Below are positions 1 to 64,000 of a stretch of 64,000 nucleotides of DNA, piece by piece. The DNA is taken from positions 248,001-312,000 of the forward strand of contig JAITDN010000003.1 in assembly GCA_031282525.1 (NCBI GenBank), in the 5' to 3' direction. This DNA is from Candidatus Endomicrobiellum basalitermitum (GTDB taxonomy: Bacteria > Elusimicrobiota > Endomicrobiia > Endomicrobiales > Endomicrobiaceae). Position 1 is the first letter of the stretch; each line of letters opens with the position of its first letter. Both the position numbers and the translations under genes were made by a program. Under the pieces are notes generated by a model. It worked only from the letters and a program-made list of their open reading frames with translations, was not told the origin of the DNA and did no database searches.

Positions 1-219
1 AAGCATTCCCATATTATCTGCAGTAATTCTCTCTATAAATTTCCCTGCCCCTCTCCAAATATTTCCCCCTCCAACCACAATTGCAAGTTGCACTTTACTA
101 CAAGAAATAGCAGATTTAATCTCATTCACAGTTCTTAAAAGACTGCCTTCACTTATTGAAGACGAGTCGTCACAAAGAGATTCGCCTGAAAGTTTTAAAA
201 GCACTCTCTTTGTAGACAT
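1..219 (-). CDS. pyrH: UMP kinase, N-terminal part (runs off the window edge)
   Basis: Uridylate kinase, which phosphorylates UMP to UDP in pyrimidine nucleotide synthesis in the cytoplasm. The first 73 codons are visible and read MSTKRVLLKLSGESL, followed by the nucleotide-binding VVGGGNIWRG segment typical of bacterial PyrH in the amino acid kinase fold. The ATG lies two bases past the tsf stop, so it is the third gene of an rpsB-tsf-pyrH operon, a very common bacterial order. It is not in the ORF track because it is truncated by the window. The family and start are clear; the C-terminal part is unseen. Confidence 0.93.
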   Translation of the reverse strand, partial: MSTKRVLLKLSGESLCDDSSSISEGSLLRTVNEIKSAISCSKVQLAIVVGGGNIWRGAGKFIERITADNMGML

Positions 220-221
220 TA

Positions 222-818
222 TTATTCTTCTCCAAGTTTAAATCTTGAAAATCTCTTTACTATTATATTCTCGCCAACTTTCGCAATGGAATTTGTTATT
301 AGATCTTTTATTGTCTCTTTTCCATTAATATCCCTAATATAAACTTGATCATATAAACATGTTTGACTATAAAATTTTTCAACTTTACCTTCAATAATCT
401 TATCCAAAATTTTTTCAGGTTTTCCTTCTTTCTTAAGCTGAACTCTATAAATTTCCTTTTCAGACTCGATTACACTTTTAGGAATTTGATCTCTAGATAC
501 ATAAGCAGGAGATGTTGCAGCAATCTGCATCGCAATTTCTTTAACTAAATTATGAAAATCCACAGTTTTTGCCACAAAATCAGTTTCGCAGTTTACTTCA
601 ACTAAAACCCCGAGTGTGCCATTACCATGTATATATGAGTAAATAAGTCCCTGTCTAACACATCTCCCAGCTTTTTTAACAGCTGTCGTTATGCCTTTTT
701 CCCTAAGCCAACGACATGCTTTATCTATATCATTATTTGTCTCTTTGAGCGCATTTTTACAATCCATTATTCCTGCCCCTGTCATTTCTCTTATCTTTGT
801 TATAAGCTCAGTTGACAT
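222..818 (-). CDS. tsf: Translation elongation factor Ts
   Basis: EF-Ts, the guanine-nucleotide exchange factor that recycles EF-Tu-GDP. The N-terminal UBA-like region reads [19 protein letters not shown], followed by the ETDFVAK core motif. At 198 residues it is the short form seen in many bacteria, lacking the larger core of the E. coli protein. The ORF track starts six codons too early: an AAGGAGAAG ribosome site precedes the second ATG (818), giving MSTELITKI. This start lies inside the rpsB 3' end (11-nt overlap), so the two genes are translationally coupled. pyrH follows directly. Confidence 0.95.
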
Positions 819-1608
819 TATTAGCTTCTCCTTCATGAATATTTAAATCTTTCTCCAATTCCATTTTATTTTTATCTTCTATTTCACTTACAAAACTTTC
901 ATTACTACTATCTTCATTTTTCTTGGCAAGATTTTTACCCTCTAAAACTGCATCGGCAACAATAGAGCAAAAAAGCTTGACCGCTCTTATGGCATCATCA
1001 TTTCCAGGGATAGGATAGTCAACCAAGTCTGGATCACAGTTTGTATCACAAATCGCAACAATTGGAATATTGAGTTTTCTAGCCTCTGAAACAGCCGTTA
1101 CTTCTTCATGCGAATCTATAACAAACATAATATCTGGAAGATTAGACATTTTCTTAAGACCTTCCAAAGATTTTTCAAGTCTTATTCTTTTTTTTTCAAT
1201 CTGAGATTGTTCTTTTTTTGAAAGAAGTTTAAAGACTCCATCTTTTTTCATATTCTCTATTTCACTATATCTCATTATTGATTTCTTTAGTGTTTCAAAA
1301 TTTGTAAGTGTTCCACCAAGCCAACGTTCGGAAACAAAACACGCCCCACAACGCAATGCTTCTTCTTTTACAGAATTTTGTGCCTGTTTTTTTGTACCAA
1401 CAAATATTATCTCCTTACCTTCTGATATATAATCTCTGATAAGCTTATAATTTTTTTTTAATTCTTTAAGAGTTTTTTGAAGGTCAATGATATGGATTTT
1501 ATTTCTCTTGCCAAAAATGAATTTTGACATTTTAGGATTCCATCTTCTGGTCTGATGTCCAAAGTGGACACCAGCTTCTAATAAAGTCTTCATCGTAACA
1601 TTCATCAT
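808..1608 (-). CDS. rpsB: 30S ribosomal protein S2
   Basis: Ribosomal protein S2 of the small subunit. The start is [20 protein letters not shown], and GTKKQAQ and the RWLGGTLTN block are all family signatures. At 266 residues it is a little longer than average because of an acidic, lysine-rich tail after about residue 228. An AAGGAGAA site stands just before the start. First gene of the rpsB-tsf-pyrH operon. The leader upstream is long (over 500 nt to murA) and carries a hairpin, which fits the known autoregulation of rpsB leaders, but no specific leader motif is recognised. Confidence 0.96.
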
Positions 1609-2173
1609 ACTTTTTTCTCCTTATTTTTTGGTTTTTTAAATGTGCTTAAAAACACATTTTCCGTTTTTGAGAGTTTACAACTCTATCCTACACGGCTTCC
1701 ACAATCTTCAATCACCAAAACCCTATCACATAATATAATCTAAACTTAGGGACCTCAGGCAAATAAATTCAACTGTGTGTTTATTTATACGATTCTACTT
1801 AATTATGAAAACAAACAATGCAATGTAACAAAACTATAAAACAAGTAAAATTTAGCTATTTCACTAAGGTTATTACTAATGGAGAACACTTAATTTAAGG
1901 AGAATACAGAAGATTTTTAAACAAAAACTATGTAATTCTTTAAAATAGTATATTAATCTTATCAAACTTAACACATTAACATTCAGACATCATAATATCT
2001 TTTACATTTATTCTTATCAAGGTAAGTTAAATTTGAAACACAACTAGTACAAAACTTTCTTGGGATACAACCACATGGTTATTTTATTAAAAAAACTTTA
2101 TTTTTTCAATCGTCACATCAAATCTAATAATTTATATAGCTACTATTTTCATAAAATTAAATATAACAAGCAA
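1609..2173. other. 565-nt spacer between murA and rpsB
   Basis: No ORF, RNA gene or recognisable gene remnant was found on either strand. The part near rpsB is its probable leader. A 7-bp inverted repeat (AAATGTG ... CACATTT, 1638-1659) sits about 30-50 nt before the S2 start. A -10-like TATATT lies about 130 nt upstream of rpsB, but no matching -35 at good spacing is visible, so the promoter is not placed. The rest is featureless AT-rich sequence. Confidence 0.5.
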
Positions 2174-3436
2174 TCAATCACAAATTCTCCTTATATTAGC
2201 TCCAAGTTCTTTTAACTTCTTTTCAAACACCTCGTATCCTCTATCCAAATGATAAATCCTTGAAATAGTAGTTGTACCACAAGCTGCAAGTCCAGCTAAG
2301 ACAAGAGCCGCCCCAGCTCTTAAATCCGAAACTATTACTGGTGCTCCTGAAAATTTTTCAACACCTTTAATATTCACTATTCTACCATCTACTGAAATAT
2401 TTGCACCAAACCTTCGCAACTCGGCAACATGCAGAAATCTATTTTCAAAAACGTTTTCTTTTACGCTAGATTTGCCATTTATAAGACACATTAAAGTCAT
2501 CCATTGAGCTTGAACATCTGTAGGAAATCCAGGATATACTCCTGTTTTTATATTTTGTGGTTTTAGATTTTTTATCCATTTCACATAAATTTTATTACCC
2601 GACTCTTTAATATACAATCCACTTTTTCTCAATTTATCATTTATTGATTTTAAATGCTGCGGAATAACTTCTTTTAAAACAATCTCACCTTTCGTAATCG
2701 CCGCAGCTATTATATACGTGGCTGCTTCTATTCTATCTGGAATTACCTCATGTCTAAAACCATGAAGTTTATCTACTCCTTCTATTATAATATTCTTTGT
2801 CCCTGCGCCAGTTACTTTCGCGCCCATTTTATTTAAAACAATGGCTAAATCTTCTATTTCAGGTTCACAGGCGGCATTAACAATTATAGTCCTCCCCTTA
2901 ACTAAAACTGCAGTAAGCAATACATTTTCAGTTGCACCTACACTTGGAAATCTAAGGTTTATCGTTGTACCCTTAAGTCTATATTTAACAAAAGTTTTTA
3001 CATATCCACCCTCAACTAAAATTTCAGCACCTAACTTTTTAAATGCCTCTAAATGAATATCTATGGGCCTTGCGCCTATAGCACATCCACCAGGTAGTGA
3101 CACATTAACTTTTTTAAGTCTCACTAGTAAGGGTCCCATTACCAAAATACTTGCACGCATTTTTCTCACTAGATCATACGGTGCTATATATTTATACATC
3201 CCATTTTCTGAAGAATAAATCTCTACAGTATTTCCTCTTTTGACCGCTTTTTTTCCTATAAAATTTAAAAACGACAACGTCGTATTTATATCGTCAAGAG
3301 ATGGGACATTGTTTATTGTAATAGACTCATCCGTAAGCAAAGTAGCAAAAAGTATAGGTAAAGCAGAATTTTTTGAGCCGGATATGACTACTTCGCCTCT
3401 CAACTTATTACCGCCGTGTATTACTATTTTATCCAT
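2174..3436 (-). CDS. murA: UDP-N-acetylglucosamine 1-carboxyvinyltransferase
   Basis: MurA transfers enolpyruvate from PEP to UDP-GlcNAc, the first committed step of peptidoglycan synthesis in the cytoplasm. The sequence has the EPSP-synthase-like fold pattern, and the loop PGGCAIGARPIDIH carries the catalytic cysteine (about residue 118), the fosfomycin target. The ORF track begins ten codons early; an AAAGG site precedes the ATG at 3436, giving MDKIVIHGG and 420 residues, the usual length. It lies downstream of prfA-prmC on the same strand. A kept murA says the cell still builds a wall. Confidence 0.96.
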   Translation of the reverse strand: MDKIVIHGGNKLRGEVVISGSKNSALPILFATLLTDESITINNVPSLDDINTTLSFLNFIGKKAVKRGNTVEIYSSENGMYKYIAPYDLVRKMRASILVMGPLLVRLKKVNVSLPGGCAIGARPIDIHLEAFKKLGAEILVEGGYVKTFVKYRLKGTTINLRFPSVGATENVLLTAVLVKGRTIIVNAACEPEIEDLAIVLNKMGAKVTGAGTKNIIIEGVDKLHGFRHEVIPDRIEAATYIIAAAITKGEIVLKEVIPQHLKSINDKLRKSGLYIKESGNKIYVKWIKNLKPQNIKTGVYPGFPTDVQAQWMTLMCLINGKSSVKENVFENRFLHVAELRRFGANISVDGRIVNIKGVEKFSGAPVIVSDLRAGAALVLAGLAACGTTTISRIYHLDRGYEVFEKKLKELGANIRRICD

Positions 3437-3622
3437 TTTACAACCTTTAAACTTTACATCTATCATATTAAAATTGATATCTTAAAACCTTAAAAGATCT
3501 TTTATAAATAACTACAAATCTCATGGAGCCAAACTTATTCATGTAATAGACACATATTCTTATATAAATCTCTAAATTACAATCAATATATATTTTATTA
3601 ACTCATAAATTGCAAAACTATT

Positions 3623-4477
3623 TCAATGTCTTTTTCTCGCTATCAATATTCTTGATAATCCCGCATAATCTTTTATTATTTCAACATCTTTATAACCGTT
3701 ACTTAAAAATATTAGCTTTATGCTTTCAGCCTTATTTGCATTTAATTCAACAAAAACAACCCCATCCTTTTTTAAATATTTGTCAGCTCCAGCGACTATT
3801 TTCTTATAAAAAAATAAACCATTGTCCCTTGCTACTAAAGCATTTTGAGGTTCATATTTAAGTTCTGGTTCTAAAAATTTATATTCCTCATATGAAACAT
3901 AAGGTGGATTCGCCACAATTACATCAAAAACTTTATCACTTATATTGCTGAAAATATCGCTCTCAATAAAATCTATATTCAAAGCACTATTAATTTGTGC
4001 GTTTTCCTTTGCAATTATAATAGCATTTGGACTTATATCTGAAACTACAATATTTCTAAATCTGCCAAGCTTTTCTAAACATACAGCTATACAACCTGAA
4101 CCCGCACATAAATCTAATAGTGAACATTTATTTTTCCCTTTTGAAAATTCTAATACACTTTCTACCAAAATTTCAGTTTCTGGTCTTGGTATAAAGACGT
4201 CTTTATTTACTTTAAATTCAAAATACATAAAGCTGGCGAAGCCAATTATATACGCTATGGGTTCTCTTTTAGAACGTCTCAAAATGTAATGCTCATATCT
4301 AGACCTTTGTATATCAGTGGGCTTTTTGCTTCTTAAAATAGGAAGTTTTGAGCGTTTAATCTTTAGAACTGAACTCAAGAGAACTTCAGCATCAGGTTTA
4401 GCATCAAAAAGTCCTTTCGACTCTAAGAAGATTTCGGCTGTTTTCAACATAGTATAAATATTTTCACTTTCAAACAT
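3623..4477 (-). CDS. prmC: Release factor glutamine methyltransferase
   Basis: PrmC (HemK) methylates the glutamine of the GGQ motif in peptide chain release factors, using S-adenosylmethionine. An N-terminal helical domain is followed by the SAM-binding LLDLCAGSGCIAV motif and the catalytic NPPY (IVANPPYVSYEEY). Length is 284 residues, normal for the family. It starts 5 nt after the prfA stop, next to its own substrate gene, a pairing found widely in bacteria. Nothing unusual is seen. Confidence 0.95.
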   Translation of the reverse strand: MFESENIYTMLKTAEIFLESKGLFDAKPDAEVLLSSVLKIKRSKLPILRSKKPTDIQRSRYEHYILRRSKREPIAYIIGFASFMYFEFKVNKDVFIPRPETEILVESVLEFSKGKNKCSLLDLCAGSGCIAVCLEKLGRFRNIVVSDISPNAIIIAKENAQINSALNIDFIESDIFSNISDKVFDVIVANPPYVSYEEYKFLEPELKYEPQNALVARDNGLFFYKKIVAGADKYLKKDGVVFVELNANKAESIKLIFLSNGYKDVEIIKDYAGLSRILIARKRH

Positions 4478-4482
4478 TTAAT

Positions 4483-5553
4483 TTAAATATTATTTTCCTT
4501 AAGTTTAAACCCCATATCAGCTTCAATAAGCTTATTAATAAGTCCTAATAAATCACCATCCATAAACTCAGTAATATTATAAATACTATATCCTATTCTG
4601 TGATCTGTAATCCTATTCTGTGGGTAATTATATGTCCTTATTTTTTCTGATCTATCGCCAGAACCAATTTGTAATTTCCTTTCATTTGAAATCTGCTTTG
4701 CATTTTCCAAGATTTTCCTATCGTAGAGTTTCGCTCTCAAAACTTTAAACGCCTTAGCTCTGTTTTTCATTTGACTTCTTTCATCTTGACATGCAACTAC
4801 AAGCCCAGTAGGTAAATGCGTAATTCTTATAGCTGAATCTGTTTTATTAACATGTTGTCCACCTGCCCCAGAAGATCTATAAGTATCAATTCTCAACTCT
4901 TCCATTTTTACTTCAACATCAACTTCTTCAGCTTCAGGGAAAATAGCAACGGTTACTGCAGAGGTATGAACTCTTCCAGATATTTCTGTCTCAGGTACTC
5001 TCTGAACTCTGTGTGTACCTTTTTCAAATTTAAGATAGTGCCATACTTTTTTACCGTTTATTTCAAAAGTAATTTCTTTATAACCGCCAAGCCCTGTAGG
5101 ACTCGAATCTAAAATTTCGTATTTCCATCCATTTTTTTCAGCAAAACGTGTGTACATTCTATATAAATCGCCTACAAATAAGGCGGCTTCATCACCGCCA
5201 GTTCCTGCACGAACTTCTACAATAATATTCTTATTGTCATTCGGGTCAGGTGGTATAAGCAACATTTTTATTTCAGTTTCAATTTTATTTTTCATTTCAA
5301 TAAAGTCATTATACTCTCCAAAAGCCAACTCTTTTATTTGAGAATCTTCCGAGCTTTTCAACTCTTCAATATCTTTTATACTGTTTAAAAGCTTTAAATA
5401 TTGTGTATATTTTTCAATAATCGGACGAAGATAGGAATACTGTTTTGAAAATTTCTTATACTCTTCTTGACTTAAAACAACAGATGAATCACTAAGCTTT
5501 ATTTCAACTTCTTGAAACTTTGAACTCAACAATTTTAACTTTTCTAAATACAT
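4483..5553 (-). CDS. prfA: Peptide chain release factor 1
   Basis: RF1 reads UAA and UAG stop codons and triggers peptide release. The GGQ loop ([15 protein letters not shown]) and the preceding basic region RVQRVPETE are intact. Length 356 residues is typical of RF1. First of a prfA-prmC-murA run on the minus strand, about 165 nt after rpmE, from which it is separated by a terminator-like hairpin. Confidence 0.96.
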
Positions 5554-5654
5554 AACACAGTTTCCATTTTATAATTATTTAATTCCACATAAAAAATTAT
5601 AACTAATAACCAATGAAAAAATACTATAAACTTATATTGTTACTAAACAACAAC

Positions 5655-5706
5655 AATAAAAATATGACAGAACCTTTAACATATATACATACAAAGCTCT
5701 GTCATA
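5655..5706 (-). terminator. Rho-independent terminator after rpmE
   Basis: On the minus strand, just past the rpmE stop, a 9-bp perfect stem TATGACAGA/TCTGTCATA (extended by CTTT/AAAG after a bulge) is followed at once by a TTTTTATT run. Spacing and orientation fit termination of rho-rpmE transcription before prfA. Confidence 0.7.
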
Positions 5707-5718
5707 ACATTTATAAAA

Positions 5719-6054
5719 CTATTTTTTTTTAGATTCTTTGTTTCCCTTTGTAATAGATTTTGCCTTCTTAGGTGAATTAGTAAGTACCTTGTTTAAAGTT
5801 TTTCTAGGTACTTGGATTTCTTTACTAATCTTTTTTCTCAATATAGTCTTTCCCTCGGTTTTAGCAAAACGCTTTTGAAATTTTTCAACTCTTCCTGCAG
5901 TATCTATAAGTTTTTGCTTTCCTGTAAAAAATGGATGACAATTTGAACATATTTCTAGCTTTATTGAAGGTTTCGTTGAGCGAGTTTTAAATGTATACCC
6001 ACACGCACACAAAACCGTGCTTTCTCCATATTTTGGATGTATTGCTTCTCTCAT
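5719..6054 (-). CDS. rpmE: 50S ribosomal protein L31 with long basic tail
   Basis: L31 of the large ribosomal subunit, zinc-binding form: cysteines occur in CACG and in [13 protein letters not shown], the family signature. An AAGGAGAA ribosome site precedes the ATG. The canonical protein is 65-75 residues. Here about 40 extra residues follow, rich in Lys and Ser and ending in ESKKK, so the protein is 111 residues. The tail has no motif that I recognise. It sits after rho (rho-rpmE is a common pair) and ends at a strong hairpin. Confidence 0.93.
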
Positions 6055-6206
6055 TTCTTAACTTCTCCTTTATTTTTCTCTCATAGTTTTTTTTGCATAA
6101 ATCGTAGTATGCAAAATTTTTAACTTTTTATCAATTTTTTACAACTACATTTTACAACCACACAAATGTATGTTTTCCTGTACATCAATCTAACTAATAT
6201 CAATAT

Positions 6207-7496
6207 TTATAGTCTCCCCATACTAGAAAGTTCCATCTGTTTTAAGAAATCCTTATTGGAATGCGAGTTAAGAAGTCTTTTGCTTAATTCTTCCATAATC
6301 TCTATAGAATTCATGGAAGTCATCCATTTTCTCAATATCCACATTTTGTTTTTCTCATCTTCATTTAAAAGAAGTTCTTCTTTTCTAGTACCCGAACGCA
6401 AAAGATCTATTGCAGGAAATATTCTTCTGTCAGCAAGTTTTCTATCGAGATAAATTTCACAATTCCCAGTCCCCTTGAATTCTTCAAATATAACATCATC
6501 CATTCTACTTCCAGTTTCAACAAGAGCAGTACCTATAATAGTAAGACTTCCACCTTCTTCAATATTTCTTGCTGCCCCGAAAAATCTTTTTGGTCTCTGT
6601 AAAGCATTTGAATCAAGACCACCTGATAAAACTCTTCCACTTGACGGTGTTGCCGTGTTATAAGCTCTAGCGAGTCTTGTAATTGAATCTAAAAGAACAA
6701 CAACATGTCTACCATTTTCAACCATTCTTTTAGCTTTCTCTATAACCATTTCAGCAACTTGTATATGTCTATCTGAAGGTTCATCAAAAGTCGAAGAGAT
6801 AACCTCCCCCTTAACAGAACGTTGCATGTCTGTAACTTCTTCAGGTCTTTCATCTATTAATAGAACTATAAGCACTATATAAGGACTATTTTCTGTTATT
6901 GCATTAGCTATTTCTTGCAAAAGAACAGTTTTACCTGTTCTTGGAGCTGCATTAATCAACACTCTCTGCCCTTTACCTATAGGAGCTAACATGTCTACAA
7001 TTCTCGTTGATAGTTTATCTTTTTTTGTTTCAAAGACTATTTTTTCGTTAGGGTATAATGGTGTTAGATTATCGAAAAGAATTCGATCTCTTATATTTTC
7101 AAGATTCTCCTGACCATTAACAGACTTCACTTGCAAAAGCGCAAAATAACGTTCTTGTTGTGTTTGAGGAGGTCTAACATACCCAGCCACTGTATCACCC
7201 TTTCTCAAAGCAAATTTTTTTATCTGAGAAGGAGATATATATATGTCATCTGGACCAGGAAGATAATTATAACCAGGTGAACGCAAAAAACCAAAACCAT
7301 CAGGTAAGATTTCTAAAACACCTTCATCATAAACTAATTTGTTTTCTTTTGTTCTCGCTTCAAAAATTTTTGCTATAAGTTCTTGCTTCCTCAAACCTGC
7401 AAAAGAGTCGAGTTTAAGACCTTTTGCAATCTCTATAAGTTCTGCCATAGTTCGCTTAGACAAAATAGATACATCTTTAGTTCTATCCTTTTCCAT
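6207..7496 (-). CDS. rho: Transcription termination factor Rho
   Basis: Hexameric RNA helicase that terminates untranslated transcripts. It has an N-terminal helical and cold-shock-like RNA-binding region (residues about 1-130), then Walker A ([14 protein letters not shown]), the [14 protein letters not shown] Walker B block and the Q- and R-loop region. Length 429 is standard with no insertion. A good GGAGGAG ribosome site precedes the ATG. rpmE follows 150 nt downstream. Keeping Rho is notable in a reduced genome with few clear intrinsic terminators. Confidence 0.97.
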
Positions 7497-7633
7497 TAAC
7501 TCCTCCAGAGAGAGTCCGTCCTAACACACTTTCGTTTAATTAAATTACCATATAATTTTGTACTTAATAAAAACGTCTGCTTGATTTAATTTTGATTTAT
7601 TTACTTCAATTTAGATATTTTTGATTTGAAAGA

Positions 7634-7666
7634 ATAGGAATAAATATTGCTTTATCTTATTCCTAT
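7634..7666 (-). terminator. Possible terminator hairpin at the end of coaE
   Basis: A 10-bp perfect inverted repeat (ATAGGAATAA/TTATTCCTAT) overlaps the last codons of coaE on the minus strand. The following bases are TCTTTC rather than a clean T run, so it may be a weak terminator or an mRNA end-stabilising hairpin. Confidence 0.4.
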
Positions 7667-8254
7667 ACTAGACGTCAACAATCTATACAGATTTTTTACA
7701 TTTCTTTTTAAATTTATCATAGATCCAGAATTATCTATTACAAAATCAGCGAGTTCAATTTTCTTTTTTATCAACATTTGAGAATCAATTCTTCTTTTAA
7801 CTTGATATGTGTCTAGTTTATTGCGTGTAGTAAGACGTTTAGCTTGAACGTCATAAGGAGTCCAAATAACCACAGTCTTGTCACATACTTTATCTAACCC
7901 AACTTCAAAAAGAAGCGGAGCATTAATCAATATCATATCATTGCTTATTTTATGTTGAGATATTGTTTTATTTATACATGAAATTATATATGAGTGAAGA
8001 ATTTTCTCAACTTTGAATTTGATTTTTTCATTAGAAAAAATCATGTTGGCAAGTTTTTCTCTATTCAAAGTTCTATCTGTACATAAAATATTTTGTCCGA
8101 GATCATTTACAAGTCTGCTTAAAACCGGTTCACAATTTTCAACAACCTCACGCGATATTTTATCAGCGTCTATGTTATAAACCCCAAATGACTCAAAACA
8201 TTTAGCGGCTTCACTCTTCCCAGTAGCAATTCCCCCTGTTAATCCTATTATCAT
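7652..8254 (-). CDS. coaE: Dephospho-CoA kinase
   Basis: Last step of coenzyme A synthesis: phosphorylates the 3'-OH of dephospho-CoA. The P-loop LTGGIATGKSEAAK is at the N-terminus, followed by the DADKISREVV segment and the INAPLLFE lid region. Length 200, as usual. It overlaps the end of polA by 44 nt in another frame, so the two are co-transcribed. Confidence 0.94.
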   Translation of the reverse strand: MIIGLTGGIATGKSEAAKCFESFGVYNIDADKISREVVENCEPVLSRLVNDLGQNILCTDRTLNREKLANMIFSNEKIKFKVEKILHSYIISCINKTISQHKISNDMILINAPLLFEVGLDKVCDKTVVIWTPYDVQAKRLTTRNKLDTYQVKRRIDSQMLIKKKIELADFVIDNSGSMINLKRNVKNLYRLLTSSIGIR

Positions 8255-11066
8255 ATTTTTTCATTTCTCCCAAATTTTTCCCAACCTTAACATCAACAAT
8301 TAAAGGAACACTTAAAGCCACAGAATTTTCCATCTTATTTTTTATAATCGAAATTATATCTCTAAGTTCTTCAATTGGAACTTCGAAAAGAAGATCATCA
8401 TGAATCTGTAAAAGCATTATAGATTTATAACCTCTAAACTTAATTTCATTATATATATTTATCATAGCAATCTTTATTATATCTGCAGAACTTCCTTGAA
8501 TTGGAGTATTTAGGACTATTCTTTCAGCAGCACTCCTAACTTGGGTATTCTTTGAATACAGTCCATGTACAAATCTTACTCTCCCATTGATAGTACAAAC
8601 ATATCCATCTCTTGAAGCTTGCTCTATAATTTGATCCATCCATAATTTTACCCCACTGTATCTTTCAAAATATCCATCAATATATTTTCTTGCCTTTGAG
8701 AACGGGATACTTAATTGTCTTGAAAGCCCAAAAGGAGACATTCCATAAATTATACCGAAATTTATTGCTTTCGCTGCTTTCCTCAAATTATCAGGTACAG
8801 ATTCATTTTGAGGAATATTAAAAACTTCTCTGGCTGTCGCACTGTGTACATCTACATTATTCCTAAAAGCTTCCACAAGTTTTTCATCTTGTGAAATATG
8901 AGCTAATACCCTCAAATCAATTTGTGAATAATCAGCAGATAAAAAAATCTTATCATTCTCTGGTATAAACGCTTTCCTAAACTCTCTTCCATAAACAGAT
9001 CTCATAGGGATATTTTGTAAGTTCGGCTCTGTTGACGACAATCGCCCAGTAACAGTTACAGCTTGATTAAAAACAGTATGAATCCTATCCCCGCTACAAG
9101 CGCAATAACTCATTATAGGAGATATATAAGTACTTTTTAACTTTTGGAGCTCTCTGTACTTTAACACCATAGCTGGAAATTCGTAAGACGACAATTCAGT
9201 TAATACTTCTTCATTTGTTGAATAACCGGTTTTAGTCTTTTTGATTATTGGAAGATTGAGTTTATCAAACATTATACGCGAAAGTTGTTTAGTTGAATTA
9301 ATATTGAATTCTACATCCGCTGTTTTATAAATATTATCTTCAATTTCCTCTAATTTAGAAATTACTTTCTCATTAAATTTACTCAAAAAAGACGAATCTA
9401 TTTTTACGCCAGAAATCTCCATTTCTGAAAGAATTTCGATTAAAGGCATCTCTACATCAAAGAAAAGTGATGAAAGCTTTTTCTCTTTTATAAGTAAACT
9501 GAATATTTTATACGCGGCAAAAGATGCCGCTGAAATTGAATTTGCATACCTTGCGTTGTCTTCTACTGAAGAATCTGCAAATGCAAATTTCTTCGTCCCT
9601 CTTCTTAAATAACTATCATCACCTGCTTTAAAATTTAAATACTTTGTTGCAATATAATTTATATCGTTAGGTTTTGCAGGATTTAAGCAATATGAAGCAA
9701 GCATCACATCAAAATATATACCATTTAGTTCAATCTTCAAAATTTTATAAATATTTCTCTCGTGCTTTAAATTATATCCTATTTTTTTTATCCTATTTGA
9801 AGAAAATAATACTGTAAAGATATCTTTAAATTCGTCAATAGCTATTTTAGGAGAATTTAAATCGCTATGTCCAATGGGGAAATAAAAAGCTTTACTTTCA
9901 GTATATAACGATATACCAACAACATATGTTTCTAAAGAGTCAGACAAAGATTTTATTGTTTTCATTGCAAAAATACCTGAACATTCTATCAACTTTGCAA
10001 TTTTAATTGCTTTTTCCTTAGTATTTACAACTTCATTATCAAATTCAAATGGTGTATTTAATATTTTTGAATTAAGAGGTAAAAGTTTTTTATCTTCAGA
10101 ATTTAAAAAATCTATTTCTTGTCTCTCAACATTTGCACCTTCAATAATCGAAGCAATACTATTGCAATCATTTTTCTTTTTCAACTTTTTAATATGAGAT
10201 TCAAAATTTTTGAAATATTGATATGAATATTTTTTAAGAAAACTTTTAAATTCGTATTTTTCAAAAAAAGGAATAGCTTTGTTTACATCCAAATCTCTAC
10301 TTTTAAAATTTTCAAGTTCAAAACTCAAAGGAACATGTTTATTCAAATCCACTAACTTCTTGCTTATTAATGCCTTATCTTTACCATATCTAACTAATTT
10401 CCCTACATTTCCCTCTATAAAATCTAAATTCTGCAAAATATTCTCAAGAGTTCCAAATCTCTTAACAAGTTTAACAGCGGTTTTCTCTCCAATACCCCTT
10501 ATTCCGGGAACATTATCAACGACATCTCCCATCAAAGCAAATACATCTACAAGCTGTTTAGGCATAACTCCATACATTTCCTCAATTTTTTTTGCATCAT
10601 ACATAATATTTTTAGAGTCATTCCAAATTAACACACTCTGTTCTTCTGCCAATTGAGAAATATCTTTATCAGCAGTTACAATAACAGTCTGCATATTAAT
10701 TTTTTTATTGTTCTCAACTACCGTTGCAATTAAATCATCCGCTTCATAACCCTTTATCTCTATTTTTGCCATAGCCAAAGCTTCTACAGCTTCTTTTGCA
10801 ATAGGCATCTGACTTATAAGAGCTTCATCAAGTGAATTTCTATTGGCTTTATAATCTTCAAATATTTCATATCTAAAATTTTTTGATGGATAATCAAAAC
10901 AAACTACAATATAGTCAGGCGTAAAATTGTTTTTAATCTTAAACAGTAGCCTCATAAAACCATAAACTGCATTTATTTGTTGACCACTTGAAGTAAAAAG
11001 TGACGGTAAAGCATGATAAGCTCTGTGAATGTAAGCATTTCCATCTATAACAAAAAATCTTTTCAT
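8211..11066 (-). CDS. polA: DNA polymerase I, proofreading residues degraded
   Basis: DNA polymerase I for gap filling and repair. The N-terminal 5'-3' exonuclease domain (FVIDGNAYIHRAYHALP, EADDLIA, about residues 1-290) and the C-terminal polymerase (motif A DYSQIDLRVLAH, motif B RKAAKAINFG, motif C QIHDDLLFEV) look complete. The middle 3'-5' exonuclease domain has lost its metal ligands: the Asp-x-Glu motif reads FAMKTIKS and the last acidic motif reads RYANSIS, so proofreading is probably absent, as in some other bacterial Pol I enzymes. Length 951 is usual. Upstream of coaE. Confidence 0.96.
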   Translation of the reverse strand: MKRFFVIDGNAYIHRAYHALPSLFTSSGQQINAVYGFMRLLFKIKNNFTPDYIVVCFDYPSKNFRYEIFEDYKANRNSLDEALISQMPIAKEAVEALAMAKIEIKGYEADDLIATVVENNKKINMQTVIVTADKDISQLAEEQSVLIWNDSKNIMYDAKKIEEMYGVMPKQLVDVFALMGDVVDNVPGIRGIGEKTAVKLVKRFGTLENILQNLDFIEGNVGKLVRYGKDKALISKKLVDLNKHVPLSFELENFKSRDLDVNKAIPFFEKYEFKSFLKKYSYQYFKNFESHIKKLKKKNDCNSIASIIEGANVERQEIDFLNSEDKKLLPLNSKILNTPFEFDNEVVNTKEKAIKIAKLIECSGIFAMKTIKSLSDSLETYVVGISLYTESKAFYFPIGHSDLNSPKIAIDEFKDIFTVLFSSNRIKKIGYNLKHERNIYKILKIELNGIYFDVMLASYCLNPAKPNDINYIATKYLNFKAGDDSYLRRGTKKFAFADSSVEDNARYANSISAASFAAYKIFSLLIKEKKLSSLFFDVEMPLIEILSEMEISGVKIDSSFLSKFNEKVISKLEEIEDNIYKTADVEFNINSTKQLSRIMFDKLNLPIIKKTKTGYSTNEEVLTELSSYEFPAMVLKYRELQKLKSTYISPIMSYCACSGDRIHTVFNQAVTVTGRLSSTEPNLQNIPMRSVYGREFRKAFIPENDKIFLSADYSQIDLRVLAHISQDEKLVEAFRNNVDVHSATAREVFNIPQNESVPDNLRKAAKAINFGIIYGMSPFGLSRQLSIPFSKARKYIDGYFERYSGVKLWMDQIIEQASRDGYVCTINGRVRFVHGLYSKNTQVRSAAERIVLNTPIQGSSADIIKIAMINIYNEIKFRGYKSIMLLQIHDDLLFEVPIEELRDIISIIKNKMENSVALSVPLIVDVKVGKNLGEMKKYDNRINRGNCYWEE

Positions 11067-11131
11067 ACATTTTAAAACTGCAATTCTATTCCTGACTATC
11101 CAATAATTAAAAAGATAATTAGCTTAATCTA

Positions 11132-12049
11132 TTATATAAGCTGAGCTTCTATATAGTTTTGTGCACTTATAGCAGCCTGGGCTCCGTCAGATGTAGCCGT
11201 CACAATTTGCCTTAATTGTTTTTTCCTTATATCGCCACATGCAAAAATACCAGGGATAAAAGTATTCATATCTTCATCTGTAACAATGTACTTCGCTTTA
11301 TCAACCATAACATCTGGAAGAAATAAAGTATTTGGAATTAACCCTATAAAAACAAAAATACCATTTGTATTTAAATACTTATTTTCATGAGTTTTTATAT
11401 TGTTTATTACTACTCTTTCAATAGAATCTTTTCCTAAGACTTCCTTAACTGTACTGTTATACAACACCGAAATATTTTTGCATAGTGCCACTCTTTCCTT
11501 AAGAATCTTCATCGCTCTTAAATCATTTCTCCTATGAATAACAGTTACCTTTTTTGCAAATTTAGATAGATAAACAGCTTCCTGAATTGCAGAGTCCCCC
11601 CCTCCTATAACTAACACATCTTTATTCCTATAAAAAGGAGCATCACACACAGCGCAGAAAGATACGCCTTTACCAATAAATTTTGATTCCCCAGGCACGT
11701 TCATTTTCTTTATAAGCGTTCCAGCAGCTATAATAATAGTTTTAGTTTCATAAGTTAAGTTTTTGGTAATTACTTTTTTTAAAAAACAGTTATATTCAAT
11801 AGCAATAACTTCATCATAGATTAATTCTACGTTACAATCCTTTATCTGCTTCTCAAGTCTTACAGCAAGATCAAAACCACTAATCCCTTCGCCAAATCCC
11901 GGATAATTCTCAATCGTATCAGTCATTAACATTTGACCACCACAAGCATTTTTTTCTACAAGCAACATTTTCAATCTTGCCCTTAAAGCATAAATTGTTG
12001 CTGACAACCCACTAGGACCTCCTCCAATAACAATAACATCATAAATCAT
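11132..12049 (-). CDS. trxB: Thioredoxin reductase
   Basis: FAD- and NADPH-dependent reductase of thioredoxin. It has the N-terminal FAD motif GGGPSGLSA, the redox-active CAVC followed by DAPFY, the NADPH-binding VIGGGDSAIQEA, and the C-terminal GIFACGDIR FAD-binding block. Length 305 is normal. It follows trxA by 9 nt on the same strand, so enzyme and substrate are made together; this couple feeds disulfide reduction and the anaerobic oxidant defence. Confidence 0.96.
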   Translation of the reverse strand: MIYDVIVIGGGPSGLSATIYALRARLKMLLVEKNACGGQMLMTDTIENYPGFGEGISGFDLAVRLEKQIKDCNVELIYDEVIAIEYNCFLKKVITKNLTYETKTIIIAAGTLIKKMNVPGESKFIGKGVSFCAVCDAPFYRNKDVLVIGGGDSAIQEAVYLSKFAKKVTVIHRRNDLRAMKILKERVALCKNISVLYNSTVKEVLGKDSIERVVINNIKTHENKYLNTNGIFVFIGLIPNTLFLPDVMVDKAKYIVTDEDMNTFIPGIFACGDIRKKQLRQIVTATSDGAQAAISAQNYIEAQLI

Positions 12050-12058
12050 AATAAATCC

Positions 12059-12433
12059 TTAATCTATAAGAAGGGCAATATCAATAATTTTCTTTATTTC
12101 ATTTTTAGGTTTAAATCCCACTATCTTTTGCAAAGGAGAACCATTTTTAAACAAAATCAAACACGGGATGGATGTAATTTGGAATCTCGTTGATAAAGAC
12201 ATATTTTCATCAGTGTTCACCTTAGCTATTTTTACTATACCTTTATATTCTAAAGAAAGTTCTTCAATAACCGGACTTAGCATTTTACATGGACCACACC
12301 ATAGAGCCCAAAAATCAACCAATACCGGTAAAACTTCAGATAAAACTTCTTGTGAAAAATTACCTTCATTAACTTCTAAAACTTCAGATAAAACTTCTTG
12401 TGAAAAATTATTTTTATCAACTTCAGTCGTCAT
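12059..12433 (-). CDS. trxA: Thioredoxin with duplicated N-terminal segment
   Basis: Small cytoplasmic disulfide reductase; active site WCGPC at about residues 45-49 (the family usually has it near 30-35). The shift is caused by an in-frame tandem duplication: NFSQEVLSEVL occurs twice 16 residues apart, before PVLVDFWA. The real ATG is 12433, placed by a GGGAGGAG ribosome site; the ORF track starts five codons early. The core fold after the duplication is normal and ends with the usual helix. Directly upstream of trxB. Whether the extra 16 residues disturb the first strand and helix is unknown. Confidence 0.94.
   Translation of the reverse strand: MTTEVDKNNFSQEVLSEVLEVNEGNFSQEVLSEVLPVLVDFWALWCGPCKMLSPVIEELSLEYKGIVKIAKVNTDENMSLSTRFQITSIPCLILFKNGSPLQKIVGFKPKNEIKKIIDIALLID
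12329..12410 (-). repeat. Tandem duplication inside trxA (48-nt period, 34-nt exact copies)
   Basis: The 34-nt stretch at 12329-12362 recurs exactly at 12377-12410. The 48-nt period equals 16 codons, so the frame is kept. Identical copies in a genome this AT-rich point to a recent slippage or unequal-exchange event. Confidence 0.95.
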
Positions 12434-12482
12434 AAAATCTCCTCCCATCTGTTAAGTTCTATAAAACTTTAAATACACGTCA

Positions 12483-13427
12483 TCAACAGAAACGATCACC
12501 CACCGAAAGTTGTCTACCTTGAATAAAACTCCAAGAACACATAACAGATTTATTTTCAAGCTTTATTCTTACAACTAAAATCTTTCCAACAACACATGCT
12601 ACCGTAAAACCCCTATTCTTCTCTAAAGAACATACAACCCCAAAATCATCATTTAAAGAATCTTTGTCAAATATTTCTATTTCAACAAATTTAATTCTTT
12701 TACCTGTAAGTTTACCAAAAGAAACCATCGAGTACACTCCAGGCCAAAGATATAAACCTCTAAATTTATTGTACACAACGCTAGCACTTTTATTCCAGTT
12801 AATTAAACCACTTTCCTTCTTTAAAGGTGGAGCAAAACTCGGTACTCCAATTTGAGGTATCACATTATATTTTCCGCTTTTAAGAAACTCAAGAGTTTTA
12901 TTCATAACAACTATGCCTAAAGGAATAAGCTTACTAAATAAAGTTTCAGCAGTATCGTTTATATCTATAACAAGCTTTTCTTGAATTATTATATCACCAT
13001 TATCAAGACCATCTCCAATACAGAAAGAAGATACACCTGTCTCAGTTTCTCCATTGCACAAAGCGTATTGAACTGGAGATGCCCCTCTTAACTTAGGAAG
13101 AAGTGAAAAATGTATATTAAAAGTTTTGTATTTAGGAAGATTGAAAACACTCCTTGAAATAAGTTTGCCATACGATACAACGACACCTACATCCGCATCA
13201 AAACTTTTTATTTCTTTAATAATATTATCAGTAAATTCTTCAACCTGTATAAAATTAACATTATTTTTTATAGCACAAACTTTAACCGCAGGGGCAATAA
13301 ACTTTTGCCCTCTAAATGCAGGCTTATCAGGCTTTGTAATAACTAAAATTTCATGATTATTTTTATACAACGCCTCAAGATAGTATCTTGAAACAATAGA
13401 TGTGCCGAAAAACAATATTTTCACCAA
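12483..13427 (-). CDS. fmt: Methionyl-tRNA formyltransferase
   Basis: Formylates initiator Met-tRNA for translation start. The N-terminal Rossmann-like domain has FNIHFSLLPKLRGASPV, with the catalytic Asn and His, and GDGLDNGDII, with the Asp of the formyl-transfer site; the C-terminal OB-like domain follows. Length 314 is standard. It overlaps def by 7 nt; def-fmt pairing is common because one adds and the other removes the formyl group. Confidence 0.96.
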   Translation of the reverse strand: MVKILFFGTSIVSRYYLEALYKNNHEILVITKPDKPAFRGQKFIAPAVKVCAIKNNVNFIQVEEFTDNIIKEIKSFDADVGVVVSYGKLISRSVFNLPKYKTFNIHFSLLPKLRGASPVQYALCNGETETGVSSFCIGDGLDNGDIIIQEKLVIDINDTAETLFSKLIPLGIVVMNKTLEFLKSGKYNVIPQIGVPSFAPPLKKESGLINWNKSASVVYNKFRGLYLWPGVYSMVSFGKLTGKRIKFVEIEIFDKDSLNDDFGVVCSLEKNRGFTVACVVGKILVVRIKLENKSVMCSWSFIQGRQLSVGDRFC

Positions 13428-13930
13428 TTGCCTGCATTTCTATTTCTTTTTATTTTTTTTTCAATAAATCTTCTTTTCCATTCCGGAAGATAATCTATAA
13501 AGAGTTTTGCATCTAGATGATCCACTTCATGTTGAATAGCAATCGAAAACAAACTCTGCACTTCAATTTCTAATTCTTCACCATTTAAATTCGTATATTG
13601 AACAACAATCCCATCATGACGCTTTACATTTTCATAAAAACCTGGGAAAGAGAGGCATCCTTCTCTTCCAGATATTTTGTTTTCATCGCATGAAACAATA
13701 ACAGGGTTTATCATAACACTTGGCGATTTTTTATTTAAATCCACATCAATAATGCAAAGTCTTAACGACACTCCTATCTGAGGAGCAGCCAAACCAACCC
13801 CATGAGCTGAATACATCGTTTCAAGCATATTGCAAGCAAGTTTTTTTATACCATCATCAACTTTTAAAATGACCTTTGCTTTTTCTCTTAAAATGGGATC
13901 GCCATATTTTTTTATTTCAAATATTGCCAT
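13421..13930 (-). CDS. def: Peptide deformylase
   Basis: Metalloenzyme that removes the N-formyl group from new proteins. The three motifs are present: GVGLAAPQIG, EGCLSFPG (metal Cys) and QHEVDHLDA (metal His residues and catalytic Glu). Length 169 is usual. First gene of a def-fmt pair; the region upstream to tRNA-Val has no gene. Confidence 0.97.
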   Translation of the reverse strand: MAIFEIKKYGDPILREKAKVILKVDDGIKKLACNMLETMYSAHGVGLAAPQIGVSLRLCIIDVDLNKKSPSVMINPVIVSCDENKISGREGCLSFPGFYENVKRHDGIVVQYTNLNGEELEIEVQSLFSIAIQHEVDHLDAKLFIDYLPEWKRRFIEKKIKRNRNAGNW

Positions 13931-14206
13931 AAAACAAATATCAGATAAGATATCTTAAAATGTAAAAATTCTAAACATTACACACACTAAAGATAAAGAA
14001 ATTAATCATCATCTTATAATTTTTTATAATTACTATTTAACTTTCCAAGACTCATATCTCAGATTATTTATAATATTAAAAAATATATCACTATTTTCAA
14101 ATCCACTTACATGAGTTAACAAAAATAAATTGCACAATTAATAATATAAAGTTTTAATTACTACACATACTAGAATTTATAAATTATTTTCAATATTTTA
14201 CAACAA

Positions 14207-14279
14207 TAGGCAGTGCAGGATTTGAACCTGCGACCTTTTCTTTGTAAGAGAAATGCTCTTCCATCTGAGCTAACTGCCT
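14207..14279 (-). tRNA. tRNA-Val (anticodon TAC)
   Basis: The minus strand folds as a full cloverleaf: acceptor AGGCAGT/ACTGCCT, D arm GCTC...GAGC, anticodon stem TTTCT/AGAAA with loop CTTACAA (anticodon TAC), T arm GCAGG-TTCAAAT-CCTGC, discriminator A. The 3' CCA is not encoded (TTG follows), so a CCA-adding enzyme is needed. Confidence 0.96.
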
Positions 14280-14285
14280 ACTTAT

Positions 14286-14314
14286 ATCCTATTAACAAAT
14301 TAAAAATATGTCAA
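14286..14314 (-). promoter_or_regulatory. Promoter of tRNA-Val
   Basis: A perfect -35 TTGACA and -10 TAGGAT are separated by 17 nt on the minus strand. The -10 ends 6 nt before the tRNA 5' end, so transcription starts almost at the mature end. This matches the layout of the tRNA-Arg promoter elsewhere in the window. Confidence 0.75.
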
Positions 14315-14348
14315 AAAAATATCGCAAAGTGGTTGGCTATTTAGCTAC

Positions 14349-14374
14349 AAAAAGAAAGTTTAAAAAACCTTCTT
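14349..14374 (-). terminator. Terminator after purB
   Basis: On the minus strand a 10-bp stem with one G-T pair (AAGAAGGTTT/AAACTTTCTT), a 3-nt loop and a following TTT run lies 60 nt past the purB stop. It separates the pur genes from the tRNA-Val promoter. Confidence 0.6.
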
Positions 14375-14435
14375 AATTATAATATTTAAATTTTTTCCAT
14401 ACATACAAATTCTATATATTTCATTTTTAAATCAT

Positions 14436-15728
14436 TTATTTAAAAACTCGCTTAAAAATATAATCAACATTTTTAAACTGCGAATTAATATCACAATCTC
14501 TTTTTATTTCCTCTACAGTCAAATTTTTCTTCATATCTTGATTCCTTAGACACGCTTCCTCTATAGTTATTTTATTATCTCTTGCATCAAAGGCCACAGC
14601 CTGAACTATATTATAAGCATTTTCTCTTGAAATCCCTTTATCTACAAGAGAAAGTAACAATGTACCCGAAAAGATAACATTTTTTGTTTTATCTAAATTT
14701 ATTTGCATATTTTCAGGATAAACGTTAAGTCCTGACAATAAAATCTGCATTCTAACAAGCATATAATGTAAAATTATAGAAGCGTCTGGAAACATAATCC
14801 TTTCCGTAGAAGAATGACTTATATCCCGTTCATGCCATAGCGCAATATTTTCCATTGCGGTCAGGGTATATCCTCTAAGAACTCTTGACAACCCACATAT
14901 ATTTTCAGAGATTATTGGATTTCTTTTGTGAGGCATTGCTGATGAACCTTTTTGTCCTTTTGTAAAAGGTTCTTCGACTTCTGATAATTCAGTCCTTTGC
15001 AAATGTCTTATTTCCATTGCAATTCTCTCAAGAACAGCACCTACATGAGCAAGCATAGAAAAATAAATTGAATATCTATCGCGCGGAATAATTTGTGTTG
15101 ATACGGATTCTGCTTTTAAGTCCATTTTTTGACATACATATTCCTCAATTCTCGGATCTAAATTTGCCATAGTACCTACGGCACCAGAAACTTTACCATA
15201 ACTTACGGTTTCAAGAGCAAAATTAAGTCTATCCAAAGACCTCAAAACTTCACAATACCAAGAAGCCACCTTTAATCCAAACGTCATTGGTTCTGCATGA
15301 ACACCATGTGTTCTTCCCATTACGGGAGTCATTTTGTATTTATTAGCCAACTCACGTATTATAACGGCTAACTTTTTAGTTTCATCAATAAGTAAATTTG
15401 TCGCTTGTTTAAGTTGCGCTCCAGTAGCAGTATCTAAAACATCAGAAGACGTCATACCAAGATGCAAAAACCTACTATCAGGGCCTATAGTTTCAGAAAC
15501 AGCAGTCAAAAAAGATATCACATCGTGTTTGACAGTAAGTTCAATTTCATTAATTCTCTTAATGTTGATCTTAGCTTTTCGTTTTATTGTATCTACAGCC
15601 TCTTGAGGAACTTTGCAAAATTTTGACATAGCTTCAACAGCAAAAATTTCAACTTCAAGCATTTTCTTGAATCTATTCTCATCTGACCAAATTTCAATCA
15701 TTTCAGGCTTACTATAACGCGGTATCAT
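14436..15728 (-). CDS. purB: Adenylosuccinate lyase
   Basis: Acts twice in purine synthesis: SAICAR to AICAR and adenylosuccinate to AMP, releasing fumarate. The fumarase-superfamily signature GSSAMPHKRNPI is intact, with HLGMTSSDVLDT and GRTHGVHAEP holding the catalytic His residues. Length 430 is normal. It is the last gene of the long pur/pyr run, 390 nt after purN, and is followed by a terminator. Confidence 0.97.
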   Translation of the reverse strand: MIPRYSKPEMIEIWSDENRFKKMLEVEIFAVEAMSKFCKVPQEAVDTIKRKAKINIKRINEIELTVKHDVISFLTAVSETIGPDSRFLHLGMTSSDVLDTATGAQLKQATNLLIDETKKLAVIIRELANKYKMTPVMGRTHGVHAEPMTFGLKVASWYCEVLRSLDRLNFALETVSYGKVSGAVGTMANLDPRIEEYVCQKMDLKAESVSTQIIPRDRYSIYFSMLAHVGAVLERIAMEIRHLQRTELSEVEEPFTKGQKGSSAMPHKRNPIISENICGLSRVLRGYTLTAMENIALWHERDISHSSTERIMFPDASIILHYMLVRMQILLSGLNVYPENMQINLDKTKNVIFSGTLLLSLVDKGISRENAYNIVQAVAFDARDNKITIEEACLRNQDMKKNLTVEEIKRDCDINSQFKNVDYIFKRVFK

Positions 15729-16118
15729 ATCTTTTACCTCTTTTCCAATTCTAACTTCAAATTTTCTGTTTTTATTATATTCAATACTAAAATTTATAGT
15801 CTTATAGGTCCAAATAACACTCTAAAATCGTAACTATATAAAAATAACTTTTAAATTTCACAGTATAGGGTTAAGACTATTCAAAAAACATAATCATTCT
15901 GTTAACGTATTAAGATAATTTGCGTTATCATTTTTCTTCAGTAAAAATTTTCTAAAGCTCTAAAAATATTAATTAAGAATTAATATTTTTATCGATCTAC
16001 AGTTACATTGTTGACTTTGCATACTAAAACTCACTTCACAAAATTACTATACAAGCAAATATTTCTAAAACTCTCTTCATATTACTATATTCAAAAACCA
16101 TTACAGCAACCTACAAAT
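15729..16118. other. 390-nt spacer between purN and purB with a long palindrome
   Basis: No gene or remnant was found. The one clear structure is a 14-bp perfect inverted repeat with a 3-nt loop at 15961-15991 (TAAAAATATTAATT arms), wholly A/T. It could act as a weak two-way terminator after purMN or as a protein-binding palindrome; sequence alone does not decide. Confidence 0.5.
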
Positions 16119-16724
16119 TTAAAGACTTTTATTTAAATCATCTATCAAAATCTTTATAGCTTCAGGGTATATTTTATGCTCTACAGCTAAAACTTTTCTT
16201 GCTATATCCTGTGGTGTATCGCTATTAAGAACCTTGACTTTTTTCTGTATTATTATCTTCCCTGTATCATAATTTTCATCTACAAGATGTACTGTTGCAC
16301 CAGATACTGTCTCTCCTGATTCTATAATAGCTTCATGGACATGATGACCATACATCCCCTTTCCTCCGAATTTAGGTAAAAGAGCTGGATGTATATTCAA
16401 AATCTTGTTACGATAATTTTCTATTATTTTTTGACCTATAATTTTTAAATAACCAGCAAGACAGACAATATCTACTTTCATATTCTTAAGTTCCGCAAAT
16501 ATAGCACTATTAAAAGATTCTTCACTTCTAAAACTCTTTCTTTCTAAGCAAACAGATTTTATATTCTCTTTTTTTGCTCTTTTAAGTGCGTAAGCACCAG
16601 GATTATTTGAAATTACTAAAACGACTTTTGCCAACATCTTTAAAATTCCATCACTAGTAGAATCTATTATAGATTGTAAATTTGACCCATCACCAGATAC
16701 CAAAACTCCGAGACTTTTTATCAT
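16119..16724 (-). CDS. purN: Phosphoribosylglycinamide formyltransferase
   Basis: Third step of purine synthesis: formylates GAR with 10-formyl-THF. It shows the N-terminal GDGSNLQSI phosphate-binding turn, the NIHPALLPKFGG catalytic block (Asn and His) and ATVHLVDENYDTG with the catalytic Asp. Length 201 is normal. Its start overlaps the end of purM by 4 nt, so the two are translationally coupled. Confidence 0.96.
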   Translation of the reverse strand: MIKSLGVLVSGDGSNLQSIIDSTSDGILKMLAKVVLVISNNPGAYALKRAKKENIKSVCLERKSFRSEESFNSAIFAELKNMKVDIVCLAGYLKIIGQKIIENYRNKILNIHPALLPKFGGKGMYGHHVHEAIIESGETVSGATVHLVDENYDTGKIIIQKKVKVLNSDTPQDIARKVLAVEHKIYPEAIKILIDDLNKSL

Positions 16725-17689
16725 ACAAGCTCAACGCCTCTTTCGCCTTTTTTAACATAACCTATAACTTTAGCACCTTTAAAAAATTTTTCAATCTTCG
16801 AAGCAGCTTCAGAACATACTATCAAAATCATACCTATTCCCATATTTAGAGTTCTGTAAATATCTGTTTCTGGAACATTACCTTTAGTTTGAATAATTTT
16901 AAAAATTTCAGGGACTTTCCATGATTTTTTTTCAATAACAACCCTAATATCTTTCTTTTGAGGTAAAATTCTACTTATTTTATCGTAAAAACTACCACCG
17001 GTAATATGAGTTATACCAACTATATTTTGTATACTTGAATTGAATTTTTTAATAGCTGAAAGAATTTCCTTGACATAAATTTTTGTAGGTGCAAGAAGCC
17101 GTTTTGAATATTTTTTTAACTCATCATCCGAGAAAATTTTTCTTATAAGAGAATAACCATTTGAATGAGGACCACTTGATGGTAGCCCTATTACAACATT
17201 TCCTGATTTTATTTTACTTCCGTTAATTTCTTTTCCCTTCTCAACTATACCTACTGAAAAACCAGCTAAATCGTACTCTCCATCCTTATAAAATCCTGGC
17301 ATTTCAGCAGTTTCCCCACCAATAAGTTGTGAATCTGACAATTCACATCCTTTAGCTATACCCTCAATGACACGTTCTGCTTGTTCTACATCCAGTTTTC
17401 CGCAGGCAAAGTAATCTAAAAAGAAAAGAGGTCTAGCTCCTACACATACTATATCATTAACATTCATTGCAACCAAATCTATTCCAACAGTATCATGTTT
17501 ATTAAATGTAAATGCAAGTTTTAATTTTGTACCTACACCGTCAGTTGAACTAACAAGATTATATTTTGTCCCTAAGATAGGAAACAATCCTCCAAAACCA
17601 CCAATTTTTGGAAGCTTCTTTTTAAGTCGTTTTACAAGTTCATTCCCTGCATCAATATTAACACCAGCCTCATTGTACATAATAGACAT
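16721..17689 (-). CDS. purM: Phosphoribosylformylglycinamidine cyclo-ligase
   Basis: AIR synthetase, which closes the imidazole ring using ATP (fifth step of purine synthesis). The substrate loop (DGVGTKLKLAF), the IVCVGARPLFFLDYFACG block and the GLPSSGPHSNGYSLIRK motif are typical. The ORF track begins at 17698, but an AGGAG site is flush against that ATG and is 9 nt before the ATG at 17689, which I prefer (MSIMYNEAGV, 322 residues). It is upstream of purN with a 4-nt overlap. Confidence 0.95.
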   Translation of the reverse strand: MSIMYNEAGVNIDAGNELVKRLKKKLPKIGGFGGLFPILGTKYNLVSSTDGVGTKLKLAFTFNKHDTVGIDLVAMNVNDIVCVGARPLFFLDYFACGKLDVEQAERVIEGIAKGCELSDSQLIGGETAEMPGFYKDGEYDLAGFSVGIVEKGKEINGSKIKSGNVVIGLPSSGPHSNGYSLIRKIFSDDELKKYSKRLLAPTKIYVKEILSAIKKFNSSIQNIVGITHITGGSFYDKISRILPQKKDIRVVIEKKSWKVPEIFKIIQTKGNVPETDIYRTLNMGIGMILIVCSEAASKIEKFFKGAKVIGYVKKGERGVELV

Positions 17690-17925
17690 ATCAATCATCT
17701 CCTATCATAATATCATATACAAAATTTGTACTTTAGCTAAAACAACAATGTAGTAATCACTATTTATTTAAATCTAACTTTTTTTGAAACTCAAAAAAAA
17801 TCTATAACTGCAGATTACACGCAAACTTTGAAGTAATAAATAACATAATAACTTTTGTAATTTTAACTCAAAATTTACACTTTACAAGTCAATAAGTATG
17901 AATAAACTTCCCATACACATACATA

Positions 17926-19206
17926 TTATTCTCTGCTGCCAGGCTTTATGACAACACTTCCTGATTTACACATAGGACAGTCATCTTTCTCATAGTTTTT
18001 AACTTCAAGAGTTAAGATAGAAATTTTTGGAACTCCAAAGTCAACTTTTCCAGCACTCCTATCAACAAGAGAAGTAATAGCAACTACTACAGCACCCTTA
18101 GATTTAATAGAATCTATGACTTCTGTACTGGATAATCCTGTTGTTATAACATCCTCAACTACTAGAACTTTCTCATCCTTGCCTACTGAAAAACCTCTTC
18201 TCAAACAGACTTTACCATCAACTCTTTCAGTAAACATTGAGCGAACACCTAAAGCTCTTCCAACCTCATACCCAATAACAATACCACCAATAGCAGGCGA
18301 AATAACAGCATCAACTTTTATATTGTTTTCTCTGATTCTATTGGCAAGCTCTTTTGCTAATCTTGTAGTCTCCCTATGATTTTGTAAAATCAAGGCAGAT
18401 TGAAAATATGTATCTGAATGTAATCCACTTGAAAGTTTAAAATGCCCACTTAAAAGAGCTTTATTTCTTCTGAACAATTCTTTAAGTTCAATAAGCTCTT
18501 CTTCTTCTATCTCTTTTATTTTTTTCTCATCTGAACTTGATCTCTTAAAAAATATATTCTTTACTCCCCAATATCCTAAAACAAGACCTACAATAATGTT
18601 AAGCATCTTTACAGCCCAAATTGGTAAAAATACACCTATAAAATGGCCGATTAAAATTACAAAAGACATAAATACAGGCGTTGCTAACATAAAACCAGCT
18701 GCGAAAACACTTGTTTCTTTAAATTTCATATCACGTTTACTTACTTCAAGTGAAAATATTCCCATGATAAATAAAATAGTAATAGGATTTGCCATATCCA
18801 ATCCCATCAAACCAAAAAATAAAGCTTTACCTTTAATCCTATCAGGATTAATAAAATCGTGTCCTATTTGTCCCGTTGCTAAAAACGTTTTTAAAAATAA
18901 TATTCCAGTTGTTATGAAAAATATTCCAAACGCCATTAAGACAATGCCAATAACAATATCAAAAATCCTCTGATAACGTTGTATCTTTTTCACAAGAGTA
19001 GATATTGAAAAAACAGCTAAGCTAACATATGTTAAATCAACAATTGATAATCCTAAAATACCTATAAGCATTTCGGTAACCGGTATAGACAATGACAAAG
19101 TAAAAACTAACATGTAAATAGGACCAATGCCACCAGCTTGTAACATAAGTCCCAATTTTAATCCGTCAAATAAAAAAACGTTATTCTTATTTTTCATAAT
19201 ATTCAT
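17926..19206 (-). CDS. pyrE: LysE-type membrane protein fused to orotate phosphoribosyltransferase
   Basis: One unbroken 426-residue ORF. Residues 1-220 carry about six hydrophobic segments in the LysE/RhtB exporter pattern (FDGLKLGLM start, ANPITILF in the middle, GLVLGYWGVKN at the end). A charged linker of about 18 residues (SSSDEKKIKEIEEEE) leads to a complete orotate phosphoribosyltransferase: KLSSGLHSDTYFQ, the PRPP-binding VLVVEDVITTG (about 347-357) and the DCPMCKSG...KPGSR tail. The second domain makes OMP from orotate and PRPP. There is no ATG near the junction, so PyrE is made only as a membrane-tethered fusion unless a non-standard start is used. It lies after pyrD-pyrF. Confidence 0.9.
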   Translation of the reverse strand: MNIMKNKNNVFLFDGLKLGLMLQAGGIGPIYMLVFTLSLSIPVTEMLIGILGLSIVDLTYVSLAVFSISTLVKKIQRYQRIFDIVIGIVLMAFGIFFITTGILFLKTFLATGQIGHDFINPDRIKGKALFFGLMGLDMANPITILFIMGIFSLEVSKRDMKFKETSVFAAGFMLATPVFMSFVILIGHFIGVFLPIWAVKMLNIIVGLVLGYWGVKNIFFKRSSSDEKKIKEIEEEELIELKELFRRNKALLSGHFKLSSGLHSDTYFQSALILQNHRETTRLAKELANRIRENNIKVDAVISPAIGGIVIGYEVGRALGVRSMFTERVDGKVCLRRGFSVGKDEKVLVVEDVITTGLSSTEVIDSIKSKGAVVVAITSLVDRSAGKVDFGVPKISILTLEVKNYEKDDCPMCKSGSVVIKPGSRE

Positions 19207-19238
19207 TTTGTTTTACCATTATTATCTTCTTAACTATC

Positions 19239-19874
19239 CTATATTTTATTATAAATATTTTTTAAAGTCTCAATGGGATTGATAGTATTCAATATAGGTC
19301 TACCAACAACTATAAAATCCGCACCTTCCTTAATTGCAACATCCGGAGTTGCCACTCTTTTTTGATCATCATAAATACTTTCTAACCTAATTCCAGGGGT
19401 CACAACGTCAAACTCTTTACCACACTCTTTTTTTATGATAGCTATTTCAAGAGGCGATGATATTACGCCATCAACTCCGCAAGCTTTTGCAAGTTTTGCT
19501 CTTCTTATAACTTCCTCTTTAGTCGCTACCTGACTTGTCAAAACTGTCACTGCCCATATTTTTGGTCTACTTTTTATAGACGTAGCAGCCATAAGCATAT
19601 CTTCCCCACCAATTGAATGAACAGTTAAGCTAAAAACTCCTAATTCTTTAGCAGATTCAACTGAAAGTTTAACAGTAGTAGGTATATCGTGAAACTTTAA
19701 GTCTAAAAATATCTCTTTTCCGTTATCTTTTATAATTCTCATTATTTTTTCGCCATATCGCAAAAACAATATAGGACCAACTTTATAAATATCGATATAA
19801 GGAACAGTCTTTTTTACAAGTTCTTCAACTCTACTAAAATCATAAACATCAAGAGCAAGTATTATTTTTTTCAT
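19239..19874 (-). CDS. pyrF: Orotidine 5'-phosphate decarboxylase
   Basis: Last step to UMP. The catalytic Asp-Lys-Asp array is visible in FLDLKFHDIPTTV, with the N-terminal LALDV strand and the C-terminal phosphate loop VVGRPI. Length 211 is the short bacterial form. It lies 32 nt before the PyrE fusion gene, so the last two steps of UMP synthesis are encoded together. Confidence 0.96.
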   Translation of the reverse strand: MKKIILALDVYDFSRVEELVKKTVPYIDIYKVGPILFLRYGEKIMRIIKDNGKEIFLDLKFHDIPTTVKLSVESAKELGVFSLTVHSIGGEDMLMAATSIKSRPKIWAVTVLTSQVATKEEVIRRAKLAKACGVDGVISSPLEIAIIKKECGKEFDVVTPGIRLESIYDDQKRVATPDVAIKEGADFIVVGRPILNTINPIETLKNIYNKI

Positions 19875-19935
19875 TTCTTCCTTTTTAACATTTATTTGTT
19901 AAATGACAAAATAAGTTTTATGTTCAAAGAGTTTA

Positions 19936-20850
19936 TCATAAATTTTTACTGACAATACCAATTATGTCTTTTAGTGAGTTTATATTTTTTCTTTCCAATA
20001 TATTCTTAATTCCATAAACAATTTTCATCAAATTTTTAGGAGAGATTAAACTTGAACTTCCAACACTAACAACTGTCGCTCCAGCTAGAATAAATTCAAC
20101 AGCATCTTCACCTGTTACTATTCCGCCACACCCAATAATTGGCACTCTTATACTCTGATAAGCGTCGTACACGCAACGCACTGATATGGGCTTTATACAA
20201 GAACCCGAAACACCTCCTTTAAACGTTGAAAGTTTTGGCTTAAACATTTCAACATCTATAGCCATCGCCGGATAAGTATTTGCTAGCGTCACTCCATCGG
20301 CTCCCGAATTTTGTGCCGTCAATGCAATTTCAACAATATCAGTTACTAGCGGAGAAAGCTTTGCAATAACTGGCACTTTTGACACATTTTTTACTCCACT
20401 CACTATTTCACTAACCAAACACAAATCGTGACAAATTATCTTTTTTTTCAAATTGGGACAAGATAAATTAAGCTCTATAGCCGACACGCCGTCCTGTCTG
20501 CTTAATATCTCTGCAAGTTCAATATATTCACTTGTCTTAGCCCCAGCAATACTTACAATTATAGGCACACCAATCTTATTTAATCTTTCAAGTGGTTCTT
20601 CAATAAAAGCTTTGACTCCAATATTTTGTAAGCCTATTGTATTCAATATCCCCGACTCAACTTCCGCAATTCTAGGTTGTGAATTACCACCACGTGGCTC
20701 CAAAGTAATTGTTTTTGTAACAATACCACCGAGCTCACTCAACGGAATTAAATCCGCAAGTTCGTAACCGTAACCAAAAGTTCCAGATGCTGTAAGGACA
20801 GGATTTTTCAGTTCAATTCCAGCAAAATTTATATTTAGATTAGTCTCCAT
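19936..20850 (-). CDS. pyrD: Dihydroorotate dehydrogenase, catalytic subunit (class 1B)
   Basis: Oxidises dihydroorotate to orotate with FMN. ELNLSCPN has the class 1 catalytic Cys, AKLSP the substrate Lys, and GCGGIVTGEDA the FMN-phosphate region. The presence of pyrK nearby marks it as class 1B, in which electrons go through FAD and a 2Fe-2S cluster to NAD, suited to an anaerobe. Length 304 is usual. In this cluster pyrD and pyrK are separated by a decaying gene of about 650 nt, where normally they are adjacent. Confidence 0.95.
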   Translation of the reverse strand: METNLNINFAGIELKNPVLTASGTFGYGYELADLIPLSELGGIVTKTITLEPRGGNSQPRIAEVESGILNTIGLQNIGVKAFIEEPLERLNKIGVPIIVSIAGAKTSEYIELAEILSRQDGVSAIELNLSCPNLKKKIICHDLCLVSEIVSGVKNVSKVPVIAKLSPLVTDIVEIALTAQNSGADGVTLANTYPAMAIDVEMFKPKLSTFKGGVSGSCIKPISVRCVYDAYQSIRVPIIGCGGIVTGEDAVEFILAGATVVSVGSSSLISPKNLMKIVYGIKNILERKNINSLKDIIGIVSKNL

Positions 20851-20939
20851 CTATTTCACTCGTTTCATCCTATAAATACATCAAACCATGTACTTGTTAT
20901 ATATACCTTTTCTACTTTAATCTGAAAAACAAGTTAGGA

Positions 20940-21603
20940 GGTTGTATGCTACTTTTTCAAAATCTCAATTTGTAACTCCTTTTAATTATCCAATCACTAT
21001 TTAGTCCCTCAATTAGCATATCCTAATAAGGCTTATACAATTCACTTAACACAGAATCTCTTCCTAATTTTTTATATAAATATAAGAAAATGAGCTAAAA
21101 ACAAAAGCAGATCATCCAAACAATACTTGCACTAAATCACTTTTCTCAGCTAAAGTCTTTAATTAACACTTCAAATAACCCTAGCGTAATCTGGCAAGAA
21201 TAAAAAGTTTTTTATATACATTTTTTCACTAATTACAGCATCATAAATACTAAAATATAAACCATACAAACAACTCACTATTTATTATTTGTCTTGTTTC
21301 TTTCCTCATATCTATTGCCTATTGGCGAATTCCAACATAAAACCACAGCTTGACTTTTAAGGTACTTAACCTTCAATAATTTCATAACTTTTTATATTTT
21401 TAAATTACGAACACATTGTTTAAACTTTCACTATGTTTACAATTTTTATCTTCCACAAAAATTCTATTTGAATCACACTCTTTAACAATAGATCTTACTA
21501 TATCATTATGAAACACAAAATTATTACTTCTCTTATATTTCTCAAATATCTTCTCTATCATTTGTCTCTTTTTATTTTTAATCGCCACATTAGAGCTCGA
21601 CAT
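20940..21603 (-). pseudogene. Decayed gene of unknown identity between pyrK and pyrD
   Basis: The reading frame opens at an ATG overlapping the pyrK stop (MSSSNVAIKNKKRQ, 67 codons to a stop at 21400). Further coding-like pieces follow in the same direction but broken by stops and shifts: QAVVLCWNSPIGNRYEERNK near 21300-21370 and KLGRDSVLSELYKPY, stop, DMLIEGLNSDWIIKRSY near 20950-21060. The spacing suits one original gene of about 220 codons. The opening faintly recalls some type II restriction endonucleases (FVFHNDIV), but that is memory only and I do not assign a function. Confidence 0.5.
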
Positions 21604-22387
21604 CTTCAATTTTAAAAACAGGGCCATCCTTACAATTCATTTTATTTTGCCCATTTATTTTTACGACACAGCCTTGGCAGTTCCCTAACCCACACGCCAT
21701 TTTCTCTTCAAGAGAAACGAAACCACACACCCCCCTTTCTTTGGCAATTTGTAAAACTTTTTTAAGCATTGGAATAGGCCCACATGCAAAAAGGGTATCG
21801 CTAGTTTTTAATTGTTCCGGCAATATATCCGTAATATAACCCTTATATCCTTTTGATCCGTCTTCAGTAGATAAAACAGTTTTCCATCCTAACTTCCGAA
21901 AATTGTCCAAATGCAATAAATCAGATTCTGATCTTGCTCCATAATACAATGTACCTTTTTTTTTTAGTCTTGAGGCAAGGGAATAAACTGATGCAATACC
22001 TGTGCCCCCTGCTACAATAATATTATTACCAAAATCGCCATGTGTATTATTATTATCCACGGTAGGACTAGCTAACGATCCTAAATCATAACCTTTACCA
22101 AGTGGACCTAAAAGTTGAAGTATTCCAGATTTAATATTTGACAAAATTCTTGTGCCTTTACCAACAACTTTATACAAAAAACTCACACTTTTTTCTTCAT
22201 TATTAACATCATAAATCCCAAAAGGACGCCGCAAAAAGACACCTGGAATACTAATCATAAAAAATTGCCCTGGCAAACAATATTTATAAGTATTCCCAAT
22301 TTTAACTTTTAATTCAAAATAGTGAGACCCAATTTTTTTGTTGTAAATTATTTCATAATTCTCATCAAATCTTTTACACATACACAA
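21590..22387 (-). CDS. pyrK: Dihydroorotate dehydrogenase, electron transfer subunit
   Basis: FAD and 2Fe-2S subunit that passes electrons from PyrD to NAD. It has the FAD-binding RRPFGIYD, the NAD-binding VAGGTGIASVYSLA, and a C-terminal cluster motif CGLGNCQGCVV plus a later Cys (KMNCKDGP). Length 265 is usual. It is transcribed after pyrC; its stop overlaps the start of a decayed gene. Confidence 0.94.
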   Translation of the reverse strand: MCMCKRFDENYEIIYNKKIGSHYFELKVKIGNTYKYCLPGQFFMISIPGVFLRRPFGIYDVNNEEKSVSFLYKVVGKGTRILSNIKSGILQLLGPLGKGYDLGSLASPTVDNNNTHGDFGNNIIVAGGTGIASVYSLASRLKKKGTLYYGARSESDLLHLDNFRKLGWKTVLSTEDGSKGYKGYITDILPEQLKTSDTLFACGPIPMLKKVLQIAKERGVCGFVSLEEKMACGLGNCQGCVVKINGQNKMNCKDGPVFKIEDVEL

Positions 22388-22439
22388 TAGGAATCAATAT
22401 AACAATCTAATTTATACTTTTTGTCAAAACTTGTTATAT

Positions 22440-23711
22440 TTATAAACTCCAAACTATATTTCCTCCTACAATTGTCATCACCACTCCACCTTTAAACTGC
22501 CTTCCTATAAAAGGTGAATTTTTACTTTTAGAAACTATCCTACTCTTTTCAAACTCATAAGAATATTCTGTGTCAATTATCGTAATGTCAGCGATACTCC
22601 CCTCTCTAAGAGTACCTCTACTCTCAAGATTAAAAATCTTTGCGGGATTAGAGGTCATTTTTGATATAGCTTCATAAAAACTTAAAACACTGGTATCAAC
22701 AAGTTCATTTAAAACAAGACTCAATAATGTCTCAAAACCTATAATCCCAAAAGGAGCTAAGTCAAATTCTTTATTTTTTTCTTCTTGAGTATGCGGAGCA
22801 TGATCTGTCGCTATACAATCTATTGTACCATCTGCGAGACCTTTTTTTATTGCGTCAACATCTTCTTTTTCTCTTAATGGAGGATTTATTTTAGTATTCG
22901 CATCATAAACTTTTACGTCATCATCAGTTAAAGTAAAATAATGAGGGCAAGTTTCAGCAGTAACTTTTACATCTCTTTTCTTTGCTTGCCTTATCAAATC
23001 AACTGAACCTGCAGTAGAAACATGAGCAATATGCAGATAAGCACCAGTGAGCTCCGCAAGCATTATATCACGACTTATCATAACTTCTTCAGCCTGTTTC
23101 GGGATTCCTCTCAAGCCTAAAATCGAAGAATTTTCACCTTCATTCATAACACCATTTTTACTTAACTCTTTATCTTCACTATGAGAAATAACCGGAAGCT
23201 CAAACATTTTAGAATATTCTAAAATACACCGCATAATTCGCGAATTTGATACAGGAAGACCATCATCGCTTATTGCAATAATTCCCGCTTTTTTAAGAAG
23301 TCCTATTTCAGAAAGCTCAACACCCTGCGATCCCTTAGTTGCACATCCTACAGGGAAAACATTTACGAACCCTTCTTTACGCGCTTTATGAAATATAAAC
23401 TCAACTACTGAAGCACTATCTATAACAGGGTCGGTATTTGGCATACAAAAAACAGTCGTTATCCCGCCTTTTGCAGCTGAATGTGTCCCAGTGTAGATAG
23501 TTTCTTTCATTTCCTGTCCCGGTTCTCTTAAATGAGCATGAACATCAATAAGGCCAGGAACAGCAATTTTCCCTTCCCCACTAATAACTCTATCGGCATT
23601 ATTTGAAAATTTTGGTACAATTCTCCCGTTCTCGATAAAAATGTCACCAATTAAATCTTTATTTTGCGAAGAAGGATCAACTATTCTAATATTTTTAATT
23701 TGAAGGCGCAT
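22440..23711 (-). CDS. pyrC: Dihydroorotase
   Basis: Cyclises carbamoyl-aspartate to dihydroorotate. The zinc amidohydrolase signature DVHAHLREPG is present, with later metal ligands in ISHSED, HIAHVSTAGS and the ATDHAPHT block. Length 423 is the long class I type. It overlaps pyrB by 17 nt, forming a pyrB-pyrC pair. Confidence 0.96.
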   Translation of the reverse strand: MRLQIKNIRIVDPSSQNKDLIGDIFIENGRIVPKFSNNADRVISGEGKIAVPGLIDVHAHLREPGQEMKETIYTGTHSAAKGGITTVFCMPNTDPVIDSASVVEFIFHKARKEGFVNVFPVGCATKGSQGVELSEIGLLKKAGIIAISDDGLPVSNSRIMRCILEYSKMFELPVISHSEDKELSKNGVMNEGENSSILGLRGIPKQAEEVMISRDIMLAELTGAYLHIAHVSTAGSVDLIRQAKKRDVKVTAETCPHYFTLTDDDVKVYDANTKINPPLREKEDVDAIKKGLADGTIDCIATDHAPHTQEEKNKEFDLAPFGIIGFETLLSLVLNELVDTSVLSFYEAISKMTSNPAKIFNLESRGTLREGSIADITIIDTEYSYEFEKSRIVSKSKNSPFIGRQFKGGVVMTIVGGNIVWSL

Positions 23712-24636
23712 TTTTCCTCTTTACAGACTGCTCCAAAAGACATAAAACCGCCATCCTAACCGCTATCCCATTGGCAATCTGCTCATTAATAGCAGCATTG
23801 GGAGCATCAGCAACTTCAGAAGTTATTTCAATACCTCTATTCATTGGTCCAGGATGCATAATTAAAACATCAGATTTCGCCATACCCAATCTCTCTTTCG
23901 TTAACTGATAAAGACTAATATACTCACGAAGAGACGGAAATAAGCTCTCCTGTTGACGTTCAAACTGTATTCGTAAAATATTCAAAACATCGGCTTTTCT
24001 AACAGCTTCATCTAAATTATAGTACACCTTCACGCCTAAATTTTCAATGCTTGCTGGAATTAAAGTCGATGGTCCCGAAACCAAAACCTCCGCACCCATT
24101 TTAGTTAACGCCCATATATTTGATTTTGCAACTCTTGAATGTAAAATATCACCAACAAGCAACACTTTTAATCCTTCAATCCTTTTCTTCCTTTCATATA
24201 TAGTGTATAGATCAAGAAGTCCCTGGGTAGGATGTTCGTGAAAACCATCACCAGCATTTATTATAGATATGTCTAGATTTCTTGCAAGTATATCAGGTAC
24301 CCCTGCTAACACATGTCTTATAATTATGTAATCTGCACCCATAGCTTTAAGAGTTTTACCAGTATCTATAAGACTTTCTCCTTTGACAATACTTGAACTG
24401 TTTACAGCAATATTTATCACATCAGCGGAAAGTTTTCTAGCAGCAATTTCAAACGAAGTCCTTGTACGCGTAGAAGGTTCATAAAAAAGTGTTACCACCA
24501 TTTTACCACAAAGTATTAAAGATTTATCACATTTTTTTAAAAGATCTTTAAAGATTTTAACGGAGTCTAAGATTGTTTGCAAATCTTTTTTGTCTAGATG
24601 TTTAAGACCAAGTAAATCTTTGAATTTTAGAAACAT
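23695..24636 (-). CDS. pyrB: Aspartate carbamoyltransferase, catalytic chain
   Basis: First committed step of pyrimidine synthesis: carbamoyl phosphate plus aspartate. It has the carbamoyl phosphate motif FYEPSTRTRTSFE, the HEHPTQGLLDLYT block, and the aspartate-binding loop LRIQFERQ with HPGPMNRG. Length 313 is standard. No regulatory chain gene (pyrI) is seen nearby. It overlaps pyrC and lies 170 nt after purE. Confidence 0.97.
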   Translation of the reverse strand: MFLKFKDLLGLKHLDKKDLQTILDSVKIFKDLLKKCDKSLILCGKMVVTLFYEPSTRTRTSFEIAARKLSADVINIAVNSSSIVKGESLIDTGKTLKAMGADYIIIRHVLAGVPDILARNLDISIINAGDGFHEHPTQGLLDLYTIYERKKRIEGLKVLLVGDILHSRVAKSNIWALTKMGAEVLVSGPSTLIPASIENLGVKVYYNLDEAVRKADVLNILRIQFERQQESLFPSLREYISLYQLTKERLGMAKSDVLIMHPGPMNRGIEITSEVADAPNAAINEQIANGIAVRMAVLCLLEQSVKRKNAPSN

Positions 24637-24808
24637 TTATTATTGTCCAATACACATACTTACATGTGATACAACTTTATTATCTTTTTTATGTTACTGA
24701 CTTTTTCTGAATTTATTTAACTGTATTACATAAATGAATCATAAAATAGCAAAATCATCTCCACCTAAATATATTTTATAACACAAAAAAACTCACTTAC
24801 AAACAAAT

Positions 24809-25348
24809 TCATTTTCTTAATTCCCCAAGATACTTTTCTATTCCATTTTTCTGAAGCTCAAAATCATCTTTGATAACATCTTCTGACATTTTATTTTTGT
24901 ATACCTTAAGCTTCTCATTTAAACCTTTATTCGTAACAGCTATTATTTGAACAGCTAAAATTGCAGCATTTACAGCACCAGCTTTTCCTACAGCAACCGT
25001 TGCAACAGGCACACCTTTAGGCATTTGAACTATTGAAAATAAGGCATCTAAACTCAAAAAACTTTTACTGTCAACTGGAACTCCTATTACTGGAAGAACA
25101 GTTTCAGAAGCCACAACACCTGGAAGCGCAGCGGCCATCCCAGCTACAGCTATGAAAACTTTTACATTTGAACTTTCTGCACTTCTAATACATTGTTTTA
25201 AATGTTGATTGGTCCTGTGAGCTGAAGCAATGTTCAAAGTATAAGACAACCCAAATTTCTCTAAAACTTCAATAGATTCTCTTATCAACGGTAAATCCGA
25301 TTTAGAACCTACAATAATAGCTACATCTACATCACAAACACTACTCAT
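24809..25348 (-). CDS. purE: 5-(carboxyamino)imidazole ribonucleotide mutase
   Basis: Carboxylation step of purine synthesis giving CAIR. GSKSDLPLIRES and the ASAHRTN loop with the catalytic His are clear. The AGMAAALPGVVAS block resembles PurE forms of many anaerobes and archaea. Length is 179. No purK is in the window, so whether it uses N5-CAIR or CO2 directly cannot be judged here. It overlaps purD by 8 nt. Confidence 0.94.
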   Translation of the reverse strand: MSSVCDVDVAIIVGSKSDLPLIRESIEVLEKFGLSYTLNIASAHRTNQHLKQCIRSAESSNVKVFIAVAGMAAALPGVVASETVLPVIGVPVDSKSFLSLDALFSIVQMPKGVPVATVAVGKAGAVNAAILAVQIIAVTNKGLNEKLKVYKNKMSEDVIKDDFELQKNGIEKYLGELRK

Positions 25349-26624
25349 TTAGCGCCCTCCAGGCTATATCTTTCCGATAGTGCATATTTTTAAAATATAT
25401 ACTTCTAACATTTGAATAAACCTTATCTATCGCAGTTTTTATATTATCCGCTCTTGAAGTAATACTTAAAATTCTCCCGCCACAAGTAAAGAATTTTCCG
25501 GATTCAAATTTCGTTCCAGCATGAAATATCAGCGTATCCTTGTCATTAATATTTTCTAACCCTCTAATTTCAAATCCTACTTCAAACTTTCCTGGATATC
25601 CACCTGAAGCAAGCACTACCGAAACTGAAAACTCTTTTTTCCAATCAATCTTTAAAGCTCCAAGCTCCTTATTTAAAATCGCATCACAAATGCCTATTAA
25701 GTCTGTGTCAAGCAAAGGTAAAACCGCCTGCGTTTCAGGATCTCCAAAGCGACAGTTAAACTCCAAGACATAAGGAGAGGACTCTTCAATAATCAAACCT
25801 ACATATAAAACCCCTTTATAATTAATCTTCTCAGCTTTTATACCGTTAATAATCTTACGAATTATAACTTCAGCTTTTTTATTTAAATCATTCATCATTG
25901 CCAAGGGCGCAGGAGCATAAGCACCCATACCACCAGTATTAGGTCCTTGATCATTGTCATTTATTCTTTTATGATCTTGAGAAGCTGGCATTATTGAATA
26001 AGATATACCATCAGTAAATATTAAATACGATAATTCAGGTCCCTTTATGTATTCTTCTATAATTATATTTGTTCCCGCGGAACCCAAAATTTTATAATCC
26101 ATAATCTGATTAACAGTATTTTTTGCTTCCTCTCTACTACTGCAAATATAAACCCCTTTCCCAGCAGCAAGTCCATCAGCTTTAACCACAATTTTTTGAT
26201 TTTTCTCACATTTATCCAAAAACTTTAAAGCATCATTAATATCCGAAAAACAGTTATACCTAGCTGTAGGTATATCGTATTTTCTCATAAACTCTTTTGA
26301 GTATATCTTACTTGACTCAAGTCTCGCTCCATCCTTTGATGGACCCACTATTTTTAAACCATTAGCTTCAAAATAATCAACTATTCCCAAAGATAATGGA
26401 ATTTCTGGCCCCACAAACGTAAAATCTATTTTATTTTTTTTAGTAAAATCAGCGAGTTTATTAAAATCACTTATCACATTAACTGAAATATTCACATTCG
26501 TTGCAATTTGAGATATACCACCATTACCTGGAGCACAATATAGCTCGTCAATCTTAGAACTTTTTAAAAATTGTTGACATATTGCGTGTTCTCTTCCACC
26601 AGATCCTATAACCAATATTTTCAT
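25341..26624 (-). CDS. purD: Phosphoribosylamine-glycine ligase
   Basis: GAR synthetase, second step of purine synthesis, an ATP-grasp enzyme. The N-terminal MKILVIGSGGREHAI, the ATP-grasp KADGLAAGKGVYI and the metal-binding LEFNCRFGDPETQAVL are all typical. Length 427 is normal. It sits upstream of purE with an overlap. Confidence 0.97.
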   Translation of the reverse strand: MKILVIGSGGREHAICQQFLKSSKIDELYCAPGNGGISQIATNVNISVNVISDFNKLADFTKKNKIDFTFVGPEIPLSLGIVDYFEANGLKIVGPSKDGARLESSKIYSKEFMRKYDIPTARYNCFSDINDALKFLDKCEKNQKIVVKADGLAAGKGVYICSSREEAKNTVNQIMDYKILGSAGTNIIIEEYIKGPELSYLIFTDGISYSIMPASQDHKRINDNDQGPNTGGMGAYAPAPLAMMNDLNKKAEVIIRKIINGIKAEKINYKGVLYVGLIIEESSPYVLEFNCRFGDPETQAVLPLLDTDLIGICDAILNKELGALKIDWKKEFSVSVVLASGGYPGKFEVGFEIRGLENINDKDTLIFHAGTKFESGKFFTCGGRILSITSRADNIKTAIDKVYSNVRSIYFKNMHYRKDIAWRALNE

Positions 26625-26763
26625 CTAATCCCCTAACTATAGCAAGCCTATTGTATAAAAACTTTAATAAAATTTATTTTGTAAAATATGTTTTAGGTCA
26701 TAATAAGGCATCAACTATCACTTATCACTACACTACAACTAAACGAATCCCGTATACTTTCTA

Positions 26764-28794
26764 CTACACTACATTCTTACCTGTGCTCTTAATCAAATAT
26801 TCAGAAACTGCTATGGCAGACAAATAGTGTTTAATTAATTTTTCACTATTGTCCGTTCCATAAGAATACTTTATTTCTCTGTTATTACTCTTATTCCAAA
26901 AATAATATAAATGTGTTCCTTTAAAAAAATCGTACCTCACAACACCTTTTTTATCCATTATTACTCCACAATCAGAAATAATAATATTATCTTTCGCTTT
27001 CTCAGACAAAATATTCATTCCCATGGCCATGTATTTAGAGTTTGAAATAGAAAGATTGTAAAGAGTGGGCATTATATCTAAGTGAGAACCAAAAACTGAT
27101 GTATCAACTTTAATAGGTCTCAATGACTTTGGAATATATAAGTAGAAAGGAACGCTTAAAGAATCTAATGTTTTTTCATCTGAATAAGCTAAAATACCAC
27201 TAAAATTATGGTCTCCCGTAACAGCAATAATAGTGTTGTTTGCATATTTTGAATTCTTTATTTTAGTTATAAACCTGCCAAGCATTTCATTAGAATATTG
27301 ATAAGTGACGAATCTCTTTTCGGCTAAACTTTTCCCTATAATATTTTTCTCCAAATCTTTGGGTATATTAAGGGAAAGTTTCTTATAGTTGCTCGGCATA
27401 GAATATGGAGGATGGTTAGTCGTAGACAAAACACAAATAAACTTTTGATTATTATTTTGACTTAAAATCTTAAACAAATAATCAAAAAGGCATTCGTCGT
27501 AAACACCCCAAACACCACGAGCATAATTCTTGTCCATATTACCCTCGCCAAGGACATTGTCAAAACCTAAATTTGGGATAAAATTACATAGATTTCTCCA
27601 ACCATTATTACCACCATATATAAAAGTAGTTTCATAACCTTTATCGTTATATGGCATCGGACCTGAAAAGATATATTTTTTATATGCATATTTTGATTGC
27701 GCCAAAAACATTGGCAACGGAAGCCTAGTAACATTCGTAATTATACCTTCAAGACTACCTATAGTATTATCATGCGCTGGTAAAAAATTATAAAAAACAA
27801 AATCAGTATCAAAATGTTTTTTTAATTCACCTAAAACATTAAAATTCTCAGAATTATATTTTAATAAATCACTTCCAAAACTTTCCATAATAATAAGAAT
27901 GACATTAGGTTTAATATTTTCTATTGTTTTATTATAGGGGATATTTTTAAGTAAAGAAATCTCAGGATTTTCCTCTGGAATATCATCAATGTCTAAATTC
28001 AAATAATCCGCAAATGCCTCTCTTATATTATTTTTATATCCCGCCTTATTAGCACAATTATAATCGTTATTCTTATTCTTAATCTCAAGAGCCTTCTCTA
28101 AAGTGTAAACACCATTTATAGAGACTTTATTTAAGAATACATTTTTAGATACCTGTAAATCGTCTATTTTTAAAGAAAAATACCCTAAAGAGCCTCTAGC
28201 GATAATAATATTTGTGAAAACCATTGAAACTGTTACTATAAGTTTCAATAAAATTTTTTTACTCTCAAAAAGCTTTTCATATTTAAGGGCTGAGAATACA
28301 TATTTTGAAATAAAAAAAATCATAACATACGACAATATAAGTCCGCCAATTACTAAAAATAAATTATAATTTTGTGACAACGTAGATATTATGGCAGCAG
28401 TATCATCTTCAAACAATCCAAAAACTAAAACATTTAGATGATTTTGAAAATATGAATAGAAAGTAAAGTCAATACCCAAAAAAACAATAAGACTACCCAT
28501 TGATAATGTATAGTAGTATTTGAAAAAAAATACAAATTTCTTAAATAAATTTTCACCACTAACAAAAAGTAAAATGGGTAATAAAAAAACCACTGGAATA
28601 TTCAAATATGCTAAAACTGACAAATCATATCTGATACCCATATAAAAAGCCTTTAGTATATCAAAACCTAAACCATTAAAATCTATACCCTTTCCATAAT
28701 ACTTAAAAAACGCAAATCTAAAAGCTGACATAAATGACACAAAGACAGAATTTAAAAACACTATTCTCAAAAGTAGCGATTTAAAATTTTTCAA
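26764..28794 (-). CDS. LtaS-type membrane sulfatase/phosphotransferase
   Basis: Five N-terminal membrane segments (roughly residues 8-28, 57-79, 85-110, 145-167, 183-202) are followed by a large alkaline-phosphatase-like domain facing the periplasm. The LIIMESFGSD block (metal Glu), AHDNTIGS (candidate nucleophile Thr), VTGDHN and HLDIMPTL (metal Asp/His) match the LtaS/MdoB/OpgB group, which transfers phosphoglycerol or similar head groups from lipids to envelope glycans. The exact substrate is unknown. It lies between purQ and purD in the same direction, an odd place for an envelope enzyme. Confidence 0.85.
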   Translation of the reverse strand: MKNFKSLLLRIVFLNSVFVSFMSAFRFAFFKYYGKGIDFNGLGFDILKAFYMGIRYDLSVLAYLNIPVVFLLPILLFVSGENLFKKFVFFFKYYYTLSMGSLIVFLGIDFTFYSYFQNHLNVLVFGLFEDDTAAIISTLSQNYNLFLVIGGLILSYVMIFFISKYVFSALKYEKLFESKKILLKLIVTVSMVFTNIIIARGSLGYFSLKIDDLQVSKNVFLNKVSINGVYTLEKALEIKNKNNDYNCANKAGYKNNIREAFADYLNLDIDDIPEENPEISLLKNIPYNKTIENIKPNVILIIMESFGSDLLKYNSENFNVLGELKKHFDTDFVFYNFLPAHDNTIGSLEGIITNVTRLPLPMFLAQSKYAYKKYIFSGPMPYNDKGYETTFIYGGNNGWRNLCNFIPNLGFDNVLGEGNMDKNYARGVWGVYDECLFDYLFKILSQNNNQKFICVLSTTNHPPYSMPSNYKKLSLNIPKDLEKNIIGKSLAEKRFVTYQYSNEMLGRFITKIKNSKYANNTIIAVTGDHNFSGILAYSDEKTLDSLSVPFYLYIPKSLRPIKVDTSVFGSHLDIMPTLYNLSISNSKYMAMGMNILSEKAKDNIIISDCGVIMDKKGVVRYDFFKGTHLYYFWNKSNNREIKYSYGTDNSEKLIKHYLSAIAVSEYLIKSTGKNVV

Positions 28795-28928
28795 ACTATT
28801 TACTCTTATAAAAAATTATTTTACAACTGGTAGGAAACAAAAAACTTTAAAATACATAAAAACCACTCTTATCTCAGATAGAATATGTCTCAATAAAAAG
28901 ACTTTTTTCTACCTCATTATTACAAAAC

Positions 28929-29714
28929 CTAGCTTACAAAATTAACAGCATTCTGAAAAATCACTTTTCCCCAACCATATTTACTATTAAACCCTTCTCT
29001 TGCTGGGTGTTGTAATGCAAAAACATATCTTTCAGGGTGAGGCATAAGTCCGAAAATATTCCCCTTTTTATTACATATTCCAGCTATTTGTTCTGTAGAT
29101 CCATTTGGAGCTAAAGGATATTCTGGTTCACTCCCATCTTTTAAAGAATACCTAAAAACAATTTGGTTATTTTTATTTAAGTTGTCTAAAAATTTCTCAT
29201 TCATAGGAATAAATTTTCCTTCTCCATGAGCTACAGGCAAACTTATAATATCAGGTAGATTTTTTGTCCAAATACAACTGGATTCGTTTTTAATTTTCTT
29301 CTCTGTTTTCAGATAAACCCAACGACATTCAAATTTATCAGAATCATTATAAGAAAGTGTAGAGATTTGTTTAAAAAGCTCTGGATCAGGAAGCAATCCT
29401 ATTTTAACTAAAACTTGGAAGCCATTGCATATACCTATAATAGGTCTACCACTCAAAGCATATTTTTTAACTTCATCGCCAAGCTTATTTTTAACTTCAT
29501 TTGCCAATATTTTCCCAGAAGCTATATCATCACCGTAAGAAAACCCGCCGGGGAAAGCTAAAATATCGTACTCAAAAATTTTATCTTTTCTTTCAATAAG
29601 AGTGTTAATATGAACGCGTTCCGCAATAGCACCGCATAATTCAAAAGCGCTTTGTGTTTCATAATCACAATTCGTTCCTGCAGTTCTCAAAATCAATACT
29701 CTAATTTTTTTCAT
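28929..29714 (-). CDS. purQ: FGAM synthase, glutaminase subunit
   Basis: Supplies ammonia to PurL. The class I amidotransferase triad is visible: GICNGFQVL (nucleophile Cys) and MPHPER (His, Glu). Length is 261, longer than the short Bacillus type, with extra sequence around YLKTEKKIKNESS. The ORF track opens with a TTG; an AGAGGAAA site points to the ATG at 29714 (MKKIRVLIL). It follows purL. Confidence 0.94.
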   Translation of the reverse strand: MKKIRVLILRTAGTNCDYETQSAFELCGAIAERVHINTLIERKDKIFEYDILAFPGGFSYGDDIASGKILANEVKNKLGDEVKKYALSGRPIIGICNGFQVLVKIGLLPDPELFKQISTLSYNDSDKFECRWVYLKTEKKIKNESSCIWTKNLPDIISLPVAHGEGKFIPMNEKFLDNLNKNNQIVFRYSLKDGSEPEYPLAPNGSTEQIAGICNKKGNIFGLMPHPERYVFALQHPAREGFNSKYGWGKVIFQNAVNFVS

Positions 29715-29771
29715 ATGTTTTCCTCTCAAAATACATAACGATCATGAAAACTATTTACTCTCGTATGAAGA

Positions 29772-32213
29772 TTACCAATTAATAGTATTACGCCAAGAAT
29801 TTAAAAGAATTTCAGAATTTTGTCGTATTTTTACATTATTTTTCTTACTTTCAAAAATCACTTCTTTATCATCACTTACATAACCAACTTCAGAAAAAAT
29901 CGATCCATCTAAAATTTTCTTAAATTTTTCCTCATTATCAGGTTCTACTTCAACGATAAATCTCCCATTTGATTCAGAAAAGAGTATTTCAGCCGGTGTC
30001 ATCTCTCTACCACTTCTACATCTTTCTTCCAAATAAGAATAGATCTTTATAGCATCTATATCTACTTTCACACCCTTATTCGCAGAAAAAGCCATTTCAC
30101 TCACCGCAACTACAATTCCACCTTCAGAACAATCATGGCAAGCCTCTATCAAATTTTCACTCATCGCACTATAAATCTTCTCCATTATATCTTTAGATTC
30201 TCTATGATAAACACCCGGTACTATGCCACCTTCAATATTTCTTATTTTTGAAAACACCGAACCACCAAGCTCATTTCTTGTAATACCTAAAACAAATATT
30301 TTATTCCCATCCTTCTTTAAAGACATCGTAACAGTATTTTCTACATTTTCAATAATGCCCATAGCGGATATCAAAAGTGTCGAAGGTATTGAATATTTTT
30401 TCCCATTTATAGAATATTCATTATGTAAGCTATCTTTCCCTGAAATAAAAGGAACCTCAAAAGCTTTTGAGATGTCATAACAAGCCTCCATCGCCTGCAC
30501 CAAACTTCCTAAAATTTCCGGATGGTTAGGATTCCCCCAACAAAAATTATCTAATATTGAAATCCTCCTAATATCAGCGCCTACTGCAACCGCATTTCTC
30601 AAAGATTCTTCTATTGCAGACGCAGCCATATTATAGGGATTTATTTTCCCATACTGAGGATTTAGTCCATTAGATAAAACAATACCTTTTTTAGTACCTT
30701 TAACAACAGTATAAGGGAAAATAACAGCAGCATCACCAGGACCTGAAATCTCAATGTTATTTCCTTGTAATGGCTTTATAACAGTTTGTCCTTGTACCTC
30801 ATGGTCATATTGTCTGACAATCCATTCTTTAGAACAAATATTTAAATCAGCAAGTAATGAATTTAGGGAATTAGAAACTTCGAAAGAACTCATCTCAACA
30901 GGTTTTTGTACTTTTTCTTCCTTCATTTTATAAAACGCAGACTTAATAGGTTTAGGAACTCCATTATGTAAAAATTCCATATCCATACTCGCTACAATAT
31001 CATTATCATACATAAGAGTAAGTTTTTTATCATCTGTGAATTCACCTATACATACAGCCTCAACATTTTCTTTTTCAAATATTTCAATAATTTTCTCTAT
31101 ATTTCTAGGCGGAACAGCAAAAACCATTCTTTCCTGTGCTTCAGAAATCCATATTTCCCACGGGCAAAGACCATTATATTTTAACGGTACTTTATCCAAA
31201 TAAACAACAGCACCAGTTTTCTCCCCAAGCTCGCCTACGGCACTAGATAAACCACCAGCTCCACAATCAGTAACAGCCCTATAAAGATTTAAGTCCCTTG
31301 CTTTAATCATTGTATCTAATACTTTTTTCTCAATTATAGGGTTACCTATTTGAACAGCACTAACATCAGATTCCTTATCAAGTTGTATAGAAGAAAATGT
31401 CGCCCCGTGAATACCATCTCTACCTGTTTTTCCACCTACAACCAAAACCAAATCACCTGATTCAATTTTTTTGTCTATTTTATTTTTAGGGATTATACCC
31501 ATAGTTCCACAGTAAACAAGTGGATTTGATATATATCCATCATCAAAATAAACCGTACCATTTACAGTAGGTATTCCAATTCTATTTCCGTAATCTCTAA
31601 CACCAGAGACAACACCCTTAATTATTCTTTTAGGATGATGAACTCCTTCTGGAACTTTTGAGATTTCTATATCTGGATCTCCAAAACAAAACACATCAGT
31701 ACTAGCTAAAGGTTTTGCCCCAAGACCAACTCCTAAAATATCTCTTATAACACCACCTACCCCTGTTGCAGAACCACCATAAGGTTCAAGTGCTGATGGG
31801 TGATTATGAGTTTCAACTTTAAAAGCAACTCCATTTTCAGAATCAAATTCAATAATTCCAGCATTATCTTTAAAAATAGATAAACACCATGGCTTATCTA
31901 ATTCGACCGAAGCTTTAAAAATAGTTTCTCCCAAGAGATTATTATACGTTCTTTTCGTTTTTTCGCCGTCTTTTTCCTCAGTGTATTCTACCGCTCCCGT
32001 AAGTGTTTTATGCTTACAATGTTCACTCCATGTCTGAGCTATAGTTTCAATTTCAACATCTGTAGGCTCTCTTTTAAGTTTTTTAAAATAATTTTGAATA
32101 ACTCTCATTTCTTCAAGAGACATCGAAAGAACATTCTTCCTACTCAGTTCAAATAACTCTTCATCAGATAAATTCAAAATTTTAATAGTTTCACACCTAG
32201 CCGTACATTTCAT
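29772..32213 (-). CDS. purL: FGAM synthase, large subunit
   Basis: Makes FGAM from FGAR, ATP and glutamine-derived ammonia. AQTWSEHCKHKT, KVETHNHPSA and the two halves of the AIRS-like fold are complete. The segment before them (LSMSLEEMRVIQNYF) resembles long PurL proteins in which PurS-like domains are fused in front. The track opens at a TTG (32255) without a clear ribosome site; I take the ATG at 32213 (MKCTARCETI), still uncertain. A separate double-PurS gene lies 130 nt upstream. Confidence 0.93.
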   Translation of the reverse strand: MKCTARCETIKILNLSDEELFELSRKNVLSMSLEEMRVIQNYFKKLKREPTDVEIETIAQTWSEHCKHKTLTGAVEYTEEKDGEKTKRTYNNLLGETIFKASVELDKPWCLSIFKDNAGIIEFDSENGVAFKVETHNHPSALEPYGGSATGVGGVIRDILGVGLGAKPLASTDVFCFGDPDIEISKVPEGVHHPKRIIKGVVSGVRDYGNRIGIPTVNGTVYFDDGYISNPLVYCGTMGIIPKNKIDKKIESGDLVLVVGGKTGRDGIHGATFSSIQLDKESDVSAVQIGNPIIEKKVLDTMIKARDLNLYRAVTDCGAGGLSSAVGELGEKTGAVVYLDKVPLKYNGLCPWEIWISEAQERMVFAVPPRNIEKIIEIFEKENVEAVCIGEFTDDKKLTLMYDNDIVASMDMEFLHNGVPKPIKSAFYKMKEEKVQKPVEMSSFEVSNSLNSLLADLNICSKEWIVRQYDHEVQGQTVIKPLQGNNIEISGPGDAAVIFPYTVVKGTKKGIVLSNGLNPQYGKINPYNMAASAIEESLRNAVAVGADIRRISILDNFCWGNPNHPEILGSLVQAMEACYDISKAFEVPFISGKDSLHNEYSINGKKYSIPSTLLISAMGIIENVENTVTMSLKKDGNKIFVLGITRNELGGSVFSKIRNIEGGIVPGVYHRESKDIMEKIYSAMSENLIEACHDCSEGGIVVAVSEMAFSANKGVKVDIDAIKIYSYLEERCRSGREMTPAEILFSESNGRFIVEVEPDNEEKFKKILDGSIFSEVGYVSDDKEVIFESKKNNVKIRQNSEILLNSWRNTINW

Positions 32214-32344
32214 TTTTTTAGAAACACACCAATTTTGCTTCAAGCAATCTTCCAATTTTCACTTATCAAAGCTACCTATAAACCATTTCTTTTACCTTGA
32301 CATTTTTATCAATTTTCGCTCTCGCTTTATAATCCATCTGCAAG

Positions 32345-32854
32345 TCAGTGTATTTTATACTCCTGTATCAATGTATTTGCTAACAATCTTGTTGCAACAT
32401 TATTTAAAGTCACCTGCAAAATTTCACCATACAAATAGTATTTATGTCCATTTTTAACTTTAATTTCTTTTATAAGCCCTAAATCTTTAACAGCTTTCAC
32501 TACACTTTCAGATACTGTATCCGTAACACCCTTCTTATACCAAACTTCTATAACAGAAAAATCAAGATTCAATCTATCAGTTTCTTTTACATCAAAAGAT
32601 TCCGAAATAACTCTAGAACAACATTCCGTATCACACTGACGTATCACATAACTTTCCGTAATTTTATCAATCAGCACTTCAGAAGCTATCATCTCAGTCT
32701 CACTGAAACTCATATCTCCATCAACAACATATAACGGAGAATACTCTACTCTCGTTATATTTTCTATGCTAAGTCCGCAAATATCAGACAAAATATGTTC
32801 TCCTCGTAAATTTTTAAAACCTTTTTTTGTAAAGATTTCTATCTCAAACATCAT
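32345..32854 (-). CDS. purS: Two-domain PurS-like subunit of FGAM synthase
   Basis: 169 residues, twice a usual PurS (about 80). The first half (MFEIEIFTKKGF...) and second half (SVIEVWYKKGVTDTVSESVVKAVKDLGL...ANTLIQEYKIH) each look like one PurS ferredoxin-like domain; the second is the closer match. The stop of purC overlaps its ATG, and purL follows. PurS dimers bridge PurL and PurQ, so a double PurS would be a ready-made dimer, equal to the N-terminal region of long PurL. The identification rests on pattern and context. Confidence 0.75.
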   Translation of the reverse strand: MMFEIEIFTKKGFKNLRGEHILSDICGLSIENITRVEYSPLYVVDGDMSFSETEMIASEVLIDKITESYVIRQCDTECCSRVISESFDVKETDRLNLDFSVIEVWYKKGVTDTVSESVVKAVKDLGLIKEIKVKNGHKYYLYGEILQVTLNNVATRLLANTLIQEYKIH

Positions 32855-33729
32855 AGATTTCTCCCAGTCAACTTCTTATACGCACTAATATATTTTTTCA
32901 TAGTTTTTTCAACAATATTTTCCGGAAGTTCTGGGGCGGGAGAAGACTTATCCCATCTCACATACTCAAGATAATCTCTCACATACTGTTTATCTAAACT
33001 GTCTTGAGGTTTCCCCTCTTCATACTTATCAGTCTCCCAAAATCTTGATGAATCAGGAGTAAAAATTTCATCTATCAATATTAGTTGATTGTCATAAAAA
33101 CCAAATTCTAATTTCGTATCCGCAACTATTATACCTTTTGTAAGAGAGTATTCTCTTACTTTCTCATACAAGTTAATCGAAATTTTTCTTAAACTTTCGG
33201 CGACGTCCTTTCCTACCCTTCTTATTGTTTCTACAAAAGAAATATTTTCATCGTGTTTTCCACCATCTTCCTTACTTGACGGAGTAAAAATAGGTTCTGG
33301 GAGTTTTGAAGATTCCTTAAGGCCTGCAGGAAGCTCTATTCCACATACAGTTTGAGACTTTTTATATTCCTTCCATCCAGAACCTGCAAGATATCCTCTA
33401 ACAATACACTCTATGTCCACTCTATTAGCCTTTTTTACTATCATTGACCTATCGCGTAAATATTCATATTGTTTAAGCCTTGTCGGAAAACTTTCAAAAT
33501 TCCCAGTAATAATATGGTTATGTACCACACTTTGAACAAAATCAAACCAAAACATTGAAAGTTTGTGAAGAATTTTACCCTTATTAGGAATTATCGTAGG
33601 AATAACATAATCAAAAGCTGAAATTCTATCAGAAGCAACAATTAAATAACTCTGTCCCAAATCATAGACATCTCTAACTTTACCCTTATGTATCAAAGGA
33701 AAACTCACAATATCTTCTCGATCACTCAT
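32851..33729 (-). CDS. purC: SAICAR synthase
   Basis: Joins CAIR and aspartate with ATP. HKGKVRDVYDLG, ECIVRGYLAGSGWKEYK and DEIFTPDSSRFW are family signatures. Length 292 is the longer bacterial and yeast-like form. A GGGAAGGA site precedes the ATG. First gene of the purC-purS-purL-purQ run. Confidence 0.97.
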   Translation of the reverse strand: MSDREDIVSFPLIHKGKVRDVYDLGQSYLIVASDRISAFDYVIPTIIPNKGKILHKLSMFWFDFVQSVVHNHIITGNFESFPTRLKQYEYLRDRSMIVKKANRVDIECIVRGYLAGSGWKEYKKSQTVCGIELPAGLKESSKLPEPIFTPSSKEDGGKHDENISFVETIRRVGKDVAESLRKISINLYEKVREYSLTKGIIVADTKLEFGFYDNQLILIDEIFTPDSSRFWETDKYEEGKPQDSLDKQYVRDYLEYVRWDKSSPAPELPENIVEKTMKKYISAYKKLTGRNL

Positions 33730-34079
33730 TCTATTTTCCTTCCCAAAAAAATATTATTTTATACCATAACAATCTCACAGATTATAATTTTTCTTATCAA
33801 TGGCCCCATCAATACTAACCATAAAACCGAAATATTACATCCACTCCATAAAAAAACTTTTTTATTTTTAACTTAATAATTAATTATATATACTTTTAAC
33901 CTAAAACTAAATACCTTTTTTAGTTTTATCAATTTATTCGATTAAAATCAACAATACAGGCAACACCACACATACCATTCATATAAGAAAGAATAAAAAA
34001 ACATCCAAGAAAATAGACGGACAAATATAAAATCTAAAAAGTAGAGGAACAATAAACGTTCTTAAGAAAGTAAATTCTT
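33730..34079. other. 350-nt spacer upstream of purC
   Basis: It should hold the promoter of the purC-purS-purL-purQ run on the minus strand. Candidate -10 boxes (TATAAT) occur twice, but neither has a good -35 at 16-18 nt, so none is called. No purine or PRPP riboswitch core was recognised, and no gene remnant was found. Confidence 0.4.
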
Positions 34080-34838
34080 TTATAATGTAATAGTTATTGA
34101 AATTGGACAATGATCTGAGCCTAAAACAGAACTTTCTATGCCCGCAGACTCTAGATGTTTTAAAGAATGTTTTGATATAAAAAAGTAATCAATTCGCCAA
34201 CCTATATTTCTTGATCTTGCAGCAGTCTTATAATCCCACCACGTATAATTATTAGGCTCGTTATTAAAACACCTGAAAGTATCAATAAAACCCATTGAGA
34301 TAATATCATCAAGTTTTTCTCTCTCCTTCAACATAAAACCAGAGAATTTCTCATTTTCCTTAGGTCTTGCCAAATCTATTGGAAAATGTGCAGTATTATA
34401 ATCTCCACCTATAATTACTGTTTTATCTTTAAAACGTTTAAGATATTTAATTAAATAATCATAAAAATCTAATTTATATTTAAGACGTGTCTGCGACATC
34501 CCACCATTAGGAAAGTAAATATTAAAAAGTACGAAATCCCCAAAGTCAAGATAAATTACTCTACCTTCACTATCAAAAATGAAATTTCTGATACTTGTAT
34601 ACACAGATCTAGGTTCAATTTTCGACCATACAGCAACACCACTATAACCTTTTCTATCTGCAGAAGAACAGTAAAAATTATATCCATTGATTTCTTTTAC
34701 GTCTCTTGGAAATTGAGATTCATCGGCTTTCGTCTCCTGAATACATACAATGTCGGCATTATTACTTTTAAGCCAGTTGACAAAATCCTTTTTATATATT
34801 GCCCTTATGCCGTTTACATTCCATGAAACTATTCTCAT
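34080..34838 (-). CDS. xth: Exodeoxyribonuclease III / AP endonuclease
   Basis: Base-excision repair nuclease that cuts at abasic sites. It has MRIVSWNVNGIRA with the first catalytic Asn, CIQETKA with the metal Glu, GGDYNTAH and the C-terminal SDHCPI. Length is 252. The track opens at a TTG five codons early; the ATG at 34838 fits the family N-terminus. It stands alone between spacers. Keeping this gene fits a lineage with a thinned repair set. Confidence 0.94.
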   Translation of the reverse strand: MRIVSWNVNGIRAIYKKDFVNWLKSNNADIVCIQETKADESQFPRDVKEINGYNFYCSSADRKGYSGVAVWSKIEPRSVYTSIRNFIFDSEGRVIYLDFGDFVLFNIYFPNGGMSQTRLKYKLDFYDYLIKYLKRFKDKTVIIGGDYNTAHFPIDLARPKENEKFSGFMLKEREKLDDIISMGFIDTFRCFNNEPNNYTWWDYKTAARSRNIGWRIDYFFISKHSLKHLESAGIESSVLGSDHCPISITITL

Positions 34839-34993
34839 TAAAAATTTTTCCAAAACAAAAATTTTATGCTATGCAATTTTACCAGTTAAATATTTTAATA
34901 AATTCCCATTTTTAATTACAAAAAATCTTTCTCTCTTTCTTATGACACTCGCCATACATTTAATTTACTGAAAATTTGCAATGCACAAACATT

Positions 34994-35464
34994 CTAAAAT
35001 TTTGCGTTGGCAATTACCATCGTTGAGAAGTAACCAGTTTCAATAAAATTTATAAATCCGATTTGCACTCCATGTAAATCTTCAGTCATATTTACAAGTC
35101 CAAATTGAAATCCCCTAACTGATTTCGCTTTATTAAAAAATCCGCATTGTAAACCGCTGATTTCACTTGAGTTTAAATTTATTACTCCAGCCTGAACTCC
35201 TGCAAACGATTTCGTAAGTATTATCGGACTTACTTGTATTCCTAAACCTTCATCAATCCTTGAAAAAATAAAATTCAACGATAAACCCTTTATTTTGTAA
35301 GTGTAAGAACTTATACCTATCTCTAAACCGTCTACCACATCATTTTTTTCGGGTACAGCTATTTTATCCAACAGAGAAAACTTAACTGGAGTTCCTGGGA
35401 TCTCAGCAAAAGAGACACTCGCAATTAACACATACACTACTAATACTAACAATACTCTTTTCAT
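34994..35464 (-). CDS. Secreted repeat protein (GxQxGxxN repeats)
   Basis: A signal peptide (MKRVLLVLVVYVLIASVSFA) precedes a mature part with at least four short repeats of the form G-hydrophobic-Q-x-G-hydrophobic-x-N about 18-21 residues apart (GVQAGVIN, GLQCGFFN, GFQFGLVN, GVQIGFIN). Such repeats build flat beta structures in surface or outer-membrane proteins of several anaerobes and Leptospira. Function unknown. A GGGAAT ribosome site favours the ATG at 35464. It follows engB by 17 nt and is probably co-transcribed with it. Confidence 0.75.
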   Translation of the reverse strand: MKRVLLVLVVYVLIASVSFAEIPGTPVKFSLLDKIAVPEKNDVVDGLEIGISSYTYKIKGLSLNFIFSRIDEGLGIQVSPIILTKSFAGVQAGVINLNSSEISGLQCGFFNKAKSVRGFQFGLVNMTEDLHGVQIGFINFIETGYFSTMVIANAKF

Positions 35465-35481
35465 CATTATTCCCACATAAA

Positions 35482-36063
35482 TTAACTAATTAAAAATTTA
35501 ACAGCGTCTACCTTAAGTTTGGCAAACCCGTTTCCTTTTTTTGCACTTACTACAAATATTTTTGACTTGTCAGTATCAAAATACTCCGCTATTTTGAGTT
35601 GTATTACATTTTCACTAATGTTTTGAGGCACTTTATCGCATTTATTTGCTATAATTTTAAATTGGATGCCCGACTTGTCAAGCCAACTAGCCAGATTGAA
35701 GTCTAGTTCGGTGGGTCCTATAAAAGCGTCAATAATAATATAAACAATTTTCTTACTCTTTCTTTGAACTAAATAACTCTCTATCATTTTATTCCAAAGA
35801 TCTTTTTCATATCTACTTACTCTTGCAAACCCATATCCCGGCAAATCAACTATCCATTTGCCTATAGAAACGCTATAAATATTTATATTTTTTGTTCTAC
35901 CAGGAGTTTTTGATATCCTCGCTAAATTTCTTTGCAAGCATAAAGCATTTATAATACTACTTTTCCCAACATTAGATCTTCCAGAAATAACAACTTCCGC
36001 AGAACTATTAGGTAGAGAATTCACTTTCAGAACACTTTTAAAAAATACAGTTTTTTCTAACAT
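35482..36063 (-). CDS. engB: Ribosome-assembly GTPase EngB (YihA/YsxC)
   Basis: GTPase needed for large ribosomal subunit maturation. G1 GRSNVGKSSIINAL, G2 TPGRTKNINIY, G3 DLPGYGFA, G4 NKCDK and G5 SAKKG are all present. Length 193 is standard. Seven nt after a BI-1-like membrane protein gene. Confidence 0.96.
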   Translation of the reverse strand: MLEKTVFFKSVLKVNSLPNSSAEVVISGRSNVGKSSIINALCLQRNLARISKTPGRTKNINIYSVSIGKWIVDLPGYGFARVSRYEKDLWNKMIESYLVQRKSKKIVYIIIDAFIGPTELDFNLASWLDKSGIQFKIIANKCDKVPQNISENVIQLKIAEYFDTDKSKIFVVSAKKGNGFAKLKVDAVKFLIS

Positions 36064-36070
36064 CTTTTAT

Positions 36071-36781
36071 TTAGTCTTTTAGCTTTGAAAGAAATCTCAA
36101 CACTTCAATATAAAGCCAAATAAGTGTTATCATAAGACAAAAACCACAATACCATTCCATATATTTAGGAGAATTATGATTTACAGCATCTTCAATTAAA
36201 TCAAAATCAATAACAAGATTCAATGATGCAATAGCAACAATCGCAAAACTTATAATAATACCCAAAATTGATGAATTGTGAATATATGGAAAATTCCCAA
36301 GTCTAAAGACATTCAAAATTAAATCGGCAATATAAACTAAAAATATAGCAAGTGTTGAAATTACTACAATTTTTTTAAATCTAGAAGTAGCTTTGAGTGT
36401 ACCAGCCCTGTATAAAGCAAGCATGCAAAATAAAACACAGATTGTTAAAAGAACAGAATTTATTACAATACCTGGACACAATCTCTCAAAATGCAAAGAA
36501 AATATTCCCAAGATAAGTCCTTCACATATAGCATAAAGCGGTGTCAAATACGGCGTCAATGTCTTTTTTAATAATGAAACAAAAGCTAAACTCAAAGCTC
36601 CAATTAGTATCGGGAAAAACAACGGTACCGTAATACTAGGATTTGTCCAAGAATAAAATGCACTTGCCACAAGAAAAATCCATAGAATTATACTTTTGTT
36701 TATCGTTCCAGACAATGTCATAACTTCACTGTTTCCTATAGATGCACAAAAGACACTAGTTTTCAAAAGTGGATTACTCAT
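36071..36781 (-). CDS. Bax inhibitor-1/YccA-like membrane protein
   Basis: 236 residues with about seven membrane segments. N-terminal SNPLLKTSVF and the TLSGTINKSIIL entry to the first helix match the BI-1/YccA family branch found in many bacteria; the third and fourth segments contain TPLYAICEGLILGIFS, another family mark. Some relatives are calcium-leak channels or modulate FtsH; the role here is unknown. The ribosome site is a GGGAGGGGGGGGAG tract. Upstream of engB. Confidence 0.8.
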   Translation of the reverse strand: MSNPLLKTSVFCASIGNSEVMTLSGTINKSIILWIFLVASAFYSWTNPSITVPLFFPILIGALSLAFVSLLKKTLTPYLTPLYAICEGLILGIFSLHFERLCPGIVINSVLLTICVLFCMLALYRAGTLKATSRFKKIVVISTLAIFLVYIADLILNVFRLGNFPYIHNSSILGIIISFAIVAIASLNLVIDFDLIEDAVNHNSPKYMEWYCGFCLMITLIWLYIEVLRFLSKLKD

Positions 36782-36786
36782 TCACT

Positions 36787-36794
36787 CCCCCCCC
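36787..36794 (-). promoter_or_regulatory. G8 tract forming the ribosome site of the BI-1-like gene
   Basis: Eight Gs on the minus strand, inside GGGAGGGGGGGGAG, stand 5 nt before the ATG. In such AT-rich DNA a run like this is rare and could slip in length. Confidence 0.7.
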
Positions 36795-36873
36795 TCCCTT
36801 TTTTTAATTAAATCGTAAGCTAGACTAATAAATTTCCTTTGACTTATAAAATAAAGCAAACTTAATACTTGCT

Positions 36874-37232
36874 TTAAACCAAACCCCATCCCAATTTTAA
36901 TATTTCAATCTTGTCAAAATTCAAAGCATCCTCTAATGCAAGAGCAAGAAAACATACAGAATGTTTTTCAACTCCACTGCTTTTAAACTACTAAGAGGAT
37001 TTTTAATCACATGAATATCTTCCTGTATAAAATTCTCAATAAATTTAACTTTATTTATCCCAGTTTCTTCAAAAATTTCTCTAGTCGCAGTCTCAAATTC
37101 ACTCTCGCCTTTTTCAACATGACCCTTTGGGAATCCCCACAATCTACTTCTTTTTGAATTCACAAGCAAAAACACAGGTTCACAATTTCGCATCTTATAA
37201 ACCATCGTACTACAGGAAAACTCTTTAAACAT
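36874..37232 (-). pseudogene. Nudix hydrolase, frameshifted
   Basis: The ORF (99 residues) has a complete Nudix box (GHVEKGESEFETATREIFEETG), which binds metal and hydrolyses nucleoside diphosphate compounds, most like Ap4A-type hydrolases. After about residue 80 the frame is lost. The expected tail continues in the +1 frame (VEKHSVCFLALALEDALNFDKIEILK) to a stop at 36874. One frameshift near 36980 explains both pieces. The full family length is about 130-150 residues. The C-terminal strand and helix are missing from the in-frame product, so function is doubtful. Confidence 0.75.
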
Positions 37233-37332
37233 TTACAACTCTATTTTTTACTGTTAAAATTTAAAATATACATCACCATATTGTTTAATCAAATCATTTA
37301 ATTTTATTCTTTTTTAGATTATTTCATTTTAT

Positions 37333-38398
37333 TCAATGTTTTGCAATTAATCTCCTTCTCATTAAATCCAAAACTGTATTAACAATTTTTTTTTCTTATT
37401 TCTCTCCTTGTACCATTAAAGTTGAATTTAAAGCTTTCAGTTTTATTTTTATCAGCAAAACCTACATATACAAGCCCTACTGGTTTTTATTTAGTATTTC
37501 TATGAGGTCCAGTAATACCAGTCGTCGAAAAAGCATAATCACTACCTGAAAGTCTCAAAATACCCTCTACCATTTCTTTGGCAGTTTCACTACTCACAGC
37601 TCCATAATTCACCAAAGTTTTTTCTTTTACATTAAGCAACTTCATTTTTAAATTGTTTGAATATACACAATAACAGAACCTTTAAAGTACGAAGAACTAC
37701 CTGAAACATTTGTAACTGCTGCCGCTATCATTCCCCCACTGCATGATTCTGCAAAAGAAATCGTTTTTTTATTCTCAAGTAAAAGACGACCTGTAACAAA
37801 TTCAATTGTATCCCCATCAAAGCCAAAAATATTATCTTTTAAAACATCGGCAAATTTGAGTTTTAAATCGTTTATTGCCTTATTGACAAAAACTTCACTT
37901 GAGGCGGAGACTGAAAGTTTAATATCTACAACTAACTCATCTGTAAGAATATCGAATTTTACAGATTCTAAACCACTAAATTTAATTTCTTTCATAACAG
38001 ATTTTGTAATTTCTTCAACAGCAGATTCTGCAATAGCAAACACGTGTAAAACTACATTTCTCTTTATATTTTTAGAGTAATTTTTTAGAAACGGCAAAAA
38101 GCTCTCTTCAAGCACTGATCCCATCTCCCTAGATGAACCTGGAAGTAAGAATAAAGTTTTGCTAAATTTTTCCACATTATCTTCAAATTCAAAATGCAAC
38201 ATTTGTCCAGGCAATGTAAGATCTAATCCACCCAACAGCAATAACAATCAAAAGCTTTTCTAAATTTTTGGAACAAATCTTATTTTTTTTATTACTAATA
38301 TCAACAGTAGATACTAATCCAAGTCCCACCACAAGAAGTTGTAAACATATTATAGGCACTTTCTTAGCAAGAAACCCAATGCCAGTACAAATACTCAA
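37333..38398 (-). pseudogene. cinA: CinA (competence/damage-inducible; NMN deamidase), broken
   Basis: Pieces of CinA occur in order but in different frames. An N-terminal part (FLAKKVP, RLVST-like, stop) comes first. A one-base insertion near 38225 breaks the GGLDLTLPGQ segment. The 199-residue ORF then covers LLPGSSREMGS through TISFAESCSGGMIAAA. A shift near 37665 is followed by LKMKLLNVKEKTLVNYGAVS, an in-frame TAA, KPVGLVYVGFADK and finally DLMRRRLIAKH with a stop at 37333. CinA homologues take part in pyridine nucleotide recycling. The gene cannot give a full protein. Confidence 0.88.
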
Positions 38399-38452
38399 TT
38401 TTCATATTTTAAAACCTACAAAAATATCTACTGCTTCACTTAGATTTTTAAG

Positions 38453-38527
38453 GGTGGCTGACGGGAATTGAACCCGCAACCTTCGGCTTCACAAACCGAC
38501 GCTCTAACCAATTGAGCTACAACCACC
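38453..38527 (-). tRNA. tRNA-His (anticodon GTG)
   Basis: Full cloverleaf on the minus strand: acceptor GTGGTTG/CAGCCAC with the extra G at -1 opposite discriminator C, the hallmark of tRNA-His; anticodon stem TCGGT/GCCGA with loop TTGTGAA. CCA is not encoded. It lies 12 nt after tRNA-Arg and shares its promoter. Confidence 0.97.
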
Positions 38528-38539
38528 AATTAGAAGAAA

Positions 38540-38613
38540 CGTCTCCGGCGTGAGTTGAACACGCAACCTACTGCTTAGAAGGCAGTTGCTCTATCCAATT
38601 GAGCTACGGAGAC
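38540..38613 (-). tRNA. tRNA-Arg (anticodon TCT)
   Basis: Cloverleaf on the minus strand: acceptor GTCTCCG/CGGAGAC, D arm GCTC/GAGC, anticodon stem ACTGC/GCAGT with loop CTTCTAA (TCT, reading AGA/AGG), T loop TTCAACT, discriminator G. CCA is not encoded. AGA is a heavily used Arg codon in AT-rich genomes. Confidence 0.97.
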
Positions 38614-38629
38614 AATAAATTAACTACGT

Positions 38630-38658
38630 ATCTTAACAAAACCTCTTCACCGCGTCAA
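38630..38658 (-). promoter_or_regulatory. Promoter of the tRNA-Arg/tRNA-His pair
   Basis: Minus strand -35 TTGACG, 17-nt spacer, -10 TAAGAT, ending 17 nt before tRNA-Arg. The spacer is richer in G and C than its surroundings. It has the same architecture as the tRNA-Val promoter. Confidence 0.75.
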
Positions 38659-38829
38659 TAAATAAATATTAAATATGCAAAAAAACTTTAAAACAAAATA
38701 TAACCTAATAATTCATTTTTCACCACTTTTTAATTAATTTTAATATCTCTTTATATACCCCCTTCTTGATCTTGAATATTACCTTTTATTTAAATAAGCC
38801 ATAGAGGAATTCTTATGAGACGCACAGTA

Positions 38830-41454
38830 TTAATTTATATATCTTTTTTTGAATTCCAACCCACTTATATCTTTGCTTGTTTTATCCAATTTTGTCACAT
38901 CTACAATTATATTATCACCCTCTTTAAATTTTCCAGAAATAAGTTGAGAAGAAAGAGGATTTAATAAATAAGTTTGTATGGCTCTTTTTAATGGTCTTGC
39001 TCCAAAAGTGGGATCATACCCTTTTAACGATATAAAATCCTTAGCTTTATTAGTAAGTTCTATGTGGATATTTTTTTTAACAAGACGGGATTCAAAGAAC
39101 TTAATTTGTATATCAATAATTTTATTCAACTCCTGTTCACTTAAATTTTGGAATATGATTATCTCATCTATCCTATTTAAGAATTCAGGTTTAAAGTAAT
39201 TGTGAAGCTCCTGCGTAACCTTATTTTTTATTCTACCGAAGTCGTCATAACCTTGAATATATTGTGACCCTATATTTGAAGTCATTATAATAACAGTATT
39301 TTTAAAATCAACAGTTCTTCCATGTCCATCTGTAAGTCTCCCATCGTCAAATATCTGTAACATGACATTGAACACCTCAGGACTCGCTTTCTCAATTTCG
39401 TCAAACAAAACCACACAGTATGGTCGCCTTCTCACAACCTCAGTTAATTGCCCTCCATCTTCAAAACCTACATATCCCGGAGGAGCACCTATAAGACGAG
39501 AAACACTGTGTTTTTCCATACATTCGGACATATCAATTCTAACTATATTTTTCTCATCATCAAATAACAATTCAGCAAGCGCCTTTGCCAGTTCTGTCTT
39601 ACCAACACCCGTAGGACCCAAAAATAAAAATGAACCTATAGGCTTACTAGGATCTGAAAGCCCAGAACGAGAACGACGTACCGCGTTCGCTATTGCAGAT
39701 ATTGCTTCATTCTGACCGATAACTCTTTCATGTAGTTTATCTTCCATTTTAAGAAGTTTCTGCATTTCACTTTCTATCATACGACTAACTGGTATACCTG
39801 TCCAATTACTTACCACCTCAGCAATATCTTCCTCATCAACTTCCTCTTTTAACATCTTCTTTTTTTTCTGTAGTTCAAGAAGCTTTTTATTTCCCTCTTC
39901 AAGACTCTTTTGTACATATGGAATTTTTCCATAGCGAATCTCGGCAACGGCACTCAAATCACCAATTCTTTCAGCTTTTTGTTCCTCAGTCTTCATATTT
40001 TCAAGGGAGGCTTTTAAATTTCTTATATTAGATATTGCTTCTTTTTCTTTTTCCCAGTGAACTTTCATTTCTCCAGAACTTTGTTTCAACCTATCTATCT
40101 CCGTTTCCATATTTTCAAGACGTTCCTTTGAAGCAATGTCTGTCTCTTTTTTTACAGCCTGTCTTTCAATTTCAATTTGCCTAATTTTCCGCTCTATAAT
40201 ATCAAGCTCTGTGGGCATAGAATCTATTTCTATTCTCAATTTACTCGCAGATTCATCAACCAAATCTATAGCTTTGTCCGGTAGATACCTATCTGTTATA
40301 TATCTTGCACTCAAAGTTGAAGCAGCAACTAACGCTGAATCTTTTATTTTTACACCGTGATGCACTTCATATTTTTCCTTTATACCCCTCAAAATCGTAA
40401 TAGTATCCTCAATTGACGGTTCACCAGCAAAGATAGGTTGAAATCTCCTCTCTAAAGCCACATCTTTCTCTATATACTTTCTGTATTCACTAAGAGTAGT
40501 TGCTCCTACAAGTTTAAGTTCGCCACGTGCAAGCATAGGCTTTAACATATTTGCAGCATCAACCGCACCTTCGGCAGAACCAGTACCAACTATCGTATGT
40601 AATTCGTCAATAAAAAGAATAATCATTCCTTGGGCCGAACAAATTTCTTTGAGAACCGCTTTAAGTCTGTCTTCAAACTCCCCTCTATATTTCGCACCAG
40701 CTATTAGTGCTCCTAAATCTAAAGCTATAACCTTCTTATCCCTTAAACTTTCAGGAACATCCATAGAAACTATGCGTTGCGCCAATCCTTCTACTATCGC
40801 CGTCTTACCAACACCTGGTTCACCTATAATAACAGGATTGTTTTTTGTCCTTCTAGATAAAACTTGAACACATCTGCGAATTTCATTATCTCTCCCTATA
40901 ACAGGGTCAAGCTTTCCAAGTCTAGCTAAGTCAGTTAGATTCCTCCCATACTTCTCTAAAGCTTGGTATTTATCCTCAGGATTTTGATCTATAACCCTTT
41001 GTTCGCCTCTTATACCTATAAGAGCTTTTAAAACAATATCTTTTGTGATTCCATGTTTCTTTAATATCTTTGACGCATTTTCAAAATTATCTTCGATTAT
41101 AGCTATAAGAATATGTTCTGTAGATACAAAATCGTCTTTTAAACTTTTTGCCGTTTTTTCCGAATTATTTAAAATTTTGTTCAAATTCTGTGATAAAAAT
41201 AAATTTCCACCTAAAACTTTTGGTTTCTTCTCAATTTCTAAAAGTAAATCTTTAGAAATATCCGCAACTAGAGGATCTTCTCTACCAGGCAATGCTGTTT
41301 TCCTTATTATTGCCCCGACTGTTCCATCTTGTTGTTTAATTAAAACATACAAAATATGCTCGCAAGTAATTTCTTGATTACCGTATTCAGACGCTACATT
41401 TTGTGCATCTACCAAAGCCTCTTGTGATTTAACTGTAAACCTAGAAAGATTCAT
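38830..41454 (-). CDS. clpB: ClpB disaggregase
   Basis: AAA+ chaperone that pulls aggregated proteins apart with DnaK. N-domain (residues 1-145), first ATPase ([24 protein letters not shown]), long coiled-coil middle domain (about 400-525) and second ATPase ([16 protein letters not shown]) are all intact; 874 residues, as usual. The ORF track starts 17 codons early; an AGGAGG site marks the ATG at 41454 ([14 protein letters not shown]). No CIRCE (HrcA) repeat was found upstream, so the usual heat-shock control is not visible. Confidence 0.96.
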
Positions 41455-41875
41455 ACCAAACCTCCTCTTCTTTACTTTGCTGACACCAACCTGTAAGTCA
41501 AACATAAGTTTGCTTTCTACAAACGCTCTAACTCTTGTAACCTACTATCTATTATCTGCAAATCTATTTTTTGGAAGCATATTTTCATTAAGTAATAAAT
41601 TGCTAGTATAAAAAACAGATATACGAGATATTTTACCATAAACTATAATTGTAAGTAATTCCTAAGTTAAAATATATACTATTGACTATTTTATCAAAAT
41701 AAAACACAAAATATTCTAGACTTTAAATTATCAAATTTTTCTTTAGTTAAATTGTCTTTTACTTTAATCCAATAGTCTCTTTATGATAAAAAATAGATCC
41801 ATAGATTGTACAAATAAGAATCAAACAAAAGGTCGGGTCGGTACAAAAATATACTACTCTATTTCTATATTCTCA
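41455..41875. other. 420-nt spacer between mfd and clpB
   Basis: It should carry the clpB promoter on the minus strand. A loose TTGATA with TATATT about 15 nt apart is present near 41680-41710, too weak to call. No heat-shock repeat, RNA gene or gene remnant was seen. Confidence 0.4.
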
Positions 41876-44800
41876 TCATTGTTGTTTAAATCCATAAAAT
41901 TCAACACTAGACAGAAATTCTTTGAGATATTCGACTGTATTCATGTTAATCATTTCTTTTTTTAACCCAATTGCATAACATCTACCAGGCACAAAATTTA
42001 CTATTTCCGAATAATCACTTATTAGCTCTGCTATGTCTACTCTTGACAAATCCGCTTTTTGTGAAAAATATAACCATATATGACCATTATCTTCAGTTAT
42101 TTTTTCAATTTTAAGCTTCTTGGCACTAAGCCTTAAATATGTTATTTCAAACAACATTTGTGTCTCTTTCGGAATTTTCCCAAAACGATCTAAAAGTTCA
42201 TTCTTTAATTTCTCTAATGTTTCCATATCTTTTGCGACATTGAGTCTTCTGTAAAATAAAATTCTTATATTCTCATTCTCAATATATTTATTAGGAATTA
42301 ACGCACTTATCCTCAAATCTATCAAAGTATCTTCTTCTTTTTGCACTTTATTAGATATATTTCCTTTTAATTTTTCGCCTTCTTCCTCAAGAAGTTTTGC
42401 GAACATATCATAACCTATATCTTTTACAAAACCGTGCTGATCTATAGATAATATTCCACCAGCTCCTCTTATCTCTAAATCTTTAAGAGCAAGTCTAAAA
42501 CCAGAGCCTAACTCACTAAATTCCTTCATTGCTTCAAGTCTTTTAATAGCACTCTCATTCAAATCCTTATCTTTATAAAATAAATAACAATACGCCTTCT
42601 TTCTATCTCTACCTATCCTACCTCTTAATTGATAAAGCTGTGAAAGTCCAAAATTCTCCGCTTCTTCAACTATTATTGTGTTAACAGAAGGAATATCTAA
42701 CCCAGACTCTATTATCGTGGTAGCTAACAAAATATCCGATTCCATATTCAAGAACTTCCACATAACATCCTCAATATCTTTCGCTTTCATCTGTCCGTAA
42801 ACAATTCCCAATCTAACGTTAGGAACAAGATTCCTAATACTTGTAGCCTTCGTAATAATCGTCTTAACTTCATTATAAACATAAAAAATTTGTCCGCCTC
42901 TTGAAAGTTCTGCCTCAATAATATTCTTAATAAGATTTTCATCATACAATGAAAGATGCGTCTCTATCGGCAGTCTACCAAAAGGTGGGGTTTCTATTAC
43001 TGACAAATCTCTAAAACCAGATAAAGCTGAAGACAAAGTCCTAGGAATAGGAGTTGCCGAGAGTATTAAAATATCTATATTTTTTTTTATTAATTTAATT
43101 TTTTCCTTTTGTTTAACTCCAAATCTATGCTCTTCATCAATTATCAATAAACCTAAATTCTTAAATTCTATGTCCTTCTGTAAAAGTCTATGAGTGCCAA
43201 TAACAATATCAATCAATCCTCTTTGCAAATCTTTTATTATCCCCTTCTGTTTTACTTTAGACTGAAACCTATTAATCACTACAACTCTTGCTGAAAAAAG
43301 GGAAAGTCTATTATAAAATGTATTATAATGTTGCTGTGCTAAAATCGTAGTGGGAACTAACACAGCAACCTGTAACCCATGTTGAACCACTTTAAAGGCT
43401 GCACGTACAGCAATTTCAGTCTTACCGTAACCCACATCGCCACAGACAAGTCTTTCCATTGGATAAGGTTTTAAAAAATCACCTTTTATATCCTCAATAG
43501 CTTTCAGCTGGTCAGAAGTTTCATCATAAGGGAATGAATCTGCGAGTTCTTTTTCACATGCAGCTTCTATATCTAAAGAATCTCTTTTTATCATACTTCT
43601 TTGCACATAGAGTTTTAAAAGTTCTTTTGCAAATTTTGCTGCAACTGCACGCGCCACCAATTTCACTCTTTCCCAAGCCACTGTATCCATTGAATGCAAT
43701 TTAGGCTTAATACCCTCAAGCCCAATGTACTTTTTTACAGCATTTATTCCATCGAAAGGAATATAAAGTTTATCACCATTTTTATACTCTATACATAAAT
43801 ACTCGGAAATGTTATTTTCCCTAGAAAGAGTTCTCAATCCTGCATAACGACCTATTCCATATTTCTCATGAACTACGTAATCACCAGTTGCTATCTCCCA
43901 TATGCCTTCTAAACGCCTTCCACATTTAATTTGGGGGAAACTCATAGGCTTTTTTTTATAAAGCATTTCTCTAGCCGAAATATACGCAACCTTTGCACTT
44001 GATAAATAAAATCCTTGTGATAAACTGTTACATAGAAACTCCAATTTCTTATAATCCCAACGACTTTTATAAAATATATCCACAATACGCTCGCGTTCAA
44101 TTTCGTTAGAGCAACAAATTTTTATTGTCATACCACCTTCAGCAAAACTTTTAAGCATGTTTATAAAAAAATCCTTATTCCCTCTAAATCCAGAAAAACT
44201 TCTATACCCCTGATATTGCGCATAAGTATCTAAAGAATTATTAATAATAAGTTCATATTTACTGAATGACTTTTCCATTTTTTTATCAATTGGGTAGTCA
44301 AAAAATAATATAACACTACTCTTAACATTGGTTACGTTTTGATCTATAAAATAATCTTTAATTGTTGATTTATATTCTAAAAGATTAACAGGCAGTATTT
44401 TAATTTTATTAAGAAAGGAACTTGAAAGCTGGGTTCTCGGATCAAAGACCTTAATGACTTCCACATTATCAAATTCAAAAACAACTCTAACAGGCATTTC
44501 ACTTAAAGATGACCATACATCAATAATACCGCCTCGAACAGCAAATTGTAGCTTATCCTCTACAAAATCTGTTTTTGTATAACCAAAAGAAACTAAAGAG
44601 TGTTCTAAATGGCTTAAATTATACCGTTGACCTCTGATTATGACAACACTAATATCATTTTTAGGATTTAGCACTGGAGAGTTAATTGAAAGGTTTGTTG
44701 CACATACAATAAAACTCTTTAAGTTTCTTATTCTATCAGTAGTAAAAACTTTACGCTCCACATCATAAGAAGGAAACATAAATATATTCGCAATAGGAAT

Positions 44801-45001
44801 CAAGGTAGAAGGCGCAGAATAAAAAAAAGAACATAAGTCATCATAAAAAGCATTTAATTCTTCATCTTTAACAAAAGCAAAAACACGCAAATTTGATTTT
44901 TTTTTACCACTACTTACATTTAGTTGCATTTCATATATGCGCCTAAACAAGTAATGAGCTTTACCGCTGCCCCCGATTCCAGACACATACGTTCTACTCA
45001 A
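41876..45001 (-). CDS. mfd: Transcription-repair coupling factor
   Basis: Removes RNA polymerase stalled at DNA damage and recruits UvrA. The N-terminal UvrB-like domain lacks a working ATPase (GIGGSGKAHYLF only). The RNA polymerase-binding module starts near VHEKYGIGRYAGL. The translocase has Walker A GDVGYGKTEIAVRAAF, the DEEHRFGV box, ATPIPRTL and QLRGRIGR. Length 1041 is shorter than the E. coli protein (1148) but within the family. It follows lipA by about 30 nt. Confidence 0.96.
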   Translation of the reverse strand: MSRTYVSGIGGSGKAHYLFRRIYEMQLNVSSGKKKSNLRVFAFVKDEELNAFYDDLCSFFYSAPSTLIPIANIFMFPSYDVERKVFTTDRIRNLKSFIVCATNLSINSPVLNPKNDISVVIIRGQRYNLSHLEHSLVSFGYTKTDFVEDKLQFAVRGGIIDVWSSLSEMPVRVVFEFDNVEVIKVFDPRTQLSSSFLNKIKILPVNLLEYKSTIKDYFIDQNVTNVKSSVILFFDYPIDKKMEKSFSKYELIINNSLDTYAQYQGYRSFSGFRGNKDFFINMLKSFAEGGMTIKICCSNEIERERIVDIFYKSRWDYKKLEFLCNSLSQGFYLSSAKVAYISAREMLYKKKPMSFPQIKCGRRLEGIWEIATGDYVVHEKYGIGRYAGLRTLSRENNISEYLCIEYKNGDKLYIPFDGINAVKKYIGLEGIKPKLHSMDTVAWERVKLVARAVAAKFAKELLKLYVQRSMIKRDSLDIEAACEKELADSFPYDETSDQLKAIEDIKGDFLKPYPMERLVCGDVGYGKTEIAVRAAFKVVQHGLQVAVLVPTTILAQQHYNTFYNRLSLFSARVVVINRFQSKVKQKGIIKDLQRGLIDIVIGTHRLLQKDIEFKNLGLLIIDEEHRFGVKQKEKIKLIKKNIDILILSATPIPRTLSSALSGFRDLSVIETPPFGRLPIETHLSLYDENLIKNIIEAELSRGGQIFYVYNEVKTIITKATSIRNLVPNVRLGIVYGQMKAKDIEDVMWKFLNMESDILLATTIIESGLDIPSVNTIIVEEAENFGLSQLYQLRGRIGRDRKKAYCYLFYKDKDLNESAIKRLEAMKEFSELGSGFRLALKDLEIRGAGGILSIDQHGFVKDIGYDMFAKLLEEEGEKLKGNISNKVQKEEDTLIDLRISALIPNKYIENENIRILFYRRLNVAKDMETLEKLKNELLDRFGKIPKETQMLFEITYLRLSAKKLKIEKITEDNGHIWLYFSQKADLSRVDIAELISDYSEIVNFVPGRCYAIGLKKEMINMNTVEYLKEFLSSVEFYGFKQQ

Positions 45002-45031
45002 ACTATGGACCTTTAAATAAATTTGTAAAAC

Positions 45032-45862
45032 TTAAAATTTCTTGAAGTTCACTTCTACAAGATATGAACTTCGGATATATCTGCCAGAGATAACTTGTTT
45101 TATTTTTAACGATACAGCAAAATCTTCAAATAGCTTAAATTCTTCTTTAGTATATTCCTTAACTACAGGAAAATGTTTTAGCGTTGGAGCAAGATATTGT
45201 CCTATTGTGAGAGTATCAACATTTATATTTTTTATGTCTTTAATCATCTCAAAAACTTGCTCTTTAGTTTCACCAAATCCAAGCATTACGCCGGTTTTAA
45301 CTCTAAAACCTTTTGATTTGGCGTGCTTCAACACACTGAGAGAGCGTCCATAATCAGCCCCTTTTCTCACCACATCATAAAGAATAGGAACTGTTTCTAA
45401 GTTATGGGAAAAAACATCAGGTTTTGCATTTAGAACAATATCTATGGATTTCGTATCTCCAAAAAAATCAGGAACAAGAACTTCAACTTTATTACTAGGG
45501 AGTAAATTTTTTATCTCATTAATTGTCTTTGCAAAATGCCTCGCTCCACCATCAGGCAAATCATCTCTTGTCACCGAAGTTATTACGCTATATAAGAGTT
45601 TGAGCTCCTTAATTGCCTTTGCAACTCTTGAAGGTTCACTTATATCTACAAACTCAGTATCACATTTCTCTACGGCACAGAAACTACATCCTCTGGTGCA
45701 ATATCTACCTAATATCATGAAAGTTGCAGTTTTATTTTTATAACATTCGCCAATATTAGGGCACTTAGCGCTTTGGCATACCGTGTTAAGAGCTTTAGAC
45801 AGAAAATTCTTTTTAAGTTCTGTTATTTGTACCAAACTAATTTTCTTTTTTTTCTGTTTCAT
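45032..45862 (-). CDS. lipA: Lipoyl synthase
   Basis: Radical-SAM enzyme that inserts two sulfurs into octanoyl groups. The radical SAM motif CTRGCSFC and the auxiliary-cluster cysteines CQSAKCPNIGEC are both there, with the C-terminal RSSY for the third contact. Length 276 is normal. The auxiliary 4Fe-4S cluster is consumed and must be rebuilt, linking it to the Fe-S genes elsewhere in the window. No lipB or lipoate ligase is nearby. Confidence 0.95.
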   Translation of the reverse strand: MKQKKKKISLVQITELKKNFLSKALNTVCQSAKCPNIGECYKNKTATFMILGRYCTRGCSFCAVEKCDTEFVDISEPSRVAKAIKELKLLYSVITSVTRDDLPDGGARHFAKTINEIKNLLPSNKVEVLVPDFFGDTKSIDIVLNAKPDVFSHNLETVPILYDVVRKGADYGRSLSVLKHAKSKGFRVKTGVMLGFGETKEQVFEMIKDIKNINVDTLTIGQYLAPTLKHFPVVKEYTKEEFKLFEDFAVSLKIKQVISGRYIRSSYLVEVNFKKF

Positions 45863-45961
45863 ATTATCAATTCAACAATTTTCTTAATACCTAAAAAGCA
45901 CAATATAACAAAATGATTTCACGCAAAAAAATACATTTGAATATCACACATATTTAGTTAC

Positions 45962-47515
45962 TTAATGCTTGAAATGCCTCATACTTGTAGCGATCATAGC
46001 TATATTTGTATCCTCTGCAGCACTAATAGATTCATTGTCCTTTACAGAACCTCCCGGCTGCACTATTGCAGTAACACCAATTTTAGCTGCTTGTTCAACT
46101 ACGTCAGGAAATGGAAAGAAAGCATCAGAAGCAAGAACAAGAGAAAATAAACGTTCATCTAATCCGTGCTTAACGCATTTCATTTTTTCAGCAGCTATTT
46201 TAAGCGAATCAATACGACTCATTTGTCCTGCACCTATTCCTACAGTCTGTGTCCCTCTCACCAGAATAATAGCATTTGACTTGACATGCTTAGAAACTTT
46301 CCACGCAAAATACAAAGCCTCACGCTCCTCTTTATTAGGTTGACGACTCGTCATAAATCTTATTCCACTTAAAAGCTCACTATCTCTATCCTGCGCAAGC
46401 ATACCGTAAGACATCATTCTATATTCAGCAGAACCTTTTTCCTCTTTGTAAGGAATTTCTTGTACTAAGAGTCTGATGTTTTTTTTCTGCATTAAAACAT
46501 TTAAGGCCTCTTTAGAATAACCGGAAGCTATAACGCATTCAAAAAATAATTTGTTTATTTCAACAGCAGTATCTTTCTCTACAAGTTTGTTAAACGCTAT
46601 TATTCCACCAAAAGCACTTACAGGATCGCAAGTTAAAGCTCTTAAATAGGCATCTTTTACATTCACACTTTCTGCACAACCACAAGGATTATTATGTTTG
46701 ATAATTGCACATGCCGGTTTAGAAAATTCATGAACTAAACGCCACCCTGCCTCTAAATCAAGATAATTGTTATACGATAATTCCTTGCCATGAAGTTGTT
46801 TTGAAGATATGACAACAGGTTTACCTCCTATGCCATTAGAATACAAAGCAGCGTTTTGATGAGGATTTTCACCATACCTTAGTCCTGAAAGTTTTTTAAT
46901 AGGAATCGCCATCTGTGCTGGAAATTTCTCATAAGTCAAATAAGTCGAAATTAAAGAATCATAATATGCCGTATGGCGAAAAGCCTTCGCAGCTAAATCA
47001 AGTTTTAATCCTTCCGTAACAGAGTTATTTTTTAAGCTTTCAATAATAACTTTATAGTCATTCGTATCACATATAACAATAACGTCTTTATAATTTTTTG
47101 CCGACGCTCTTAAAAGAGCAACCCCACCAATATCTATATTCTCTATAACATCCTGATTTATCTTTTTATCTTCAGGTTTAGGTATTCTATTTATAATGGC
47201 TTCAAAAGGATATAAACTCACAACTACCATATCTATAGTTTCTATACCATAGCGATTTAATTGTTCTTTATGGTCAGCTTCACTCCTTATAGCGAGAATT
47301 CCTCCGTGGATTTTAGGATTCAATGTTTTAACTCTGCCGTCTAAAATTTCAGGAAACCCCGTAATTTCTGATATTTCCTGACATTGAACAAAATTTTCTT
47401 TTAGAATTTTCGCTGTTCCACCGCTGGAAACTATATTCCATCCAAGATTTTTTAACTCTTTCGCAAAATCTATAATCCCAGTTTTATCTGAAACACTAAG
47501 TAGTACTCTTGGCAT
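45962..47515 (-). CDS. purH: Bifunctional AICAR transformylase/IMP cyclohydrolase
   Basis: Last two steps to IMP. The N-terminal cyclohydrolase (LLSVSDKTGIIDFAKEL, GRVKTLNPKIHGG) and the C-terminal transformylase (RYGENPHQNAALY, KHNNPCGCAES, FPDVVEQAAK) are complete. Length 517 is standard. It stands apart from the main pur cluster, between recX and lipA. Confidence 0.97.
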   Translation of the reverse strand: MPRVLLSVSDKTGIIDFAKELKNLGWNIVSSGGTAKILKENFVQCQEISEITGFPEILDGRVKTLNPKIHGGILAIRSEADHKEQLNRYGIETIDMVVVSLYPFEAIINRIPKPEDKKINQDVIENIDIGGVALLRASAKNYKDVIVICDTNDYKVIIESLKNNSVTEGLKLDLAAKAFRHTAYYDSLISTYLTYEKFPAQMAIPIKKLSGLRYGENPHQNAALYSNGIGGKPVVISSKQLHGKELSYNNYLDLEAGWRLVHEFSKPACAIIKHNNPCGCAESVNVKDAYLRALTCDPVSAFGGIIAFNKLVEKDTAVEINKLFFECVIASGYSKEALNVLMQKKNIRLLVQEIPYKEEKGSAEYRMMSYGMLAQDRDSELLSGIRFMTSRQPNKEEREALYFAWKVSKHVKSNAIILVRGTQTVGIGAGQMSRIDSLKIAAEKMKCVKHGLDERLFSLVLASDAFFPFPDVVEQAAKIGVTAIVQPGGSVKDNESISAAEDTNIAMIATSMRHFKH

Positions 47516-47533
47516 AAATCCTCACTCAATTAT

Positions 47534-48178
47534 CTATAATCTATCAACGTAATCACAACACTGCGAACATAGTCTAAAAGCTTTAGCTATATCTTCAGAA
47601 GAAAAACCTCTTCTTGTAAAAAACGAAATTGCTTTTCCTACTTCATTTTTATTTTTCTCGTCAAGATTTTTAAATTTTGTTTTCAATATCTTAATAATTT
47701 GTTTGTAAGTTCCTCCATTTGCTTTAACAACTTCAATGGCATTACTTATTAAGCTTCTTTCAATTCCTTGTTTCTCAAGCTCGGATTTTATTAAAAACTC
47801 TCCTTTACCTTTTTCCGATAAATAAGTCACATAATTTTTAGCATACTCCTCATCGTTGAGATAATTTAACTCCTTAAGCCTCTTAACAACTTCTACAGAA
47901 TTCTTAATTCCATAACCTCTTTTAATAAGCTTTTTTTGCAGACTTTTAACACTATATGATCGCTTTGACACTAACTTCAATGCTTCAGAAATACCATTTC
48001 TTGATTTGTCGTAAAATAAAATTTCCTTATAAACATCTTTTGAAATATCAATCTCAGTCTTAAGGGCAAACTTAACAACACTATCAGCAGAAACTGTTAA
48101 ATTCTTTTTGCTATCTTCAAAAGATATTTTAAACATGTCTTTTTTAAATTTTACTTTTTCTACTTTTGATATCTTCAT
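47534..48178 (-). CDS. recX: RecX regulatory protein
   Basis: A RecX-like modulator of RecA filaments. It has the RecX pattern of three-helix repeats: RSYSVKSLQKKLIKRGY, YLNDEEYAKNYV, GEFLIKSELEKQGI and a late ARRGF-like repeat (FTRRGFSSEDIAKAF). Length 214, with an N-terminal extension like that of Firmicutes RecX. No recA is in the window. It lies 18 nt upstream of purH. Confidence 0.85.
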   Translation of the reverse strand: MKISKVEKVKFKKDMFKISFEDSKKNLTVSADSVVKFALKTEIDISKDVYKEILFYDKSRNGISEALKLVSKRSYSVKSLQKKLIKRGYGIKNSVEVVKRLKELNYLNDEEYAKNYVTYLSEKGKGEFLIKSELEKQGIERSLISNAIEVVKANGGTYKQIIKILKTKFKNLDEKNKNEVGKAISFFTRRGFSSEDIAKAFRLCSQCCDYVDRL

Positions 48179-48279
48179 AATTAAATTCAGATATATATTA
48201 AGATTTTCAATTTATAAAAATCATTTACCATAATCTAATAAATTTTGTAACGTAGTGAATTATTCAAACAAGTCATCAC

Positions 48280-49326
48280 CTAATATTCAATTAAAATATA
48301 ATTTCTGCCGCCAAGTCCAAGTTTTTCAGCATAACTCAACTGAATAGTAGGATCAATCTCAGGATAGATATCTTTAAAGAAATTTTTACCAAAAGCCTTA
48401 TTTACAATATCATAACTTGCTTGATCTACTGCAACAGGATCAACACCGGCAATAATTCCAACATCATACATAAGAGGAGTATTTTTTGCAAGACTAAAGC
48501 AATCACAGTATTTGCTTATATGATTTAAAAAGTTTATGTATATCCCATTTTTATTTTTTAAAACTCCTACTGCATATTCAACCATTTTCTCCTGAACTGT
48601 TACAGAGTCTTCGTTCCAATTCAATTTAAAGACCTTCAATGCACAACTGACCATACATTGTCCACATCCAGTACATTTCCATTTATCCATAACAATTTTT
48701 TTATTTACAAGATATAATGCTTTTTGATAACAATTTTTTAAACAAATACCACAACCCCTACAAAGTTCTTGTCTTACTAAAGGTTTTGATGAATGATGCA
48801 TAGCGTATTTACCAGCTTTACTACCGCATCCCATACCTATATTTTTTAACGCACCTCCAAATCCCGTTATTTCATGCCCTTTAAAATGACTCATAAAAAT
48901 AAAGCTGTCCGCATTACATATTTCATTAGCTATGTAAACACTTTCAAAATATTTTAGATTAACTTCAATTTTTCTTTCTGCATTCCCTCTAATTCCATCT
49001 GCAATAACAATAGGGCAACCACATTTTTCAATACTAAATCCATGTTTATTCGCAATAAGAAGATGATGATATGCATCAGACCTTTTGCCAACATAAATAG
49101 TACTAGCATCAGTCAAAAAAGGATAAGCAGTTTTTTCTTTAACTATCTTCACAACAGGAAAAACATGTTCAGGTTTAATATACCCCTCGTTACCATCTTC
49201 ACCAAAATGTATTTTTATTGCCAAAAAATTTCTTGCCTTTACATGATCAAACGCACCCGTAGCTTTCAAAAAACTATAAAGCTCACCTCTCCTATCCCAT
49301 GAAAGAAAATATACTTTATTAGACAT
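48280..49326 (-). CDS. DUF362 protein with two 4Fe-4S clusters
   Basis: 348 residues. The N- and C-terminal parts (LAIKIHFGEDGNEGYI, GFGGALKNIGMGC, GVDPVAVDQASYDIV) are typical of DUF362 proteins. Between them (about residues 190-235) is a ferredoxin insert with two CxxCxxC...C sets (CRGCGICLKNC, CTGCGQCMVSC), each able to bind a 4Fe-4S cluster. These proteins are common in strict anaerobes; their reaction is unknown. It needs Fe-S assembly and is consistent with an anaerobic, low-potential metabolism. Confidence 0.85.
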   Translation of the reverse strand: MSNKVYFLSWDRRGELYSFLKATGAFDHVKARNFLAIKIHFGEDGNEGYIKPEHVFPVVKIVKEKTAYPFLTDASTIYVGKRSDAYHHLLIANKHGFSIEKCGCPIVIADGIRGNAERKIEVNLKYFESVYIANEICNADSFIFMSHFKGHEITGFGGALKNIGMGCGSKAGKYAMHHSSKPLVRQELCRGCGICLKNCYQKALYLVNKKIVMDKWKCTGCGQCMVSCALKVFKLNWNEDSVTVQEKMVEYAVGVLKNKNGIYINFLNHISKYCDCFSLAKNTPLMYDVGIIAGVDPVAVDQASYDIVNKAFGKNFFKDIYPEIDPTIQLSYAEKLGLGGRNYILIEY

Positions 49327-49483
49327 TAATTACGTACGCTCCATTCGATACACAACATAACTTACACCTATATTCTTTTCTTATTATTAAATAAATAAAT
49401 TTTATTTCAGAAAATGACAAAACTTTTGAAATAATAAATCTCTTTCTCTTTACTTTTCTTTTCATTTCGTCATTATTCACTTC

Positions 49484-51484
49484 TTACATTTCACTTGCCA
49501 TTATAAGTTTCTTAAACTCCTCTTCATAAATAATCTTTAAATCTAATTCTTTTGCTTTCTCAAGTTTTGAACCTGCATTCGCCCCGGCAAGAACATAATC
49601 TGTTTTTTTACTAACAAAAGAAGTGATCCTGCCGCCAAGAGACATTATAATCTCGCTTGCCTGCTCTCTCGTATAGGTCTCAAGCTCTCCAGTTAAAACA
49701 CACACTTTGTCTTCAAATTGTCTCCCAATTTTATATGCCTCTGGCTCAGTCATATTTACACCAGCAGCAATTAAAGTGTTTACAACATGACGCGTAGCAC
49801 TATTCTCAAAAAAATTTTTTAAAAACAATGCTAGAACATTCCCAATTTCAGGAATTTTTGTAAAATCCTCAACACTTGCCTCAAATAAAGCATTCATATC
49901 TTTAAATTTTTTAGCTATAATCTCAGAATTTTTTTTACCTATATGTCGTATTCCTAAAGCAAATAATAATTTGCTTAAAGAACGCTTTTTGCTCGCAACA
50001 ATCGCTTCAAGGAGGTTATTAGTCTTTTTATCTTTAAATAAATTAAGACTAATAAAATCATTATAAGTTAAATAATATATATCCGCTAAAATCTGTATTT
50101 TTTTTCTCTTAAGAAGCTGATCTATCGCAACTTTGCCAAATCCTTGAATATTCATAGCGTTCCTACTTACAAAATGTATCAAATGTCTTCTGAATTGCGC
50201 AGGACAATCTGGATTAATACATCTATAAGCTACTTCTTCACTTTCATTAACAATTTCGCTATTACACGATGGACAATTATGAGGGGGCTTAAAAAGAACT
50301 TCTTTCCCTTTTTTTACGACTTTTACTATTTTTGGAATAACGTCACCTGCTCGCTCTACTAAAACAATATCTCCCTCGTTTACATTAAGTCGTTTAATTT
50401 CCTCAAAATTATGTAATGTAGCGTGCGATATATTAACACCTGCAAGTACAACAGGTTCTAAAATTGCCGAAGGTGTTATTATTCCTGTACGACCTACTTG
50501 GACAAGTATTTTGTTCAACATAGTAGTTGTCTGTTTCGCTGGGAACTTATAAGCTATAGCCCATCTTGGACTTTTACTCGTATTTCCCAATTTTTCCTGC
50601 AACTCCAAAGCATCTATTTTAATTACAAGTCCATCAACTTCATAACAAAGTAAATCTCTTTTATTTAACATAATATCCATAAAAGATACTATTTCTTTTA
50701 AGGAATGACATAACTTGAAATCATCTTGCAATCGAAATCCACATTCTTTACAGTAACGTAAGAAATCTGACTGTCTTTTAAACTGCTCACCGCGGATTTT
50801 TCCAAATGAGTGAGCAAAAAAACGAAGCTTCCTCGCTGCAGTAATTTGTGGATTTTTCTGCCTCAGAGAACCTGAAGCAGCATTTCTAGGATTAGCAAAA
50901 CCTTGCCCTCCAATTCCAAGTATTTCATCGTTTAAATCTTTAAAATCTAATTTATTAATATACACTTCACCGCGTAATTCAAAAAAAATAGGTGGGGGGG
51001 TTACTTTAAGTTTATAAGGAATGTCTTCTATAGTTTTTATATTTTCCGTTATATTTTCGCCGTTTACGCCATTTCCGCGAGTTGAACCAACAATTAAAAT
51101 ACCGTTTACATAAGTTAAACTCGTATTTACTCCATCTATTTTCGGTTCAACGATAAATTCTAAATTATTCTCATTAAGGTTTTTTTTTATTCTTTCATAC
51201 CACCTTGCGGCCTCTTCATAAGAATAAGTGTTATCCAAAGAAAGCATGGGTACGGAATGTTTTACACTCTCGAAAGACGATGATACTACACCTGACACTT
51301 TTTGCGTCGGAGAACTCAATGAGACAAAAATTGGATATTCTTTCTCAAGTTGCTCAAGTTCCTTTACAAGATTGTCGTATTCACTATCAGATATTTCAGG
51401 ATTGTTTTTATCGTAATAAGAATCGTTATGACGAATAATCTCTTTTCTCAAATAATCAATACGATTTTCTATCTCTGACCACAT
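49484..51484 (-). CDS. ligA: NAD-dependent DNA ligase
   Basis: Seals nicks using NAD. Domain Ia (ISDSEYDNLVKEL), the adenylation Lys in EPKIDGVNTSL, OB fold, zinc finger (CPSCNSEI...CINPDCPAQ), helix-hairpin-helix repeats and a C-terminal BRCT domain (VCVLTGELETYTREQASE) are all present. I take the ATG at 51484 (MWSEIENRI), the start the family expects, 18 codons inside the track ORF. A C7 run in the coding strand (PPP codons near 50994) is a possible slippage site. Confidence 0.95.
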   Translation of the reverse strand: MWSEIENRIDYLRKEIIRHNDSYYDKNNPEISDSEYDNLVKELEQLEKEYPIFVSLSSPTQKVSGVVSSSFESVKHSVPMLSLDNTYSYEEAARWYERIKKNLNENNLEFIVEPKIDGVNTSLTYVNGILIVGSTRGNGVNGENITENIKTIEDIPYKLKVTPPPIFFELRGEVYINKLDFKDLNDEILGIGGQGFANPRNAASGSLRQKNPQITAARKLRFFAHSFGKIRGEQFKRQSDFLRYCKECGFRLQDDFKLCHSLKEIVSFMDIMLNKRDLLCYEVDGLVIKIDALELQEKLGNTSKSPRWAIAYKFPAKQTTTMLNKILVQVGRTGIITPSAILEPVVLAGVNISHATLHNFEEIKRLNVNEGDIVLVERAGDVIPKIVKVVKKGKEVLFKPPHNCPSCNSEIVNESEEVAYRCINPDCPAQFRRHLIHFVSRNAMNIQGFGKVAIDQLLKRKKIQILADIYYLTYNDFISLNLFKDKKTNNLLEAIVASKKRSLSKLLFALGIRHIGKKNSEIIAKKFKDMNALFEASVEDFTKIPEIGNVLALFLKNFFENSATRHVVNTLIAAGVNMTEPEAYKIGRQFEDKVCVLTGELETYTREQASEIIMSLGGRITSFVSKKTDYVLAGANAGSKLEKAKELDLKIIYEEEFKKLIMASEM

Positions 51485-51863
51485 AGATTGAACATATACC
51501 TCTCTTCTAAAGAGAAGAATTACACAAAAACAATGCACATATTATTTTTTTATAAATCTTCAGAACTATCTTTCATACAAAATAAAACATACTCTTTCCC
51601 GGATTTTATCCTAATTTTAACAGGTTTAGTTAAGTGATTTCAAACAATTTTCTTTGTTTATCATTTATACATTATGCTATTTTAACAATTTCCATTTGGT
51701 GTCTTGACAGCATTGCTACAAGAATTTATATATAATCTCCATATACACACTTCTAAAAACTTTTAGATTAAAGATTTAAATTTAAACCTAACTTATTAAA
51801 CACAGTCTTTTGTCAATTTACAAATGAATTAATTACAGCATATATGTTTGTTACTCTTATACT
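51485..51863. other. 380-nt spacer between nusB and ligA
   Basis: No protein gene or remnant was seen on either strand. It holds a strong-looking plus-strand promoter (listed separately) with no known gene downstream. The ligA promoter on the minus strand is not recognised. Confidence 0.4.
51704..51736 (+). promoter_or_regulatory. Orphan plus-strand promoter-like sequence
   Basis: A perfect TTGACA is followed after 17 nt by TATATA (and after 21 nt by TATAAT, overlapping). It points right, into the 3' end of nusB on the other strand, and no plus-strand gene follows. A small hairpin (CTAAAA/TTTTAG) lies about 20 nt downstream. It may drive a small or antisense RNA or be a relic of a lost gene. 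Confidence 0.5.
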
Positions 51864-52271
51864 TCATAGAGTTCTTATCAATTTAAGTTTATCTAAAATA
51901 CCATTGATGAATTTACCTGAATTTTTTGTGGAATATTTTTTAGAAATCTCAACAGCTTCATCTATTATAACGTTTATTGGAATATTTCGATTAGCCATAA
52001 TTTCATAAACTGCAAGACGTATAATATTGCGATCAACAACTGCCATCCTGTCAAGTTCCCAGTTTTTTGCATATTGATTGATAAAAGAATCTATCTCTTC
52101 TTTATTTCTGCAAACTCCCATAAATAAACTTATAGCAAACATTTTGTAAACCTTGCTTTTAGGAAAATAACCATCAAAAAACCTGTATACGTTCTCAATT
52201 GACACCTTACAGTTATCAAACGTGTAAAGCATTTTTAAAGAACATTCTCTTGATTCTCTACGAGTACTCAT
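51864..52271 (-). CDS. nusB: Transcription antitermination factor NusB
   Basis: Binds boxA RNA with S10 in rRNA antitermination. An all-helical protein of 135 residues: RRESRECSLKMLYTFD at the N-terminus, and the YAKNWELDRMAVVDRNIIRLAVYEI core and INVIIDEAVEISKKYS, which are family signatures. It lies 60 nt downstream of rlmN. Confidence 0.94.
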   Translation of the reverse strand: MSTRRESRECSLKMLYTFDNCKVSIENVYRFFDGYFPKSKVYKMFAISLFMGVCRNKEEIDSFINQYAKNWELDRMAVVDRNIIRLAVYEIMANRNIPINVIIDEAVEISKKYSTKNSGKFINGILDKLKLIRTL

Positions 52272-52330
52272 AATTAAATTATAGATACGTTTTTACCAAT
52301 CAAAATTTTTGAAAGTATAAAATACATTCT

Positions 52331-53362
52331 TCAATACCCAAGCTGTCCGCAAGCAGCGTTAATATCAATACCTTTTTGTTGCCTTATATTAACCGTCATT
52401 CTGCTAAATCTTAATATATCTTTAAATTTTTGAACTGAATCATGTTCGGGAGGTTGAAATTTCACATTGACTAGAGAATTTAAAGGTATTAAGTTTACAT
52501 TGACATTAGAATTTACAAGTTCATGTCGCTTTAATAATCTTGCAAGTTTATGTGCATCTGCCATAGAATTATTAATTCCTTTCAAAAGAGTATATTCTAT
52601 TGTAAGATGCGAATTTGTTCTTTTAATATAATATTTCCCCGCATCTAGAATATCTTCAATTCTAAAACCAAAGTTATTTGAAATCAATCTTTCTCTTAGT
52701 TTCTCATCGACAGCGTGTAAAGATAAGGCAAGACGAACGCCAAAATTTTTATCTGCAAGTTTTTTTATCGCCGGAACAATACCAACACTTGAAACTGTTA
52801 TATGCCTTTTACTTATCCCAAACTCTTTATTTGACAAAAACGAATTCAAAACAAAAACAGTGCTGGTAAAATTGAGCATGGGTTCACCCATTCCCATAAA
52901 TAAAACACCTGTAATTCTCTTTCCAGTATCATTTTCAATTTGCAGAACCTGTTCTATTATTTCACCTCTGCTTAAATTTCTAATAAATTTGACTTTACCA
53001 GAATAACAAAAAGCACACATTACCGGACAACCTATCTGAGATGAAATGCAAACAGAACTTCTGTCGTTTACAGAAAGAAAAACAGCAAAAATATATTTTC
53101 TATCCAAGGTTTGAAAAGTATATCTTATAGTATTATCAATTTTAGACTTTTCTTTATTTACTATTTTTAAGGTTCTTAACAAAAACTTTTCGTTAAGTCT
53201 TTCTCTAATATGTTTCGGTAAATTTGTAAAGTTTTCAAAGGAATCGGATTTATTTCTATAAACCCATTTTATAACCTGGTTTAACCTATAATCCTTATCA
53301 ATTATAGATTTTGCAGCTACTTTAAACTGATTATCCGTCATATCCAAAATATAATTTTTCAT
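52331..53362 (-). CDS. rlmN: Dual-specificity 23S rRNA/tRNA methyltransferase RlmN
   Basis: Radical-SAM enzyme that methylates C2 of adenine in 23S rRNA and some tRNAs. The N-terminal domain is followed by SSVCISSQIGCPVMCAFC (first catalytic Cys and radical SAM cysteines), GVLFMGMGEPMLN and the C-terminal second catalytic Cys in DINAACGQLG. Length 343 is usual. It diverges from trmH across a 312-nt spacer. Confidence 0.96.
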   Translation of the reverse strand: MKNYILDMTDNQFKVAAKSIIDKDYRLNQVIKWVYRNKSDSFENFTNLPKHIRERLNEKFLLRTLKIVNKEKSKIDNTIRYTFQTLDRKYIFAVFLSVNDRSSVCISSQIGCPVMCAFCYSGKVKFIRNLSRGEIIEQVLQIENDTGKRITGVLFMGMGEPMLNFTSTVFVLNSFLSNKEFGISKRHITVSSVGIVPAIKKLADKNFGVRLALSLHAVDEKLRERLISNNFGFRIEDILDAGKYYIKRTNSHLTIEYTLLKGINNSMADAHKLARLLKRHELVNSNVNVNLIPLNSLVNVKFQPPEHDSVQKFKDILRFSRMTVNIRQQKGIDINAACGQLGY

Positions 53363-53630
53363 ATGTAATTATTTTTTATTAGATTTAAAAATTTTTATTA
53401 AACCATTCGTAGGACTATCATGTTTGTTGTCAGTTTTTCCTTTAATATCCAGTCAAAATAACATTTGCTAAATTAAAAATATTTTCACCCTTCCAACGCG
53501 CGTACATATCCGATATATCTTTTTTGATGTAAGTTGTCAAATTTCGGAACATATATCAAATTAGCAAAAAAATCATTTGTCATATTTGCTACAACCTTAG
53601 ACTTCAATGATATTTTAATAATATGAATTC
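53363..53630. other. Divergent spacer between rlmN and trmH
   Basis: The only divergent gene pair in the window. The trmH promoter lies at its right end (listed separately). A minus-strand rlmN promoter is not recognised. No gene remnant was found. Confidence 0.4.
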
Positions 53631-53659
53631 ATGACATATTTCTACAAAAATTTTATAAA
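53631..53659 (+). promoter_or_regulatory. Promoter of the TrmH-family gene
   Basis: -35 ATGACA, 17-nt spacer and -10 TATAAA on the plus strand. The predicted start lies about 9 nt before the ATG at 53675, leaving almost no leader and no clear ribosome site, so the mRNA may be near-leaderless. Confidence 0.65.
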
Positions 53660-53674
53660 ATCTTAAGTAAACAT

Positions 53675-54430
53675 ATGATAATTAAAAGTACCGAAAATAA
53701 AATTTTTAAATATGCTTTAGGGTTGCAAGACAAAAAATTCCGCAATAAAAGCAGATTATTTCTTATAGAAGGCAAAAAACAAGTTGAAAGTATTCCAGAA
53801 AACTGGAATACAAGACAAGTTTTTATATCTGAAAGATACAAAGAAGGCATTACTGCGAATTTTAAAAACATTACAACTTTCTCAGATCATTTGTTTAACA
53901 AATTGTCAGCAACTAAATCACCTCAGGGGATAATGGCAGTCATTGAGAAAAAGTACTATAATCCAAAAGAAATTATAAAAAATTATGGGAAATTCATAAT
54001 TTTGGAAAGTATACAGGACCCAGGAAATCTTGGAGCAATCATACGTTCCGCAGATGCTTTCGGAATAAAAGCCGTATTTGTATCAAAGGAAAGTGCAGAT
54101 ATATATTCCGATAAAACTTTAAGAGCAACTATGGGATCAATATTCCATCTACCAGTAATAGATAACATTGAAATTGAAGATATCTTAAATTTAATGAGAA
54201 ACGAAAAAATCCTTATATTCGCCGCGTCACTAAAAGGTAAAAAGCATCTAAATGAAATTAAACTTGAAAACAAAAGCGCTTTTATAATAGGCAATGAAGC
54301 AAACGGCATTAAAAGTAAAACAGAAAACCTAGCAGATATATTAGTTAAAATATATCTGCCTGGCAAAATAAAATCCTTAAACGCTGCTATCGCAGCCTCG
54401 GTTATTATGTATGAAATGTCAAAAGAATAA
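53675..54430 (+). CDS. TrmH/SpoU-family RNA 2'-O-methyltransferase
   Basis: The only intact plus-strand gene. A short N-terminal substrate-binding domain (IKYALGLQDKKFRNKSRLFLIEGKKQVE pattern) is followed by the SPOUT knot: ILESIQDPGNLGAIIRSADAFG, FIIGNEANGI and IYLPGKIKSLNAAIAASVIMYE. It uses S-adenosylmethionine to methylate ribose in rRNA or tRNA; the target nucleotide cannot be told. Length 251 is usual for the RlmB-like group. The ATG at 53675 is chosen from promoter position. It converges on a decayed gene downstream. Confidence 0.92.
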   Translation: MIIKSTENKIFKYALGLQDKKFRNKSRLFLIEGKKQVESIPENWNTRQVFISERYKEGITANFKNITTFSDHLFNKLSATKSPQGIMAVIEKKYYNPKEIIKNYGKFIILESIQDPGNLGAIIRSADAFGIKAVFVSKESADIYSDKTLRATMGSIFHLPVIDNIEIEDILNLMRNEKILIFAASLKGKKHLNEIKLENKSAFIIGNEANGIKSKTENLADILVKIYLPGKIKSLNAAIAASVIMYEMSKE

Positions 54431-54439
54431 GAAACAAAC

Positions 54440-54830
54440 ACAAGCAACAATTTTTATTTGTCGCACAAAAAGTTCCAAAATAAATATTTTTATGTAAAAT
54501 TTTAAGATCCCTAAATCCTATTTTTTCGTGAGATCTAACTTACATACTATCGATTTTTTCGACGTAATTAAATAATCCCTCTGACCTATTTTTTTTCTAA
54601 ATAACCCAATATTATTTCACCCTCACATATATTTTTATTCATTTGGGATACAAAGTCTAAAACCATTAATTTATAACTACCACCCCTCCCCTTTTTAAGA
54701 AGATCTCAACTTATTAAATACACTCTCCAAATTTTTATCATTTCCTAAATGATATGTAAAATTGCATCCGACAAAATAACATCAAAATGATTTTATTTAA
54801 TATCACCAACTCTAATATTATTTTATATCT
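54440..54830 (-). pseudogene. Remnant of a SAM-dependent methyltransferase
   Basis: On the minus strand, pieces in different frames follow the order of a class I methyltransferase: FDVILSDAIL, then YHLGNDKNLESVFNKLRSS, a stop, then GGSYKLMVLDFVSQMNKN (post-motif strand), and EKIGFRDLKILHKNIYFGTF near the C-terminus. Several stops and shifts break it, and the N-terminal SAM-binding part is not recognisable. It fills part of the 730-nt gap between trmH and rubrerythrin; the rest (to 55164) shows nothing. Confidence 0.55.
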
Positions 54831-55164
54831 TTCAACTTCAACTTTCATTTTTTTTGGAATTCAGTCCAGTCAAACACCTTAATTTAACATTAATTTACTT
54901 AAATCTACTAACATACAATTCAAATATTAAAAAATTTTTTAATATTATTTTCAAACCGATTTTCAATTTCTTATATAATAGCTTTATTCAATTTATATTA
55001 TCACATAAATTTTACTATGTCATATTAAACTAAATTCAAGCACTTTACAACAAAAAAATACAAACTTTGAATATACAAGACTTTCGTACATACAAAGAAA
55101 ATCAGATTTAGCATAACTACCCACATTGTTTGCCATAATTAAAACACGTAATCATAACCCCACA

Positions 55165-55749
55165 TTATCTATTAAAATCATCAACCAATTTTTCCATATA
55201 CGCTCTTGTATGCAAGCATGCTGGACACTTATCTAAAGCTTCTTTGCTTTCATAAATGTAACCACAATTGCGACATCTCCATTTTACAACTATATCTTTT
55301 TTGAAAACTCTATCGCTTTCAATATCATTTAAAAATTTTAAATACCTGGCCTCGTGATATTTTTCAGCAACAGCAATTTTTCTAAAACATTCCGCTATCT
55401 CATGGAAACCTTCACTGTCGGCAATCTTTGCAGCTTGCGGATACACCTTTGAGTACTCTTCATTCTCACCTGCAGCGGCAAATCTCAAATTTTCAACCGT
55501 GTCTCTTATACTCCCAGCAGGAAAAGTTGCAGAAATTTCAAGAGAACCACCTTCTAAAAATCCAAAAAATCTCTCAGCATGTTCTTTTTCATTATCTGCA
55601 CTATCTGTGAAAATTGCAGAAATTTGCTCAAAGCCTTCTTTCTTTGCTCTTGAAGCAAAATAAGTATATCTCATTCTAGCTTGAGATTCACCTGCAAACG
55701 ACTTTAACAAATTTTTCTCTGTGTCTGTTCCTTTAATTGACCTAACCAT
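55165..55749 (-). CDS. rbr: Rubrerythrin
   Basis: Diiron peroxidase that reduces hydrogen peroxide in anaerobes, fed by rubredoxin. The ferritin-like domain has both ExxH motifs (NEKEHAERF, AEKYHEARY) and ESQARMRY. The C-terminal rubredoxin-like domain has CRNCGYIY and CPACLHTR. Length 194 is typical. Part of an oxygen-defence cluster with superoxide reductase and rubredoxin. A G8 run lies 11 nt before the ATG. Confidence 0.97.
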   Translation of the reverse strand: MVRSIKGTDTEKNLLKSFAGESQARMRYTYFASRAKKEGFEQISAIFTDSADNEKEHAERFFGFLEGGSLEISATFPAGSIRDTVENLRFAAAGENEEYSKVYPQAAKIADSEGFHEIAECFRKIAVAEKYHEARYLKFLNDIESDRVFKKDIVVKWRCRNCGYIYESKEALDKCPACLHTRAYMEKLVDDFNR

Positions 55750-55760
55750 AAATCCAATTA

Positions 55761-55768
55761 CCCCCCCC
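55761..55768 (-). promoter_or_regulatory. G8 tract upstream of rubrerythrin
   Basis: Eight Gs on the minus strand within TAGGGGGGGGTAATT, centred about 15 nt before the ATG, at or just upstream of the ribosome-binding position. A TATAGT box lies just upstream of the run. Confidence 0.6.
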
Positions 55769-55936
55769 TAACTATAATTCAATTCATAACAATTCATTCT
55801 GAATAATTCCGTTATGCAATGTACAATGTAACAAATTCTAAATAAACTTTAAACCTATAACCTAAATATTTTCATCTTATTCTACTTTGTGCAACTGAAT
55901 AATTTGCGAAACCCTAATTATGATGTAAGGTCAAGG

Positions 55937-56383
55937 TTATCTCATTATATCAACTTCATTAAACCATTTCCCATGCAAGTTACAATTTTCTATAACTTGA
56001 ACTTTACCTTTCACACCATCTTTTAAATGTATAACAGCAACAGGATTTATATTAAATGTCAACATAACATTTTCTGCAAACTTATTATTAACATAAAAGG
56101 TTATTTCAGTTATGTAGTGTTCAGACAACATAGGATGAACAATCTCTCCAATTTTTACATGTACATCAAGGCATCCTGACATAGGAACTAAACCACATTC
56201 TTTAACTATTGTAAAAACAGGTGTATGTTTCTTTTCAGTTTCATTACTAATCTTTCCAATATCCAATATTTTATAAGCATCCTCTCTCATTTTAAACACA
56301 TTCTTCCCTTTGCAAACAGGGCACTTATCCTCACTTCCATCTAAAGAAATATAACCGCATATTCTACACACCAACCCTTTCAC
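55937..56383 (-). CDS. Superoxide reductase (desulfoferrodoxin type)
   Basis: Reduces superoxide to peroxide without making oxygen. The C-terminal iron centre ligands are all present: EKKHTPVF, HPMLSEHYI and CNLHGKW (four His and one Cys). The N-terminal 40 residues carry a rubredoxin-like zinc or iron knuckle (CRICGY...CPVCKG) in place of the short desulforedoxin domain. It starts with GTG after a strong AAGGAGG site. 148 residues. Its product peroxide is the substrate of the neighbouring rubrerythrin. Confidence 0.93.
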   Translation of the reverse strand: MKGLVCRICGYISLDGSEDKCPVCKGKNVFKMREDAYKILDIGKISNETEKKHTPVFTIVKECGLVPMSGCLDVHVKIGEIVHPMLSEHYITEITFYVNNKFAENVMLTFNINPVAVIHLKDGVKGKVQVIENCNLHGKWFNEVDIMR

Positions 56384-56500
56384 ATATCCTCCTTATTTAA
56401 CTACAAGATTTAGATCCTCAATGACACAATTACTCTCAAAAAACACAAAAATTTTCCTAACATATACAAATAATCCTTATATTTAAATCTTGTGTTGCAT

Positions 56501-56613
56501 TTAATTTTTTATCTTCAAAAAATTTATTCTATCAAGCTCTGCATCTGTAGGAGCAAAAAAAGAACTCCCAAAGACAATCACAATAATTTACGATAAAAGT
56601 AATGTCTTCTCAT
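56501..56613 (-). pseudogene. Broken start of a secreted protein gene
   Basis: A strong AGAGGAGG site precedes an ATG (MRRHYFYRKLL) that runs into TGA after 11 codons. One base over, the frame continues as VIVFGSSFFAPTDAELDRINFLKIKN and stops. Joined, the two make a classical signal peptide with a cleavage site after FFA. The mature part is nearly all gone. Remaining bases of the 56384-56857 gap show nothing else. Confidence 0.55.
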
Positions 56614-56857
56614 ATACTTAACCTCCTCTCTACTACTCTACTCATTAAGAATCAACGTAAAAGATATCCTTCTCACAGATAATCTTCGATCCTTTAAAAA
56701 AATGTAAAATAAAACACGTAATTATTACCGTGAAAATTTCTTCATTTCAGTCGACAGATAGTATTGCATAAACTTCTTTCTTTAACAAATTTACTAGCAG
56801 AAAATAAAATCTACTTTTAAATTAAAAAATATAATTAAATACATTCTTTACTACACC

Positions 56858-57076
56858 TTATAAACAAACTATCTTTTTTTGTACACTGCAAACAGGACAC
56901 TCACTATATTCTTCATATGCATATTCAGATTTACAAACAGGACACATCTTGATACCGTTATTTTTTCTACTAATATAACAAGGCGTACAGAACTCGGGAC
57001 TTAAACAGCCATTCTTTAACTCCGCTTCACAATGTGGACAGCAACAATTCTGACCATTAAATGTATTGTTCTTCAT
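56858..57076 (-). CDS. Cys-rich small protein (zinc-ribbon or rubredoxin-like)
   Basis: 72 residues with 13 cysteines, arranged as CCCPHC, FCTPC, MCPVC, ECPVC and a Cys near the C-terminus. The last two CPxC pairs (MCPVCKSEYAYEEYSECPVC) look like a zinc ribbon. An AAGGGA site precedes the ATG. No family is recognised. It sits between superoxide reductase and iscU, so a metal- or redox-related job is a reasonable guess, no more. Confidence 0.7.
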   Translation of the reverse strand: MKNNTFNGQNCCCPHCEAELKNGCLSPEFCTPCYISRKNNGIKMCPVCKSEYAYEEYSECPVCSVQKKIVCL

Positions 57077-57164
57077 ATTTTTTTCCCTTAACGCAAAACA
57101 ATTTACATCTAGTACGTGAAACTATAAATAATATCTCACAATGTAACTAAATAATGCGTCCTTT

Positions 57165-57539
57165 TTATAATTTTTTACTCTTATAGTTTTCAACAGCTTT
57201 ATGTAACGCATCCGCCCCTAAGTTAGAACAATGCATTTTATTCGGTGGAAGACCGCCTAAAGCTTTCGCAACATCCGCATTTGTAAGAGCCATTACTTCT
57301 TCAATTGTTTTACCAAAAGCCATCTCTGAAACTATAGAAGAAACAGCTATTGCTGCACCACATCCAAACGTCTTAAATTTTACATCTTCAATTTTATTAT
57401 TATTAACTTTTATATAAAAAGTCATCATATCGCCACATACGGGATTTCCTACTTCACCAATACCATCAGCACCCTTTATTTCTCCAACATTTCGTGGATT
57501 TGTAAAATGTTTCATAACCTTTTCTGAATAAAACGCCAT
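57165..57539 (-). CDS. iscU: Fe-S cluster scaffold IscU
   Basis: Scaffold on which 2Fe-2S clusters are built. The three cluster cysteines and the Asp are intact: GNPVCGDMM, TFGCGAA and KMHCSNL; LPPNK resembles the LPPVK site bound by HscA-type chaperones. Length is 124. A GGAGG site favours the ATG at 57539 (MAFYSEKVMKHF). It follows the IscS-like gene by 80 nt. The partner lacks its PLP lysine, so the sulfur source for this IscU is unclear. Confidence 0.95.
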   Translation of the reverse strand: MAFYSEKVMKHFTNPRNVGEIKGADGIGEVGNPVCGDMMTFYIKVNNNKIEDVKFKTFGCGAAIAVSSIVSEMAFGKTIEEVMALTNADVAKALGGLPPNKMHCSNLGADALHKAVENYKSKKL

Positions 57540-57618
57540 CAACATCCTCCAGTATAAAAACTTAACAATGAACCCAATAACTTAGAATATGCTTAAAAAT
57601 AATATAATAAAAATTTTC

Positions 57619-58872
57619 TTACAAATCACAATGACAATGTTCGTCAAAATTTGCCCCAAGTCCAGCAACTTTTTTTTTGCCGGTCTGCACAAAATATGAA
57701 TACAATGGTGACATATCCCTTAACCGTTTAACTATACTTGGAAATTCCTCTAGAACATATTCCATCTCTTTTTCTGTATTAAACTTTGATAAAGTGAACA
57801 CAATTGAACCCTGTCCAATCACAACATCCACATTTATAGCTCTTAGAACATGAGAAAGCTTGAGATCTTTACTAGCACACGCAGAACCGCTACCCACCAT
57901 AACGCCCTTAGCATCTAAAAGCAAAAATAGCGCCTCTCCCTCAATAAATTCTATTGAAAAATTCACATTGCCAGGTAAACGGTTTTCTTGAGCTTGGGGT
58001 CCATTTAAATAAATGCATTCAACTTTATTGAGAAGCCCACTAATGAGTCTATCACGCAACTTACAAATAAATCTACTTTTACTCACAAGTTCTTCTTTAG
58101 CTATTTCACAAGCTTTTCCAAAACCTACAATAGCTGGAATATTTTCAGTTCCTGAACGTTTAGAATTTTCCTGAACCCCACCATCTATTTGGGGAATAAT
58201 TTTTAAGCCTCTATTAATATACAAAGCAGCAGCACCTCTAGGTCCATGTATAGCTGAAGCTGAAAAAGTCAAAGTATCTACTCCCAAATCTTTAACATCA
58301 ACTGGAATTGTTCCGCAAGCACTGACTGCATCTGTATGAAAAACAACAAAATCACTAATATTTTGACTCTGTTTGACAATAGACACCAACTTCTTTATAT
58401 TTTGTATTGTACCGATTTCAGGATTAGCATATTGCACAGATACCAAAATAGTATCTTTTCGCAGCATTTCTTTTAATTTCAATTCGTTTATGTTACCCTT
58501 ATTATCAACAGGAACAGAGTCCACCTCAAAACCTTCTTTTTCAAGTCTTCTTACAGAGTTTAGAATTGAAAAATGTTCAATTGAAGAAACGATAATATGC
58601 CTACCATTGGCTTTTAAAGCCTCAGCAACTCCTTTTATTGCCAAATTATTTGACTCTGAGCCACACGAGGTAAAAATAATTTCTCCTGCATCTGCGTTAA
58701 TTAAACTCGCAACTTTGCACCTTGCAGATTCAAGAGCATCTTTAGAAATAGTTCCCAATGAATAAATACTTTGAGGGTTTCCGTAATATTCAATAAAAAA
58801 CGGTTTCATGCTATCAAATACTCTTTCGTCGAGTCTGGTATTTGACTGATTGTCCAGATATATTTGTTTCAT
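57619..58872 (-). CDS. IscS/NifS-like protein lacking the PLP lysine
   Basis: Cysteine desulfurase fold, 417 residues, full length and unbroken. The family block SGHKIxGPKG reads SASAIHGPRG, so the lysine that binds PLP is Ala (about 207) and the His before it is Ser. The Asn before EIG is Pro (ANPEIG, about 151) and the Gln of DAxQ is Ser (DAVSA, about 184). Kept are the His that stacks on PLP (SIEH, 100), the Asp (181), the sulfur-carrying Cys loop GSACAS (332) and an HCHC-containing tail. A normal desulfurase reaction looks impossible. A role as a structural or cysteine-donating partner of IscU is inferred. It overlaps nothing and starts 11 nt after rubredoxin. Confidence 0.88.
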   Translation of the reverse strand: MKQIYLDNQSNTRLDERVFDSMKPFFIEYYGNPQSIYSLGTISKDALESARCKVASLINADAGEIIFTSCGSESNNLAIKGVAEALKANGRHIIVSSIEHFSILNSVRRLEKEGFEVDSVPVDNKGNINELKLKEMLRKDTILVSVQYANPEIGTIQNIKKLVSIVKQSQNISDFVVFHTDAVSACGTIPVDVKDLGVDTLTFSASAIHGPRGAAALYINRGLKIIPQIDGGVQENSKRSGTENIPAIVGFGKACEIAKEELVSKSRFICKLRDRLISGLLNKVECIYLNGPQAQENRLPGNVNFSIEFIEGEALFLLLDAKGVMVGSGSACASKDLKLSHVLRAINVDVVIGQGSIVFTLSKFNTEKEMEYVLEEFPSIVKRLRDMSPLYSYFVQTGKKKVAGLGANFDEHCHCDL

Positions 58873-58883
58873 AAATTCATCCA

Positions 58884-59042
58884 TCACTCTTTTTTAAAAT
58901 CTTCTTTAGGAACACCGCACAGCGGACATACCCAATCATCAGGAAGCTGTTCAAAGGAAGTTTCGGGAGCAATTCCGTTATCAGGAATACCTAAATTCAC
59001 ATCATAAATATAACCACACACTGAACATTTCCATTTTTCCAT
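58884..59042 (-). CDS. Rubredoxin
   Basis: 52 residues, too short for the ORF track: [14 protein letters not shown], the acidic PDNGIAPET loop, then [13 protein letters not shown]. The two CxxCG pairs bind one iron. It carries electrons, probably to rubrerythrin and superoxide reductase. It is first in a rubredoxin, IscS-like, IscU operon. The ribosome site is a G9 run 1 nt before the ATG. Confidence 0.95.
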
Positions 59043-59043
59043 A

Positions 59044-59052
59044 CCCCCCCCC
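59044..59052 (-). promoter_or_regulatory. G9 tract at the rubredoxin ribosome site
   Basis: Nine Gs on the minus strand (GTGTGAGGGGGGGGGT) directly before the ATG. The GAGG at its 5' edge can act as a Shine-Dalgarno, so a change in run length would change its distance to the start codon. Confidence 0.7.
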
Positions 59053-59089
59053 TCACACCATCATTATTAATTTTCTTTATAATAATAAG

Positions 59090-59118
59090 ATTATCTATAT
59101 TTATAACTTTTTTTGCAA
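59090..59118 (-). promoter_or_regulatory. Promoter of the rubredoxin-iscS-iscU operon
   Basis: Minus strand -35 TTGCAA, 17-nt spacer, -10 GATAAT, about 48 nt before the rubredoxin ATG. No repressor palindrome (for example IscR- or PerR-like) is evident. Confidence 0.6.
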
Positions 59119-59555
59119 CAGATTTTTATAATAGAAGTGAAGGTTTAAATAAACGAGGCAAAGATTGAAAAAACATACTATTATGTTAATTTCTATACAT
59201 ACTTTACATAATTCCTTTCATTAATAACAGAAAGAAAATTTAAAAATAAACCAAGACAATTTTCTAACACAAATTCAGGTTATGCTTATCTAATTGCAAT
59301 ATGATTTTTATCTATAGTAACAAAAAACATCTCATTTTTTCAACAGAAACAACCTTATTCTTCTTTTGATTAATTTATTAATCATTATAAAATATATATT
59401 TAGATTCTAAACCAAGTTAAATCATGTTATAAAAAAATATAAAATTACTAAAAAACAAACTTTACTTAAGCCGAAATTCATAAAGCTTTAAAACTTGAAA
59501 CATCTAGAACGAAACAACCTTTGTTATAGTAATCACACATTCTCACAAGTATTAT
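59119..59555. other. Spacer upstream of the rubredoxin operon
   Basis: Roughly 440 nt of AT-rich sequence in which I see no gene, RNA or recognisable remnant on either strand. Confidence 0.5.
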
Positions 59556-59870
59556 TTACTCTTTATCATCATAATCAATAGAATCGTCACTGATTTCCGA
59601 TTTAAGAGAAATCATAATACCGTAGTCTAACTTTCTGGTAACAAAATTATAAACCCACACTACAACAATACTAGAAAGCGTCATAAAAACGATAAAAATC
59701 AATGCGAAACTAAGAGATGATAAAAATCTTAAATTAAAATCAAGATTTGTAGTCAGACTATTAAACAAAAATAATACAGCCCCTAATATAATACCAGAAA
59801 TTGTAAAAATGATAGGAAATACCTTAACAATTGAAGAAATTTGTATCTTTTTTATGTTGTAAAGCGACAT
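59556..59870 (-). CDS. Small two-helix membrane protein (DUF3566-like)
   Basis: 104 residues with two strong membrane segments (about 16-37 and 49-75). The start SLYNIKKIQISSIVKVFPIIF and the end of the second helix, VYNFVTRKLDYGI, follow the pattern of small bacterial membrane proteins related to DUF3566 (YxIKKID...SVAKI and YNxxAxxxGGI). The C-terminus is acidic (DSIDYDDKE). Function unknown. Downstream of fba, from which a hairpin at 59925-59952 separates it. Confidence 0.6.
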   Translation of the reverse strand: MSLYNIKKIQISSIVKVFPIIFTISGIILGAVLFLFNSLTTNLDFNLRFLSSLSFALIFIVFMTLSSIVVVWVYNFVTRKLDYGIMISLKSEISDDSIDYDDKE

Positions 59871-59924
59871 TTAAAGGTTCACCTTAATTTCTAATTTATG
59901 TAATGATAAACACAACACTTTTTA

Positions 59925-59952
59925 TTCTCTCTCTTTTTTAAAATAGAGAGAA
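59925..59952 (-). other. Hairpin between fba and the small membrane protein gene
   Basis: An 8-bp perfect inverted repeat TTCTCTCT/AGAGAGAA with an AT loop, on the fba downstream side. On the minus strand it is followed by TAAAAAG, not a T run, so it is more likely an mRNA-stabilising hairpin than a terminator. Confidence 0.45.
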
Positions 59953-59991
59953 CAGCATAGTTTTTTATCTATATTGAGTTGAGATTACTGT

Positions 59992-60987
59992 TTAGTTAAG
60001 CACGTACTGCTTCTTCATATCTTCAAGAGAGATAGGGCAATAGTCTTTAGCATGCCAGGAAGTTCCAAAATCTCTCATTTTCTTAATGATAAGATTTGTA
60101 AGAGCAGTTCTCGCAGGCCCCAAATAATCTCTTGGATCAAATTTTTCAGGCGTTTCCGTAAAAACTTTTCTTATAGCAACTGTAATAGCAAGTCTTCCAT
60201 CGGTATCAACATTTATTTTTGAAACTCCAAGTTTAATCGCCTCCTGAAGACTTGAAATAGGCACACCTTTTGCACCCGGCATTTTCCCGCCGTATTTATT
60301 CAACTCGTCAGTCAATTCTTTAGGAACTGACGATGCCCCATGCAACACAATAGGAATATCTATCAACGACCTTATTTCTTTCAACACATCAAAAGCAAGA
60401 TTGACGCTACCTTTAAATTTATATGCTCCATGCGAAGTTCCTATTGCAATAGCTAGTGAGTCGATGCCTGTTTCAGATACAAATCTTTCTGCTTCTTTAG
60501 GATCCGTCAAATGCATTTTGCCAGAACCTACTCCATCTTCTATACCACCAAGAGTTCCAATCTCAGCTTCCACTGAAACACCTCTTGCATGCGCATATTC
60601 TACAACTGAAGAGGTTACTTTAACGTTATAGTCATAGGTGGAAGACGTTTTACCATCCTCTAGCAAAGAGCCATCTATCATAACTGATGAAAATCCAAGA
60701 TTTATTGCTTTAACAATTGATTCCAAGGAGTTACCGTGATCTAAATGCATTGCAACAGGAATATCTGGATTTTCAACAATGGCAGCTTTCATCAAATAAC
60801 TTAAATATGTGAAATTAGAATATTTTAAGGCTCCTCTACTTGCCTGTATTATCACAGGAGATTGTGTTTCTTTGGCAGCGGCCATAATCGCTTGCATTTG
60901 CTCCATATTATTAACATTATAAGCACCAACGCCGTAACCCTTTTTTTTTGCTTCTTCTAAAATTTGCTTTGTTGATACCAATGCCAT
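59992..60987 (-). CDS. fba: Fructose-bisphosphate aldolase, class II
   Basis: Zinc aldolase of glycolysis and gluconeogenesis. GVGAYNVNNMEQ, MHLDHG (metal His), EIGTLGGIED, IAIGTSHGAYK and VLHGASSV (metal His residues and phosphate site) are intact. Length 331 is typical of the class IIB type. A GGAGGAAA ribosome site precedes the ATG. It follows accA by 27 nt. Confidence 0.97.
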   Translation of the reverse strand: MALVSTKQILEEAKKKGYGVGAYNVNNMEQMQAIMAAAKETQSPVIIQASRGALKYSNFTYLSYLMKAAIVENPDIPVAMHLDHGNSLESIVKAINLGFSSVMIDGSLLEDGKTSSTYDYNVKVTSSVVEYAHARGVSVEAEIGTLGGIEDGVGSGKMHLTDPKEAERFVSETGIDSLAIAIGTSHGAYKFKGSVNLAFDVLKEIRSLIDIPIVLHGASSVPKELTDELNKYGGKMPGAKGVPISSLQEAIKLGVSKINVDTDGRLAITVAIRKVFTETPEKFDPRDYLGPARTALTNLIIKKMRDFGTSWHAKDYCPISLEDMKKQYVLN

Positions 60988-61014
60988 TTATTTCCTCCAT
61001 ATTTATTTTAAGTA

Positions 61015-62028
61015 TTAGCACGCCTTAGACTTTTTATTAGACTCATTACGACTAGCTTTATAACTTTCTTTAACATCTTCTTTATAAATACCTATATTTC
61101 TAAATTTTGAATATCTTTCATATACAATTTCTTTAGAGCTCTTAGATTTGTAATAACGCAAATACTTATTTAGGACAGTTTTTATAGCCGTTGCGGTTCT
61201 TGGCGGATCATAATGAGCTCCACCTAACGGCTCTTTTATAATCTCATCTATAACATTTAAATTCATCAAGTCTTTAGCTGTTATTTTCATGGCTTTTGCA
61301 GCCTCAGGAGCTTTAGAGCTGTCTCTGAAAAGTATAGCCGCACAACCCTCTGGAGAAATAACAGAATAATAAGCGTTTTCAAGACACAAAATTTTATTTG
61401 ACACTCCTATTCCTAAAGCTCCACCAGAACCACCTTCGCTAATGACAACCGTTATAATAGGAACTTTTAAGTTTGACATATCTCTTAAATTTCTTGCAAT
61501 AGCCTCAGCCTGACCTCTTTCTTCAGCTGCAATGCCGGGATATGCGCCAGACGTATCTATAAAAGTTATTATAGGTTTATTAAATTTCTCAGCAAGATTC
61601 ATTACTCGTAATGCTTTTCTATAACCTTCTGGATGCGCCATACCGAAATTCCTACTTATATTTTCTTCAAGAGTTCTCCCTTTTTGATGACCGATAACAA
61701 CAACTGATTCGCCGTCAATTATAGCAATACCGCATAAAATTGCCTGATCATCACCGAAGACTCTGTCGCCACGAAGTTCTAAAAAATCCTTAAAAATAAG
61801 CCTAACATAATCTGAAAAGTAAGGTCTTTTCGGATGCCTAGCTATTTGCATTCTCTGCCAAGGCGTTAGAGAAGCATAAATTTTCTGCTTTAGTTCATCT
61901 CTCGTTTTTTCAAGATCTTCAACCTGCTCGGATAAATCTATATCACTACTTTCAGAGGATTTTTTTAAATCGTCAATTCTTTTATTGAGTTCAACAATAG
62001 GCTGCTCAAAATCAAAGGATTTTTCCAT
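61015..62028 (-). CDS. accA: Acetyl-CoA carboxylase carboxyltransferase, alpha subunit
   Basis: Half of the carboxyltransferase that makes malonyl-CoA for fatty acids. It has the [13 protein letters not shown] and RGDRVFGDD start of the crotonase-like core, [12 protein letters not shown], and the [18 protein letters not shown] block. Length 337 is a little longer than usual because of a charged tail ([12 protein letters not shown]). Between an outer-membrane-type gene and fba. accD, accB and accC are not in the window. Confidence 0.96.
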
Positions 62029-62038
62029 ACATCCTCAC

Positions 62039-62746
62039 TTAAAATTTAATAGTATAACCCATCTTAAATATTCTCTCATTAAAAAATCTATTATTAGTTT
62101 TACCAGAACCATTTTTCCAAAAGCAACAATCTCTAATAACACAGTCTATACTTAAACACTCATTTAAGGCAAATCTAAAACCAAGATTAAGTCTCGCATT
62201 TGGTAAATAACTTATGTTGTCATATTCTGCCATAAAATACACTATTTCTCTATGTAAAGGAATTACTGAATTTATAAACCAATGAACTTTATTGTTAAAA
62301 TTAACACCAATATTAATCATTAAATTTTCAATAAAAAATTCCCTGCCTATAACAAAATAAAATCCACGTTCTCTCTGTAAATAATTTCTTCCATCAGAAA
62401 AACAACCCTGACAATCATAACCTACTGCTATCCCAGGATAATCCATATTTCCATCGTAAGCTTTGAATTTAACTTGCAAAGCCGGAATTGCAATCTTTAA
62501 TTTATCACTATTTTTTCCAATAAATCTAGACAATTCCCAAGACAAACCTACATTAAGACACTTAAAAATACCAAAATTAGCTCTAGAAAGAAGATTACCA
62601 CCTGAAAAAAATTTAAGTCCAAAATCACAAAAATCATAATCCAACATATCTACAGTAGGCGTATCTATCACATAGCCTTTATTTGCAAACGACAAAGAAC
62701 TGAGACTGAAAATCACTATTAATAAACTCAAAATTTTTCTTAACAT
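62039..62746 (-). CDS. Secreted, probably outer-membrane beta-barrel protein
   Basis: A signal peptide (MLRKILSLLIVIFSLSSLSFA) is followed by about 215 residues of alternating polar and hydrophobic strands ending in GYTIKF, an aromatic C-terminus as in many barrels. GLKFFSGGNLLSRANFGIFK, PGIAVGYDCQGC and NARLNLGFRFAL resemble YjbH-like and similar uncharacterised barrel families. The track opens at TTG; the ATG at 62746 begins the signal peptide. It sits 10 nt before accA. Exact role unknown; it supports a double-membrane cell. Confidence 0.7.
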   Translation of the reverse strand: MLRKILSLLIVIFSLSSLSFANKGYVIDTPTVDMLDYDFCDFGLKFFSGGNLLSRANFGIFKCLNVGLSWELSRFIGKNSDKLKIAIPALQVKFKAYDGNMDYPGIAVGYDCQGCFSDGRNYLQRERGFYFVIGREFFIENLMINIGVNFNNKVHWFINSVIPLHREIVYFMAEYDNISYLPNARLNLGFRFALNECLSIDCVIRDCCFWKNGSGKTNNRFFNERIFKMGYTIKF

Positions 62747-62759
62747 ATTTATTCTCAAA

Positions 62760-63290
62760 CATTAAAGAAACAAAATATACTAACGCAACAAAATTTCATT
62801 ACAGTATCATTTATTAATATCTTACCTACAATTTCAATAAGCGTCAAATTATTCGCATCAAAATAAATATCACAACTAACATAGGAATTCACATCTAAGA
62901 CTCTGCTTATTTCTTTTAGAGAACTTCTATACTTGAGAAGAGGCTTATTAAGTCTAACTTTTTATCACCTTTGCGGAAGCATAAAAGATTAATTAATACA
63001 CCCCCATTTTTTTCTCAAAAATACAATATTTTCATAACTACACAACCACAGAAATTACAACAGAATCCTTTTCTGAAACTTCTTTTATAACTTCACCTTT
63101 AAGTCGTCTAAAACTGGTCTCTATAAATTTTTAAAAATATCAAATAGTGATAGATTAGACTGATTTTCCTATATTAAAGCATTCGTATCAAAAAAACTGC
63201 GATCTAATTTTTTGATATAACCTATCCAATTTTTGATTTCCTTCCCCCACTCTATCATAAAACTAGCAAACATCGATTCATTATAGCACT
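62760..63290 (-). pseudogene. aroK: Shikimate kinase, broken
   Basis: Shikimate kinase pieces appear in order in shifting frames: GYIKKLDRSFFDTNALI, an in-frame TAG, ENQSNLSLFDIFKN, a shift, RRLKGEVIKEVSEKDSVVIS, a damaged GGG loop, GVLINL, then LNKPLLKYRSSLKEISRVLD and IYFDANNLTLIEIVGKIL. The P-loop region has lost its GxGKS (WGKE remains). At least two shifts and two stops break it. It would phosphorylate shikimate in aromatic amino acid synthesis. It directly follows broken aroC, so the pair decayed together. Confidence 0.8.
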
Positions 63291-63302
63291 TTTAATCACT
63301 CC

Positions 63303-64000
63303 TTAATATATATCCACATTCTTTTTCATATCTTCAAAAGAATCACCACCAAATTTCTCTTTTAAAGCTTTTGCCAGTTCAATAGCAACTGCAGCTTCTG
63401 CTACAATACCTGCCGCTGGAACTGCACATACATCGCTCCTTATAGACGACTCAGCTTTAGCAGATTGTTTCGTAACAAGGTTTACAGAGTTTAGTGGTTT
63501 GCTAAGCGAAGGAATAGCTTTCATGGTACATGTAATAACAAGAGGTTCTCCATTACTCATGCCTCCTTCTATACCGCCAGCCATATTCGTAGTTCTGTGA
63601 AATCCTTTTACTTTATTGTAAAAAATTTCATCCTGTGAAAAAGAACCGAAAAGTGAAGCAAGTTTTGTTCCTGCTCCAAACTAAACAGCTTTTATAGCCT
63701 GAATTGAAATCAAACTCTGCGCAAGTCGACCATCAAGTTTTAAATCCCATTGCGTATGACTTCCAAGACCTACTGGAACATTGTTAATCACAACAGTAAT
63801 CTTACCACCCAAAGTGTCACCTTTTCGCGCCCAGTCTTTTTTATTAATTTAACCATTTTCCTACTAGCATTTGCATCCGGGATACCTAACATAAGAAACT
63901 TCCGTGTTAAATCGCACATCACCTTCCTTAATAGAAGACATATTGGCCAAAATATTTCCTATCTGTACCGTGTAAGACATTATGCTTATTCCAAACGCTT
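63303..64000 (-). pseudogene. aroC: Chorismate synthase, broken (partial at window edge)
   Basis: The last 93 codons are open (MAGGIEGGMSNGEP to KKNVDIY) and carry the SDVCAVPAAGIVAEA signature. Upstream the same frame has a TAG (IKAV, stop, FGAGTKLASL), and near 63800-63880 small shifts split [14 protein letters not shown] from [14 protein letters not shown]. Conserved parts such as [19 protein letters not shown] are still readable, so the loss is recent. Chorismate synthase makes the common precursor of aromatic amino acids and folate. The 5' end is outside the window. Confidence 0.88.

Follow-up and report, generated by a model that had tools for sequence, protein, structure and literature searches.

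An IscS-like gene paired with iscU

The window, that is, the whole 64,000-nucleotide stretch of Candidatus Endomicrobiellum basalitermitum DNA analyzed here, belongs to a 719-kb genome in four contigs that is 84% complete. Endomicrobium/Endomicrobiellum-type bacteria are residents of termite-gut flagellates. The locus encodes an IscS/NifS-like protein without the lysine that anchors pyridoxal phosphate (PLP) in cysteine desulfurases, and an IscU scaffold gene starts 73 bp downstream on the same strand (Table 1). The open reading frame of the Lys-less protein has no internal stop; its product begins MKQIYLDNQ when read from the ATG and ends in EHCHCDL. Judged by its matches to the TIGR03402 NifS model (E 8e-137) and to Pfam Aminotran_5 (E 7e-65), it is a genuine member of the IscS/NifS-like family and not a chance match. 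The TIGR03402 score (455.9 bits) is below the curated cut-off of 530.75 bits, and the canonical paralog of the same genome also falls just under it (528.5 bits). The initial annotation described the neighboring IscU as intact, and indeed all of its cluster-ligand motifs (Cys/Asp/Cys/His-Cys) are retained, in NPVCGD, FGCGA, and HCS.

Table 1. Features of the Lys-less iscS-iscU cluster, in window positions
Feature	Position	Strand	Remarks
Rubrerythrin	55165..55749	-	PF02915; synteny
Desulfoferrodoxin/superoxide reductase	55937..56383	-	PF01880; synteny
Flavodiiron-like gene remnant (N-terminus)	56715..56818	-	Two tblastn pieces, E 0.027 each, syntenic
Small Cys-rich zinc-ribbon-like protein, 72 aa	56858..57076	-	No family match; synteny
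IscU scaffold (NifU_clost TIGR03419)	57165..57545	-	TIGR03419 above cut-off, PF01592
Lys-less IscS/NifS-like protein	57619..58872	-	417 aa from ATG; 422 aa from GTG at 58887
Rubredoxin	58884..59048	-	NF045768/PF00301; synteny

The order rubredoxin, Lys-less IscS, IscU, zinc-ribbon-like protein, flavodiiron protein, desulfoferrodoxin, and rubrerythrin is shared by most of the genus members compared, and portions of it are also seen in free-living relatives and some Bacillota. The rubredoxin gene, whose stop overlaps the GTG extension of the Lys-less IscS frame, is a conserved upstream neighbor in the genus. The zinc-ribbon-like gene downstream of iscU is conserved in most of the genus relatives compared, and its product could be an unrecognized part of the module. 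Between the zinc-ribbon-like and desulfoferrodoxin genes sits the flavodiiron remnant; relatives L071-L077 have an intact copy of the gene in this position (L071 6758-7975), and a genome search found no other flavodiiron-like gene elsewhere in the window genome.

Because its neighbors encode rubredoxin, flavodiiron protein, desulfoferrodoxin, and rubrerythrin, the module may serve cluster building or repair tied to oxygen defense. The same neighbors, the flavodiiron gene being present in relatives, suggest control together with oxygen defense, as would suit a regulatory pseudoenzyme adjusting sulfur flux during oxygen stress, either by competing with the canonical IscS for IscU or through inactive heterodimers. 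We regard such a role as improbable; in most Elusimicrobiota with the gene, the sole typical IscU adjoins it and the canonical desulfurase gene is unlinked (see below), and one would not expect a pure inhibitor to be the chief partner of the single scaffold.

Residues lost and retained

Residues were compared in an alignment of 102 proteins, comprising 38 Lys-bearing rows, 58 Lys-less bacterial rows, and 6 archaeal Lys-less rows, with E. coli IscS numbering used throughout; the Lys-bearing and Lys-less groups are defined by the Lys206 column, and the Arg354 column is independent of this grouping. The roles of the residues discussed are established knowledge of IscS/SufS. In the window protein Lys206 is Ala, His205 is Ser, Asn155 is Pro, and Gln183 is Ser, giving SASAIHGPRG in place of SAHKxxGPKG, ANPEIG in place of ANNEIG, and HTDAVS in place of HTDAVQ. 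Cys328 (GSACAS), the stacking His104 (IEHFS), and Asp180 (HTD), which contacts the pyridine nitrogen, are retained. The alignment thus confirms the motif changes initially reported, together with the retained GSACAS and stacking His, and adds a further loss that had escaped the initial annotation: the substrate-carboxylate Arg354 of the IRFS block is Val.

These losses are characteristic of an entire bacterial group. Lys206 is present in 38/38 canonical rows versus 0/58 of the Lys-less clade, where the position holds Gln (31 rows), Val (8), Leu (5), or other residues. Arg354 is found in all 38 Lys-bearing rows and in none of the 57 scorable Lys-less bacterial rows, which always have Leu, Val, Ile, or Thr; further loci beyond the alignment divide in the same way at the Lys and Arg positions. 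His205, Gln183, and Asn155 occur in 38, 36, and 32 of the 38 Lys-bearing rows, respectively. In the Lys-less bacterial rows Gln183 is mostly replaced by Ala or Ser, and Asn155 mostly by Pro, Thr, or Ser, with Asn retained in ten. In two loci, L090 and L093, the PLP Lys is conservatively replaced by Arg (APHRFYGPKG).

Other positions are strictly kept. All scorable Lys-less rows have the loop Cys (57/57 in bacteria, 6/6 in archaea), every row of the Lys-less clade has both His104 and Asp180 (58/58 each), the Arg of RxGTEN is retained throughout the alignment, and the phosphate-loop Thr, and often Ser203, are also still present in Lys-less proteins. The clade has furthermore acquired residues of its own, with Gln239 replacing the His of the GGxHE block and Ser107 (58/58 each), and Lys343 replacing Glu334 just after the Cys loop (53/57); their conservation speaks for a separate function. 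No other lysine occupies the PLP position. A compensating pocket lysine can be dismissed, as no new Lys occurs in the SxxK block, and Lys343 is rejected as a candidate by its position at the Glu334 site beyond the Cys loop.

Read from the alignment, the cofactor anchor and the substrate anchor are both gone, and the sulfur-handling Cys and parts of the pocket are retained. An E. coli IscS K206A mutant keeps some PLP and forms intermediates slowly, with no desulfurase activity (PMC9978102). Since Lys206, Gln183, and Asn155 are lost together with Arg354, and since the K206A mutant is inactive, the window protein has very likely lost desulfurase activity. The initial annotation considered the PLP site erased, and this is right as regards the missing Lys, His, Asn, and Gln. 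It overstates the extent of the loss, as His104, Asp180, and the phosphate-loop Thr remain, and the change is old and phylum-wide rather than recent. "Erased" is also too strong for PLP binding as such because the E. coli mutant retains some cofactor; with His104, Asp180, the phosphate-loop Thr, and often Ser203 in place, the window protein may still bind PLP loosely. One could imagine that PLP-dependent sulfur chemistry itself persists, using noncovalently held PLP and another base such as His104; this would fit the invariance of His104 and Asp180 and the slow intermediates of K206A. We find it highly improbable, given that Arg354, Gln183, Asn155, and His205 are mostly lost together and that the E. 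coli mutant shows no desulfurase activity.

The C-terminal HCHC tail, initially suggested to add metal binding, fares less well. It is variable, being EHEHEH-like in free-living relatives, and is gone in several reduced relatives, so that it is not essential; we therefore do not uphold it as an essential metal site.

Predicted structure and selection

The AlphaFold model shows the IscS fold at high confidence (mean pLDDT 86.9, pTM 0.86), with a floppy, low-confidence Cys loop at residues 331-336 and a disordered tail at 403-417. Its best fold matches in the PDB are human NFS1 complexes and Archaeoglobus fulgidus IscS, and its TM scores against the A. fulgidus IscS of 4eb5/4eb7 are 0.87-0.97.

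Pairwise dN/dS was calculated by NG86/YN00, with most pairs beyond the two closest relatives having saturated dS. Against these two relatives the NG86 values are 0.114 and 0.102 (dS 0.54 and 0.77), compared with 0.131 for the canonical paralog and 0.049 for IscU. The Lys-less gene is thus under strong purifying selection (dN/dS ~0.1), and the initial view of an unbroken and selected reading frame holds. Decay within a shrinking symbiont genome might nonetheless be suspected, as the genome is reduced and the surrounding region is losing genes, the neighboring flavodiiron-like gene having been cut down to a short remnant while the Lys-less gene stays intact. A pseudogene is hardly credible: the intact frame and the dN/dS of about 0.1 refute it for the window lineage, the gene is conserved across the phylum, and the same residues are missing in free-living relatives.

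Age and distribution of the Lys-less clade

Lys-less orthologs are present in 52 of 61 genomes (the window genome and 60 Elusimicrobiota relatives). The Lys is absent from every Elusimicrobiota ortholog read and is replaced by Gln in nearly all of the free-living relatives, whose genomes range from 1.2 to 3.4 Mb. A scan of public genomes recovered further Lys-less relatives in Chloroflexota (Dehalococcoidia), Bacillota, Aminicenantes, WOR-3, Zixibacteria, Aquificota, Thermodesulfobacteriota, Nitrospirota, Myxococcota, and others; the bacterial homologs come from about ten phyla and mostly from anaerobes. Because the Lys loss is common to the orthologs of a whole phylum and to a larger bacterial clade, these sequences place it as an old change, not one particular to the window symbiont.

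The tree was built after masking the trait columns, and in it one branch (support 100/98, and 200/200 bootstrap trees) sets apart all 57 bacterial Lys-less rows that were included. Six archaeal rows resembling A. fulgidus IscS, with Asp for the Lys, form a separate branch among Lys-bearing proteins (100/99), and only 2% of bootstrap trees unite them with the bacterial clade. Two separate losses of the Lys, one in the bacterial clade and one in the archaeal group, are the simplest reading, with a single loss not rejected (AU p 0.34). Our searches of open-licence papers returned no description of the bacterial Lys-less clade, of its signature residues or IscU subfamily, or of its occurrence across the phylum Elusimicrobiota.

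The IscU partner

A search of the window genome found one typical IscU, the one beside the Lys-less gene. Across the 61 Elusimicrobiota genomes there are 63 IscU genes, 47 of them within 1 kb of a Lys-less gene and 9 within 1 kb of a canonical gene, with one adjoining both; in most gene-bearing Elusimicrobiota the sole typical IscU adjoins the Lys-less gene and the canonical gene is unlinked. Outside the phylum, IscU adjoins most bacterial Lys-less genes (including 12 of the 13 read in Dehalococcoidia), the Aquificaceae loci being an exception. The pairing is long-lasting, and the partners seem distinctive: outside the phylum, the IscU encoded with a bacterial Lys-less protein shares 60-78% identity with the window IscU, versus about 46-66% for the partners of most canonical proteins, and the ligand motifs are intact in those partners read to full length. 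Genomes G018, G029, G007, and G038 (the last 99% complete) have IscU without the Lys-less gene, which is therefore not indispensable everywhere.

SUF can be rejected as an alternative scaffold, as a genome search found no SufB/D in the window genome; only 1 of the 60 Elusimicrobiota relatives has SufB/D. We note that the window genome also encodes a distant 251-aa NifU_N-like protein beside a 343-aa GGGtGRT-type protein (L160:135-1902; C1 near 5300), and that matches of similar length recur in several relatives.

A canonical NifS in the same genome and the source of sulfur

A genome search for another desulfurase found a canonical NifS/IscS at G000:C4:146970-148160 (L001:1411-2619), away from IscU and complete in its Lys, His205, Asn155, Gln183, and Arg354. 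We therefore reject the idea that the Lys-less gene encodes the genome's only desulfurase. A canonical copy is present in 46 of the 52 Elusimicrobiota genomes with the Lys-less gene, and the six without it are incomplete genomes.

The initial annotation proposed that the Lys-less protein acts with free sulfide from the habitat rather than as a sulfur donor. With a canonical NifS elsewhere in the genome, free environmental sulfide is an unproven source of sulfur, possible but not required, since the gene content of this genome and of most relatives, with their canonical NifS, does not force it. Only Lys-less copies were seen in G060, G062, G071, and G072. These genomes are weak proof of sulfide use and do not establish a desulfurase-free state, as all are metagenome-assembled and, in the similar case of G061, the start of a second desulfurase gene is cut by masked bases. 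Sulfide feeding is chemically plausible, given that in anaerobic E. coli without IscS, H2S can supply the sulfur for IscU-dependent assembly (PMC13015791).

The main rival to the role proposed below is a persulfide relay, in which the canonical NifS loads the Cys of the Lys-less protein, or forms a heterodimer with it, making the Lys-less protein a secondary sulfur donor to IscU. The co-occurrence of a canonical desulfurase in Elusimicrobiota is as this would predict, as is its presence, judged by identity, in most Dehalococcoidia with the Lys-less gene; the loop Cys is fully conserved, and two clusters hold both types, with Lys-less IscS, IscU, and canonical IscS together (L050:2986-6054 and L222). 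Co-occurrence is, however, expected in any genome with tRNA thiolation, and MnmA, a usual desulfurase client, is encoded in the window genome. The Lys-less and canonical genes are moreover usually unlinked, and the four genomes named above seem to be Lys-less only, although they are metagenome-assembled. We consider a relay unlikely but worth keeping in view.

A proposed role as an IscU-docking platform

On the sequence evidence, we think it probable that the Lys-less protein is a desulfurase-dead platform for IscU docking, with its Cys ligating the nascent cluster or handling sulfur made elsewhere. The retained Cys, the dN/dS of 0.10-0.11, the IscU linkage, the distinct IscU partners, the absence of SUF, and the fold match all argue for this role; IscU-bearing genomes without the Lys-less gene and the retained His104, Asp180, and phosphate pocket count against it. 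Lys-less IscS and IscU would constitute a two-gene Fe-S assembly module, in which the former keeps the IscS fold and a mobile Cys loop, so that an IscS dimer and IscU docking are expected, with neither a PLP Schiff base nor the usual hold on the cysteine substrate. The ligand role is borrowed from A. fulgidus IscS, a protein on another branch of the tree; by analogy, the loop Cys (Cys337 in the 422-aa form) would enter the IscU site and transiently coordinate the [2Fe-2S] cluster as it grows. Another source, probably the canonical NifS, would supply the sulfur in the form of sulfide or persulfide.

In textbook ISC assembly, IscS is the sulfur donor. More tentatively, most Elusimicrobiota and scattered members of other phyla may pair their main scaffold IscU with a dedicated desulfurase-dead IscS, in an old and widespread mode of assembly where IscS has a structural part and donates a ligand, the sulfur being delivered as sulfide or by a separate enzyme. 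The Lys-less clade separates the donor role of IscS from its docking and ligand role; as natural separation-of-function proteins, its members could be used to ask what else IscS does apart from desulfuration and whether anaerobes build clusters from sulfide. Many anaerobe database entries named cysteine desulfurase are probably misnamed.

Comparison with known systems

IscS proteins lacking the Lys are a kind already known, as illustrated by A. fulgidus IscS2, Methanosarcina acetivorans IscS1, and the protein of PDB 9wfy. A. fulgidus IscS has Asp in place of the Lys, to which its reported lack of desulfurase activity is attributed, and it reportedly provides a Cys that ligates the IscU-bound cluster (PMC7585200). 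The parallel drawn to it in the initial annotation is a proper functional precedent, but one from a different part of the tree. A. fulgidus IscS2 (PDB 4eb5, 4eb7, and 4hvk; D199K mutant 4r5f) likewise lacks the PLP Lys, the Gln, and the substrate Arg and comes from an anaerobe, and the window protein matches it in having an IscS fold without the PLP Lys, a retained Cys, and a gene pair with IscU. It differs in that its Lys-to-Asp change is accompanied by His to Asn, in its tree position among Lys-bearing proteins, a joint origin not being rejected (AU p 0.34), and in lacking the Lys of the bacterial clade at the Glu334 position. M. acetivorans IscS1 (MA0808) also lacks the catalytic Lys, and its gene adjoins that of an IscU, with further IscS copies encoded elsewhere in the genome (PMC7585200); it is archaeal, lies outside the tree sampled, and was obtained as inclusion bodies.

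The Aquificaceae Lys-less IscS-like protein of the PDB 9wfy and 9wep series belongs to the bacterial Lys-less clade; like the window protein it keeps the Cys while the Lys, Asn, Gln, and Arg are all replaced. It differs in having Leu for Lys, a retained His, and no IscU beside its gene in the loci read. Entries 9wep, 9wer, 9wew, 9wf8, 9wfb, 9wfe, and 9wfy are annotated only as cysteine desulfurase, and a literature search found no paper on the series. From their sequences the chains look like the natural Aquificaceae protein and stepwise variants of it at the positions that are diagnostic here, the 9wep chain having all four of Lys, Asn, Gln, and Arg, apparently restored.

The canonical IscS/NifS of the same genome belongs to the same fold family and is 42% identical to the Lys-less protein; it differs in having all five residues and in not being encoded beside IscU. 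Against the definition of cysteine desulfurase (EC 2.8.1.7), the Lys-less protein has the loop Cys, lacks the PLP Lys and Arg354, and scores below the TIGR03402 cut-off. Lastly, the minimal IscS-IscU system (MIS) resembles the module in comprising two components, IscS and IscU, without carriers or chaperones alongside. A cysteine desulfurase is part of the MIS as described (PMC12192291), whereas the IscU-paired IscS of the window lacks the catalytic residues and, by its sequence, should not be one.
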